Below, piece by piece: positions 1 to 64,000 of a DNA stretch of 64,000 nt; the stretch's first letter is position 1, and each line of letters starts with the position of its first letter. Source of the stretch: Paracyclopina nana (lineage: Eukaryota > Arthropoda > Copepoda > Cyclopoida > Cyclopettidae); the NCBI GenBank assembly GCA_019096065.1, contig JAGUCH010000002.1, positions 5,344,501 through 5,408,500 of the forward strand, in the 5' to 3' direction. The notes under the pieces were generated by a model. It did no database searches. It worked only from the letters and a program-made list of their open reading frames with translations, and was not told the DNA's origin. The position numbers and the translations under genes were made by a program.

Positions 1-108
1 GAGAATATCGAGAAAGTGTTTTTAAGACACATTTGAAAGAAGTCAAAGCTCAATCAGGCAGAGGTTGATTGCCAAAGCATTTTTCTTCTCTATCATTTAG
101 CTATATCT

Positions 109-1771
109 TCAGTAATGGTCATAATACGGCTCGTCATAAATAGGATCGAAGTTTGGTGGGCCATAACTGGGACCTTCTATCAGGGGCTCTCCGGAATGCT
201 GGTCGAGAACTTGGATCCCTCGATCTCTGCATTGGCAAAGTTGCTTCACTAAAGGTGCAACATAAGTGCCCAGCCACTCAGTAACCGTGCATTTGTCGAA
301 TACATTACTCAGAACCGGCGTAATGCATTTCTCAATATAGCTAAGATCGTCGATGGCAATTTTGACATTGTTGATGAGCACCCGGATCTGCAGTGTTGAC
401 ACTCTACCATTGGCAACTTGCCAATCAGAAAACCAAGTGGTCATTGCATCGTGATTGAGTAAAGCCTTGGCAGAGGCTTGCGAGTTAACAAACCTCTGCA
501 TTAAAACGTATACATCTGCTCCAGGAAATTTGAACTGTCCGGAATCACTAGGAATTGCTTGAGGACGAGGGTACACATCCATAGGGATGTCAGGCATGCC
601 GAGAATCATTTTGGCATCATTCAGCTCTTCTTGCTCAAATCTACCTCGACTCAAAGCTATCAAGCAACACTTAAGGCTGGGGATGCCGACCGGCAAAAAT
701 TCACAGAGGGAAGCAAAATGATCATAGCGCTGCCAACCGGTCAAAACGAAGCCATGCACGCCGACATTTTGATTTTCCTTTCGGCCGAGCATCTCAAGCC
801 AACCTTAAAAGAAGTAATTTCATGCAATGTGGCCACAATGATGATTAGGATCAATGTAGTATACCTAGATGATTGGCTACATGAACTCCAACGCCAGGGA
901 TGAGTGCACAGCTTGATGTGGCTCCTTTAAAGGCTGTTGCAGCCCAAATGCCTTGCCTAAAGATGGATCGATAGCGAAGCAGTAAATCTGTGGGCAAATG
1001 TTCATAAGGTTTCTCGGAGTACTGCCACACCACCAGCTCAACATGATCCCTTATGAGACCGTACTCAAATCTATTTAAGACGTCCAAAGGAGCAGACCTG
1101 AGCATATCATCCCAGAGCATGATTCGCTTCCCAGGGTACTTCCTTAGAATGTAGTCAATCACGAAGGAGTAGTGCTTCAAGAAAAGGTCGCCCTTGCACT
1201 CCCCCAAATCGAGTCTCTCCTGGAAGTAATAATTGGTATGTCGAATTACGCAAGCTAGCCAGGATATGAAGCCTACCTGTGATCTAATGCCACTACCGAG
1301 GTGCCAAACTTCATCCCCTCCTAGATGGATTGCTGGTGCGCTTGGACTGATGCTGAACACGTCGTCTATGAGTTGAGTGACAATGCCAAAAGCTTCGTCG
1401 GTGAATGACTCGATGGGAATAAGGCAATCTGGCCTCTCCGGGTGTTCGCGCAAGTAGCTGAAGTGCTTGAGCACGTATTCAAGATGGCCAAACGTCTGAC
1501 AAAGAGGAATGACACGGAGGCCACAATCCTCGGCCACTTTGATCATCCTTGCCGCCTCTTCTCGGCTGTACACCCATTCTTGGTGGTACATTCGAAGAAC
1601 GTCCAAGGGGTAAGAGTCCTCCCACTCGATGATGAGTCCTTCCACATCGCCCCAGTCCCGAAGTAAACGGCAAAAGTTGATCCAGAATTGAAGCTGAGGT
1701 CGGGCTCCTTTCAAGTCAATGTGAACAAAGTTGCAGGAAATTTTCCGAGGAGAACTACCGTTCCCTTCCAT
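109..1771 (-). CDS. HEXD: hexosaminidase D (GH20-type beta-N-acetylhexosaminidase)
   Basis: Inferred exons are 1277-1771, 865-1219 and 109-803 (514 residues). The product is a glycoside hydrolase family 20 enzyme without a visible signal peptide, as expected for the nucleo-cytoplasmic hexosaminidase D that removes terminal N-acetylgalactosamine or N-acetylglucosamine. The HIDLKGA motif lies near residue 17, QTFGHLEYVLKH near 92, and the catalytic Asp-Glu pair in LGGDEVWHLG at about residues 153-154. AFKGAT and LTGWQRYDHF follow after the second junction and match the vertebrate enzyme closely. Intron 1 (1220-1276, 57 bp) is a multiple of three with no stop, so unspliced RNA stays open; intron 2 (804-864) is 61 bp. 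The gene lies downstream of POLG on the same strand, 481 bp away. Family call is secure; the start is the only ATG that precedes the conserved N-terminus. Confidence 0.93.
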
Positions 1772-2252
1772 AGTTGCTGGCTTTTCTTCCTTTTGCAGCT
1801 TTCACTTCATGCACGACAACAGCACTATATTAAAAGATCATGATACAAGAAAGCTGCTGCAACTACAGCTCCATTTGCGTTTGCGCATTGGCGTAACAAC
1901 AATGGAAAGTGCTGAGAAACCATCGTCTCTCACCTGATGTGAATATGCGCACCTCGTCCAAAAACAAAACGCCAACTCTATTTTCGCAGAAAAATTATGA
2001 CTCCTTGCTGCTCTAATAATGTTACATTTTTCGCCAAACTTTGCTCTATGCAGTCTAATGCAGAACTAATCGGTAATCGCTGCAATGAATTTTGGCTGTT
2101 TCCACAACTCATAGCGAGAAGAGTTTCCAGACACATAATGAAGCATAGGCTGATGGACTCTTCAACTGCAGTCTAGGTGCTTCAAGTAGTCAAGTTGAAA
2201 AAATCGAAGTGGCCGAAAATTTCAACTGTTGCTAAAATCATGATTTTATATT
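1772..2252. other. HEXD-POLG spacer
   Basis: No gene, RNA or clear repeat is seen here. It should hold the POLG 3' end and the HEXD promoter, both read on the minus strand, but no convincing TATA box is visible. Confidence 0.5.
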
Positions 2253-5200
2253 TCAACATTTTTTGAGCGATCCCCTCGTTTTCATTAATATATCTTTGAT
2301 TGTCAAGCATTCGCCCACGGGCACTCCATAGCCATGAAAAAGTCCTTGTGGATTGCTAGGCGTGACACAGTCGGCTTGTGGCTCTTTACGCATAACTTTA
2401 TCAACATCGACTCCAGAGAAAAAAGCTACATCGAGGGGCATACTATTCATTCCCAATTTTTTGCAGAACATTGCCCTCACAAGTAGGTTGGCAAATTGCA
2501 GGGCCAATCCAGCTCGATACGCATCTTTTTCAGCAACCAAGTATCGCACCTCATCGTGAATAGAAATGACAAATCTGGCTTCTATATCATAATCTTCCAG
2601 CAGCCATTGCATGGCAGCCAGTAAGAGGTGCAAATAATCCACAGCTGAACTCTGAACGACCCAATTTATCCGGCTGGGCAAATAGTCATTGCCAACAACC
2701 TTTGATTCCAAAGCTCTGGATACGGCACAACCCAATACAGGCGTCTTAGCCTGCCATGTCAATGCAATTTCCTCCAATTTGTTGAAGGTAAACGACTCGG
2801 AGCCACCAAACCAAATGGCTCTCTTCGTGATTTGGCTCCGAAGTTCAACATAGTCATGAGTGGCCATGCTTTTCTTGATGGGACCCATCATCTGAGAGAG
2901 ACTGTGAAGGTTTTCAAAGGTTATCTTGTCTCCTTCATATGGAATGCTGAAATTGTCTGCAACTTCCATGCCTGCTTCACTAAGCGTAAATGTGGTTGAC
3001 GCATTAAGCTTCAGCTTTGTAAGATCGTCAAGAATGAGAAGGTCAAGCTTCAGCCGTTCATTCATGATCTTGGATAGCTTTGATTTCTCAACTATCACAC
3101 CATTTGTGAAATCCTTAGAGCCAAAATGAATGTTGTAGCACATGAGGCCAACTCTGTTGAGCTCATATTTTCGGTCACCTTTAGTCTCATGATACATCTT
3201 ATTGGCCAGGTTCACCGACTCTCTATCAGAAAGATTCGGGTTAAAATTGCGCAGAAGTTGGCTGGCAAACTTGACTCCTGCTCCATAAATTCTTCCATAA
3301 TTAAGAACTTTGGCCTCATTTCTAGTGACTCCAACCGTCTTCGCTGTGGCCGAATGCAAATCTGTACCATCGTTTTTGTTTCCCTGTTTCACATGAGTTT
3401 TAAAAAATTATTTTAATAGGCTATCCAAGTAATTGATAAGCACTACTGATGCAACTAAGGTGTGTTGCAAAAAATTAGGACTAGTTTGACGGCCTGTAAC
3501 TCCAAACCAAATTAAGCGCAGCTTTTCAATTTTGACTATTGAAAAGGTTTGTAGCATTTCAAATTGGTGTTGGGCTTGTCGACATGTAATCTGGTTCCGG
3601 AGATATAAAGCAAGGTCTCAATACTTTTCCCCCAAGCTGTTTACCCCTGATATGTTTGCCCTAGGCGGTTTGCCCCTGTAAACGTTTGCCCCTAAGATTT
3701 TTGTCCCTAGAGACAGTCACCCCCAAGACATTTGCACTTAGGATTTTTGCCCCTAGAAAAGTTTGCCCCAGAGATTTTTGCTCCTGAAGACGCTTGCCCC
3801 TTAAATGTTCGCCCCTGGATATATTTGCCCCTTGGATTTTTGCCCCTAGGGATGTTTGCCCCAGGCACACAGCCTAAAATAAGTCAAAATTTTAAGGATA
3901 AGATTACATATTGCCTCAATCCATTCAGCTTATTAAATTATTAATAAAACTATTACTAATAAAAAAAGTCCACAATGTCAAGGGCCAATGACTGATTCCG
4001 TAAAGAATCCATTCAGTAGACCCGAGAGCTTTCTGCAAATGTTATGAGCCATTTGGAGGGTCTACCCCTAGGTAGTCACTGTAACTAAGAGAGAATGGGC
4101 TAAAAGTTGTCGTCATGCGTGCGCACTGTGCTCCAAGTGGCTGAAATGCGTTTTTAGTAGGTAACTTTGGAGGAAAATTGAGCAACCTTCCCTTTATTTA
4201 TTTATTTATTTTTTGCACAGAGTCAGCCAAACATTAGTACTTTCAAATAAATAAACAAAAAAATACACTTTACACTTTTTTGTTTGTTTGAGGGCAGATA
4301 TTGCCCATTAAAGTTAGCCAATTTTGGCCCTTATTACTTTGTTAAACAGACTTTGAATATAAGAGCTAAAAAAATTTATTATAATAATAGGATCTCATGA
4401 GCAATATTTATTTTTGTCACTTTTTATTCCTTCCTTCCTTATGATATACTTTCTTCAACATGGCGAATTTACTTATTATAGACTATAAAACATTTGAAAT
4501 CCAAATCTTATGCAGGGATGTTGATCAAGGATCTTTCCGTGTGCTAGTACCAAAAATGTATCTCAAAAACGGTTTTTGAAAGCATAAAAAATTGTTCTTA
4601 GCCAAGAAACAAACAAGTAAACAAAAAAGTAAAGAGCCAGTACGCAAAAAAAGGAAACAAAAGCGTAAAAAAATAATGAAAACGGTCTTGCAAAAACGGT
4701 TTTGTGTGGTACTTTTTTTGTGCCTCAAAACCGAAAGTGACCACATGGATAGGTCCCAAATACGCAAACTTTTTCATTAAAAATATACTGACTCCATTTC
4801 AAGTGTTACATTGAGCCTATTTTAGATATATTCATTCATTACATTAATTTGATGCAAAAGAACAAAAATATACAGTTTGGAATGAAATTCACCCAGATTT
4901 CGTATTTGGTGATGAACACTAGCTGCATTCACATGGCATCACTAATACCAGGGCATGAGCTCAAGAAAAAACAATAAATTCATTATATTTTTGCCATCAG
5001 GTATCTCCATGTTGATAAGGTCGACACATTCAATAAGATGAAAGGATTAATCTAGCATTTTATGGCTAATTCTAGCAAAAGTTGAGGTAAAAAGATTTAT
5101 TTCAGCACTTGAGTACTACATACCCAGATCTACCCAGATCCCAAACATCCTGATGATGCATCAAAAAAGTACCTAATAAGCCTAACTGTTTGATGTTTGG

Positions 5201-8200
5201 ACCCATGTTAGCTCTAGTAGAATGGCGGTAGTTTTCAAATTAAGGTGCACACTTTGCAAATATTTTCAAAAGTGCTCTTAAAGCTAGGATAATATAGTTT
5301 TATTACTAAAGTAGCCCATATTTTACCCTATTGCGTTGTTTGAGCGCGATTGCTTCTCCACATTACAGACTGATTGAGGGCCAACGCACTTCGCAAATGA
5401 AAAATAACTAGGTTAAGGCGTCCATAAATGGACAGCGGGGGGCGGGCCTACGGTTTTGAGCAAAAGTTTGTACTAATTTTGTACCATCATAACTATTAAT
5501 TATTTTTCTCTACCAGCAACCGAAAATCCCTGATAAGGTTTCGATTTCAATAGTGCTCAGTTTATTTCTCTTCCAAGTCTACCACGTAATAAGCCATTGG
5601 AGGGACAAACTTTTTGCTAGATGGCGCTTTTTGGGCAAGTATATTTGGAAAAACTGCCGCGCGCGAAACTTGTCACGTGATCAGGAGCGGCAATTTGATT
5701 GACTCACCAGCGGAGCCAGGCTAGAAAAAATCGGTTTCAGCAATGAAAAGCTTGGAAATTTGTGTGAGTTGCATATGGTTTTATGGCTTGAAAGGGTGCC
5801 ATTTTATCTGTAGATTATGTCATATTAATATAAAGTTTTAAGAATTAGGGCACCAAAAGTTAAAACAGCCTATTTGTGATCGCCAATGTAGTGCAGCCAT
5901 GTCAAATTTACTTGCTCAAGTTTCCTGGCTAGATAGCACTGCGAATCTAGCAACTTTTTTTTTTTCTATCCAAGGTTGGTTGATCTAAGGACTATATGTT
6001 CTCATAGTCGATCCAAGAACCGTTTGTCTTGTCGATCCAAGTACAGTTCATTTTTCTTATCTAACAAAGTTCATGTCAGTCCTGGTCTATCCAAGGATTA
6101 TGTGTTATAACAGTCGATCCAAGGATGCTCTGTCTCGTCAATCTGGGGACTGTCCATAGCAGTAGTTGATCCATGGATGATATGTTTTGTCAATACAAGG
6201 CCAGTTTGTCATAGTCTATCCACAGATGATCCATTGTCGATCCAAGGGTAGGAGTCCATAGAAGCCACAGACCCGTCAAGTGAGCATGTGTTGACTTGGG
6301 TCACTTTATGATGGATCAAAATAGTAGGTCGAGTCCATCTTCGAATTTCAACCTGGGATTTTTGGTGATTGTTAGAGAAAAATGAATCCCTATCACCCTC
6401 AACAAAAGTTAGACCCCGTGACAAATCCCTGATAGGTCAGTAATAATTAGAGAACCTCGCAAATAGCTTATTCCACAAATTTCTCCAGCCAAGTTTGATG
6501 AATAATCAATAAATGAATTGTTTCTGATTAACCCTCTCAGTCATAATTGAAAAGTAACTGTCCACATTGGAACTAGTAAATTATTTGGGAGCCCTGTGTG
6601 TATACTTTCAGCTGGCAACCTGAAATTTGGCAAGTGCATTCCTCTCCTCATCGTGCATGATCATTATTGGCGCCATTTCTTGATTTTCCGCCAAATGACA
6701 GACTTTCATTTTTCTCTGCTCCCAATTAACAAAATGAGCTGAATTTATTGATTGTGACTCTTATTTTGCCAGGGCTACAATATGTATTTGCAACTTTTTT
6801 CCTGATTCTGATCCCCAAGGGTACTTCTTTATAAGCATTTTTAGTATATTTGCAATATCTCCAGTAGGCCTTAGCCAAATAAGCTGATCACTGTGACAAC
6901 ACTGACTATGCTAGTCTTTCTGATTACACTAAAGACGCTGGATGATGTAAGAGACATTATTGGACCAATCAAAATCAGGTGCAAATTTGCAATGACCAAT
7001 CAGAAGTAAGTATTTTGTTGTCGTTTTCTGTTCTTGCGAAACAAGACAATTTTTTTAAGGGTCGTGTTAAGCATAAAGTTTATCATATTTTGCAAAACAA
7101 AATCGCTGCTTCATCTTTTGAGACATTTTCTGCGAAGAAGATTATGGAGCAACATTTTAAGCCTACAAAACGATGGGTTTATTGATGAACATATTGAAAA
7201 GCTCAATTTTATGGCGGCTTGTACTTTTGCACCAAGAAAATGTCATGCCGCTCTTACTTCATCTAGCCTCTTAAGATTACACTGTACACATTAAATATAC
7301 AGAGTAGCTGATCTGGATGAACACTTTGAAACTGATAATGGGTGGCCATACTTGTATTGCCTAGAACATACAATAGTGTCTCTAGATAGACTACAACAGA
7401 TAGTCCAAAGATTGACAGTAAAAACTTAGTCCTTGGATTGACAAAACAGAACTGTCCTTGGATCGACTGCTCTGATGTAGAAGAGTCCTTGGATTTACAG
7501 TTGAAACATACAGTCTATGGATGGGCTAGAAGGATGTATATGATTTGCCACCCCCAAAGATACTATGTTATTCTAGTCTATCCAAGGATGATCATAACAA
7601 AAACATGCCATGGGCCTACAATTTTGAAGAATCACTTAAGGGTAAAAATGATACTTATAAAGTTATGGGGAATGCAAAATTAGGGCTCCACGCTAAAATT
7701 AACTTCATTTGGCCAAGGCTTGCTAGAGATATTGTAAATATACTAAAAACGCTTGGTACAAGTACCCTTACCAAATCGAAAAAAAGTCATTAATACAAAT
7801 TGTAGCCCTGGCAAAATGGGAGCCGCACATAAAAATTCAACTCTTTTTGTTTCTTGAGAGCAGAGAAAAATAGAAGTCTGTCATTTGATGGGGAAAAAAA
7901 TGGCCCAAATAAAGATCATGCACTATTGGGAGAGGAATGCACATGCCAAATTTCAGGTTGCCTGCTCAGTATATGCACAGGGCTTACAAATAATCATACT
8001 AGTTCCAATGTGAACGTCTCATTTTCATTTGATTCTGCTAAATGTGGAGGGTGGGCCTTCGGCCCACTCCCTAATTACTATGTAATGGCAAGCCTACGGC
8101 CTGCCCTAAAGTGTTCAACTAAGTTGCAGATAATTTGATTCCGCTAAATGTGGAGGGTGGGCCTTCCGCCCACTCCCTAATTACTATGTAATGGAAAGCC

Positions 8201-11200
8201 TATGGCCTGCCCTAAAGTGTTCAATTAAGTAGAAGATAATTAGATTCCGCTAAATGTGGAAGGTGGGCCTTCGGCCCACTCCCTAATTACTATGTAATGG
8301 CAAGCCTACAGCCTGCCCTAAAGTGTTCAATTAAGTAGCAGATAATTTGATTCTGCTAAATTTGGAGGATGGGCCTTTGGCCCACTCCTTAATTACTATG
8401 TAATGGCAAGCCTATGGCATGCCCTAAAGTGTTCAATTAAGTAGCAGATAATTTGATTCCGCTAAATGTGGAGGGTGGGCCTTCGGCTCACTCCACAATT
8501 ACTATTTAATGGCAAACCTACAGCATACCATTGAAGCTTCATGTTAATTGGCAGGCCTACTGCCTGCCCTAAAGTGTTCAATTAAGTAAGTAGCAGATAA
8601 AATTGAGGATAAAGTATGTGTCTCAGGTGGCTCACTGGTAGAGTGTCTGGCTGCAAAACAGACTGTACCAGGTTGGAATCCCGCAGGGGTCAGAGAAATT
8701 TTTCCATTTTTCTGGACCACAATTTACTTCCTGGTCGATATCCTGGTCGATATCCTGGTACAGTTTCCTGGTACAGTTTCCTGTCTGGAAATTGGATTCT
8801 GACATAGGTCACAGCGAAATGTGGGGGGCGGGTCGAAGATGAATGACAATAGTTGTTATTTTAAGCATTGACAGTTTTCATATGAACCCAAAATCCAGCT
8901 TAGTTCACTAGATGGCAATCTGGTTGTGGCAGGAACAGTTACCGAAAAAAGCCATTTCATCCAGAACATTTTTATCAATTTTAATTATTTACAGAATAAT
9001 ATGTCTTTTAAATTAAGTCTTGTCTTATTATAACTGATGGAATAATTTTTTTTTATATACAGCCTGTCTGTTCAAAATTGGACGGTATAGGAATCTAAAC
9101 TTTGTGTCACATATTCAAGAAATACAGGACTTATAAATGATATCGTTGCGTTGGAAAGATTGAGTCTTTTCCCATCTTTTTTGTAAAAATAGAAAAATCA
9201 ATTTTAACGGGAAAAACCGAGAAAATTCAATTTTCCCAAGTTAACCCAAAAAATTGTCACGAAAAGCTGATGCATCATTTATTTTTTGCTGTCACGCGGA
9301 ATTCATATTATCATCAAATCATTCTGACACGGGCAAAAGGCAAAAATTGACGGAACCAATCAGATTTGAGAATTAAGGCCCAATGAAAATTAATCTTATC
9401 AATAGAAGTTACCGGGTGACAAGTTGCATACTGACTGCGAGTTTTAACCTCTTTAAGTAGCAAAGTTGACCACCCCACTAAGTATTTTTAGGTCTATCAG
9501 GCCGATTTTGTGTTGCCACAAGGTACTTGAAAATGCTACCTAGTGACGGCCGGGCTCTTGCTAAGAGGTACGAACAGGTTAAGATAAGGTTGCTAATTTA
9601 GGTCGCTTTGCACCTGTAAGCTACCTAAAAGAAGTATTCAATAGCTCAAGATAAGGTTCCTGACATCATGTCACTAGGTTTTGTACAGGTACAAGACCAT
9701 CATGTAGCATTACATGTAAGCAGGTTTGCTTTACTGCTATTCAGTCATGAACAGGCAGCCAATAGGTAATTATAAGTCTTAAGAATAATAATTCTTAAAC
9801 TAGGTATAAAAATACTTGTTCACATTTTTCTGACCTAAAGTGACTGACACCCAATGGGTGACTTAAGACACTTAAGCACATTCAATGTGTGAACAAGCAA
9901 TTATGCTGCAATATACATATTTCACTTATAATTATTTTAGCCCACAAAATATTTTGGCTATAACAAGGTAGTTGATTTTTTAAGTAAAATTAAGCATTAT
10001 TAAGTAAAATACTGAGTAGGAAAGCTCAAAGAGTTGGAAAATGTTGACAAAGAATTTATCATCCATTTTATTCATTAACATTGTTATGCCATTATTGAGA
10101 ATTCTGCAAATACTCAAAATTGAAAAGTAAGGATATGGCTTTTAGCGCCATCTCTTATTGTTCTTAGTAAATACATAAATCATGTGAGGTGCTACTACCT
10201 GGTGTAAGGTGCAAAACAACCTGGCAAAAGGTACAAGACCATCTACCTAGCATCAATCTGGTGACAGTCTGATTTCTCCTAAAATCTAAAAAAATTATCA
10301 GGTGCAAGACCACATTTACAGGTAGGTCGCAAGTAACTGGTCAATGTATAGTGACAACATTATTTCGAATATTTTCTAAACAAATTTGATATGTTGTCAC
10401 TAGGTAAGGTTCCACGAGTGATCAGGTTAAGTGACTAGTAAAAAATTTTAGTGGGGCAGTAGACCAGTTGATAAGTAAAATTGTTAACTAAATTCTAAAC
10501 ATAAAAAGAAGTATTCTTATGGTGGATTAAAAGCATATTTATCTACAGAATTTCAGGCCCTGTTCACCTGCATTATTATCAACAAAATTACGCACGACAT
10601 TATGGTGATATTTGCAAATATCCGGTATTTGAAAAATCATATTTCAGATTTTGACTTCAGAATTGCCCTATTGGCACCAAAAGCCACCCTACACCAATAA
10701 TAAAGTTCTCAGTTTTTCAGTGTTTCTCTCACTCATTTTGCCAAAATAACGACTATAATAAGCAGGTGAACAGGCCCTACCCAAAATAATAGTCATTTTT
10801 GCATCCACAATTTTTCAGACTATATTAAAAACACAACTGCCCTTTTTCGACCACCTACCCGACCTCTAAAAACGGCCATAACTCACAAGGAATGATGATA
10901 TGTCATTTTTTCTTAAACGAAGTCTTTTCAGGCAGCGCAGTTTTTGGCCTAAATTGGTCACTTATGAAAATCTGGCGGGAAATGCCGTGTACTTAATTTT
11001 TCAAATTGACAACTTAAATTTTTTTTTTGGGACTGGGGAGAAGGCTTGTCCACCATAACTACCTGGCAAAGCTATTGACTTTGTAGAGATGAATAGCTCA
11101 AATAGTGCTAAACTGGCTGCATGTACGTACTGCCTACAGATATTTGTCCATTTTGATCTTTGCTTCAATGGGAATATGAGACTGAATTAAAAAGCCAAGC

Positions 11201-14200
11201 AAGGTAAAGACTTTTGAAACGCCCGCTCCATGCTGTCCACATTGTGGACGCCTAAATCTAGTTATTTCTCATTTTGTCAAAAACAAATAAGATGTCCAAA
11301 GGTTCAAGCTTTCCAACGATACCCATTACGCCCCACAATGACTTGAGAGAAAACCTAACCTAGACTTCGTCAACCACCCCTAAACCTATATATTTTCTGA
11401 AAGCTTATGTCCCAAGGGTTCGTTTGAGGGTAGTTAAAAAATCCTGGCATGGCGCTTCCCATAACATCCCCAAAATTTTAAAAAAACCTCTAGCTCTCTT
11501 CGGTGCGCTTTTTTCGCTGAATAGAGCTTCAAACACCCCTCTTAAAATCAAAAGGGCTAACTTTTTTTATTTCATAAGCAAATCGCTAGAATGGTCAGGA
11601 AAGGAGACATGGAGTGACTAATTTTATATCAAGCTGTCACAAACGTTTTGCTACTTGAAAAATTGTCCCTCTGTACCTCTTTTCCTAGCAACTTGCTTAT
11701 GAAATTTTAAAAGTTAGATCTCTCAATTTTGTTGGGGGTTATTGAAATGCGTGATAGCAATAAAACAAAGTGGTACTGAGCTAGAAGTTTTTCAAAATAT
11801 GTTATTGGAAGCGCCAGGCCAGGATTTTATAACTACCCCCAAACAAACCCTTGGGACATAAGCTTTCAGGAAATAAATAGGTTTAGGGGTGGTTGACGAA
11901 GCCTAGTTTAGGTTTTCTCTCAAATCAATGTGGCCCCGAAATTCATGAATTTATAACACAAACTTTTGATTCCCGCACCGTCCAATTTTAAACGGACAGA
12001 CTGTATTTATCACTGAGAAGTACTTAAGTGGTTGGAGAAAAAGCATTTAGACATGTGATCAGAAAAGTCGTCTAAAAAGTGATAAGTTACAGAGAAATGG
12101 TCAGAGTAAGTGAAAAAAGTGGCCAGAGAAAATGAAAAAAAAAGTGTTCAGGGAAAGTAGTCAGAAAAAAGTGATCAAAAAAAGTGTCAGAGAAAGTAGT
12201 CGAAAAGTGGTCAGAAAAAGGGGCATACTGGTAAAAGGCCAATATAAGAGAACAGAACTAAACCCAGTTTAACTTTTTCACCTTAAGTTAACTTGAGTAA
12301 TGAGTCAATGCAGGAACGCACTTCATGGGACATAAGATAAGATAATTCAGACTTAATCCCTGGTGCCGCCATCTCTGGATAGTTTTCTCAGCGACAGGGC
12401 TTTTTCAATGCATTGCAACTTTTCAAATTTCAAACCAAAATCATAACAATTAATCTTATTGCAGAATAATCTGTCTTTTAAATTAAGTCCCCCCACCCCT
12501 CACCCAAAAAAAAAAAATTAAATATGTAATAGGATTGCTTGCAATTGTCTTGGAGAGTCTGTTAAGCTAAAGAAAAGTGAAGTAAATTGTTATACCTGAA
12601 GAGTCATCCAGCCTAAAGCAGTGCTTCCATGCTCTCCCGTGAAATGTGCGTCTCCGATCACAGCTGCAATCCAAAGCTCTTGACTGTCAACATCAGCCCC
12701 AACAAGAGTATATCCTTCAGGAGCGACTACCATTGCCTTAAGCTCTGACCCTACTCGATCCTCCTTCGCATTGGAGGCTGTCAGCCACGTTTTTTCCACT
12801 GCTCGTCTAGTTACAGTTCCTGCTGTGACAATTTGCGGTAAAATAGCCATATTGTCATCGTTAGCCTTGACCACAATCTGACTTCTGATGCGGTCACGGC
12901 TACTCTTCCAATAGGACATCATCTTGCTCACCTTGAGCACCTTTTCTGCCAATTGTCCAGACTCCTCTGGATTATCAGCGTACGTTGACAACACTCCAGA
13001 TTGGATCTTATCTAGAAATGCCTTGCCCAAGGGATTTCCAACGGAGAGCCCCTTGCCATCTTTATGTGGCAGTTGGTGAAAAATACACCCAGGTACATTG
13101 TCAAGCTCAAATCCTATCTCTGAGTGAGGCTTTTTCACCTTTTCGCCCAAAGCATGGAAGTCAGGAGGTTCGCCAATAAAATCAAAGCTGCTCGAGTCTC
13201 CCTTGAAGACAGCAATTTTAGATGACCTTTCCATCATTGACTTGTAATTACTAAGAGGAAATCTAGGGGAATCAAGGTCTTCATCGTTCATGGCTTGCAA
13301 GTCTTGGAAAATCTTGATGTCTTCATGTGGCATCAAGTAGCCCCACTTCATCTTTTCATCTCTATGTATGGGATAGCCCAGCCAGGTAAGTCTAAGCAAT
13401 TTGGGAACTATGGCTTTTGAGTAACCCAAGTCAGCCAGTTTGGGCGTGATGGTATAGTCATATGGACTGCACTGGTCGGTGTACCATCTAGGATACCCAG
13501 GCCTCCTGGGCTGGGTCTTGTACAAGTCCACAGCTCTGTTCAGTAGGGGGAAAAATTTCTTTTCCAATATTTCTATCTCACTCTTAGGCTCTTGAGATGT
13601 CAGCACAGCGTTCAAGGCTTTCTTCGTTCCTTTTTTTATTTTTAGAGGAGCACACTTCCAGTCCAAATCCCAAAGCCAGATATCTTCCTTGTACAAACTT
13701 CCATGCAAAAGCTGGCAAGCCTCATTTGCTTGTCTTGCAATGAGCATCTCTATCTCTTGATCCAACTCAAGAGCTACGTTATCACATTCATCAATGAATT
13801 GGAACCACGACGGCTGAACAGGCAAATATGCATTGCTCATGGTAAGCATGCCCGACAAAGTCACTGGGTGAGGACATCTTTCCCTGAACAGAGGGAAGAC
13901 AATATTAAACACTTGCAAAGTGGCCTTAACATCATTTGCACAATATGTCATCAAAACTTGGAAGTCCTCAACCACGTCCCGGATGGACCCAGAAACGAAA
14001 GTATCTCTGATATCCTTCTGTAGCCTTTTCTCATTTGGCAAGTAAAATTTGTGCACATCATTGAGTCCATTCATGGATGTCTCGGTCATCCATTTAGGAG
14101 AGGCGTCATTTAGCAGAGGATTCCCAGCCTTTTCTGCAACCTTGAACATTCTTTGACTAGATGTCATGCCACCAACAGCGATGTGGAGAGCCATGGTATC

Positions 14201-14887
14201 AAGAAATCTGGTGGCTTTGGGCTGCAACGCATACTGATCACCAATTCTCGCCCTGTCAAAGCTGACATTGTGACCAATCACAAGCGTGGGATCGCCTATC
14301 GGTATCAAGTCATCTTGGCTTAGGCAAAGCTTATTTAATGGTTTCAGGCTCAGGTCGACGAGGTAAGGAGAAACCCATGAGTACCATGCGTCAGGCGACA
14401 CAGCCGCAGCCATAAGTGGCCATGGTCCTTCCTGAACACACAATTCAATATCAAACACAAGTGCTTGCGCATCAGGAACGTTTATGCTATGAGCTTTTCC
14501 ATTTTTATCGTATTTTGTCCAGCCTGAGTTGAACGACCACTGCTCTGGAAACGGTGGAATTTGCGAAATTTTGAGAGAATTTGCTGCATTCACGTAGGGC
14601 TTGATTTGTTGCTCAGCTATGATACGAAAGTGCTCTTCAACGTTTCCGTGAAGTGTAGGCAAGGAATCCACTGAGATTTGAGTTGCTTGTGGGGTTGAAG
14701 TGTCGGGCTTGATTTTGAAGGCCGACAGGTGTGATAAAGCCTCATTTTTGAGGCTGTCTTTGATTTTTTGTCGCAACTGTGGCTGGCCAAATAATTGCTC
14801 ATGTAATTGCGAAGGTATGAGCGGCACTCCAAAAGCATTTTTCACATGCATTGACATGCATCGGCGAGGCACTGAGGAGAACATCAT
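2253..14887 (-). CDS. POLG: mitochondrial DNA polymerase gamma, catalytic subunit
   Basis: Two exons, 12596-14887 and 2253-3383, join in phase 0 to give about 1140 residues, close to the insect enzyme. The protein replicates mitochondrial DNA. Exon 1 carries a short Arg-containing N-terminus suited to mitochondrial import, Exo I (FDIEL, about residue 146), Exo II (IGHNVSFDR, about 206), Exo III (YCANDVKATL) and polymerase motif A (GADVDSQELW), and ends at GWMTLQ. Exon 2 opens with GNKNDGTDLHS and carries motif B (KVLNYGRIYGAG) and motif C (SIHDEVRYLV). The join reproduces the family sequence across motif A-B exactly. I chose the ATG at 14887; a GTG 33 bp upstream is in frame but not a likely start. 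What is odd is the single 9212-bp intron when other introns here are about 60 bp. Confidence 0.95.
3629..3866. repeat. degenerate 16-17 bp minisatellite (TTTGCCCCTAG-like)
   Basis: About fourteen imperfect copies of a unit near GTTTGCCCCTAGGAT follow one another; copies differ by a few bases and by small length changes. The minus strand stays open through the array and would encode a Gly/Leu/Lys-rich repeat, but there is no start context or family match, so I treat it as non-coding. Confidence 0.75.
4526..4757. mobile_element. MITE, family with AAGGNCCTTTCC termini (copy 1)
   Basis: Ends are inverted: AAGGATCTTTCCGTGTGC on the left and the complement of GGGACCTATCCATGTGG on the right. The interior repeats CAAAAACGGTTTT in both orientations. 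A second copy, much alike over its whole length, lies at 31537-31757 in the intergenic region before RagA. No coding capacity, about 230 bp. The class is not assigned. Confidence 0.75.
5975..6255. repeat. degenerate minisatellite built on GTCGATCCAAGG
   Basis: Eight or nine irregular copies of GTCGATCCAAGGA-like words spaced about 25-40 bp apart. The same word reappears in inverted orientation (CCTTGGATCGAC) at 7380-7590, inside the neighbouring inverted-repeat element. Confidence 0.6.
6563..8012. mobile_element. long-inverted-repeat element with CACATTG termini (1.45 kb)
   Basis: The left arm begins CACATTGGAACTAGT and the right arm ends ACTAGTTCCAATGTG. The arms pair over roughly 300 bp (about 6563-6880 with 7690-8012), including matching blocks around GCCAGGGCTACAAT and CAAATTTCAGGTTGCC. 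The loop contains the inverted GATCCAAGG words. No transposase frame survives. The CACATTG end is shared with the elements at 11334 and 45758, so I group all three. Confidence 0.75.
8031..8560 (+). repeat. 106-bp tandem satellite, five copies
   Basis: Units begin GATTCYGCTAAATGTGG at 8031, 8137, 8243, 8349 and 8455, a constant 106-bp period. Most units carry GTGGGCCTTCGGCCCAC, a perfect 7-bp stem with a TTC loop, and a second weaker hairpin at AGCCTACGGCCTGCCC. Degraded sequence continues to about 8600, just before the SINE. Some substitutions fall in the stem and its complement. Confidence 0.9.
8618..8805 (+). mobile_element. tRNA-Cys-like SINE
   Basis: The first 75 bp resemble a tRNA. There is an A-box-like TGGCTCACTGG, an anticodon arm TCTGG-CTGCAAA-ACAGA whose 7-nt loop would present GCA (Cys), and a B-box-like GGTTGGAATCC. 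The acceptor arm does not pair, so it is not a working tRNA gene. The tail has short tandem copies of CCTGGTCGATAT and CCTGGTACAGTTT. Only one copy is in this window. Confidence 0.7.
9473..10456. mobile_element. element with CCCCAC termini (0.98 kb)
   Basis: The left end is CCCCACTAAGTATTTTTAG and the right end complements CCCCACTAAAATTTTTTAC. The interior contains AGCGCCATCTCTTATT, which also occurs inside the larger CCCCACCAGAA element at 47376-49264, so these are one family. It is non-coding and nested in the 9058-12006 element. Confidence 0.65.
10556..10777. mobile_element. MITE with GGCCCTGTTCACCTGC termini
   Basis: A 222-bp element with 16-bp inverted ends (left GGCCCTGTTCACCTGC, right complement of GGGCCTGTTCACCTGC), followed inward by matching TTATTAT tracts. 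It has no coding capacity and lies inside the 9058-12006 element. Confidence 0.75.
11334..11932. mobile_element. fold-back element with CACATTG-like termini
   Basis: Two arms of about 290 bp face each other around a spacer of about 30 bp; blocks such as CTGAAAGCTTATGTCCCAAG and CAACCACCCCTAAACCTAT are near identical between arms. The flanks are GCCC on both sides, a possible 4-bp target duplication. A relative with the same arm words lies at 45758-46364. Small open frames inside are not genes. Confidence 0.8.
12045..12225. repeat. degenerate short repeat (AAGTGGTCAGAGAAA-like)
   Basis: About ten imperfect copies of a 13-17 bp purine-rich word, GTGGTCAGAGAAA, in one orientation. No coding or RNA signal. 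Confidence 0.55.
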
Positions 14888-15299
14888 TTCCACACATAAA
14901 TACAGTTTTTCAGAGGTCACACGAGCTCTCAGACTAGTTCAACTTAATCAACTCATTTACTAATGAGTTGAAGTATATCGGTCTTCTGCCTTCTCAGTTT
15001 CTCCGTTCGCGCTGTGTTTACAAATAGTAATGGTCAACCTTTCCTACTTGTCAATCGATAGAACATAAACTAATGTTAAGTGTCAAGTAGCTGAGATTAT
15101 ATTTTCCACTCTCAGCTATTTGTTATTGCCGATTGTCAACAAAGTTAACAAAGTGCTTTAAAAGTGATGACAGAAAACTGTTTCAAGCGCGTACTGGTAT
15201 TTTAATGGCGTAAACTAGATGCTAGTAACAGTTCTTGCTCTATAATCAAAGTGAGGAGATCGTCAATCGGACACTTTGTGCCTCACTCGACTTACGAAA
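14888..15299. promoter_or_regulatory. divergent POLG / CAAP1 promoter region
   Basis: The two start codons face away from each other 412 bp apart, so both promoters must lie here or overlap the first exons. No TATA box at a convincing distance. Nothing else is recognised. Confidence 0.45.
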
Positions 15300-18200
15300 A
15301 TGGCCACGAAAAGATTGAGGAAATCCTCCTCGAGAACTCGAGAGTTAGAAAATGAAGAAAGTAAGTTGCATAAGGGACTCTAGAAACTTTGCTTTCTTAT
15401 AGATTTATTGTTGGAATTATTACTTTATAGGTTCTGGATCTGACATGGATCTGGACAAGGAGTTACACCCTCTTGGCCACTACCTAAATGACCGGGAGGA
15501 AATGCTAAATCAAGTGTTCAAAGTAATCAAAGGCCCAAAGCTGAAGGCTATGCTCACCTCTGGGCTACGTGATCTTGATATCAAAGAGTTGAAAGCACTC
15601 TGTCTCACCCAACTCCAGGGCATGTCAAAGAAAAGAATTAAGAACGTCATCGCCGGAAGAGAAATGGACGAGTCATCCGCAACGGACGAGGACAGTGATA
15701 TTGACATTGAAGATGAAGGGATGGCAGGGTCCCTGGGAGATTTTATCCTACCCACTCTATTGCACAAAAATTCTGCTGCTTCAGCGGACGAAAAATTGTC
15801 TACTATTTCAGACACTCCCGATTCGCCCTTTGATAATGCAGCTGAGTCTGAGCATGAAGAAGAGGAGGATTTGCAAGACGTAATTGCAAAAGCAACCTCT
15901 GATTTGGCTAAAATGCAGAAGAAAGTGGATATAAAGGTAGGCAAAAAGAAGCCTATCAAGGAGAAAAAGTCATGCCCAGATGACCTGGAAGAAGATAGTC
16001 AAAAACTGAGGGAGCTTCTTGAGTTAGAGATGAGAGCACGAGCTATCAAGTCTTTGCTATCAAGAACAAAAACCGAGGAAAGTAGCGGAGCAGCAGTCGA
16101 AATCGAGTTACAAAAACAAGTCCCATTAATCAAGGAGGTCCAGGATCCAGAGGTTGAAAGGCAACAGCTCGACGAACAGAAAAAGCTACACAAAGCTAGG
16201 GAAGCTCTGGCTATTTCCGTGTCAAAAAAGCGTAAAGAAGAAATGGAAACTGAGCGGCAGAAAGACGAGGCCAAAAGAAGAATGGAAGAGATTGAGGCTA
16301 AGAAAAAAGCTGAAGAAGAAGAAGAAAAGAAAAAGAAGCAAAAAGAATTGGAAAAGGCCCGAAGGAAGGCGGAGAGAGAGGCCGAATATCAGAAGTATCT
16401 CAAATGGAAAGATGAAAAGAAGAAACGCGAAGAAGAGGCGGTTCTGAAGGAAGCCATTGAGCAAGAATACAAAACTAAAGAGAGCTTAAAGCGGAAACGT
16501 GAGGAAATCGAGAGCAAAGAAGAAACTGCCAAACACGAGCGAGAAAAGTTTGTCCAAGAAACTTCATTGAAGAAGAAAAAAATTGAGCGTGAGTCCATCT
16601 TAGATGAGCTAGATCGTACCTTTGAAGTCACCTTCGATTATGGCGAATCTGAGGAGGAACAAAAGGAGGAAAAGGTCGAAAAGCCTAGGAGGAAATACCG
16701 TAAAAAGATTGAAGGAGCAGATGACGAGGATGATATTGAAGAAAGAAATGCGTCGCCTTTAAGTTCAAGTAGGTCGGAAACGTCTTTGTCATTATCTGAA
16801 GAGGAAGAGGATGCTAATATTGAAAAGATAAGGCAAACCAGGCTGGAAAGGTTGAGGGAAATCAAGAAAAGCAAACGTAAGCTAAAATCTGAGAAAGACA
16901 TCGAAGATGGTGAAGTTGACTCTGAGGGTGAGCATTATGTCCCCGTCAAAGAAAATTCAGATGAAATTCCTCTTGATAATAAAGACCTGGATTGCATGGG
17001 AAATGCTCCTACGAAAGAGCCCGAGGATGAGAAATCGGCCGCAGAAGATCACGAGGTCTTGAAGAAAGATGCCGATCGCGACAATCAAGCAAAGTCAATG
17101 ACTGCTCCACGGAAACAAGAGAGTGACTCTTTTGAAAGACCAGTCAAAGAACAAGTACAGAGTGAAATTGACCAAATGATTGAGGTCACTTCTGTAGGAG
17201 TGGAACAAGGCTTCTCTTTTGACGAGCAGATATCTCTTAAAAACTCTCATGAGCCTGAAAAGGAATGCACTGATAGCGAGCAGATTAATACCGAAACCAA
17301 AGATACGAAGGCTGAGCAAGACGATCGGTCCATCGCTGACAGTCCTGATGGTTCCAACCTAAACGTAATTAGTGATGATAATTCGCGAGAGCCTTTGGAT
17401 TCGAAAAAGTCAGCTAAAAAAACTTGGCACAGAAAGCAAGAGCCAATGAAGGAGTCCGAACCTGATTATGTCTTTAAGACCAAGAGACAATTGGTAGTTG
17501 AGCAGGAGCAAGCTCCTGACGAAAGTTTTGATGCCAAGGAAGATCTTTCGCGAGAAGAGGAAACTGCATTGAGAAAGGAGCAAGAAAGAAAACAGAAGCA
17601 ATATGAGCTTAGGTTAAAACGCATGCAAGCTTTTCAAGCTCGAAGTGGAATGCAAATTCATGATGTCAAACAAGACGAGACAGAGCAAGTGGAGGACGAA
17701 AATGATGCTGAGGAGGGCTCAAGTAGCTTTTACAAATCTTATTATGAGGAAGAAGAGCGTGTAAAAAGAGAGGCTGAAGCAGCTCAACTGAAAGATGCGC
17801 AACAGGTTAATGAAATCACAGCCGTAGCAGAGGTGCCTGTCGTTAAGCAAACCTTTGTTGAGATCACTGGTTCAGAAGTGAATCCATGCAAAGACCACGA
17901 AGCTGCAGAGAAAGAAGGCGTCGCCTATTGGACCAAATTTTGTGATGCTTCCGAGGAAAACGCTCCAGCCCTCAGTGATAAGAAGGGAACAACGGATCTT
18001 CCTTCCAAGTCACAAGTAGATGCTCAGCAGGTAATTTTCATTGAAACCCTCATTCTTTCTCAAAATGATCACATCTTTTGCTAACAGGCTGAGCAAGAAA
18101 CTTGGGCTGATCGATGGTACCAAAATAAGAAAGTGCAAAAAGTGGTTCAGCACAGCAAAATGTTTAGTAAAATTCGAACCAACTTCAAATCAAAGGTCAA

Positions 18201-18459
18201 GGTTGATTCGCCTGACCAAAATATTCCAACGGAATTTCCAGGAACGTCAGCCAAAGATTTGAAGGCCGAAGCACTCAGAAGAAAAGCGAATAAAAATCCC
18301 ACCAACACTGAGCTTCCCGTTGTGGGTTCAATTGACGAGTTCTCTAAGATCGCCCAGACGGTTGATGATGTGGGTGATAATTCTGGTGGTGAAGATGAGG
18401 ATGAGGAAGATGAGGAAGAGGGTGATGGCTTATGGAGTGCTATAATGGGCAAAAAGTAA
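15300..18459 (+). CDS. CAAP1: CAAP1 homologue with a very long charged C-terminal extension
   Basis: Inferred exons 15300-15360, 15431-18030 and 18088-18459 (1010 residues). Residues about 33-95 (LHPLGHYLNDREEMLNQVF onward to KKRIKNVIAGRE) match the helical core of caspase activity and apoptosis inhibitor 1, and LRELLELEMRARAIKSLL at about residue 210 matches that family's second conserved block, which in vertebrates lies at the C-terminus. Human CAAP1 is about 360 residues. Here some 780 residues follow, mostly Glu/Lys-rich coiled coil, then acidic Ser-rich linkers, and a C-terminus ending DGLWSAIMGKK. The family is linked to resistance to apoptosis; a nuclear role is suggested by the composition but not shown. 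The first exon adds 20 codons of basic, Ser-rich sequence. Confidence 0.8.
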
Positions 18460-18679
18460 CGCATTTGTAATCATGTTATTATGATACGCACAATAACAGT
18501 TACCCAATTTACTTACATCCACGCGCTCTGCTTTTAATGGAATGTCGCTAATGGGCGCTAATTTGATAAGGAAGTAGAGCGGCATGACTAGAAAAATCGG
18601 GTTTACAATAGTCGCGCCGTATAAATTAATGTCCAAAGTTGAAAGTTGGTTTTAGTTACTAGCGTTGATTTCGAAGAGA

Positions 18680-19402
18680 ATGAAGCCTAATTTATTTTGC
18701 CATTCCTTCGTATTGCTCACGTTTCTAAGTTATTCTCTTGGGTATCCTGATGGGGCCCCAGCAGATGCTTGTCCTGACATGATACCTCAGCATGGAGTCA
18801 GCGGGCTCTACGAGCCTTCCTTCCATAACTTATTGATAGCCAAAAGGTCTCTAGATTTTCGACTTGGAGAAAAGGTCGACATTTCATTACTGGTACCCAG
18901 CCCCACTCTCGCCAAGTTCAAAGGATTCCTCATCACCGTAAGATATTGCGTACTTTTTTCATTAGTTTCCCCCATGCTATCTAAATACGTCCGAAGATTC
19001 TTGAGAGCTTCATTAAAGCTATTTTTGCAGCGGTTTTTGGTCGAGTAGGCTCCAATTTTTGACCTTGTTTTTCAGGCAAGAAACCCTCAAAATGAAGTAG
19101 TTGGCCACTTTGAAACCTACGACAAAAATGTGAAGCTTTTGTCGTGTTCGGCTGGGGCTGATGATGCCATTACCCACCAAAGCAACGCTGGGAAAAGTTA
19201 CATCAACGCAACTTGGGTTGCTCCCTACACGAGTGAACGTGTGAGAGACGGTATCGTGTTTGTCTACACTGTCGTCGAGGAGAGGAACAAATTCTGGATC
19301 CCACAGCAGTCCCACATCCTGAGCTATTCATCAGGAACAAAAACTGCAAGTTCAGCCATCACATTTTTGCTATTCAGCTTTGCCATGAAATTGATTGTTT
19401 GA
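18680..19402 (+). CDS. Reeler-domain protein, secreted or membrane-anchored
   Basis: Exons 18680-18937 and 19076-19402 join in phase 0 (194 residues). A signal peptide covers about residues 1-20 (hydrophobic CHSFVLLTFLSYSLG). A Reeler domain follows: YPDGAPADACPDM, then FRLGEKVDISL, FKGFLITARNP, LSCSAGADDAITHQS, INATWVAP and FVYTVVEERNKFW. The C-terminus ends in a hydrophobic stretch (AITFLLFSFAMKLIV) after a Ser-rich linker, which suggests a GPI anchor. Reeler proteins of this size include insect defence proteins (noduler-like); a role in immunity here is inference only. The neighbour downstream is a 7TM gene on the same strand. Confidence 0.87.
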
Positions 19403-19474
19403 TGATAATAAATGCCACAAGTAACAGGATTTGCCTTCAGGGTCAGAACGCAAGAGTCATCATGATAAGGGACA

Positions 19475-19709
19475 TTTTTTTTTGCTTTACCTTCCCTAAC
19501 GCTAATTAGGTTACTGTTTTTAGCCAAAAAATATTGCTTGGGATGTCATATTTTTACAAGTGCTCTCAACTATTACAATGTTAGCCATTGTCATTTTTTT
19601 GCTTTACCTTCCCCAACGCTAATTAGGTTGCTGTTATTAGTCAAAAGATGTTGCTTGGGAGGCCATATTTTACAAGTGCTCTCAACTTTTAGAATGTTAG
19701 TCATTGCCA
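19475..19709 (+). repeat. 117-bp tandem duplication at the 5' end of the 7TM gene
   Basis: Two copies, offset by 117 bp, share TTTGCTTTACCTTCCC, GCTAATTAGGTT, ATTGCTTGGGA and CAAGTGCTCTCAACT with about 10 percent differences. The second copy ends with ATGTTAGTCATTGCC, a possible upstream start for the gene that follows. Confidence 0.85.
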
Positions 19710-19753
19710 GAGATTGTAAGCAGTGGTCAAAAGAACACGGACGTGCAATCACT

Positions 19754-20915
19754 ATGAATTGTTCGCGTGGTGATTTGAGCGATTTCTACATCACTTTGCT
19801 AAATCCTCAAGATTTCTTCGAAAATCGTCTCTTTGTCAAAAGCTACATGATTGGCCACATCATTTGCTCCCAGATCACTTGCTACTTTTTCTCCACTTGC
19901 ATCATCCTCTACGAGTCGTATAGTGGCGATCCCCAAAAGAAAACCATTTTCAACCGGTTGACCTCGTTGCTGTATGCGTCAGCCATTTTTGCTAACGCTG
20001 CTCCACCAAATGTATTTTTGCTCAGAATTATCGCGGGACCCCTTAACGAAAATCTGGTCTGGTTTGCTTTCGTCATACCCAAGTCTTTGGCCTCGTATTT
20101 GGCCATCTTTTGCCTAAATGAACTCCTCATCCTCAAGTACTTGAGCATATGCGTGTGGAAGAGGCTCCCTCCTTTGGACGATGCTTTCTTTGGCGTATTT
20201 GTCACTGTTGCCAATATCAGCGCCGCACTCCTCTTGGCTGTTTATAAAAGCCTGGGTCACAACCACGAGGAGGACTTGATGTTCCTGCTTACGGGATTTC
20301 GCCAACAAGACCTTGGAGAAATCAGGCCAACGTTTGAGTAAGTCAGCTCATTAGCTTACGGAGAAAGGTTGCGTGAATATTTATGCCATAGATTTCGCGA
20401 GAGATATTAACCCGATTTTTAAAACTGATTTAAATAATCGTGAAGGGTCACATTTAAAAGACTTGAACGACCGAATTTTTGTTTCATATTACAGGCTCTT
20501 TTGGCACGTCCAGTTTTTCACCATTGTGAACCATTGCTTCTCTGGTGTAAGCTGCTTTTGGGCCAAGCGCAAATTGAAGACCAAAATGAAGGCCATGGAA
20601 GGCAACGTCGAAGCTACTTCAATAACTCGAGCTTTGCTTAAGAATGCTCTAAGCAATGCGGGAGCCACTTGGCACATCAATCATTACCTAGGGCACGTGA
20701 TATGGTTCATCTACTGTTGCATGTCGTTCATTTTCGCTTTCTACATCAGGCCCCTGAGCGTTCTGTACAAACCTTTCGTCCAATTTTTCCTACCATATGC
20801 TTTAGTGTCAGTAGCTCTGCCAATCATGATTTGTGCGAAAAATCCTCCCATTCTCAAGTTTGCTTTAGGCTTAGCATTCAAAAACGCTGCTCATCGAAAA
20901 ATGCTGGTAAGGTGA
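19754..20915 (+). CDS. divergent seven-transmembrane receptor-like protein (paralogue 1)
   Basis: Exons 19754-20337 and 20495-20915 (334 residues). The start chosen gives MNCSRGD with an N-glycosylation sequon; an in-frame ATG at 19694 would add 20 residues. About seven hydrophobic segments are visible. Loop 1 has YESYSGDPQKKTIFNRLTSL, the end of TM3 has LLILKYLSICVWK in the place of a DRY motif, and the first exon ends LTGFRQQDLGEIRPTFE. The gene at 52412 shares these motifs and has its intron at the same place and phase. I cannot name a ligand or subfamily. The last codons read ATGCTGGTAAGGTGA; the GTAAGG could instead be a splice donor, so the C-terminus is uncertain. Confidence 0.7.
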
Positions 20916-23050
20916 AAACAAGCCTCCAAAACTTGCTGATTTGAGACCGGTTCCTAATCAGATGGAATCAAGAACAATCGTTATTTTTCTGGAGGCCCGA
21001 CCATTTTCTATCCACCTTTTTTGGAGGCAAATCAATCAGATAAGAACCAGTATTGGTGCATATGCGTAGTATTATGGATTTAAACGTAGTTGATCTTCTG
21101 ATTACGTACTTGGAAACTTGCTTACTTTCCACCAGCTTCATCTATTTCTCGTCTATGAGTGTAGGTCAAGAACTGCAATTGTTATCATAGGTTTTTTTCC
21201 TTTTTCCAACGCACTACGTTACAGGAAAAAAATAAAAGCTCTTCAGAAAATGAGTATTGTGAGCGTTTTTGAAATCTTTTAATTGATAATTGTATGATTT
21301 GCCCATAAATTGGAGGTTTCCTTTTTCTTACTTATAACATGCTATAAGGCTTCCTTGACGACAAGAAGATATTTTTTTATGGTGGGCAGAGCTAAAATGG
21401 CCGAGTTGGATACAAATGGCTGAAAAACATATGTCTGTCACTCAAAGCTTTTCGATCTCATTTGAACATTGGCTGCTCCTTTCGCATTACTTCACATTTT
21501 CAATAAGATTATTAATTCCAATTCCTATAGCAACTCAGATCATCGCAGAACATCCTTTTCGCTTCAATTTAAACAAGTTTAACAGGGGAAAAAAAATCAT
21601 TTTTACGTAAAGCACTATGTACACGATCCCATTTACGCTATTCTTTTTCAAGAAAATTCTCCTGCCCTGAAGCGAAAATACCTAAAGCTAGTTTGGCTAT
21701 GATAATTACGATATCAGGTTTTAACTGCGCACAAATTTTCGACGCAAAAATGACTTACGTGGAAAGCTTCCGAAAGACGCAAAAATCAAATACGTAGTTA
21801 TGGATGCTGTCACAAAACACCGTTACTGTACGCAAATACCGACCATTACATAACTCATCAGTACCAGTTTAATCTGGTTTTTTCATGTGCATGTTCCAAT
21901 TTTGCCATGTGGGCTGGACATTATCTTCATATTCAAAACAACATGAGATACGCTAAAAAGTACAACATTAACAAGATCCGACAATTATGAAAAAGAATCA
22001 CGACAACCGAATTGGTCATTATAATATATGTTCCTGGTCACTATTTAAGGTAAACTCTATGTACCGGCCCCGCGCAAGCTATGCAAAGGCTATAGCATAT
22101 TGGAAAATTTCGTTGCGGAAGGGTACAAAAGCTTGTGAAAAATTTTCCGTCAAAATGCGAAATGATCATTAAAGGTAGTTGGAAGATTCCGCTGGTCCGG
22201 TTTTCAAGCCCCCTCAAAAGTTGGGGGCCTGTCTTTGATGACCAAGATTGATGTTCTTCGTTAAAAACAATCGGAATACGTTTTACCCACAATGAGGGGC
22301 CATGGAGGCGATCCTCTCGCACCTACAAAAAATCAAGCCAAATTCGCGCTGCAGCACAGGTAAAGCGCTATTAGAAAGCTTTGCCCCGCAATTTCCCCCT
22401 CACGTGGAAATGCGACCCAAAAGAGCAAGAAAAAAGAGATCGGCCCTGGACCATCGTACAGTTTTGCCCGTTGGACTCTTTTACGAGGTGCTGCTAACAG
22501 TTTGCGAGACTCGCTATATGGAAGGTTCTAAATTGATGCGGAGTTGGCGGCGCCGAATCCCGTTCGGAAAAAGTTGTCACATTACCCAACGTGCGCAGTT
22601 CGAGCCCCCAACCAATCACAGAGCCGAATTCGAAGGGCTCGATTCTGGCCAAAAGTGACTTTTTTCCATTTAGGCATCCACTGATGGATGATTTGTTTTG
22701 AAATTCCGCTTTTAAATTGCTCGCATGGGAAAACGTGACGCTTGGCGGAATTTTGAATGGTCATACATCATTATTCAGTCTCGTTACGCTCGATGGCTCG
22801 GAGCAAATGGCAAATTTTCCATACAATGTCGCATTTCGCTTTGTAACCACCACCAAGCAAGCAGCCCATACCGATGGCGAAGTTATAGTACGACGACGGA
22901 GTCATTGAAGCATTGGAATTTTCCTAGTATCGTCGAATCCCTACAGGATCAAAGACCACTTTTTGTCGTGCCTTTAAGACTCGTTGGACGAGCTACTGAT
23001 CGTACTACCTTCGTCGTCAACGTCGTCGAGCCCCCAAAACCGCGTCCACC
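20916..23050. other. 2.1-kb intergenic stretch
   Basis: AT-rich sequence between the 7TM gene and tyrosine aminotransferase. Open frames such as 22302-22658 are short, lack splice partners and match no family. The segment nearest TAT (about 22,700-23,050) is richer in CG and probably promoter-proximal. Confidence 0.45.
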
Positions 23051-23060
23051 CTATAAAAGG
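23051..23060 (+). promoter_or_regulatory. TATA box of the tyrosine aminotransferase gene
   Basis: CTATAAAAGG is a near-ideal TATA element 84 bp before the start codon. A transcription start about 30 bp downstream would fall near AACTCAGAAC at 23080-23090, an initiator-like site, giving a 5' UTR of about 50 bp. It is the clearest core promoter in the window and fits an inducible gene. Confidence 0.8.
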
Positions 23061-23134
23061 ACCGGCAGTCGGACCAGAGCAACTCAGAACTGAACAAACC
23101 ATCAAACCATCAACACCATTATTGAACGCAAAAC

Positions 23135-24769
23135 ATGAGAGGAGAAAACAACACGAACGCCAGGTCATGGACCAAAATCCAGGCCTCCGCCATGGCCGAA
23201 AAGACCCTCAACCCCATCAGAAACATCTTGGAAACCATGACCCTCACCCCCAACCCGGACAAGAAGATGATCTCTCTGTCCATCGGAGATCCCACCGTCT
23301 TTGGAAACCTCAAGCCACCCCAAAATGCCATCGAGGCCGTGGCCGAAGGTGTCAAATCCGGAAAGTACAACGGCTACGCACCTTCCACTGGGTAAGTGAA
23401 ATCATCATGGCTCAAGTAAAGGTCGAATGCGATCATTGATTATTTTTTGTGACTTTGCAGATACGTTGAAGCCAGACAAGCTGTGGCAGAGCACGTTGGC
23501 GATAGCATCACCGCAGATGATGTCATCCTTTGCTCCGGAGCCTCGTGCGCCTTGGACCTTTGCATCTCAGCTTTGAGCAATCCGGGAGACAACATTCTGG
23601 TGCCAAGGCCGGGATTCCCACTCTACACGACTTTGGCCACCGGCTTGGGAATGAAAACCAAGGAGTACAACCTTCTCCCCGAAGACGACTGGAAGGTGGA
23701 CCTTGATCACATGGAGGCCATGATTGACGACGACACTGTCGCCATCCTGATCAACAACCCCTCCAACCCCTGCGGCTCAGTCTTCGATGAGGCGCACTTG
23801 AAAGACATCATTGCCGTCGCCGAGAAGTACTGCTTGCCCGTCATCGCCGATGAGATCTACGACCACTTTGTCTTCAACGGCTCCGGCAAGACGTACATCC
23901 CCATGGCTGAGGTGAGCAAAAACGTCCCCATCTTGAGCTGCGGAGGCCTCACCAAGCGGTTCTTGGTTCCCGGCTGGCGCATGGGTTGGATCACCATCCA
24001 CGACAGAAATGGTGTCTTCAAGAGGAGCGGAATTCACAAGGGACTCCACAGCCTTAGCCAGGTAAATAATGAAGCACCATTAGGGAGGTTTTTTGCCAGA
24101 TGGCAAAGCAGCTTTGAGATTAGACGCCTAGCTTTCCCGGAATGCAATGCTATATATAGATCCTTTTTTGATTTGCAGAGAATTATTGGCTCCAACACAA
24201 TTGTCCAAGGAGCTTTGCCCTCCATCCTGAAAGAGACCCCCAAGTCCTTCTTTGACGAAACTCTGGACTGCATCGAGAACAACGCCAAAATTGCCTTCAA
24301 CAAATTGAGCAGAGTCCCAGGCTTGAAACCAGTCATGCCATCCGGAGCCATGTACATGATGGTTGGAGTGGAGCAAGCTGGCTTCAGCAAGAAGTTCGAC
24401 AACGACTTGGAGATCGTCGAAGCTATGGTCACTGAACAAAGCGTATTTTGCCTGCCTGGCAAAATCTTCAACATTCCCAACTTCTTCAGAATTGTCCTGA
24501 CCATTCCAGAGCAATTCATGATTGAAGCCTGCGACAGAATCAGCGAGTTTTGCTCAACTCACTACGACTCCAAGTTGGCCAAGGCTACCGCAGAGATGAG
24601 CTTATTAGCAATGGAAGACTCCTCGTCAGCTTTGTCCAACAGCTCCTCAGATGAAACAGAGGAGGAGGAGGAGGAACTGAGCCAAAAGTTCAACCTGAAC
24701 AGCTACACCTCCAGCGTTTTCACTTCACCACTAAGAAAAACGTCAGGGCCAGCATCAAGATTGGCATAA
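23135..24769 (+). CDS. TAT: tyrosine aminotransferase
   Basis: Exons 23135-23391, 23461-24061 and 24179-24769 (482 residues). This PLP enzyme transfers the amino group of tyrosine to 2-oxoglutarate, the first step of tyrosine breakdown. Motifs in order: ISLSIGDPTVFGN near residue 47, YNGYAPSTGY, NNPSNPCGSVF, IADEIYDHFVF, the PLP lysine (about Lys251) in LTKRFLVPGWRMGW, NTIVQGAL, PSGAMYMMVG and EQSVFCLPG. Intron 2 (24062-24178, 117 bp) is a multiple of three without a stop and would insert 39 residues if retained; family alignment (LHSLSQ then RIIGSNTIVQG) shows it is an intron. The C-terminus carries an acidic Ser/Glu tail of about 45 residues beyond the conserved fold. Confidence 0.96.
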
Positions 24770-25593
24770 TGATTCCTATAGCTACTCTCTTTTGTCAAAA
24801 ATAATGTACTTCTATGTATTATTACTATCTTGTATTTTCGACAACTGTAAGGAACTTAATAGTAAGAGTTTATATAATTATACACAAGCTATTTCTTATA
24901 TAACAGTTTGAGTCGATCACCAATCTTGCTAATTATGCACTGTCAAAGGCGATCAATAAACGTACAAACGTAAACTAAGCCTTCTGTCATCAAAGAAAAC
25001 AAACTTTGATACGCAAGTTCCATTTTTTAAGATTGTTAAGTCACAGCTTTTTTGTAGGCTGGGTACTACAAGTCGAAAGAACGCCTGAAGACACAAATGT
25101 AAAATTACTTTTTCATAATACTTCAATTGAAGATATTTTACAATTTTTAAAGAAGTCCTTTTTTCAGCATACTTCATTAGAAAATGAAACTGAATCCATG
25201 AGATTGTCATCTACATTATATTACCTTGTCACAAGGATAAAATTACGATTTCATTACTATCTTTGAATTAGAAATATAATTGAGCATCTAACTGAAAGGA
25301 ATTGTAGAATCAGCTACCAAGACTCCACTGCTACTCAAAGGTTTTAATTTTTGATAGTTTCTATAAATCTTTGATTTTTAGCTTGGAGTTAACATTGATT
25401 ACTATGACCATTTATAACACTTCATGTAGTATTTTTAGTTAACTATGATTTTTTAAAAGAAAAACCTGAAATGTGTCTGCTTTTTTAAGAATTGTGCACC
25501 TGAAAAAAATTGCACCGTTATTTCATCAAAAAAGTCTTCGCATCCCTTTCCAATCCAGTATTTCCCATATTTTTACAGGGAACCAGAGACTTA
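24770..25593. other. AT-rich intergenic sequence after TAT
   Basis: No gene is recognised. ATTAATAAA-like words and many TATATAA tracts just after 24770 probably include the TAT polyadenylation site. Confidence 0.4.
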
Positions 25594-26313
25594 TACAGAC
25601 TGTCCCGGAGATTTCTGCACACTTAGAATTCAAAAGTTTGTTTTACAAATTTGGGAAATATTAGACACAATGGATATCATTGGAAAGCTTGAATCTTTGG
25701 CCATCTTTTTTGCTTCAATGGATAAAAGAAATTAAAAGTAAAAAAAATGAGAAAACTCAATTTTCTTGAAGTACCCTTAATTTTTCTCCCAAAAAAGCAA
25801 ATTTGCCAAAATCGGCTATTATTGACCAAATTTTCAGCTAAGCTATTCCTGGCTATTTTTTGACATTTTTTCATGAAAAAAAATCTTGCAGCACTGTGCT
25901 GGCTCATCAGAAAGGTGGTTGATTGGAAAGGATATTTTTCAGTAAAAAGAAAAAAACCAATAAGGCCACTGCCTACTAAAAAAGTTTCAAAATTGGTGTT
26001 TAAAACATCACATCTTTGGGATTTTTTGTTTATGAATATCGAATGTTTAACCAATTTTATGTGAAATTGAATAAATAATTTTTTTGTGAAAGTGACTTTT
26101 CATCACAAAAATCAGTGAAAATGGGTGTGAATTTGGAGTAAGTATCAATTTTGTGGTCTAAATCAAAATGTGAAATAATACTTTTTAAAAATCTCAAAAC
26201 TAAAAAAGATGGCTTAGGTTCAAGCTTTCCAACGGTATCCATTGTGTCTAGTATTTCCAGAAGTTCAAACACTTTGATTTCAAAGTGTACAGAAATCTAC
26301 GGGACAGACTGTA
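25594..26313. mobile_element. 720-bp element with TACAGACTGTCCCG termini
   Basis: Inverted ends TACAGACTGTCCCGGAGATT and the complement of TACAGTCTGTCCCGTAGATT continue inward for about 130 bp (ACACAATGGATACCGTTGGA and AGCTTGAATCTTTGGCCATC have partners). TA flanks both sides, as in Tc1/mariner-type target sites. No transposase frame. It is the intact relative of the interrupted element at 9058-12006. Confidence 0.8.
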
Positions 26314-26982
26314 TAGCAAGAGAAGTGCTACTGGGCGAGGCTTAAGGGGGTGCGTTTGCAGATCTGCTGCACGCCCCAAAAGAGACTGAATTTGGGCCGG
26401 GGCAGACCTTTGGTTGCTAATAACTCCCAAATGAGTCAACTTAGCCAAAATAATCCTATTTTACGAGCTGCCCAATTTTGCTAGAGCTATCTTTTGTCTT
26501 TCCCAACTATTAGGAATGAAAAGTTGTAAAACAGAGGTGCCAGTTGGCCTTTTCCTTTCTGGATCAATGCAGCCCGCTGACTATTTTATTAGAACAGCTG
26601 ACCCGAACGTTTTCAAAATCACTTGTAGCACTTGGCGCGCGCTCACGTGCAGTGAGAATGCAAGAAGTAGCACTTCTCTTTCTATATAAGTCTCTGGAGG
26701 TGGTCTGCTAAGAAGTAAGAATCACATGTGTATGAACTTTTTTCATGAAATCTGAAAATAAGGAAACTCACCGATTCAGAGCCATGGATATTAAGTCTTC
26801 CTGCCACACTAACCTTAGCGTCACGTATACTTGCTTTCATAAAAGAGTAGTCAACGAGCGAACGGGTCAAATGGGAGAGAAGCAAGCTGTCAGGAGCTAA
26901 CGCCAAAGGGCAAACGTTCTGAACCCACAAGATCTTAGTGATCTTATTTAGGACAGTAGCTAGAAGGTGGGACCGTGGGAGG

Positions 26983-27027
26983 AGGCTGAGAGTCTGAGAG
27001 TCTGAGACTGAGAGTGAGAGATGAGAC
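26983..27027 (+). repeat. GAGAGTCT short tandem repeat
   Basis: Irregular copies of CTGAGAGT and TGAGACTGAGAG follow each other in about 45 bp, directly before the MITE at 27034. Confidence 0.6.
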
Positions 27028-27033
27028 TTGATT

Positions 27034-27394
27034 AGTGATGGAACGAGCCGGAAATGTTCAGCTTGACCATGCTTTAAGCTTTTTGAAAAGTATTCGAGCG
27101 ATCTCAAGCTTTTTGGAATAAATATTGTCTAGCTTTTTCAAGCTCAAATTTTCACATTTCAAGCTTTTCAATTTTTTAGTATTGTAACACAAAAAATGGC
27201 GATTAGACACCAGATTTGACAAAATTACCCTAAAAGCACAAAAAATTACTGAAATAACTTTAACTTTAAGTTAGGTATTGCATTCCCTTAGGAATTCGTT
27301 ACTTTTAAATTAAGCGCTTCGCCCACGAGGTTCAAGCTCAAGCCTAATTTTTTGTTTGAAACTTTTTAGCCGACCTAAAGCTCGATCCATCACT
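27034..27394. mobile_element. MITE with AGTGATGGAACGAG termini (copy 1)
   Basis: Left end AGTGATGGAACGAGCCGG, right end complement of AGTGATGGATCGAGC. The interior is rich in AAGCTTTTT words in both orientations. Its relative at 40000-40201 shares ends and interior. No clear target duplication can be seen for this copy. Confidence 0.7.
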
Positions 27395-27446
27395 GATAGG
27401 TAAACAAATATCAAAACAGAAAAAGTGAACTACAGAAACTGTCAGA

Positions 27447-28351
27447 ATGGGTGACGAAGAAGACTACATGTCAGACGCGTTTCTCGCCAAATGTATTCCC
27501 GAAGACGTGAGGCCAGGCCTTAAAAGGGTTGGTATCATTGCATTTACAAAACAGCTTTTACAAAATTACGTCTTGGTTTCAGACGCATGCAACGCAAAGA
27601 GAGCATGAAATTCTGAAACGCAAATCGGAACAAACTGATCCCTCAAAAAAGAAAAAGTCCAAATCGGAGCTAGAAGAGGAAATGCGAGAAGAAGGGCTCA
27701 AAAAGTCACTTGACTCCAGCAATAAAGGTTTCGCTTTGCTTGCAAAAATGGGGTACAAAGCAGGTAACTTTTGCCAAGCTACCCAATAGCGAAACGCATC
27801 CTACGTATCTAATGCCTGCTTTAGGGGACAGTTTGGGCAAATCAAATACAGGAAGAATCGAACCCATTCCAATCGAAGTGAAAAATAATCGGGGTGGCCT
27901 CGGGCGTGAAAAAGCCATTGAGCAGATTAAAGCGATGAAGCACCAAAAAGCTCTCAAAAGAGCCACCAAGTCTGACGTTATCGTGTCCACAGAGGATTTC
28001 AGAGCATCTCAGTCCCTCAAGTTAAAAGCCAAACGATTCGAAAGTGACCTGTTTAGGGCTCAAAAAGCTTGCCGACAACTTGACATGGCTAAGGACTTCA
28101 CTGAGCCAATTGAATCGTGGTTTTGGCCCAATTTAATCGCTGAGGCCACGCTTGATGATGGCGTTAAAAAAGAAACAGTTGAAGAGGAGGAGGACGAAAT
28201 TGAGTTTTCCCCCGAGGAAATGCTTCCAATGGTCATTGAGTACTTGAGATCAGAACACCTGTTTTGCGTATTCTGCGGCATAACATTTGACAACAATGAA
28301 GACTTAACGAAGTCGTGTCCTGGCAGCTCCAGAGACGATCATGATGATTAA
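27447..28351 (+). CDS. GPATCH11: G-patch domain-containing protein 11
   Basis: Exons 27447-27527, 27583-27763 and 27825-28351 (262 residues). The N-terminus MGDEEDYMSDAF and IPEDVRPGLKR, the G-patch core (NKGFALLAKMGYKAG then DSLGKSNTGRIEPIPIEVK) and the C-terminal zinc-binding block (LRSEHLFCVFCGITFDN, ending SCPGSSRDDHDD) match the vertebrate protein along its length. The family is nuclear and linked to pre-mRNA splicing and kinetochores. Introns are 55 and 61 bp; donor 1 (AGG|GTTGGT) is weak, but it is the only one that keeps the frame. The gene ends 163 bp from the convergent C1orf198 homologue. Confidence 0.92.
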
Positions 28352-28514
28352 AAACAATCTACTTTATTTAATGCTCATCATGGATAAAAAGACTAGTTAG
28401 AACCTTTGAGAGATACGAAAGGAGTGCAAATGGTTGAGTTACGAACATATAGTATATGATCAATTTGCGTTGTAAAAAGCTGCAAAACTGGTGACGATAG
28501 AAGCCTGCAGAAAG

Positions 28515-30029
28515 TCACCAATTGTCCAGAAAGTCGAAACCAGTCTTGGGAATATCCTGGCCCTGAAATAAAAAATAAGTATAAATGCCGATAAAAGAGA
28601 GTAAATGCGAGAGGGAACTATACCGACTGCGTGTTCAGATCAATCTTGAATTCTTCGAGGGGCTTGACAATATCTTCAGCTGGTGGGGAAGAAGTCTCTT
28701 TGGCTGGTAAATACAGCGATTGGCTCATTACAGTGGATGTTCTGGGAGGCGGCGGCGGTGGGGCAGTAGATGGTTTAACAATTGTATTTGACTTCAGAGT
28801 TGAAGAACGGGACAAGGTTGAGCAGGGCGAAGCCTGGTTGGATTTCGCCTTTTTACTACGCTTTAGGGTGCCCCCATTCGATACATTGGAGAGAGACTTC
28901 TTAAGAGTGGCCTTCGTCTCTTTCATCTTAGCCAATAGGCTAGAGGAAGATCTGGATGATTCGCTGCCAACGTCGTTTTCAATGCTGTTATTGAGGTCGG
29001 GCTTCGCTCCAAAATCCAGAATGATGCGATTATCCTCTTCATATACAAAATTGTTAATTTTGTGCGGTGACACGGGGGGTTTAGTGTCCATTTTAGCAAT
29101 TTCTTGCTTAGGCAATTGAGGTACGATTGGAATACCAACTGGCTTTGCATATAAAGGATTGCCTTTGCTCTGTCTAATTAGTAAAGACTGCCTTTGGAGA
29201 ACTCTTGATGGGGAGGCGCTGACTGTGTCCAAGCCTTGTTCGGCAAGCTCGTCTGATGTTAAAGACTCAGAATGACCCGATTCGAACCTTAAGTCTTGCT
29301 GACTACGAGTCAACCAGCTCCAAGGGGCACTGTGTTCATCTCTGTAGCTGTAGGTCTAAAATGGGTAAAAAATATGGTTACTGAAGTGAGACAGCCAAAG
29401 AGCAGGAGGTGCTTACGCAATCGCTGCCCAGGTCTTGAGATCCAAGGGTGTCTTCGAATGAATTTTCTTTCTGGCCAGTCTCGATCTTGAGCCTTGGGAA
29501 CACCTTGTCGACGCCAAAGCTTGACAATCTCACTTGATTGTTTGTGGGCTTTTTCACTTCGTACGTCAGAATGGCCTCTGGACGAATGATATTTTCGTTG
29601 ATGATTTGATCCTGCTCTGTGTCATCCAAGCCAGTCCACACTTCTTCGTAGGCTTCACGCACAGCCACTACGTCCTGAAAGGTGGCAAAAAAGCTATAAA
29701 GTTTGTTTTTCTTGCGCGCTTATACAGCATAGGTGGGTCTGTATGCGAACGCCCAAATAAACAGCGAGAAATTGAATCTTAAGCGCTAGACCTAAAACAA
29801 CATTGACCGGATGACTCACAATAATTGGGAGGGAAATCATTTCGCACTAGTCAGCACAATATGCGAGCATGATGATTTCGCTGAAATCAGTTCTTACCTG
29901 AATGAGACGTTTAGCTGGTCCGCTTAGCGATGCGAAATACTCCTCTGCAAAGTTTCCAGTTTCAATTTGTCTTGACATCTGCTCCTGCTCCTGGGAGAGT
30001 GCAGTCGAAGAAGCCGCGGAATCGAGCAT
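28515..30029 (-). CDS. C1orf198: C1orf198 homologue, function unknown
   Basis: Four exons, all in phase 0: 29898-30029, 29417-29674, 28624-29355 and 28515-28562 (389 residues). Anchor matches to the vertebrate protein are EEYFASLSGPAKRLIQ, the block YRDEHSAPWSWLTRSQQDL, and the extreme C-terminus KTGFDFLDNW, which sits alone in a 48-bp last exon. The middle is low-complexity, with Ser-rich stretches and a PPPPPP run that could bind SH3 or EVH1 domains. No enzymatic motif or membrane segment is seen and the molecular role is not known. A start further upstream through a 5' UTR exon is possible, as TTTTTTCCAG precedes the ATG. Confidence 0.88.
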
Positions 30030-33186
<3,157 letters not shown>

Positions 33187-33260
33187 TTGCCACCCTTAAA
33201 TGACTGCTTGATTTGTTATAATATACTACTATTGACAATTTTGTAAAAGCCATCTGTATT

Positions 33261-33739
33261 TCACGCATGCTTTTTCAAGCCAAGGACACTGATCATGTTG
33301 AGTGTTTCTATCAGGGCAGGCAAACCTGAGCAGAAACCGAAAATCCACCAATACAAGTTGCAGTCCCACACATCTAATGCAAAGTAAGCAAGAGCTACCG
33401 TGGCTGTAGCATGAGCTGTTATGGAAATCAGGGTAAGAGAAGGCGCTCCAAACATGGATAAGCCTGAGAGGAATCCCATCAGTTCAATGACTAAAAGGCC
33501 TATAGCAGATCCAAGTCCTGTTGCCAGCTCAACATCTTTCCTTTCAAAGTCAGTTTTTGTGTGATCTAATGGCAGGCAAGCCCTCACATTTTCACTTCTC
33601 GATATTAGCAGAGTGATGGTCAGTACAAGGTGAGCGATAATAGTTAAAAACCTGCATAAATAAATTAAGTTAACTAACAGACGGCGATAATCATAAGACA
33701 AAATTACCTCGCCGGAACTAATCCTGATGCATGAAGCAT
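33261..33739 (-). CDS. TMEM107: transmembrane protein 107, ciliary transition zone
   Basis: Exons 33708-33739 and 33261-33651 around a 56-bp intron (140 residues, the same length as the human protein). Four membrane segments are visible. Matches are SGLVPARFLTIIAHLVL at the N-terminus, the extracytoplasmic RACLPLD, ELMGFLSGLSMF, and YWWIFGFCSGLPA near the end, finishing GLKKHA. The family belongs to the MKS module that controls membrane protein entry into cilia, which implies ciliated cells in this animal. The first exon encodes only ten codons plus two bases. Confidence 0.94.
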
Positions 33740-34281
33740 AGCGAAATTGTCAGAGTTAAACTAATAATCTTGGTTTGACTTGGGAGTAATCACAGGTATG
33801 CTTTCTAATCACCAATGGACTACCTTTTTAGCGTAATCATTAACAAACAAGACAGGAGATTTCTTTAAACTACTAAGAACTATGAAATCAATTTAGAGCT
33901 GGAAGGGTCATGTAATTTTCAATTTACTTATTTTATTTTTTATTTTATTTTTTTGCTTCCATCTTGTTTCTTTTGCAGTTTGAATTTACCGCCAATTTCT
34001 ATGTTTACAGAATTTCATTTTAGGAAGTCGAATACGGATATTTTGGGCTCATTTGTGCTTCAATCTCGATTCTAAATGGCCTGATACATAATGTTTCGTA
34101 GAATCCTGCATTTTTAATACTATAAGTAAATAATTCAAGGTTATTTGATCAAACATTGGTGCAGAGTAAGAATTGTAGATACATAAAAAGCTCAGCATCA
34201 AAAGGGGATCGACACACTACCAATCCGTCAATTATTATTTATTTCTTTTCATCTCACCGCTCTCAGTGATTTTTCATCAAA
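33740..34281. promoter_or_regulatory. divergent TMEM107 / PIGF promoter region
   Basis: Start codons lie 542 bp apart and face outward. T-rich tracts (TTTTATTTT near 33930) and no clear TATA box. Nothing else is recognised. Confidence 0.4.
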
Positions 34282-35082
34282 ATGTACGATGATGATGAAA
34301 AACGAGTGCAGTTTGGCAAAGTTTATAGCGTCCTTAATTTTGCGTTCTTTGTGATATCTGCTGTTGCTGTGCTCATTTGGAATTTCTTTGACGCTTCCAT
34401 TAGCAACCGTTCATTGTTTATCGCAAAATTTGGAGAGACACTTTCTACATCTACATTTTTGTGGATTCAATTCGCTCTGACCATCAACTCAATTTTCCTG
34501 TCCAAGCGATTGAGTCAATATCGAGGTGCACTTGCACTGCCTCAAGTGGACGAACTCTTTGTCAACTGGAATTCGGTGCAAAAGGCCCCTTTCGCTAGAA
34601 GATTCGGCCTAAAGCTACGATATTACGCCCGGAAATTGACACCCTTAAAGAGAATCGTCAAGTACTTCTCAGCCTTGGCGCTTTCTTGGACTTTTTTATG
34701 TTACATCGTTATATGCTTTGGAGCACCTGTGTGGAGTGAGCATTTGAAAACCGCATCATTTGTGACAGCCCTCTGCAGCTTAACAATTTGGCCTATAGTC
34801 CTGATAGAAGGCCCAGATTTCGACACAGTGCTAAAAGTGTTTCAAGGCCAACCTTCGGAGCTTTTAAGGCTGGTTTTGTACTATCATTGTTGCGGTGGAT
34901 TAATCGGTGCTTGGCTGGGTGCTGTGCCCATTCCCTTGGACTGGGACCGACCCTGGCAAGCGTGGCCTTTAACGTGTGTTCTAGGAACACACCTCGGCTC
35001 GTTGATTGGTCAACTCTGCGCTCTAATAAGCATATTTACTAAAAGAAATAGGAGTTTACTGTTGACCAAGAAAGCAAGATGA
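34282..35082 (+). CDS. PIGF: GPI ethanolamine-phosphate transferase stabilising subunit (PIG-F)
   Basis: One uninterrupted frame of 266 residues with about six membrane segments. The C-terminal family signature is clear: YHCCGGLIGAWLGAVPIPL, then DWDRPWQAWPLTCVLGTHLG. PIG-F stabilises the ER enzymes (PIGO, PIGG) that add ethanolamine phosphate to GPI anchors. The vertebrate protein is about 220 residues; the extra length here is in the loop between the early and late membrane segments. Its TGA stop overlaps the ATG of the RAD51D gene (ATGA at 35079-35082), and no polyadenylation signal lies between them, so one transcript probably carries both. Confidence 0.9.
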   Translation: MYDDDEKRVQFGKVYSVLNFAFFVISAVAVLIWNFFDASISNRSLFIAKFGETLSTSTFLWIQFALTINSIFLSKRLSQYRGALALPQVDELFVNWNSVQKAPFARRFGLKLRYYARKLTPLKRIVKYFSALALSWTFLCYIVICFGAPVWSEHLKTASFVTALCSLTIWPIVLIEGPDFDTVLKVFQGQPSELLRLVLYYHCCGGLIGAWLGAVPIPLDWDRPWQAWPLTCVLGTHLGSLIGQLCALISIFTKRNRSLLLTKKAR

Positions 35083-35918
35083 AACTGTCAGAAGTTAGAC
35101 ATGAACTGCTGACAATGGATGTTCGACAAAGGTTGTTGAATAACCATGTCATTTATGTGCACGAATTTTTGGCCCATAATGTCAACTTATTGAGCCTGAA
35201 ATCTGGCCTGAAGTTAGAAGATATTTTTGCTCTGAGACAGTATATTCAAAAAACGTTCATGTCTGAAGTGAAAAGTGTAGAAGAGAGAAAAAATGAACAA
35301 TTTAAAGGGAGCATTTTCAGTAGCCTAAATTACAACTATATTTATGAGCTTTGTGGTCCACCTGGAAGCGGCAAAACTCAAATTGCTTTGCACCTAAGTG
35401 CTAAAATGGCGGATAAAGGCCATACAGTTCTGTACGTAGACACAAAAAACGATTTTTCCCTTGATCGTTTGTCATCTCTCACTAAGTGTACGACTAATGT
35501 GAGGCTGGCCAAAGCTTTTGATCTTGATGAGGTTCTGAAAATCAGTGCCAGCTTGTGCAAAACTAGCACAAACCTTGAGAGCAGTGTGAAGCTGTTGGTT
35601 TTGGACAATATAGCCTCATTGATTTGGCCTCTGTTGGAGGACCAGAACATTGGTCAAGTTTTTGGACAAGTTGCCTTACTCATTACTAATTTACGAAGAA
35701 TTGCGCATAAATTCAACCTTGCAGTGCTTGTCATCAACAACTGGGCCCAAAATCGACCCGCGTTAGGCAAAATCTTCAACAATGCTGCCAACACCAGATT
35801 TGTCATTATGGATCGGTGCATCAGAGTTGACAGGGCTTTGGACAGACCGTTTGGCGAACAAATGAAAATAGTTATCAGCGAAAATTTCATAAAATTGAGT
35901 GAAGCTGATGCTCCCTGA
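35079..35918 (+). CDS. RAD51D: RAD51 paralogue, RAD51D-like recombination ATPase
   Basis: A single-exon frame of 279 residues. Walker A is GPPGSGKT at residues 93-100, Walker B is KLLVLDNIASLI, and RPALGKIFNNAANTRFVIMD matches the RAD51D block PALG...TR. The small N-terminal helical part (LLNNHVIYVHEFLAHN) fits the linker region of RAD51D. In other animals the protein works in the BCDX2 complex in homologous recombination. It is about 50 residues shorter than the human protein, mostly at the ends. Its start codon overlaps the stop of PIGF by four bases and an AATAAA lies shortly after its own stop. The RecA-fold call is firm; RAD51D is the best paralogue by the C-terminal block. Confidence 0.85.
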   Translation: MKLSEVRHELLTMDVRQRLLNNHVIYVHEFLAHNVNLLSLKSGLKLEDIFALRQYIQKTFMSEVKSVEERKNEQFKGSIFSSLNYNYIYELCGPPGSGKTQIALHLSAKMADKGHTVLYVDTKNDFSLDRLSSLTKCTTNVRLAKAFDLDEVLKISASLCKTSTNLESSVKLLVLDNIASLIWPLLEDQNIGQVFGQVALLITNLRRIAHKFNLAVLVINNWAQNRPALGKIFNNAANTRFVIMDRCIRVDRALDRPFGEQMKIVISENFIKLSEADAP

Positions 35919-35928
35919 GCAAGCTACA

Positions 35929-35976
35929 ATAAAACGCAAGGTTTTTCTCAAAGTTTCCGTGATTTTGTCATTGCAG
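35929..35976 (+). promoter_or_regulatory. polyadenylation signal followed by a 3' splice-site-like tract before BCS1L
   Basis: AATAAA at about 35930 is followed by TTTTTCTCAAAG and GTGATTTTGTCATTGCAG ending at about 35975, only a few bases before the BCS1L ATG at 35981. There is too little room for a full promoter and cis-exon. The layout resembles trans-splice sites of operon genes. Confidence 0.5.
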
Positions 35977-35980
35977 TAAA

Positions 35981-37304
35981 ATGGGGTTGCCTGAGTTGCT
36001 TACTTCACTGGCTGACAATCCTTACTTTGGAGCTGGATTTGGACTTTTTGGTGTGGGCGCAGTGGCAGCCATTTCAAGGAAAGGTTCACAAATAAGCTGG
36101 ATTCTTTTCAAGCGGCACTACATGACAACCGTGGAGGTGACATGCAAGGATAAAAGCTACCAATGGCTTCTACAATGGATGACAAAGAAAGGGGCCAAAG
36201 AAACGCAGCATCTGAGCGTCAACACATCGTTCGTCGAGACTGAGAGTGGGAAGGTATCAACCAAGTACGACTTCGAGCCATCAGTAGGTACACATTTCAT
36301 GCGCTATAATGGAACGTGGATCAAAGTTGAAAGGACTAGGGAAAATAGGATGCTTGATCCGTGGGAAACTGTGCAACTCACGACGCTCGGCAGGCATCGC
36401 GATCTCTTCGTGGACATCCTTGATGACTCACGAAAAATGGCTATGGATGACCACTCTGGTAAAACTGTCATGTACACGCTCATTGGCAATGACTGGCGGC
36501 CCTTCGGACATCCAAGACATAGGAGGCCCATAAACTCAGTTGTCCTCCAAGAGGACCTTTCAGAAAAAATTGTCGATGATGTAAAAGACTTCATCAAGAA
36601 CCCAAGTACGGCCAGACCATTATTCTCTTTCGGCGGAGTAAAAAAACATTTTTTTTTTTTTGGCTTCAGGTTGGTACAGGGAAAGAGGGATTCCTTATAG
36701 GAGAGGCTACTTGCTGTATGGGCCTCCAGGCTGTGGCAAAACTTCTTTCATTACAGCTCTGGCTGGCGAGTTGCAGTATTCTATATGTGTGCTCAATCTT
36801 TCTGACCGATCTATGTCGGATGACAGGCTCCAGCACAGGCTGGCCGATGCTCCTGAAGACTCGATAATTCTTTTGGAAGATATTGATGCAGCTTTTGTGA
36901 GCAGAGAGGAGTCGGCTGCCTCTGAGGCTGCATATCAAGGACTGAATAGGCTAACTTTCAGTGGGTTGCTAAATGCTATTGATGGTGTGACTTCAACTGA
37001 AGGAAGAATTGTTTTCATGACTACCAATTATATGGATCGTTTGGATCCTGCATTAATTCGCCCGGGAAGAGTTGATGTGAGGCATTACATTGGCTACTGT
37101 GATCACAGCCAAGTCCTGAAAATGTTCCGCAGATTCTATCCGCAAGAATCAATCGAGCTAGCAACAACATTTGCAGATAAAGTGATGGCTTTGGATGTGC
37201 CCATAAGTGCGGCTCAAATCCAGGGCTTTTTCATGTTTTTCAAGGCTGACCCCAGAGCAGCCATTGAAAATGTCTTCCGATTCAAACCAAATATGGTACC
37301 TTAA
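35981..37304 (+). CDS. BCS1L: mitochondrial AAA ATPase BCS1 (complex III assembly)
   Basis: Exons 35981-36605 and 36670-37304 (419 residues, equal to human BCS1L). The N-terminus has one membrane segment ([17 protein letters not shown], about residues 14-30) and the BCS1-specific domain. The AAA module follows: [17 protein letters not shown], Walker A GPPGCGKT at about 225-232, Walker [12 protein letters not shown], the second region of homology [20 protein letters not shown], and [22 protein letters not shown]1 inserts the Rieske iron-sulfur protein into respiratory complex III. The 64-bp intron splits the [18 protein letters not shown] block. It lies 62 bp after RAD51D and 63 bp before a convergent coiled-coil gene. 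Confidence 0.96.
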
Positions 37305-37367
37305 TGAAAACAGTAACAACTTTCCAATTTATAAGCCATAAAAATTAGCATCGATGTATATAAGTGG

Positions 37368-39220
37368 TTATTCAATAACGTTTTGCACATTAGATATTTC
37401 CTCCATATTATCTCCCTCCACCTTAAAGGTCAAGTCAGGAGAAGGTGGTGTCTCTTCATTAGTTGGAGCATCATCATCATCGACCGAAAGAAACTCGCTG
37501 ATCTCATTGTTACGATCTTGAATGATTTTAGCCTGATGAGCATTTTTTGCTCTTAGATTTTTCAGCTTGTTGTTCAGCTCGTGGACCATTTTATCGTGTC
37601 TCGACTCGAGATTCGCGTTTAATAATTTGAGCTTTTGGTTCGTTTGAACTAGCGTTACGTTATCTTGCTGGAGCTGAAATGCCTTCATTTTGAGGTCCTC
37701 TTTTGCAGATACGTTGCACCTTTCTTTTAGTTCCTCATACTTTTTTTGAAGCATTTTTAAGTCATATTCGAATCGCTTGGATGTTTCAACTCTTTTCTTG
37801 AGTTCCTCATTATCTGACTCAAGTTTTTTGTTAGCCTGGGTGAGGCTCTTGACCTTCTTTAGAGCATCATACTTTGCATTGCTACAAGTCTTGTATTTTT
37901 CATCTTTCTGGCTAATGGCCTCCTGAATTTTTCCATTTGCCACCGCTAACTTCTTATGCTGTAATGAAGAAGCTTCCAATTTTTCAAACTGCTCTTTTAC
38001 TGTGTTTTGAGCCGTCTGAAGATCTGCAGTCAAGGTTTGATTTTTTATCTTCAACTGATCACATTCCAGACTTTTTTCTTTCAGTGCTTGAGAGTTACTC
38101 AATGTTTTTTCAATGAAGAGCAATCTTCCGGATTCCTTGAGCTTTTCAATCAACTTAAGATTTTCAAGAGACGCTTTATTGGCTGTCTCTTGTAAAGAGG
38201 ATAGCTCTTGCTTCACCATTCCCAGTTCAGTTGCCATTTTCTCTAATGACTCTACCTTTTCTTTTTGGATCTTTTCAACTTCTTGTCTGGCTGATATTAG
38301 CTGAGCCTGCAGTGCTCCGCTCGATCGGCTGTGTCCCTCAAGCTGGTCGATTCGACCCTCTAAAATTGCCAAGTTGTCATGTCGTTTCGACACTGCAGGC
38401 CAAGATGTTTTAGGCCCTATGATCAATTGCGAAACAAGCAGCGACTGGAACGGTGTTTTGCCCCCCGAAATCTTGTGGTTAAGGTAGTGTTGGGCCGTTT
38501 CCTCTCGTGTATCGCTTGAATGCATGCATAATCTAAAGAAAGCCAAAAGTTAAGATATGACATAAAAGCTGCATATTGGGACGCTGGTGCACCTGTACAA
38601 AGGACATTTGTAAGGCCGCTTGTTGGGTAGGAGAGGGATTACTAAAGGAACGAGATGCTCCTCTTTAATGTGGTCGATAATGGCAACGTCAGTTGAAAAG
38701 CTCGCACAGTCCAAACCCTCTTTCTGACAAATCAAGCATTCCAAATCAATTGGAGAGGCCCAGTCGATGATATCTTTGTACACATGGCTTCGGTATCCTG
38801 ATGTGGTTTCAATAGTGATCACATCAGAATTCCAGCAATCTTCCTTTATGAACGGGCATTTCCGAATGAAGACATGTTCTCCTTTGCTCAGACTTGGAGA
38901 GATAATCTTCCTGCTGTGAGATGTATTTCTGAGGCGTTGCCTCGTAGATTGGTGTTTTATGCGGAAACACTTGTCCAACACCTCATCGGGATCATTGAGG
39001 GATTGAGCGGAGTGCTTGCGTTTTCTTGACAAAGACATCAATGGCTGGGCCGAGTAGCCTTACAGAAAGAAATGAAGCATTTAGGTACACGATCGTGTTT
39101 ATAAGTGAGGTGTGGCTAGCTACCATGGTCATTTAGAGGCTCAGGTGTGAGTTCATAACGATCGGCTTCACTTTCTTCAAAATTTGAAACGTAGATTTCA
39201 TCATCTCCTTCAGCCGCCAT
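37368..39220 (-). CDS. zinc-finger / coiled-coil protein A, unassigned family
   Basis: Exons 39124-39220, 38593-39058 and 37368-38532 (575 residues). I do not recognise the family. The N-terminus is acidic (DDEIYVSNFEESEADRYEL), then basic (LSRKRKHS). A conserved module follows: GEHVFIRKCPF, a CLIC...H-x4-H finger (C-x2-C-x18-H-x4-H) and a second finger C-x5-C-x12-H-x3-H (CPLYRLC...HYLNH), then GGKTPFQSL. After that comes about 350 residues of coiled coil, a block with NQKLKLLNANLES, and an acidic tail. The paralogue at 41029-44146 has the same order of parts, the same intron between the two cysteines of finger 2, and the NANLES block. Function is unknown; dimerisation through the coil is likely. 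Confidence 0.82.
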
Positions 39221-39999
39221 GGCCAATTCTTAGCACCGGACACCTTCGACGCAGGGTTTGCCAGCTAAAACAAACATATTGAGGTTATTTTTTAAATACG
39301 GAATTTCGATCGAGCGAACTAATTGCTGTACAGAATTGAGGAAATACTGAGCCTTGAACTGCGCTGACAATTCTCTGAATCAAAGCTGCTGGTTTATCGG
39401 ATATAGATAGGAGAATCTTTGAGCTTTTTGAAAATACCGATTAATAAACTAAATCTCCCTTTCGAGCGAGCTATGATGGCTGCGCAATATTTTTGGGAGC
39501 CTTTCATGTGTCCCTTTTGCTACTTTTAAAATGGCAAAAAATTTTCAACTCGACAAATCATAGCATTATACAAACAAAGTTACATTTAAAATGATTCCAT
39601 AAAAAAATCACTGCTCCATAATATTTTTCAGCCCGCAACATGGACAAAAACTAATGATCAAAGATCAAATTGTATGCAGGTATACTGAGCTAAACATGAA
39701 GTCAGTACTCAGTAGACAGTAGAGCATATATACTAAAGTAGTTAAAGAAAGATAGACACTCGCCTCTTAGCAAAGTTACTGGCATTGCCTATGCGACGTG
39801 ACTGAACATTTTTGCACAAAAATAAATTAAATAAAACTAATTTGGACACCATCATGTGCATAAAAATGTCGACAGTTCACCACGGATAATTAGCCAGCCA
39901 ATTTCCATAAGTTACTCACGCACAAACCCTTACGAAAGAAGTAAAATTGGTGCACCAAAAAGTTGCTGATTTGTTTCCGTCGCGTCTTGAGTTAGCCTT
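39221..39999. other. spacer between the paralogous coiled-coil genes, proximal part
   Basis: AT-rich, no gene seen. The promoter of the minus-strand gene A is expected just after 39220. Confidence 0.4.
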
Positions 40000-40201
40000 A
40001 GTGATGGAACGAGATTCAGCTTGGCTTGAAAGCTCGGAACTAAAAGCCAGCTTGAGCTACATAAGTGAAAAGCTTGGGGTCGCTCTAACCAAGTTTTGAA
40101 AAGCTTGATAATAATTTACAAAAGCTTGGGATCACTCGAACCCCTTTCAAAAAGGCATGAAGTTTGAACATGATGAAAATTTCCGGCTCGTTCCATCGCA
40201 A
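40000..40201. mobile_element. MITE with AGTGATGGAACGAG termini and 9-bp target duplication (copy 2)
   Basis: The 202-bp element starts AGTGATGGAACGAG and ends CTCGTTCCATCGCA. GTTAGCCTT flanks it on both sides (39991-39999 and 40202-40210), a 9-bp target duplication as seen with Mutator-like transposons. Interior AAGCTTG words match the copy at 27034-27394. The open frame that begins in it at 40157 is not a gene. Confidence 0.82.
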
Positions 40202-40210
40202 GTTAGCCTT

Positions 40211-41028
40211 GAGCAGTTGAGCAGAGACTTAGTCCCTGGCCTTGAGGGAAGACAACTTTCAGATTTACAGAAGCTCAGAGCGACTCATAGGTTCTGGCAA
40301 TGCTACTCGATCAAAATAGTTTTTGAAAAAAACGCCGCATTTGTTTCAGAACTAACCAGAATTGAGCAAGCCTCAAAATAATCAAAAACTCGGATGACTT
40401 TGGCAAGAAAGCAAAATTTCGTCAAATTTCGGCGTTACACTATCTTCCAAATGAGCCCCGATTGTGATTTTAACGCGTGAAAATTTGAATCCGCATCATG
40501 TAACAATAAAAAATCAGATATAGCCGAGAATAACAGCAATTCTGACATCTGGCCATTCTGGTCACAGGTTTGGTGGATATAGAAGGGATGATCTCAAAAA
40601 GGTTACTTACCGTCTCTACGTCAGAGCTGCCAGACAAAGTTTTCATTAAACGTCCTTAGCTTAGATATGTTACGAGCTTTTCCCTCTACATTTTTTCGTA
40701 TTTTGGAATTATCTTACTGGTTACAGGACTTCTAAACCCATTATTTGATAGGTAAATACGATAAAAAAGAAGATATCTCTCCTTTTGATGTATTTGCCCT
40801 AAGAAGTGTGGACTTGCTTCAGCAATCGTACATTTGTATACTTGAGGAAAAAAGAGTGAGGTAGGGCTCTGAAGTCCAAGCAACTCCGAAGAAAATTGCA
40901 CCTAATTAGGCATGGACGTTCATTCTTAAGGATGTTTCACCCCCTGATAATTTTATTTGTAGCACCTTCCCTGGGCTAATACATAATAATGTTAGGGTAT
41001 AGCAAATAGTACAAAATCTTAATGAAAG
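40211..41028. other. spacer between the paralogous coiled-coil genes, distal part
   Basis: AT-rich, no recognisable gene or repeat. The 3' end of gene B, with AATAATGTT-like words, lies at its right edge. Confidence 0.4.
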
Positions 41029-44000
41029 TCATGATTGGATTACTTCCAACTGGCTGCCATCTTCAGCTTTCAATTGCGTGATCAAAGGATCTCTCGATTC
41101 GGAATCGCCGCCACCTCTCAAAATTCTGATCTCATCCTCGCGAAGCTTACAGATGTCCATACAACGTTTCAGCGTTGACTTTAGGCGGTCTGCTTCCTCA
41201 AATAGAGCATCTTTTTCATTTTTCAGATTTTGCGCTTCTTCCTTGACAAAAGCCATTTGAGATTCGAGGTTAGCATTGAATAACTTAATTTTTTGGTTGG
41301 TAGAAACCAATTCGTTGTTGTCCGCTAGCAACTTGATTGCTTTCTCTTTTAGCTCTTCGTTGGTGGTAGCATCAAGACGCTTCTGTAGTTCTTCAATCTT
41401 TTCAAAAGCCTCCGCGAGTTCTTGCTGATATCTCTGTTTCTGCCTCCCAAGCGCATTGTGCAACGTTTTCTTGGTCTCAAGCAACTTATTTTTCTCTGCA
41501 ATTATCGCAGCGTTTTCCTCAACCATGTCTTCATTCTGCGACTGCAATGAAGCTATAGCACCATCAAGGGAATTCTTCTCTGCAGAAATGCTCGCAATTT
41601 TTGTTAGCATTTCGTCTTGCTTAATATTCAAGGCACTGACCGCTTTATCCAATTTATCTCTTCCGATAATTAGCGCCTTTTTCTCCTTAATCAACTCATT
41701 CAGCTTGCCATGTGTTTTCCGAGCTTCCTCTTTACAAGCCTGAAGCTCAGCAGTCAGGCCTAGGTTCTTTTCCAGCAAATCGTCGCATTTCTTTTTCAAT
41801 TTGTCTGATGATCGAATTGTTTGGCTTGCTTTCTCTTTTACCACTTTGGTCTGCTTTCCACTGTTGGTACTCAATGTCTTTTCAACCCAGAGCTCTTTGG
41901 TAAGTCTTTGTATCTCATTTTTAGAAGCTGCCAGTTCTTGCTTCAGATTTTCAATATCGCATTTTGGTGGATGGAGTTGTCTAGCTTCCAAAATGCGCAC
42001 TTTCTCCACGAGAATTGCTTTCTCATTTTCTTCTTGAGCGATGCGGCGGTTCAATTCTACTTCCATAGCATACAGCTTTTCGCGAAGCATTTTACACTCA
42101 TTTTCTGCTTGATTGAGGAGATTTTTATCACTGCGCTCAGAACATTGGCGTAGTTTATTTTCCATTTCTTGCATGCGTTTTTTCAATTGCTCCTCGGTGT
42201 CATACGCATCGGCTCTTGCCTGAACGAGCTTTTCTTTATAAACTTTGGTCTCCCTGTCTGCATCAGAGCGCTGCTTCAGGAGCCGTTTAATTTCCTTAGC
42301 TTCTCGCGCTTTGGCAGCATTTATTTCTTCCAGGTGACATTTTTTCAAGGCTTCCGAATCTTGTTGTGCAGTCAAGAGTTGGTTCTTCAATTGATTAATC
42401 TCTATCATCTTCCTTTTGTTGGTTTGAGACAACTCTTCTTTTTCGGTCGTGAGCTTTTTCTTGCTTGATTTTTCCGCTTGTAATAGACGAGTCAACTTGT
42501 GCCTGTCAATTTCCAATGAGTTGCAATCGTTTTTCAATGATTGCTCCCTATTGCGAGCTGCAGCCTTTTCCAACTCGTTGTTTCTTTTTAGTAGACTCAT
42601 TTCGTTCTGCAACGATTGCTCCCTTTTCCGAGCAGCAATCACCAATGGGTTCTCCTCAGAGTCACAACGAGCCTTTTTAAGCTGCTCTTTCAACTCGTTA
42701 ATCTCGGAGGCCAAAGCGTTGATACGTTGTGTCTGCCTATTCTCGCGATCCTGAAATGCATCACGATCAGTCTGTAGCTGCTTCTTCAGATCCATCACTT
42801 CCTCGTCATGACATTGCTTCTTCGTTGGAGGATAATCCGACGATGAAGCTGGCAATATCATCAAGGAGTTCTTCAGTGACAGCAATGGTGTTTTCCCACC
42901 TTCACCTCGGTGATGGAGATAATGCATAGCAACTTCCTCAAGCTCGTCACCTTCTTTCTTGCAAGATCTAAACATAAAAAACATCAGTGAGCACAAATGA
43001 GCATTTGGACTTGCATTTACATACTTGAAAAATGGACACCGATAAGGAGGACCTTTTTTTCTATCAAATTGGGTAAGCACCATGGGTAAGAAGTGCTCTT
43101 GCTCGAAATGCTCATTGATTTCCTCGTCAGTTTCGAAACTGACGTCACTCAACCCATTGTTGGCGCAAATGGAGCACTCCAATGGAACATTGCTTGACCT
43201 GTCAATGTCCATGCTAGAAACATGACCGATGAATCCTGACATCGTCTCCACAGCCACTAAGCCACTCTCATGACAATGGTCACTTAACCTGCATTTTCTG
43301 ATAAAGAGGTGATCCCCTTGACGTAGGTTTGGGGATCTAAGAAACCTGCCGTGAATGCTACAGAATACGCCTTTTTTTTCCAAGTTGGCCAGAACAGTGA
43401 AACACTTGCCGTGATCCTCAGCACTCCCATGAAGCCCAGATATGGTTTCATTATGAAGGGATGGAAGTGGTCTTCTCCTGGCATTAGCCTGCGAATGTCG
43501 ACGTTTCTTCGCAGTTGATCTAGACATTTTGCCATTAGGACCTGCAATATGGGTCACATGCATGGTAAAGATTACATTAGTTAGGCGCACCGCGATGTGA
43601 AAAGCCGCACAACGCATCAAGTAACAAATTTTCCGACTAATTCATGAATTTTTTAGCCAGAATTTCGCTAGGGCAATTATCATACAGTTGGGATAGTGCT
43701 TTTCACTAAGTTTTTAAAATTTGCTCTCTCCACTCAAATTAAATGAGGCGGCGAAGCAACGGTCTTCCACCTTGGCCATCATGCAAGTAATGGTCTTTTT
43801 AGTTACTGGTTAGCAACGAAGCTTCTCCTAAATCAGCTTTTAAAAGAAATTTTGTCTTGCCTTCAAATCTTGAAACTCTCTGTTAAGCCAATTTTTTTTA
43901 AAAATTGGCTTATATATAGTTACTCCTTCAAAATCATTTTTATAAAGAATTCCTCATTAAGATGCAAACGAGGTAAGCTTCGAAGAACAAACCCGTGATT

Positions 44001-44146
44001 CTTGGGGGTCGACTTGGTAGGGGACTTAAATCTTCGAGGAGGGGAAGTGGTTCATCGTCTCTAAAGTCGCTTCGGCGGTCAATGCTCCAACTAAAACTAT
44101 CGTCAAGGCTGTATATTTCTGAGCTAGGGCTGCCATAAAATGCCAT
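41029..44146 (-). CDS. zinc-finger / coiled-coil protein B, unassigned family
   Basis: Exons 43993-44146, 43025-43541 and 41029-42967 (869 residues). It is the tandem paralogue of the gene at 37368-39220. Shared parts in order: an acidic start with SEIYSLDDSF, a basic KKRRHS stretch, GDHLFIRKCRL, finger 1 (CSIC...HFEQEH), finger 2 (CPFFKSC...HYLHH), GGKTPLLSL, a coiled coil, and NQKIKLFNANLES. The coil is about 300 residues longer than in gene A, and gene B has an extra insert (HGKCFTVLANLEKKGVFCSI) before the fingers. The second intron (42968-43024, 57 bp) is a stop-free multiple of three. Exon 1 and its weak donor (GTTTGT) rest on phase and on the parallel with gene A. Confidence 0.8.
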
Positions 44147-45757
44147 GCTTCACATTCCAGTTTACTTCTCGGGCGGGAAATCGTACTATTGCGGACTCCG
44201 GACCGGCTGAGCCGAAGCTCTAGCTCAAGCCGCAGCTGTTGACTCCATTGCAGTGCTGCCAGATTTTTAGCACGATATGACGCCGCACTATTGTCAATAA
44301 TAGCCGGTATTTTCCGTATTTTTTATAAAAACACCGCTGAGTTTCTCCAATAATTGTAAAAAATAAAAATAAAAAACGCCGCAAATTTGTCAAAAATAGC
44401 TGAATTTTAGCTTTTTCCGGGCATCCTCAAAAATAACCGCTGCGGCGTAAAACAGCCGCATCTGGCAGTACTGCTCCACTGCATATTGAAGACAACTGAG
44501 ACAAGTGAGATCACAGCTGAGAGCCTGAGACTGACTATTGTGACATCGTCCACTGAGATTGAAAGTTAATTTAATATTTTTTTAACGCCAATGCGCCATC
44601 GCTATTCGCTATTTCAAAGCCACCGGTAAGTACTTAGTCGAGGGTATTTAGCTCCGTGATAAACATCAGCTGTAAAAGCCTCTTTTTGGTAGATGCTCTA
44701 GCCAAAACCTAAAGTAAGACCAACTCAGAAAACTTTCTAGACTTCTCAAGCTACTGGAAAAAGCAGTTTCTCTATAGGGAAGCGAATCGGCCATTTTCAC
44801 TGCTTTTTGGAGGTCAGTGAACGTGACGTCATGATCGCGTGAGCGTAGTTGACCCGTGCCTCAAAAGTGTTTCAAATTGTTGTAAATAAAATCAGGCCAA
44901 AAAGAGCCAACTTTTTAGACTATTTAGCCACTTTTTATGAGTAATGCCATTCTGGGACCAACTTTGATTGATGCATTGGCTTGCCTAAAAGCCAGCCCAA
45001 AAGCCAGCCCAAAATTAGCAGAAAAATTGAATTTACCAGCGAAATATGGCTCAAAATATGGTCAAATAACAATAAAATATGTACTTTCTTCCCCTAAGTA
45101 CAAGTTACGCTTGACAAAATCCCTCCTTGTGAAAAAATTTTTGAGAAAAACTGATTCATCAGAAATTGGAGGTCTGATGCAGGCAGCGATCAGATCTCCA
45201 ATATGTTACATAATTCACAGGTAGGATAGATATGGGACTTGTTTACGTGTTCCTATAGTTATACATACTTTTAAGGATTTTGTTTATTTTGGTTGTCACC
45301 AATGCAATCTATAAATCTGTAAGTTCTACTTTAAAAATAATTGCTCAGTTGGAAAGCTCATTATTGAAGGTTCTGAAATTTTTGTTACATTTTGATATTT
45401 TCTAACTTTTTATGATAACTAAGCAGTTCAAAACGTAAAAGCCGATTGTTAAAATCAAATGAATGCATTGAAAGAGGGAAAAAAATTAATTAATTAGCTT
45501 ATCCTAGCTTACCTTCCGACAAATCATTTTTTCTTTCTTAGAGCTACCATCGGTTATATGTTGGCTGAAAGTTTCCATTGCATTCGTGTTAGCTTTAGAT
45601 TCCTTTCATAAATAGCTTCATTATGTGGAATTTATGATAATTATAGAAGAAGCTCTGAAGTTTTTGCTACACGGCAACAAAATTACTTGAATCATTGACT
45701 TGTGCACATAACGACTTGGATGACTAAACTATTAGGCATATTTTTGCATAATTCGAC
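44147..45757. other. gene-poor stretch
   Basis: No gene is recognised. A short tandem AAAGCCAGCCC sits near 44990, within an open frame (44937-45224) that lacks any family match. The first few hundred bases should hold the promoter of gene B. Confidence 0.4.
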
Positions 45758-46364
45758 CACATTGACTTGGCAAAGGACCTAACCCAAACTACTTACAACA
45801 CCCCAGAATTATATATTTTCTGAAAGCTTATTATGTCCCAAGGGTTCATTTGGAGATAAAATAAAAATCCTGGCCTATCGTTTCCAATAACATAAAAATT
45901 TTAAAAACGTTTTGCGCAAAAATGGCTCATTTTTTGGGGATAATTAGCTTCAATGACCCCCACTAAAATTCAAAAATAAAACTTAAGTTACTTAATAGTA
46001 AAATCGCTAGGATGAACAGAAACGGAGATATAGCGATGCTAAAAGTAGATTACTGCCAACTTGATTAATTTTGCATAGTAAGTTTGGCAGCAAATATCTC
46101 AATTTGAGTGCACTTTACAGACTTGCTTATGAAATAAAAAAAGTTAGACCTTCTTTTTTCAGAGGGGGTCATTGCTATTTATAATCTCAAAAAATATTAA
46201 ACTGTAGGTGCTAGACGTTTTTGAAAATTTTATGTTATGGGAAGCCATAGGCCAGGATTTTTAAATTACTACCAAATGAACCCTAAAAACATAAGCTTTC
46301 AGAAAATGTATATTTTTTGGGTGTTGTAAAGAGTTTGGGTTAGGACCTCCTTCAAGTCAATGTG
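45758..46364. mobile_element. fold-back element with CACATTGACTTG termini
   Basis: Perfect 12-bp inverted ends (CACATTGACTTG ... CAAGTCAATGTG) are flanked by CGAC on both sides, a likely 4-bp target duplication. The arms share GACCTAACCCAAACT, TTTTCTGAAAGCTTAT and AAAAATCCTGGCCTA. It is the sister of the element at 11334-11932 in the POLG intron and has no gene. Confidence 0.85.
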
Positions 46365-47375
46365 CGACGTATCTTTGCCTTATTTTGTGCCTTAGCTTTT
46401 TCGTAATTTTATGTTGCATTACTCTTACTATTATTTAACCTTGCCTTATTTTATTTGGCAGTTTTCAAAAAGTAACCTGATTTGGGTTAATTTATGCATG
46501 ATTTTAGATAATCAAAAGTTTCAGTCCCTCCTCACTCTGAGATTTCCTATGATGTACTTATTTCTTCTGTTGGAATTACCGTTTCAAAGATTGAGGGAAA
46601 AAACCGAGTCGAGTGGTCGAAAATGGACATGGGTAACACAGGCAGACACCCTACGAAATGAAATCACATCCCATGCTATAGGTCATCTTGATCCCATGCA
46701 GATGCAACCCTTCACACTGCATGCATTTTACTTTTGCGGACGTCTCTTATGATTATGCAGTAGAATGAACAAATACTATTTAGCACTGCAATTTAGCAAT
46801 CAATTCTAAAACATTGATACTTTTTGAGAAGATGAATCAGAATACACAGTGTTCCTGTGGGGCTACTTGAACCAAGGTTTGTTTATTATTAATAATTTTT
46901 ATTTTACTATCTATAATTATAGGTATTTAGGGGTGGTAAATAAATTTTGAGTTAAGCAGCCCACAGGAACACTGGAATCACAGTGCAGTGTTGTTTTCAT
47001 CGAGAAAATTAGCTCCCACTTAATTAAGCCTTATAGTAGGCTGTTGGCAATGATAGTTTAGCAAGCTCTCTGAACTTTTCAGATTGCAGCATTAGCATCA
47101 TGAAATAATTTCTGACGCCTCTAAAATATTTCCATGGAATCAAATGAATCATATCGGAAGTGGCTTTTAATATCCAGTAGTAAATATGGTGTTCATCCAC
47201 TGACCTTTTTTTGGTTGTAGTTCGCTGCATTTTCGGTTTAAAAGGAGACTAGGAGGGCTCAAATCTGGCAAATCCTGTGCTCCTTTCGTAGTAGTTGAAC
47301 AAGGCTGATCTTCAGAGCTACGAGTCTCCATAGCTAAACTAGGTATGATTCTTAGTAAGCGCTACAAAATTGCTG
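46365..47375. other. gene-poor stretch with one protein-like open frame
   Basis: Minus-strand frame 47024-47230 reads like protein (HHIYYWILKATSDMIHLIPW, then KYFRGVRNYFMML and SEKFRELAKLSLPTAYYKA) and an overlapping minus frame from 47332 reads METRSSEDQPCSTTT. A spliced small gene or a decayed exon is possible, but I find no family match or convincing splice pair. Left unassigned. Confidence 0.25.
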
Positions 47376-49264
47376 CCCCACCAGAACGTTTGAAAAATGC
47401 TCCAGTAACATATACCATAGATTTTGAAAAAATAACGTTAAGTTAAATGACCATTAGATAAACTTTAAATGAGCCTTTATTCCACAATTTTGATGACTTT
47501 AAAAAACAATTGAGTTTAGATTGGAAATATGAATAACCCAACGTTAAATTACAGTTTTTAATCACATTAAGAGACATTACACTTGACTAAGAAAACGCTA
47601 GAAGAAGAATTTAAAATGATTGCAGTCTTTTTTAACTGCTATTTAAAGGTTGCATATTGCCTGTAGAATATGTGGACACTTTATGAAGTCCTGCCTTTTT
47701 TCTCATAAGACATCAAATTAGGTTTAGAGATAACTCTAGGAGATGGTTGATATGCTTAAAAGTAAGTTTTAAAGACTCAATCTTTTGACAATTGACAATT
47801 GTATTAGCCATTTTTAGTTTATTTTTGCTTCTAAGTATTATAATTTCTTTGTCACACTATTTCAAATGAAGGAACAGCTTTTTCAACAATGTTCATGAAT
47901 CATTTGTTGGCCAATATTAATTGAAATGAGCATCTTATCATTATTTCTTATTGCAGAATCAATGCATGACTCTCAGCGCCATCTCTTATTAATTTTGAAA
48001 ACTATTTTTGTAAAGTTTGTTTAATGGTAAATTCATGGTCCATGATGGTAACATAATGAGTAAACTTTTCTCTTTTTTTGTTTGAAAAGAGCACTTTTTC
48101 AAGAAAAAAAGGTAAGATTATCCTGCCTTTATATAACAGTTTCATTTTTTAATTATAAGCATTTTGGTTCGGCAAAAATCAGAAATTCTCAAAAGTTATT
48201 TAAGGACATTAATTTGTAAGTTACTCAAAGTAATATAAAGGTAAAATTTTAAAGGGTATTTAACAGTAGTGTTACTTTACCTTTCATAACAGTAATTAAT
48301 AGTAATTACGATCGCCGTCATTTAGCGCTAAAAGTTACAAAAAATGCAAAATAGAAGGCGTATCAACCCTCGTGCAAACTCACGGCAATATTTTCGCGCA
48401 AAAATTAAGAGGGTGGAGCTTAATCTCAGATCCAGATGTGGTATTTTGATTTAGCTGTCAAACTGGCATTTTTATGAATTAATCAACAGAATCGTGTAGC
48501 AGCACTGATCAAATTGAGAACTTCCATACAAAAGTTTGGGCGATTTTAAGTGCAAGTTCGAGCTCAAAAGTTGTTCTTTAGTTCCAAATGGCATTTTTTA
48601 AATGTTTTCTAACCCTAAGGCTTGAATTTTGGGTCTTTTGTTTCATTGACTTTTCTAATAGAGCAATGACTCCAACAGAATCTACCAAAATGCCTTTTAA
48701 GTGGGCTCTGAAAATCCAAGTTCGAGGTCATTTTCGATCCGTCTCTTCTACTTAGTGCAAGCTGCTGGGAAGAAACTGCCGCTATAAAATGAGCGCGATG
48801 CTCAAGATCATCTCTGATATGAAGCATGTATGTGCCAATCGACCTGAATTCAGGCCAAATTTTACGAAAATGGTACCAAAATGATCACCATTAATCAAGG
48901 ATTTTAGATATCGGAATGAAAATAACTGAAATCAATGAATTCTCAAAAAAAAAATATCCAGCTATTTGTTTACGTTTGATGACGTCACATCTGCAAATGC
49001 TTTTACCGCCATCTGTTGCAGGCCTTTTAACTAAAATGTTGAGTTTGACGGCGATCGTAATTTAAAGCAGATTTTAAAAGTTTGTTTCACAGCTTTTTAA
49101 CTTCAGTTAAATAACTTTTCTAAAATGTAACATAATGCTTCAGAGCAAAAGGTTTAATGATGATTATTTTAAATTACGTTAAATAACAATTATGTACCGT
49201 TACAAATTAATGGGTAAATAACTGTAACTTAATCTTACGTTATTTTTCAAATATTCTGGTGGGG
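47376..49264. mobile_element. element with CCCCACCAGAA termini (1.9 kb)
   Basis: The left end CCCCACCAGAACGTTTGAAA pairs with the complement of the right end CCCCACCAGAATATTTGAAA. AGCGCCATCTCTTATT inside links it to the 9473-10456 element. No transposase frame remains. TTTAAATAC-like and GTTAAATAAC words occur near both ends, extending the inverted region. Confidence 0.75.
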
Positions 49265-49592
49265 TGGCGTGACCGGTCGTTTGCTTCGCTTGCAACTTAT
49301 TTATTGCCCTGACCCTCCTGCTCTGAAGATAATTTTGTGCCGACTGATCTCCTGCCCAGCCAGCGAATATGATCATCTGTAGCACAGACGGTTAGACCAA
49401 AGGTAATAAAAGATCATTTAAACTGTTGCTGCCATTCTCTATATTGAAACTATAGGGAACAATCTGTTGTATATTTTCGGCTGCATTAACGACGTAAGTT
49501 CAGATTTATTCGGTTTTTCATACGTATGTTTGTGACAAGCTAGAGATTTGAAGTATTACTGCAGCAGACTAATTATCAAACATTATTATTAT

Positions 49593-49997
49593 CTAGTCCT
49601 TGTAGTCAGGGGCCTTGCAAGCTCGAGTGTAATCAACGCCAGAAGGGTTGAGAAACTTGTATTGAGCTGTTTTGTAGTATTGCTGGGGCTCACCCTTCTT
49701 GGACCAGTCGACATCCGGGTTAAACACTGCCAACCTGAAGCAATAGTAAACCACAAACGTGATGCCAGCTCCCATGATGGCAAATAAGGGCTGTAGAGCA
49801 ACATGGTGCTTCAAGCTGGCCAATGTCATGCCCTAGAAAAGGGAAGTTGGGGAACGATTTTTAAAAAGGTTGCGCACTAACTTGACATTAAGGAAAAAAT
49901 GAAAAATATTCGAAATTTATCGTAGCCTTCATGATGACGGCAATCTAGATGGTATTTGTGATTTCTTAATGGTTACCTGGATCCTTTTATTGTTCAT
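49593..49997 (-). CDS. NDUFA4: NDUFA4 / cytochrome c oxidase-associated subunit
   Basis: Exons 49977-49997 and 49593-49832 (86 residues). Matches are IQGMTLASLKHHVALQPLF at the N-terminus, one membrane segment (IMGAGITFVVYYCFRLA), then FNPDVDWSKKGEP and QYKFLNPSGVDY. The protein is now placed in respiratory complex IV rather than complex I. The 21-bp first exon (MNNKRIQ) is inferred from phase and from the insect N-terminus; a start at 49829 without it would give a protein missing seven to eight residues. The intron is 144 bp. Confidence 0.88.
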
Positions 49998-50574
49998 TTT
50001 GCGACCTCCTTCGCCCTCCATAACCCTGAGAAGTTGAGTCAGCCTCATTTTGAGTTGTTGAAACTTGTTTTGCACTAAGCCTAGATTTGGAAAGATGGCT
50101 GTCTTTCTTCGCTGAAGCAGTTGCTTTTCCTACTTCAGTGGACAAGGCAAAAAAGTGTCGAAAAATAACCATATATCTGAATCAATTCATAATTCAATTT
50201 TCATTCATTTCACGGGATTTTTCAAAATAAAAAAATATGACTTACTGTACTCTCGTTATTTCTTCAATATCGCCCCTGCTTTCTCTCGCCATTTTTCAAA
50301 TAGAAACGGTAAACAGTTTTTGGGGCATGTAGCCTACCAGATTTTGCAACCAACTTTATGGCAATTCCCAGCATTCGTTGAAAAGTAGGACAATAAACTA
50401 ATAAAAAAAATAGATGAGCGCTTGAAGGCATTATCATTTTTGGCCTTTTTAATCCTTTTTTGAGCTTGTGATCCAGAAAAATTGGATTGACTTTGCTCGA
50501 TCCGATTGTCAATAGTTGAAAATAAAACTTCTTATTTGGGATTTCTGAAAAAAACACTTTACAGGATTTTCTTG
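49998..50574. promoter_or_regulatory. shared head-to-head region of NDUFA4 and NDUFS6
   Basis: Two nuclear respiratory-chain genes start 577 bp apart in opposite directions. CACTTTACAG just before the NDUFS6 start (ending about 50564) is a 3' splice-site-like tract, so a 5' UTR intron or leader splice is likely. No TATA box seen. Confidence 0.5.
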
Positions 50575-51018
50575 ATGGCTTCCAAATTGTATCAGCCTTT
50601 TTTGGCGAAAAACGTGGTCGCTCAACTTGTGGCCAAAAGGGTGAATGGGCTCCATACATGCAGAGTAAGTGCTGATTGCTTTTTCACAATGTGAAGGCTT
50701 GATAAGGATGTCATGTTTGTGACGTAGGCCTTGGCCTCAGCAGAGCAAGTGACGCATACAGGACAAGTTTGGTCTGAAGATGACATTCGCCAGGCTCGAT
50801 TCATTGGAAAAGAAAAGCAAACAAACACTCGTTGGGCCATCGATTTGATTGCCAAGATTCCTCCCAAAGTTGTTCATCAGCGAGTCGTTGCTTGCGAAGG
50901 AGATTCGAACCCTGCTTTAGGCCATCCCAAGGTGTACATCAACCTTGATAACCATGAGCCTGTCTCTTGTATTTACTGCGGCCTGAAGTACAAGTTGGCT
51001 GAAGGGCATCATCATTAA
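50575..51018 (+). CDS. NDUFS6: NADH dehydrogenase (complex I) 13-kDa subunit, mitochondrial
   Basis: Exons 50575-50664 and 50728-51018 with a 63-bp intron (126 residues; human 124). The first 30 residues are basic and free of acids, as in a mitochondrial presequence. The mature part has THTGQVWSEDDIRQARF, the family block IPPKVVHQRVVACEGD, ALGHPKVYINLD and the zinc-binding C-terminus SCIYCGLKYKLAEGHHH. The subunit is needed for the final assembly of complex I. Confidence 0.96.
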
Positions 51019-51165
51019 ATCAACATAACATTGACAATTAGAGTTTTATGTGAAATACATTCTGCCATGAAGTTATCGCCTTTTTCGGTCATGACGTGAA
51101 AGGAGTAGAAAAGTGATTTGTTGATTGGTTATTATTATTTCTCAGAATGTCACATAAAAGCTTTA

Positions 51166-53645
51166 TCAGGGTTGTTGAAACGGCATCAAATCCTCTGCAT
51201 TGGGAGCAGGCTGCGGAATTTGAACCGAGCTGGAGATGGGGACCAGGGAATAGGTCATCCACCAGATGAGCAGAGGCTGCAAAATCGCGTAGAGTAGAAT
51301 GATGTAGAGCTTGCGCTTCCCATGCACTTGCATTCCATGTACCTAAAAAGTTCCGAAAGTCGGCAATAATCTCATTTTCATGCGTAGCAACCGAGTGAAG
51401 ATTACCTCTGGCTCGATTCTTAACTTGAGAGTTCTCAGCAAGAAGAACATGAAGGCAGAACTGGAGTAGATCAAGGCCAAGTAGAAGCCTTTGGACCCAA
51501 GCAACAGGCCACATAGAAGGACGGCTATAATGCTGACATACTTATAGCTGGAAAAGGACAGAATGTCCCATTTTGTCAGAGATGTGTTGATGCTCATCAC
51601 GGTTAGAGTCAGGTATATGAGGCCAATTTCCAAAATCAGCCAAACCAAAGATGAGCTTGCAGTCGTCGCCAGAAAGTCTGGACTGAAAGCATTTCTCAGG
51701 CCTAATATGTAACCCACCAATAGGACATACGTTGCATAAGCCATTGTAGGGATGTACAGATCTGGCGCATTGACGTCGTATTTTGGCTGAACGGGCTCAT
51801 CCTGATTGTATTTGATGGACCAATCACTTTTGGTGAACGGAAAGAGCAGCAAACCCAGCTTTCGAGCCACATAGTTTGTGTCAACCGCAAAGTAGTACTT
51901 GAGTTGACCAATGGAGACGTATTTATCTAAGTTCTTCTTAATTTCTTCCCCTCCGCGGCCTACAATATCTTGACCGTACTGCATAGCCATTCCAGTCACC
52001 ATTGGGTTATTCATCAAATTATCCACGATAGGAGGACCTCCAAATGCAGCACTGTACCCAGAAGTTGCTGGCTGAGGTTTCATAGCAGGCTGATGTGCTC
52101 CACCATAAGCATTTGTCGGAGTAGGGCTAAAAAAGACCCATTTTTTAAGAAAATCAGTACCCATATCCCGGAACAATCATTGACTTGAAAAAAGCTTTTA
52201 CGCTAACTCACTAAATATTGTAAGGAGCGAATCTAATAAGAAAATGAACTAGATACAATATCAGATTTGGTGAGCTGGTAATGAGAAAATGCTAAAATGC
52301 TGCAACAAAACGCTAAGAACTCCATGTATGAAACAATATTTTTTGTATCGTTGTAAATCTAAAAAAGGCCTAAAAGCACTAGAGGCCTCTTTAGTTAAAC
52401 AACCAACGAGCATGGATAACATCACCCAACAGCATCTCTTTGAAGCAAATGAAGTCGTTGATTTTTTCGCAGGCAAGCTCTGGCTAAGTATTTTATTTGC
52501 AGTTATTCTACTCGCTTGCCAAATTGTCACATCATTGCTTTACCCAGCCATAATTATCTACGAAACAAAAGGGAATGATCCTTTGAAGAGAACTGTTCTC
52601 AATCAAATTGTATCCCTTTTAGCCTGCTACGTTCTTTATGGCAATATCTTAGTACTGCCTGTTTGGCAATATAGACTTATTTTTGGGCCGATATCTCCTG
52701 AAATAGGGATGTTGTTCATGTTTTTTCCCAAGTCAGTTGTGACCATGAGCTCTCTTCTGGCTGGTTTGGAATATATATTAATTCGCTACTTGACAATCTG
52801 CATTTGGAAAGGCCCTGCTCCAATTGATGAATTATTCTTCGGAAGGTCAGTTGCCCTAAACAACTTGGTGGTGACTGCATTTCTGGCATTTGTGCAGAAC
52901 TATGGGAAGCTAGCTGACCCAGAGCTGAACATGGTCCTTACTGGCATGGAACACAAAAGCGATTTGCCAACGTTTAAGTATGCTTCACAGAAAACTAGTC
53001 ATGAACTTGGGTTAGATATTTTTTTGCTTTTTTTAGGGCATTCGGTGTTCTCGCTTTGGTAGTTGCTATCTCATTTGTCTATGCTGAATGGAAAATCAGA
53101 AAGTTCAAGAAGAAAACCATGCAGATTCTGAACGGATACCCCAAAGTGAGACGATTCAACAACGAGGCTCAAAACAAACCCATAAAAATCAGCATTGGAT
53201 GGAGAATTTTTATCTTGCACCATATGGTGTTGGCAGTCAAGCAAATAGTGAACCAAAAGCAGGACGACATCTTCGAGGTGTTTTTCCACTTCGTCATTCC
53301 AGTGGCCGAAGTGTCGATTCTGCTTCCGATTCTAGTATGCTACGAAAATCCCGAAATCCTAAGATTTTTTCGCGAAGAATTCCTGTAAAGTCAGACTCAC
53401 CCTCGTTGGTAGGGCTGACTTGATCTGGAGGACGACCTGTACTGATCTGGCTGATGCTGCTGGTAGGTGTTAGGGTCAAAAAATGATGAAGATGTATCTT
53501 GAGTGTACTGGGGTTGAGCAGACTCCTGTGGTTGTTGATTGTCGACCTCGAACATGTCATACGAAGCCGAGTCAACACCGCCAGCCCCGTAGTCGCCATA
53601 GTTGCCGTAATTAGAGTAATAATTGGAATCTTGAGACCAGGCCAT
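51166..53645 (-). CDS. YIF1: YIF1, ER-Golgi membrane trafficking protein
   Basis: Exons 53401-53645, 51406-52126 and 51166-51342 (380 residues). Core matches are KYVSIGQLKYYFAVDTNYVA, RKLGLLLFPFTKSDW, APDLYIPTMAYATYVLLVGY, SYKYVSIIAVLLCGLLLGS and the final IILLYAILQPLLIWWMTY. YIF1 forms a complex with Yip1-family proteins and acts in ER-to-Golgi vesicle traffic. Exon 1 supplies a Tyr/Gln/Ser-rich cytosolic tail (MAWSQDSNYYSNYGNYG) and joins in phase 2 across a 1274-bp intron that contains a 7TM gene on the other strand. The first exon is inferred from a good GTGAGT donor, matching phase and family-like composition. Confidence 0.88.
52412..53388 (+). CDS. divergent seven-transmembrane receptor-like protein (paralogue 2), nested in YIF1
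   Basis: Exons 52412-52977 and 53037-53388 with a 59-bp intron (305 residues). The start MDNIT gives an N-glycosylation sequon. Motifs parallel the gene at 19754: YETKGNDPLKRTVLNQIVSL, RLIFGPISPE, FFPKS, YILIRYLTICIWKGPAP at the end of TM3, and LTG...LPTFK at the exon end. It lies wholly inside the first intron of YIF1 on the opposite strand and ends 12 bp from that intron's 5' splice site. An in-frame ATG at 52289 would add 41 residues and is less likely. Confidence 0.75.
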
Positions 53646-54196
53646 GTTTCAAGTTGGGCCACGTCACTGACACTTCTACCAGATTTTGTTGTTATTTTCA
53701 GCCGCTTTAGGGAGGCTTTCACTGATGCGTCGAGCTAAGAACGAGCCTCTCCAAGCAAAGAAAAGCTATCCTTTAAAACCAGTTTTTCCTTGCTAAAACC
53801 TCTATACCAGCACTTGAAACTATGTTTGTCAGTACTAAGCCTCATGAAACTTGGAGCCCTCGCACTGAACTGGCAATTTTAGGCCCTTATGTTGCCTAAA
53901 AAAATAAAGCACTCAACTGTTAAAGACCGAGCTTTATTTTTAAGCTCTCTGCGTAATCAAAGTTATCACATTAAGAACAGTTTCACGATGAATATAAAGT
54001 AAAATCTAGATGTAGAGCCTGAAAATAAAATTACATAAGTTATGTGATTTTACTGATTATGAGTCATTGCATGTTTATTTCTTTGGTGCGGAAAGTGAAA
54101 TTTGGTGAAGACCTATTTTTACGAAATGTTGTCAAAACAAACTGGACTACTGGAGTAAAAATCAAAATTTCCACATTGTGCTCGCCAAGCGAAGAA
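53646..54196. promoter_or_regulatory. divergent YIF1 / SHQ1 promoter region
   Basis: Start codons face outward 551 bp apart. The SHQ1 frame stays open upstream to 54044, but conservation begins at the ATG at 54197. No TATA element seen. Confidence 0.4.
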
Positions 54197-55546
54197 ATGT
54201 TGACTCCAAGATTCACGTTAGAGCAAGATGACAGGCATGTCACAGTGTCGATTTATGCTCCGTTTACACACATTTCAGAAACTGAAGTGTTCATGGACGG
54301 CCGTGATTTCAGGTTTTTCTCAAAGCCTTACTTCCTTCGCCTACATTTTCCGAGTGAGGTCACAGAAAACGACGACGCATCAGCCAAGTTTGACGCGGAT
54401 TCATGCAGCTACATCATTAAATGCCCAAAGGTGACTAAAGGGGAGCATTTTCCAAACCTCGACTTGATTAGTGAGTTGGTAAAGCCCAAGGGGTCTACAA
54501 ATGTTGGCGTCAGTATTGAAAGTCTCGATGAAGAGCCGGATTGGTATATTGAACAAGAGTTCCAAGACCTGCCGAGCTATGAGAATCGGCTTGGTTTCGG
54601 CCTCAAGCACCACAATGTATTTAACAAGCTGCTTGAGGAATGTCAAGAAATTCTCGATGTCAAAACACCCGAGAAATTCTCAATTATGGAGCGTAAGCAG
54701 CTAAGACTTGCCAAGGAGGCTAAAGACTTTGATCCAGATCATTACCTGTGCGACCTATTTGAACCAGATGCCATTTTGAAGGACGTTATGGCACAGGCAC
54801 TTCAGGAAATACCTACTGTTTTATCAGCCGATGAAAACTTGAAGCTCGCTGCATACACCAAAAGCGTGAAAATTCCTTCAAAACTTCATGACAAAGTGTT
54901 GTATGGATTGTTGGACATCTTGTTTGGGTATTGCTATGACCGCAGAACTACGTTTGGCGAACACTCATCTGAATCAGGGTGGCTCATTTCAAAGCTCAGC
55001 TCTACTCTGGTTTGCAGCGACGTTCATGAAGACTCAAGGCAGTGCGTGATTTCAAGCCTGAGAAGATCCCTGATTTACCCCTTGTACAGACAATGGAGCT
55101 TATCTCTAAAAGTGTTAGAAGATGTTCATAGTTTACTGAAGCTTGGAAAAGTGGCCATCATCCATTGCTTGATAGACTTGATGCAAATTTTCGTTGACTC
55201 TGAAGGGCGATATCTTTTTAACCAACTGTACATTGAAAATTACTTGTGTTGGATTCAAGGAAAAGTTGAGCTAGACACTATTGCCGAAGAGCTTTTGACC
55301 ATATCAAAAGAAATATCTAAGTCGGAAATTGGCCTCGATCTCGACGAGTTGGAGGCTGCAGCTAAATTGGTTCAAAGTGAGCAAGTTGAAGCTGAACTTG
55401 CCAAGGATCTCAATGAGGTTAACTTGACATCAACATCCACTGACAGTGATGATAGTGACAATTCTGATTCCTCTGATAACGTAACTGAAACTGAAAGTGA
55501 AACCGACACTGATACCGAAACTGAATCCAATCACCCTGAAAGCTAA
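54197..55546 (+). CDS. SHQ1: SHQ1, H/ACA ribonucleoprotein assembly factor
   Basis: A single-exon gene of 449 residues. It starts MLTPRFTLEQDDRHVTVSI, the CS-like (p23 fold) N-terminal domain, which goes on with FRFFSKPYFLRLHFP. The SHQ1-specific helical domain follows: YGFGLKHH-like LGFGLKHHNVFNKL, DPDHYLCDLFE, DILFGYCYDRRTTFGEH, SGWLISKLSSTLVC and SSLRRSLIYPLYRQW. SHQ1 holds the pseudouridine synthase dyskerin before it enters H/ACA RNPs. The tail is an acidic Ser/Thr/Asp stretch. I set the start at the family's MLTP, not at the upstream ATG of the same frame (about 54060). Confidence 0.95.
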   Translation: MLTPRFTLEQDDRHVTVSIYAPFTHISETEVFMDGRDFRFFSKPYFLRLHFPSEVTENDDASAKFDADSCSYIIKCPKVTKGEHFPNLDLISELVKPKGSTNVGVSIESLDEEPDWYIEQEFQDLPSYENRLGFGLKHHNVFNKLLEECQEILDVKTPEKFSIMERKQLRLAKEAKDFDPDHYLCDLFEPDAILKDVMAQALQEIPTVLSADENLKLAAYTKSVKIPSKLHDKVLYGLLDILFGYCYDRRTTFGEHSSESGWLISKLSSTLVCSDVHEDSRQCVISSLRRSLIYPLYRQWSLSLKVLEDVHSLLKLGKVAIIHCLIDLMQIFVDSEGRYLFNQLYIENYLCWIQGKVELDTIAEELLTISKEISKSEIGLDLDELEAAAKLVQSEQVEAELAKDLNEVNLTSTSTDSDDSDNSDSSDNVTETESETDTDTETESNHPES

Positions 55547-55786
55547 CCTTACTGTTATTTTATTTTCAGCCCTGCGGAGCCACTCGACATTTTGAGCATA
55601 ACAACTTCACTTGTTAGGTAAGCCAGAGCCTTTTTTAAAACTAAACGCGCAACTTCTGCTCTTAAACAACCTATCTACTACTTAAATGTAGATACGTAGA
55701 AACGCTGAGTACTCAAAGGCAGTTATCGTGTACTTTCAGAACCTGATTTGCTTCTATCTAACGGCAAGTAAGTGACTGTTTTCGCT
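55547..55786 (+). promoter_or_regulatory. SHQ1-TMEM38 spacer with splice sites
   Basis: Twenty bases after the SHQ1 stop, TTATTTTATTTTCAG ends at 55569 and reads as a 3' splice site. TTAG|GTAAGCC at 55617/55618 reads as a donor, and GTGTACTTTCAG ends at 55739. That would make 55570-55617 an internal 5' UTR exon of TMEM38, whose upstream partner would lie in or before SHQ1 or be a trans-spliced leader. Confidence 0.45.
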
Positions 55787-56646
55787 ATGGAGGTGTTGTT
55801 TGAAAACTTTGACCTCTTACAAGACTTTTTGCTTAATGTTCCCGTATTTCCATACCTATGGATTCCTCATTGCATACTCATGGCCATGGCCTCGAAATCC
55901 ACTTATGGGCCTCAGTGCAGGGCCTACGCGAGATCCAACCCATTGTCTACCTATGTCAAAACCCTGATTTACACCTTTCCCGGAGGCATTTTGCACGCCA
56001 TTCTCATGGGCCAGCCAGCCTTTGCTTTTATGGCCAGCTTCCCTACGATTGCGACCATGAGCATTTCGTGGTATTTGATCTTCTACTATGATTTCCTCTC
56101 GACTTTCGTCACCCACTTCAAGCTCACTGTACCCATGACAATTGCTCAGGATTTCTTTCGCCTGCAACTTTGCTTGGCTGGAGTGGCCTCAGTGGCCGTG
56201 GACCACCCTACGGCCTTCTTCTACATGACCTTTATGGGCGTCTGCAAAAGTAGTGGATTCATGGTTTTCAAGTACTTGGAGCACGCCCTTGACAACGGCC
56301 TCAAAACAGCCTTTGTTGTGCCCAATCACCCATCCAAAACTTGTGTGCTGGCGTCGGTGGCCTTTGCTGCTCAAACCAGTGGCCTCCTGGACCTAGGAGG
56401 GAACAAGTTGATCCTTTTAGTCCTGGCCTTAGTTGTGTTTAACTTTCGGTTGATGTTTGCCGTTACTACTGACCCATATGAATGTATTGAAGTACCCGTG
56501 TGCAGCCTTCTTTTTGGCCAGCCTCAAGATCCTGCTATGGTGGAGGCCACTAGAAAGAAGGTACTTTATAAAAGCCGCAAGCGTTTATTCAATCATTTTG
56601 TTTTTAAAACTATATCACTTCTATTTATTCTTTGCAGGATAATTAG
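55787..56646 (+). CDS. TMEM38: TRIC cation channel (TMEM38)
   Basis: Exons 55787-56560 and 56638-56646 (260 residues). TRIC channels are ER/SR potassium channels that balance charge during calcium release. Visible family features are several membrane segments, FPGGILHAILMGQP after TM2, SISWYLIFYYDF, the KSSGFMVFKYLEH stretch, LKTAFVVPNHPSKTC and LMFAVTTDPYECIEVPVCSLLFG. The last exon holds just two codons and a stop, spliced at the TTTGCAG that ends at 56637. Unspliced, the frame would run on into DUS1L. The stop is only eight bases before the DUS1L ATG. Which vertebrate paralogue (A or B) it matches best cannot be said. Confidence 0.87.
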
Positions 56647-56654
56647 AAAAGAAT

Positions 56655-58040
56655 ATGCCTCCTCCCGAAGGACACAAAGGCTTCAGACTTTTCCGTGAGG
56701 TCTTGAATGATCCCAAGTATATTGTGGCCCCCATGGTCGACGCCAGTGAGCTCGCGTGGCGGATGCTAGCCAGAAAATACGGTGCTCAACTATGCTACAC
56801 ACCTATGTGGCACTCTGGTGTTTTTGTTCGTGATGAAAAGTACAGAAAGCATGCCCTGGAAACCTGCCCTGAAGATCGGCCTTTGATAGTGCAGTTTTGT
56901 GCCAACAATCCTGACATCTTCAAAAGGGCTGTAGAGCTGACATTGCAGGGGATCCACTGTGACGCGATTGACCTGAATCTTGGCTGTCCTCAAGTAATAG
57001 CAAAAAGAGGCCATTTCGGGTCCTTTCTCCAAGAAGAATGGGAGCTAATATCGAAATTGGTCTCTACAATCCATGACAGCTTTGACATTCCAATTACGTG
57101 CAAGATCCGAGTGTTTGATGACTTGCAGAAGACAATAGACTATGCCAAAATGATGGAGTCGGCTGGTTGTCAGATCCTGACTGTTCATGGAAGGACTAGG
57201 GATCAAAAGGGAGCCTTGACGGGCCTTGCAGATTGGAACAAGATTAAAGCTGTGGTGGATGCTGTGAACATCCCTGTGATTGCCAATGGCAACATTCAGT
57301 ATTTTGAGGATGTCCAAAGGTGCATTGACTTTACTGGAGTCAACGGAGTCATGTCTGCTGAAGGGCACTTGAGCAACCCTGCCATTTTTGCCAATATACA
57401 GCCTCCTAGCTGGCAAATGGCTCTAGAATATTTGGACTTGGTTGATCGATTTCCCTGTCCCCTTTCCTACGCTAGAGGTCATATGTTTAAGCTGCTGCAT
57501 TTCCTGCTTCAGATCAAGACCAACTTTCACATTAGAGACATAATAGCGAGGGGCCAAAGCTTGAGTGAATTTCGGGGAGCTGTTTTGCAATTGAAGGAGA
57601 AATATGAGCCCTTCCATGTTGGATTGAAGGTGTATGAGCCAGATGCCGAGCTGGCAGTGTTCAAGTTGAAGTCATATCCGTGGATTTGTCAGCCATATGT
57701 AAGACCGCCTCCTGAGGAGCACTTGAAAAAAGTTGAAAATGACTTGAAAAAGTCCAAAAGGCCACCTGAAGAATTGCCCTATGAGAGCGGACAAGGGATC
57801 TCAAAAAATAAGCTCAAGAAGCTGGAGAGGAACCCTAATAAAACATTTGGGAAGCCAAGGGAAAGCTGCAAGCTTTGCCTTTCTTGCCCCAACCCATGTG
57901 GAACAAAGTGTGACATGCAGCTATGCAAAAAGTGCTGCAAAAACAAATGCTTTACACAAAGCCTTGACTGTGAAGGCCACAAAATTTGGATCAAGACCAA
58001 GCGTGCAAAGTTTGAAGCAACTTTACGCAAAGCTGAGTAA
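56655..58040 (+). CDS. DUS1L: tRNA-dihydrouridine(16/17) synthase
   Basis: A single-exon gene of 461 residues. The FMN-binding TIM barrel begins YIVAPMVDASELAWRML; the catalytic cysteine is about Cys111 in DLNLGCPQVIAKRGHFG; then CKIRVFDDLQKTIDYAK, LTVHGRTRDQKG and IPVIANGNI follow. A helical domain comes next, and the C-terminus has a Cys-rich cluster (CKLCLSCPNPCGTKCD, CKKCCKNKC) typical of DUS1L. The enzyme reduces uridines in the tRNA D-loop. The gene begins eight bases after the TMEM38 stop, and AATAAA directly follows its own stop. Confidence 0.96.
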   Translation: MPPPEGHKGFRLFREVLNDPKYIVAPMVDASELAWRMLARKYGAQLCYTPMWHSGVFVRDEKYRKHALETCPEDRPLIVQFCANNPDIFKRAVELTLQGIHCDAIDLNLGCPQVIAKRGHFGSFLQEEWELISKLVSTIHDSFDIPITCKIRVFDDLQKTIDYAKMMESAGCQILTVHGRTRDQKGALTGLADWNKIKAVVDAVNIPVIANGNIQYFEDVQRCIDFTGVNGVMSAEGHLSNPAIFANIQPPSWQMALEYLDLVDRFPCPLSYARGHMFKLLHFLLQIKTNFHIRDIIARGQSLSEFRGAVLQLKEKYEPFHVGLKVYEPDAELAVFKLKSYPWICQPYVRPPPEEHLKKVENDLKKSKRPPEELPYESGQGISKNKLKKLERNPNKTFGKPRESCKLCLSCPNPCGTKCDMQLCKKCCKNKCFTQSLDCEGHKIWIKTKRAKFEATLRKAE

Positions 58041-58110
58041 TAAATGACACATTATGGTATTGATATACAATGGGTTTGAACACAGTTGAAAATTGGTGCC
58101 TATCATGCAT

Positions 58111-58549
58111 TCACAATGCTGCTGAAGAAGTTGCCATAACATCCTCGACAAATCCATCCTTTTCCCTGATCAGAGCTTTCTCCAGAATGACATGGGATTC
58201 TTTGTATCGCTGAGTTTCTTCCAGGGCGAACTCGTACATCCAACCCAGCTTGTCATTGCACTTCTTGCAGAACACATCGCGCACCCAGTGTCTGCCAGTG
58301 AGCATCACTCTCTCGGCTGGTTCACTAAAAATATATTTCATCAGTTGAAGTCGATCTTAACTCATCGCGTGACATCGTATGACATTACCTATGGCTCAAA
58401 TTGGCAACTCTTTTGAACAGAAAAGCTCTTCCAGTCGAGCCAGTAAATCTGGTGGAGATTAACTCGTCCCGATTGGTGAGAAAGGTGTCACATTGAGCGC
58501 AAGAGAAGAGACGGAGTCCACCAAAATGTTCCAAGTATATTCGACCCAT
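58111..58549 (-). CDS. YPEL5: Yippee-like protein 5
   Basis: Exons 58389-58549 and 58111-58324 with a 64-bp intron (124 residues; human 121). [57 protein letters not shown] and [17 protein letters not shown] are nearly identical to vertebrate YPEL5. CAQC and CKKC are the zinc ligands of the Yippee fold. YPEL5 binds the GID/CTLH ubiquitin ligase. It converges on DUS1L with 70 bp between stops. Confidence 0.97.
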
Positions 58550-59074
58550 GCTGTTTGACGAAAAACTAAATTTTTTACTTGGTCTTCTTTGTCATTGCAG
58601 TAATTCTTTGTATAGCAGTTTTTAAGTGCTGTTGCCTTCGGTTGTATGTATACGGCCGTTAGCGATATCTAAAAACGCCACTTACACCCTACTTTTTGAT
58701 AAAAGAAGCTTGTGCAACACTGTCCGTAAGGTCACTTCTCAGCTGATACTGTCAAAGAGAGTCTATAACTTTGAGGCTTACATGTCTAATGAGAGCTCAT
58801 CTATATCCGGAATAATTATAACTTATGCTCCATATATTGAATCAATAGGACATGAAAAAAATATTTTAGGCAAAAAGATGCTGCAAGTTAAACTGTGATG
58901 TGAAAGAAGCTAAAACCACTTGTTTTCTATTATATTAGATACGAACTGTGAACCGAATTTTCAATTCAGCCAAACTGAGTAGTTGGAACTGAGAAACTAT
59001 TTCACATTTCGTCATGTTTCACTTTAACTTATGAAGGCTTATTGGTTTTTGCTTACGGAGCTTTATGAGTAAAA
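58550..59074. promoter_or_regulatory. divergent YPEL5 / TDRD9 promoter region
   Basis: Start codons face outward 525 bp apart. GTCATTGCAG at about 58600 repeats the word found before BCS1L, but faces away from YPEL5. No TATA box or other gene is seen. Confidence 0.4.
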
Positions 59075-62000
59075 ATGGACGGTGATAATTCTTCGGATGA
59101 AGATATTAATCCAGCAGATTTCTTCGACCTGCGGAAGCCTTTCAAACCTCCTCAACTACGAGTGGGTGGACGAGTTGCGACAGAACACGAGGAGGCACTA
59201 AAGTAAGTGATGCGTTTTGATGCGTTGCCAAATCCAATGAAATCATGCACATCCTTTGTTATTTTGTAGGAGTTCGGAGGCCTTTTGGAATGACAAGGCT
59301 AAAAATGTGCCACCCGCGGACTCCTTTTATTACAGGGAGTTTCAAAAACGGGAAAAAGACAGAATGGCCAATGCCTTAATGACTATTGATACCACTGGTT
59401 GTATTCCTCCCCCAGCATCTTTGATGTCAGAATTGGAGTCTGCGACTATTGGAGGTGCGAGTAGCCTCCATGATCAGTCGATGTTAAGAAAGTCCGATGA
59501 AGAAAATCTCAAGCAAAAGTTTAACATGGATAATTCCGATCCAAGCAGGAAAAAGCTGCCTGTCTCTGGGTAATGTCATATCTTATTGCATTATTCTCAC
59601 CAAGACATTTCGCATCTTTTTGTAGCTGCTGTCAGGATATTTTGGACAAAATTGATGCGTATGCTGTCTCAATCATTTCTGGATCGACTGGATGTGGCAA
59701 ATCCACTCAGATTCCGCAGTTTATTCTAGACAGCCATGCTGCCAGTGACAAGTATGTTAACATTGTCTGTACCCAGCCTCGGCGACTCGCTGCTCAAGCT
59801 GTGGCCAAAAGAGTGTGCAATGAGCGAGGATGGCATCTTGGTGGCCTTGTGGGCTACAAAGTTGGCCTTGACAAGTCGAATGCCAGCAAGGACACGCGAC
59901 TGCTTTATGTCACAACTGGAGTTCTGATCAAAATGCTCATTAGCCGAAAGTCCATGGCTGAGTGGACTCACGTGATCATTGATGAGGTACATGAACGCGA
60001 CAAAGATATGGATTTCTTGCTTTTGATAGCAAGGCGCCTGATAACCACAAATTCAATGGGTGTCAAGTTGATTTTGATGAGCGCCACGTTGAATTCGGAT
60101 AAGCTGGGCGGTTATTTCACGTGGCCAATGTATCCTGGTGGACCACCTTTCTGTCAAGCAATTGCAATCAAAATTCCCGGTGGTACCAACTACAAAGTGA
60201 CGGATTTTTATCTGGATGACCTCGATTTGAAAGGCGGTGCTGGGTGCTCACCGAGAGATCCTGAAGAAAAACCTGCGTTGTATCGAAGCTGCATTGATGC
60301 CTGCGTCACTATAATCAAAGAATTAAGCATTAACAAAGTTGATGAGGAGTGAGTTGAAGCTCTTCCGTTACTTGCTGGTCAAAAAATCTGATACAATTAT
60401 TTTCAGTGGGGATGGAGCTGTTCTTGTGTTTCTTCCTGGAGAGCTCGAAATATCCCAAGTGATGAAGGAGCTGAAAAGTATCAACAGCGCCACCAAGCTT
60501 ATCTTGCATCCTCTTCATTCAAGGCTTCCATTCGAGGATGCTCAAAGGATTTTTGAGAAGGTGAAACCGGGCTATCGCAAGGTGATCTTGTCGACCAACA
60601 TGGCTGAGTCTTCTGTCACAATTCCTGATGTCATGTTTGTCATCGACTTTTGCTTGACGAAAAAACTGGTCGCCGACGCCAGCACAAATTATGCAGCTTT
60701 GCAGCTCACTTGGGCTGACAAAAATAGCTGTGAGCAGAGGAAAGGCCGAGCTGGTAGAGTGAGGTAAGTTAGTTTAGCTGGAGCTTCTTAAATTGTCCCT
60801 CTCTTCTTACATTCTACTTTGTGATCAGGTCTGGCCGAGTTTACAGGTTAGTCACCAAGTCATTCTATGAGCGTGTTCTCTTGAATGAGCATGATCCTGA
60901 GCTGAAACGAGCTCCCCTCGAGAAAGTTCTCCTTGACACAAAACAGCTGGATATGGGACCGCCCAAAGAAGTCTTGGCACTGGCTCTGGATCCTCCTGAT
61001 TTGCGCAACATCAAAACGTAAGCTGAAAAGACAACCATATATCTTTATTATAATACTGTATTGTCTATAGCACCATTTTGCACTTGAAAGATATGGGAGC
61101 TTTGCTTCCCATTGTAACGAAGAAAGATAAGGTATCAGGAGAGGTCACCAAGGAATATGATAAAGAAGATGGCGACTTGACAGTTCTGGGCGAGATTTTG
61201 GCCGCTCTGCCCATTGATGTGCGTCTTGGTAAACTTGTGGTCTTCGGATATTTGTTCAACGTGCTGGAGGAATCAATTATCATTGCGGCTGGACTCTCGA
61301 ACAAGTCCATTTTCACTTTCCCCTTTGATGAAAAAATAAGAGCTTATGCCAACAAATTGATGTGGTCAAACAGATCTTTCTCCGATTGTCTCGCCGTTCT
61401 CCTAGCATACAAGTAAAATAGTCTTTTTTTTCTTCTGTGTTGTTGCAGAATAATATTTTGTTAATGCTTAGGGTATGGAAAGATCGATGCAAGACGAGGT
61501 ACTTTTCCCAAAAGGGAGTGAATGAGTCCACGTGGTGCAAGGAGCGGTTTTTGAGTATGAAAACACTTCGTGAGGTCGAGCTCACTGTGAACGAAATCAA
61601 AAAGTCTCTCGAAAGGTTCCAAATACGAGAGATATTTTTGCCTAATCGTCCAGATAGGATGAACTCTAGGGCGTCTGACAACAACTATTTGATGCTAAAA
61701 ATTGCTATTTTTGGAGCCTTCTACCCCAACTACTTCATCCGCAGTCATGGCAATCTGGACATGGAAACGGTTCACAAGGAAGTGAACAACCACGACCCCA
61801 TGACCACACTGGTGCTGTCTGGTTTTCCTGCAAGTCAAGCCAAATATGGCCCTCTTTACATGAACCAAGTTAAGGAGCTCTTTGCGGTCATCCAGCCCAG
61901 AAAAGATATGATTGATGTTGAATTCGACGGCTCGAAGATCTATGTTGAATTCAGGAGAGCCATGCAGTCGAAAAAGTTTTCAGACTCGACCACTCTCACT

Positions 62001-64000
62001 GGCGATGAGGATCCCACGATGACACTCTTCCAAAAGAACTTGACACTGAACATCACTCACCATGTCTATGTCGGAATGAAGCTGAAGTTCTTGCAAGATC
62101 GGCACAAATTGGCCATCGATCTTTACTCCGAAGACCAGGCACAAAAATTGTGGCAGCAGCACCAAGATGCTGCTCGAAGGCTGGCCGAGTCTGAAAAAAG
62201 CAAAGAAATCACCATGGCTCAGTCTATAGGACAAATTGACCCACCTGATCTTGATGTTCTTGAGGTGCAATTTGAGGTGATGTATGTCAACCATCCAAAT
62301 AGTTTTTGGGTGGTCTACAAGGATGACATCCATTCGCGGATGATTGAGGACATTGGAGACGCCGTTGATGTGTGGATGAAAAATGTCCAAGCCAATAGCA
62401 TTGCTGGACCTCGCCACGTCCGCGATCTCATTCTGGGTAACGTGTACTTGGCGCCTTACGACAACGGCTACTTTCGAGCCAGACTTGATTCTATTGATTA
62501 CCACAGAAGCCTTGTGACCGTCTTTTTCATTGACTACGGGAACGTGGAGGACGTTGCACTTGAAGATCTAGTCTTCATCACCAAGGATGGCCTCTCTTCG
62601 CTTGGTCCATCCGTGATGGCACTAATCAAAATTCCGGCTCTTGCCATGGAGTGCTCATTGGCTAAAACGAAGCCAAACCCGATTAGGTCCGGGATCAATG
62701 AGTGGGATAGCGCTGCTGTTGAAGCCTTCAACAGCCTAATTTCATCAGACGTTGATGGGGAGGAGGAGAGCCATTCAGTAATAGCGGAAGTCTATTCCGT
62801 CACGCCTGGACCCATGGCTCCATTCATCACTGTTACTTTGTTCAAGGGGAGTCGTAGCCACAATTTGAGCATTAACGATCAGCTGAAAAGGATGTCCGAC
62901 TCCAAGGGACAATTGGCTGAGCATCGAAACGAGTCTTATTTGACCACTGAAAACCACAAGTCCAGACGAGATATTGTGCTTTATGATCCGGAACGCAAGC
63001 GAAGGATTGAGGAGCGACAGCGCAATTACTACGGATTCTCCCCCAAAGCCAATCTGGGTAAGTTTATGTCCTTTACAAACTTTTTTAAAATGCTTAGGAG
63101 CTTGCTTGCTTTCAGCTGAGCTCGAATCGAAAGGGAGGGCTACCTCAACGACGACAAAAGGGCAAATGAAAGGCTACCTGAAAGGCCCTTATCATCCTCT
63201 GGAGTACACATTGCAGTCCGTCACTCACCTTGGAGCTCAAAAAATGGTCCGTGTGGAGCCTGATTCGGTTAATTCGGTGCTGCTAGATGATCAGCCCGAA
63301 GATCACATTGACCAATGGCTCGTGGCTGCTCACATTGGCCTTAATCCTTCGGGATCAGCCCTTCAAGCTCGTGGCACGACACTAATGCCCAACAAGCTTG
63401 CCCTCGGGGCTCTGCTAGTCATGGTGTTTGCTCCCAAAGTGGAAATGCGTGTCGAAAAACATATGAGACGTTACACAGGATGCCTAGTCGGCCTTGGCCA
63501 TTATGACAAGGATCCTAAGCCCAAGAGGTTGCAGCCTTACTCCTACAGTGGTCCTGGATTACCCAGCTACAATGGGGATCAAGATATGGAAATCAAATTT
63601 GATGCTGTCGTTGACAACGAAGACTTGAAGCTCATCAACCAAATTCGATTTTTCATCAATTCAGCTCTGTCAAAAGATGTAGTAAGGAACAGCCAAGTTT
63701 CCCTACGAATCTCTTCAGACAATAGGATTATCGAGCACCAAGACAAAATCTTTGAAGCCATGAGTTCTCTCATCAATCGCGGTCGCAGGCCTAAAGCAGC
63801 CGAATTTTTCAAGTCTGATCACAAATGGGGGCATTTGAACCCTACCAATTACCCAGGAGCCGAGTTCAGTCAAAACAACTTTCAAGATGAAGATGACAAA
63901 ATATTCAAAATTATCAAAGGGGTGTTGCTCAAAGATGAATGTCTCGACCAAGCAGTGGAAATCATTGACGAGCTCAAACGGCTGAAGCTTTTTGCCAACT
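59075..64000 (+). CDS. TDRD9: TDRD9 / spindle-E, piRNA-pathway DEAH helicase with Tudor domain (3' end outside window)
   Basis: Inferred exons 59075-59202, 59270-59569, 59626-60348, 60407-60763, 60829-61017, 61071-61412, 61472-63057 and 63116 to the window edge (1503 residues so far, frame open). Helicase motifs in order: Walker A GSTGCGKST, TQPRRLAAQAVA, DEVHERDKD, SATLN, NMAESSVTIPDVMFVIDFC and KGRAGRVRSGRVYRL. The HA2 region follows, then a Tudor domain (GNVYLAPYDNGYFRARL, FFIDYGNVEDVALEDLV). The family silences transposons with piRNAs in the germ line. The N-terminus MDGDNSSDEDINPADFF is short and acidic. Introns are 52-67 bp. The C-terminus is cut by the window end, not broken. Confidence 0.94.

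Follow-up and report, generated by a model that had tools for sequence, protein, structure and literature searches.

In the copepod Paracyclopina nana, a PIG-F (PIGF) coding sequence and a RAD51D-like coding sequence lie in tandem on the forward strand and share four bases, the ATGA at 35079..35082 (+), where the start of RAD51D and the stop of PIGF stand in different frames, just as the initial annotation of this DNA had described. Here and below, positions refer to the window, namely the whole stretch of 64,000 nucleotides that was analysed. The pair is real and dicistronic pairs are already known; the pair itself is new, and its mechanism is what we infer. As for its expression, one transcript for both genes seems to be best supported by the sequence, since the sole canonical poly(A) signal stands after RAD51D, each gene is the sole match to be found in the genome, and no space is left between the two. 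We tentatively propose that PIGF and RAD51D are carried by one dicistronic mRNA on which RAD51D is reached by ribosomes scanning past the PIGF start, a proposal that we hold at somewhat less than an even chance.

Both genes had been taken to be intact, and our Pfam and PDB matches agree, with ORFs of 266 and 279 aa that belong to known families. The PIGF coding sequence (34282..35082, +) is a single open frame of 266 aa without internal methionine, and its TGA stop occupies 35080-35082. It passes the Pfam PIG-F profile (PF06699) with an E-value of 9e-33 and a score of 114.4 bits, the cut-off being 24.2; the best stretch aligns residues 122-247 to positions 60-182 of the 183 in the profile, the first third of which is unaligned. 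Human PIGF is Met-poor as well. When the 92-Mb genome (91.95 Mb in 10 contigs) was searched for PIG-F, this ORF was the sole match found, and the cuticle family Chitin_bind_4, which marks an arthropod, gave 80 matches in the same genome; the COX1 family and an 18S pattern gave none. Relatives of PIGF were also sought in contig collections of viruses and prokaryotes, which are silent on other arthropods, and none was confirmed from one viral and 11 other candidates.

The RAD51D-like coding sequence (35079..35918, +) is likewise a single open frame, of 279 aa, whose start ATG occupies 35079-35081 and whose stop ends at 35918. It contains a Rad51/RecA core with the Walker A motif GPPGSGKTQ, and matches the Pfam families Rad51 (5e-7) and AAA_25 (1.4e-7), each beyond its own cut-off. 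Among PDB sequences with a single matched domain the top matches are RAD51 homolog 4, that is RAD51D, at 1.4e-11 to 1.9e-11, followed by archaeal RadA (6.2e-7), RAD51B (8e-7) and RAD51C (2.2e-4), so that by PDB sequence scores, used here in place of a tree, RAD51D is the RAD51 paralogue to which the RecA core is nearest. RAD51 homolog 4 is outranked by three fusion sequences of tandem RecA domains, but only because the scores of their four to six repeats, at about 15 bits apiece, are added up. For the first 84 residues no match to RAD51D was obtained at E-values up to 10, and the name therefore rests on the core. In human RAD51D the N-terminal region is of a length similar to that of the present protein as counted from Met1. 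A structure predicted from the single sequence reached a mean pLDDT of 35, which is unusable, and was left out of all searches. When the genome was searched with the RAD51D-like protein its own gene was the sole match found, and a search for the Rad51 family gave seven exon-level matches, one of which is this gene.

The junction itself merits attention as to how much it can tell. In the window together with 20 sampled stretches, 74 stop-to-stop ORFs of at least 200 codons were collected; TGA closes 31 of them and ATGA six, so that the four-base geometry alone is cheap. What is not chance is that the ATGA of PIGF opens 279 codons of a known-family protein; the frames opened by the other five ATGA ends are of 283 and 95 codons (both in L019, retroelement-like) and of 12, 14 and 18 codons. 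Moreover, RAD51D has an alternative start at Met13 (35115..35117, +), whose context acaATGg is stronger than that of the ATG at 35079. If Met13 is the start used, the overlap is incidental and a gap of 32 nt takes the place of the -4 nt between stop and start; the pair is tight whichever start RAD51D uses.

The flanks of the pair bear on where a common transcript might begin and end. Upstream, the neighbour of PIGF is the divergent gene TMEM107 (by Pfam), and the region between the two (33780..34281, +) is the presumed promoter and 5'UTR of PIGF, in which an intron may lie before the gene, with a donor GTAAGA at 34166 and a pyrimidine-rich acceptor ending at 34266. Downstream, an AATAAA at 35928..35933 (+), starting 10 nt past the RAD51D stop, is the presumed 3' end common to both genes, its use as a poly(A) site being probable from its position; it is the sole AATAAA in 34200-36050, where no ATTAAA was found. 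The earlier statement that no polyadenylation signal separates PIGF from RAD51D thus holds for the canonical AATAAA and ATTAAA, which are absent from the PIGF start to the RAD51D stop; weak variants are present inside the ORFs, namely, close to where PIGF ends, ACTAAA at 35038 and AAGAAA at 35043 and 35068, and others within RAD51D. That there is no room for a promoter between the two genes is likewise borne out, the overlap of stop and start leaving zero space. The next gene downstream is BCS1L-like (35981..37304, +; intron 36606-36669; Pfam BCS1_N 6e-42 and AAA 6.1e-25); it begins 62 nt past the RAD51D stop, beyond the AATAAA, and since this poly(A) signal intervenes it is probably a unit apart from PIGF/RAD51D. 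Just before its start, at 35964-35979, lies TTTGTCATTGCAGTAA, which recurs at 58588-58603 beside a gene that we take by eye to be Yippee-like; the recurrence could be chance.

According to the proposed mechanism, transcription would run as one unit from upstream of PIGF to the poly(A) signal that follows RAD51D, translation of PIGF would begin at the first AUG, and RAD51D would come from the smaller share of ribosomes that pass this AUG while scanning. Just after the PIGF start there is a short out-of-frame ORF (34289..34354, +) of 21 codons as counted from the first of its three ATGs (34289, 34292 and 34295), which the leaking ribosomes may translate before they resume scanning. Since PIGF has no internal in-frame AUG, they would then meet just two AUGs in weak context before the AUG of RAD51D at 35079 or 35115. 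These two, at 34698 and 34713, both have T at -3 and belong to a second short out-of-frame ORF of 13 codons (34698..34739, +); after them the next ATG is that at 35079, which has A at -3. Altogether five ATGs occur in the roughly 794 nt that separate the start of PIGF from that of RAD51D, none of them in the frame of PIGF, whose only methionine is the start codon. Such scarcity is rare: among 305 windows of 794 nt from 35 long ORFs, a set that leaves PIGF out and surely holds some non-genes, the median count was 17 and 1.3% had five or fewer, and of 512 windows of 265 codons taken from long open frames in the genome sample, five were free of Met.

Several observations nevertheless stand against scanning. 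The context of the PIGF start, atcaaaATGt, has A at -3 and is not weak, and the three out-of-frame AUGs right after it have A at -3 as well. Moreover, the six off-frame AUGs in PIGF, the RAD51D start included, compare with means of 7.5 and 6.6 (P 0.30 and 0.49) in synonymous shuffles that keep the protein sequence and the codon use. A selective removal of out-of-frame AUGs from PIGF, which was considered, is therefore unsupported, and the AUG scarcity may stem just from a Met-poor protein. For these reasons, the counts being as expected and the starts having A at -3, scanning stays ahead of its rivals yet short of an even chance. A stronger form of the proposal, in which both proteins come solely from the one mRNA, leakage by way of the 21-codon ORF sets a fixed low level of RAD51D tied to that of PIGF, and the Met-free frame has been selected for the sake of RAD51D, seems improbable to us.

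The initial annotation had offered one mRNA read by reinitiation, or else a splice form, as the routes to RAD51D; its single mRNA is retained here as the probable arrangement, and neither of the two mechanisms fares well. Scanning past the PIGF start, which was absent from that account, fits better than either, given the lack of internal in-frame AUGs in PIGF. In coupled termination-reinitiation, a route known from caliciviruses and from a small number of human mRNAs, ribosomes that have completed PIGF would move back from the TGA onto the overlapping AUG and begin RAD51D there, for which the ATGA does place the RAD51D start at the PIGF stop; ATGA ends are, however, common among long ORFs (six of 74, as given above). 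The sole TGGGA in 34600-35100, a motif that we take to be 18S-complementary, lies at 34942. This is about 137 nt upstream, against about 70 nt for the calicivirus element in the available part of the source (PMC3923131). The same partial source shows that human overlapping ORFs do reinitiate at a low level, as in CASQ2 with a second product 82-fold lower, but the C-terminus of PIGF is basic and ends in KKAR rather than being Asp-rich as in CASQ2 (PMC3923131). Nor is the RNA structure of 34930-35100 exceptional (z -1.33, with 22 of 200 shuffles folding as well), and reinitiation through an upstream RNA structure was rejected on that account. Taken as a whole, we regard the reinitiation route as rather improbable. 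As for the splice form, which would join either a 5' exon near 34166 in cis or a trans-spliced leader before the RAD51D AUG and drop PIGF, a good donor GTAAGA is present at 34166 in the 5' region and AGs occur close before 35079. Yet no clearly good acceptor is seen: the closest AGs (35045-35078) are preceded by tracts with 21-64% pyrimidine, compared with 64-86% in eight introns read from the frames of genes in the window, which served as reference acceptors. Candidates farther up have 71% (35030) and 64% (34984), and by score alone both are possible. Among arthropods, spliced leaders are not known to occur outside copepods and amphipods. Such a splice form is unlikely, and it is the reading to which we give the least weight.

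In a different arrangement, a promoter within the coding sequence of PIGF would give RAD51D a capped mRNA of its own; with the poly(A) signal at 35928 serving both genes, the RAD51D part of the PIGF mRNA would then be no more than a long 3'UTR. In Drosophila, as far as the available portion of the FlyBase-based survey goes, at 114 of the 159 dicistronic loci at least one of the genes has a monocistronic form too, and the 3' gene is usually made from a downstream promoter (PMC4528330). Moreover, such an arrangement requires no unusual translation. On the other side, TATAAA is absent from 34200-36050, and TCAGT, presumably an initiator-like motif, does not occur in the 110 bases that precede RAD51D, although the latter test is weak because TCAGT is not enriched before ORF starts (one of 87 listed ORFs, PIGF not being among them, against 3.7 expected). 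For the same lack of enrichment, a TCAGT lying 15-19 nt before the PIGF ATG was dropped as a candidate start site of PIGF. We consider the internal promoter doubtful, and prefer the dicistronic mRNA with scanning.

The close packing of genes is not restricted to PIGF and RAD51D. In another pair on the forward strand (window 55787-58040), a gene matching Pfam TRIC (8.3e-24), which we take to be TMEM38-like, is followed by one matching the dihydrouridine synthase family Dus (4.7e-73), which we take to be DUS1L-like. The two are separated by 8 nt once the last TRIC intron (56561-56637) is removed, with the TRIC stop at 56644-56646 and the DUS1L ATG at 56655; were that intron retained, the frame of TRIC would extend over DUS1L as far as 56698. 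Counting from the TRIC start up to that of DUS1L, 19 ATGs occur, of which 12, the TRIC start among them, are in frame, so that tight spacing need not mean scanning; this pair could hardly be served by it, and genes packed so closely in this genome are therefore probably dealt with in more than one way. A mechanical scan for coding-scored ORF pairs in the window and 200 kb gave six pairs within 60 nt, several of which are probably split exons, and one pair with ATGA, in a locus that resembles a retroelement and has a weak match to a gag-type protease. Since its score filter missed both PIGF/RAD51D and TRIC/DUS1L, the scan undercounts and yields no genome rate. The retroelement-like locus just mentioned lies at L019 3713-6634 and holds two long frames that overlap by ATGA.

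Elsewhere in the window, an ORF matching DNApol_Exo lies on the minus strand at 12590-14920, and a further minus-strand ORF at 2256-3407 is presumably the rest of a DNA polymerase gamma gene. The roughly 9 kb between these two DNA polymerase-region ORFs (window 3400-12600) looks by eye to be filled with repeats, with units of roughly 120 bp repeated in tandem near 8040-8540 and an array of the TTTGCCCC type near 3640-3870, both likewise seen by eye.

Several known dicistronic systems invite comparison. Liu et al. in 2000 reportedly described a dicistronic message of two Drosophila meiotic recombination genes, mei-217/mei-218; recombination genes thus occur there too in a dicistronic unit, but both of them act in recombination, whereas PIGF acts in GPI-anchor synthesis. 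The stoned and Snapin dicistronic mRNAs are said to have been reported by Wall et al. in 2005. In both, according to the available part of one source, the first ORF is poor in internal AUGs and the second relies on leaky scanning (PMC11291117), and an excerpt of another source indicates that in-frame AUGs attenuate the second ORF (PMC3372440). PIGF is likewise short of internal in-frame AUGs; in stoned and Snapin, however, the first start context diverges from the consensus, while the PIGF start has A at -3. Bicistronic genes of green algae, in the portion of the source at hand, also combine leaky scanning to the second ORF with an AUG-poor first ORF and in some cases a stop/start overlap, but they belong to another lineage and have a weak first-start context and a short 5'UTR (PMC11291117).

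In its accessible part, the survey of FlyBase (Drosophila release 6.04) counts 159 dicistronic pairs, in 45 of which dicistronic transcripts alone supply both products; spacing at the exclusively polycistronic loci, those without monocistronic forms, runs from -34 to 319 nt, and about 82% of polycistronic loci join dissimilar genes (PMC4528330). With such numbers and with overlaps down to -34 nt, the earlier view that two unrelated functions on one transcript are unusual in an animal is overstated, and the spacing of PIGF/RAD51D, be it -4 nt or 32 nt, lies inside the FlyBase range (PMC4528330). Such pairs and PIGF/RAD51D have in common that the genes of two proteins, mostly unrelated, follow each other on the same strand with a spacing that may be negative; the difference is that the Drosophila pairs come from cDNA and RNA-seq, whereas the single transcript of PIGF/RAD51D, together with its ends and the scanning route, is the inferred part of the proposal. 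In the literature searched we found no report of PIGF and RAD51D as one unit, and the part of the FlyBase survey available does not name them among its pairs (PMC4528330).

Taken together, PIGF/RAD51D offers a clear case from a compact arthropod genome in which two unrelated genes, each found once, are joined stop to start, and in which the first gene shows the scarcity of AUGs that is considered to open a second ORF to ribosomes. Confirmation of such a case outside Drosophila would help to tell by which route arthropods come to second cistrons, and it would warn annotators that RAD51D can hide in what is presumed to be the 3'UTR of PIGF.
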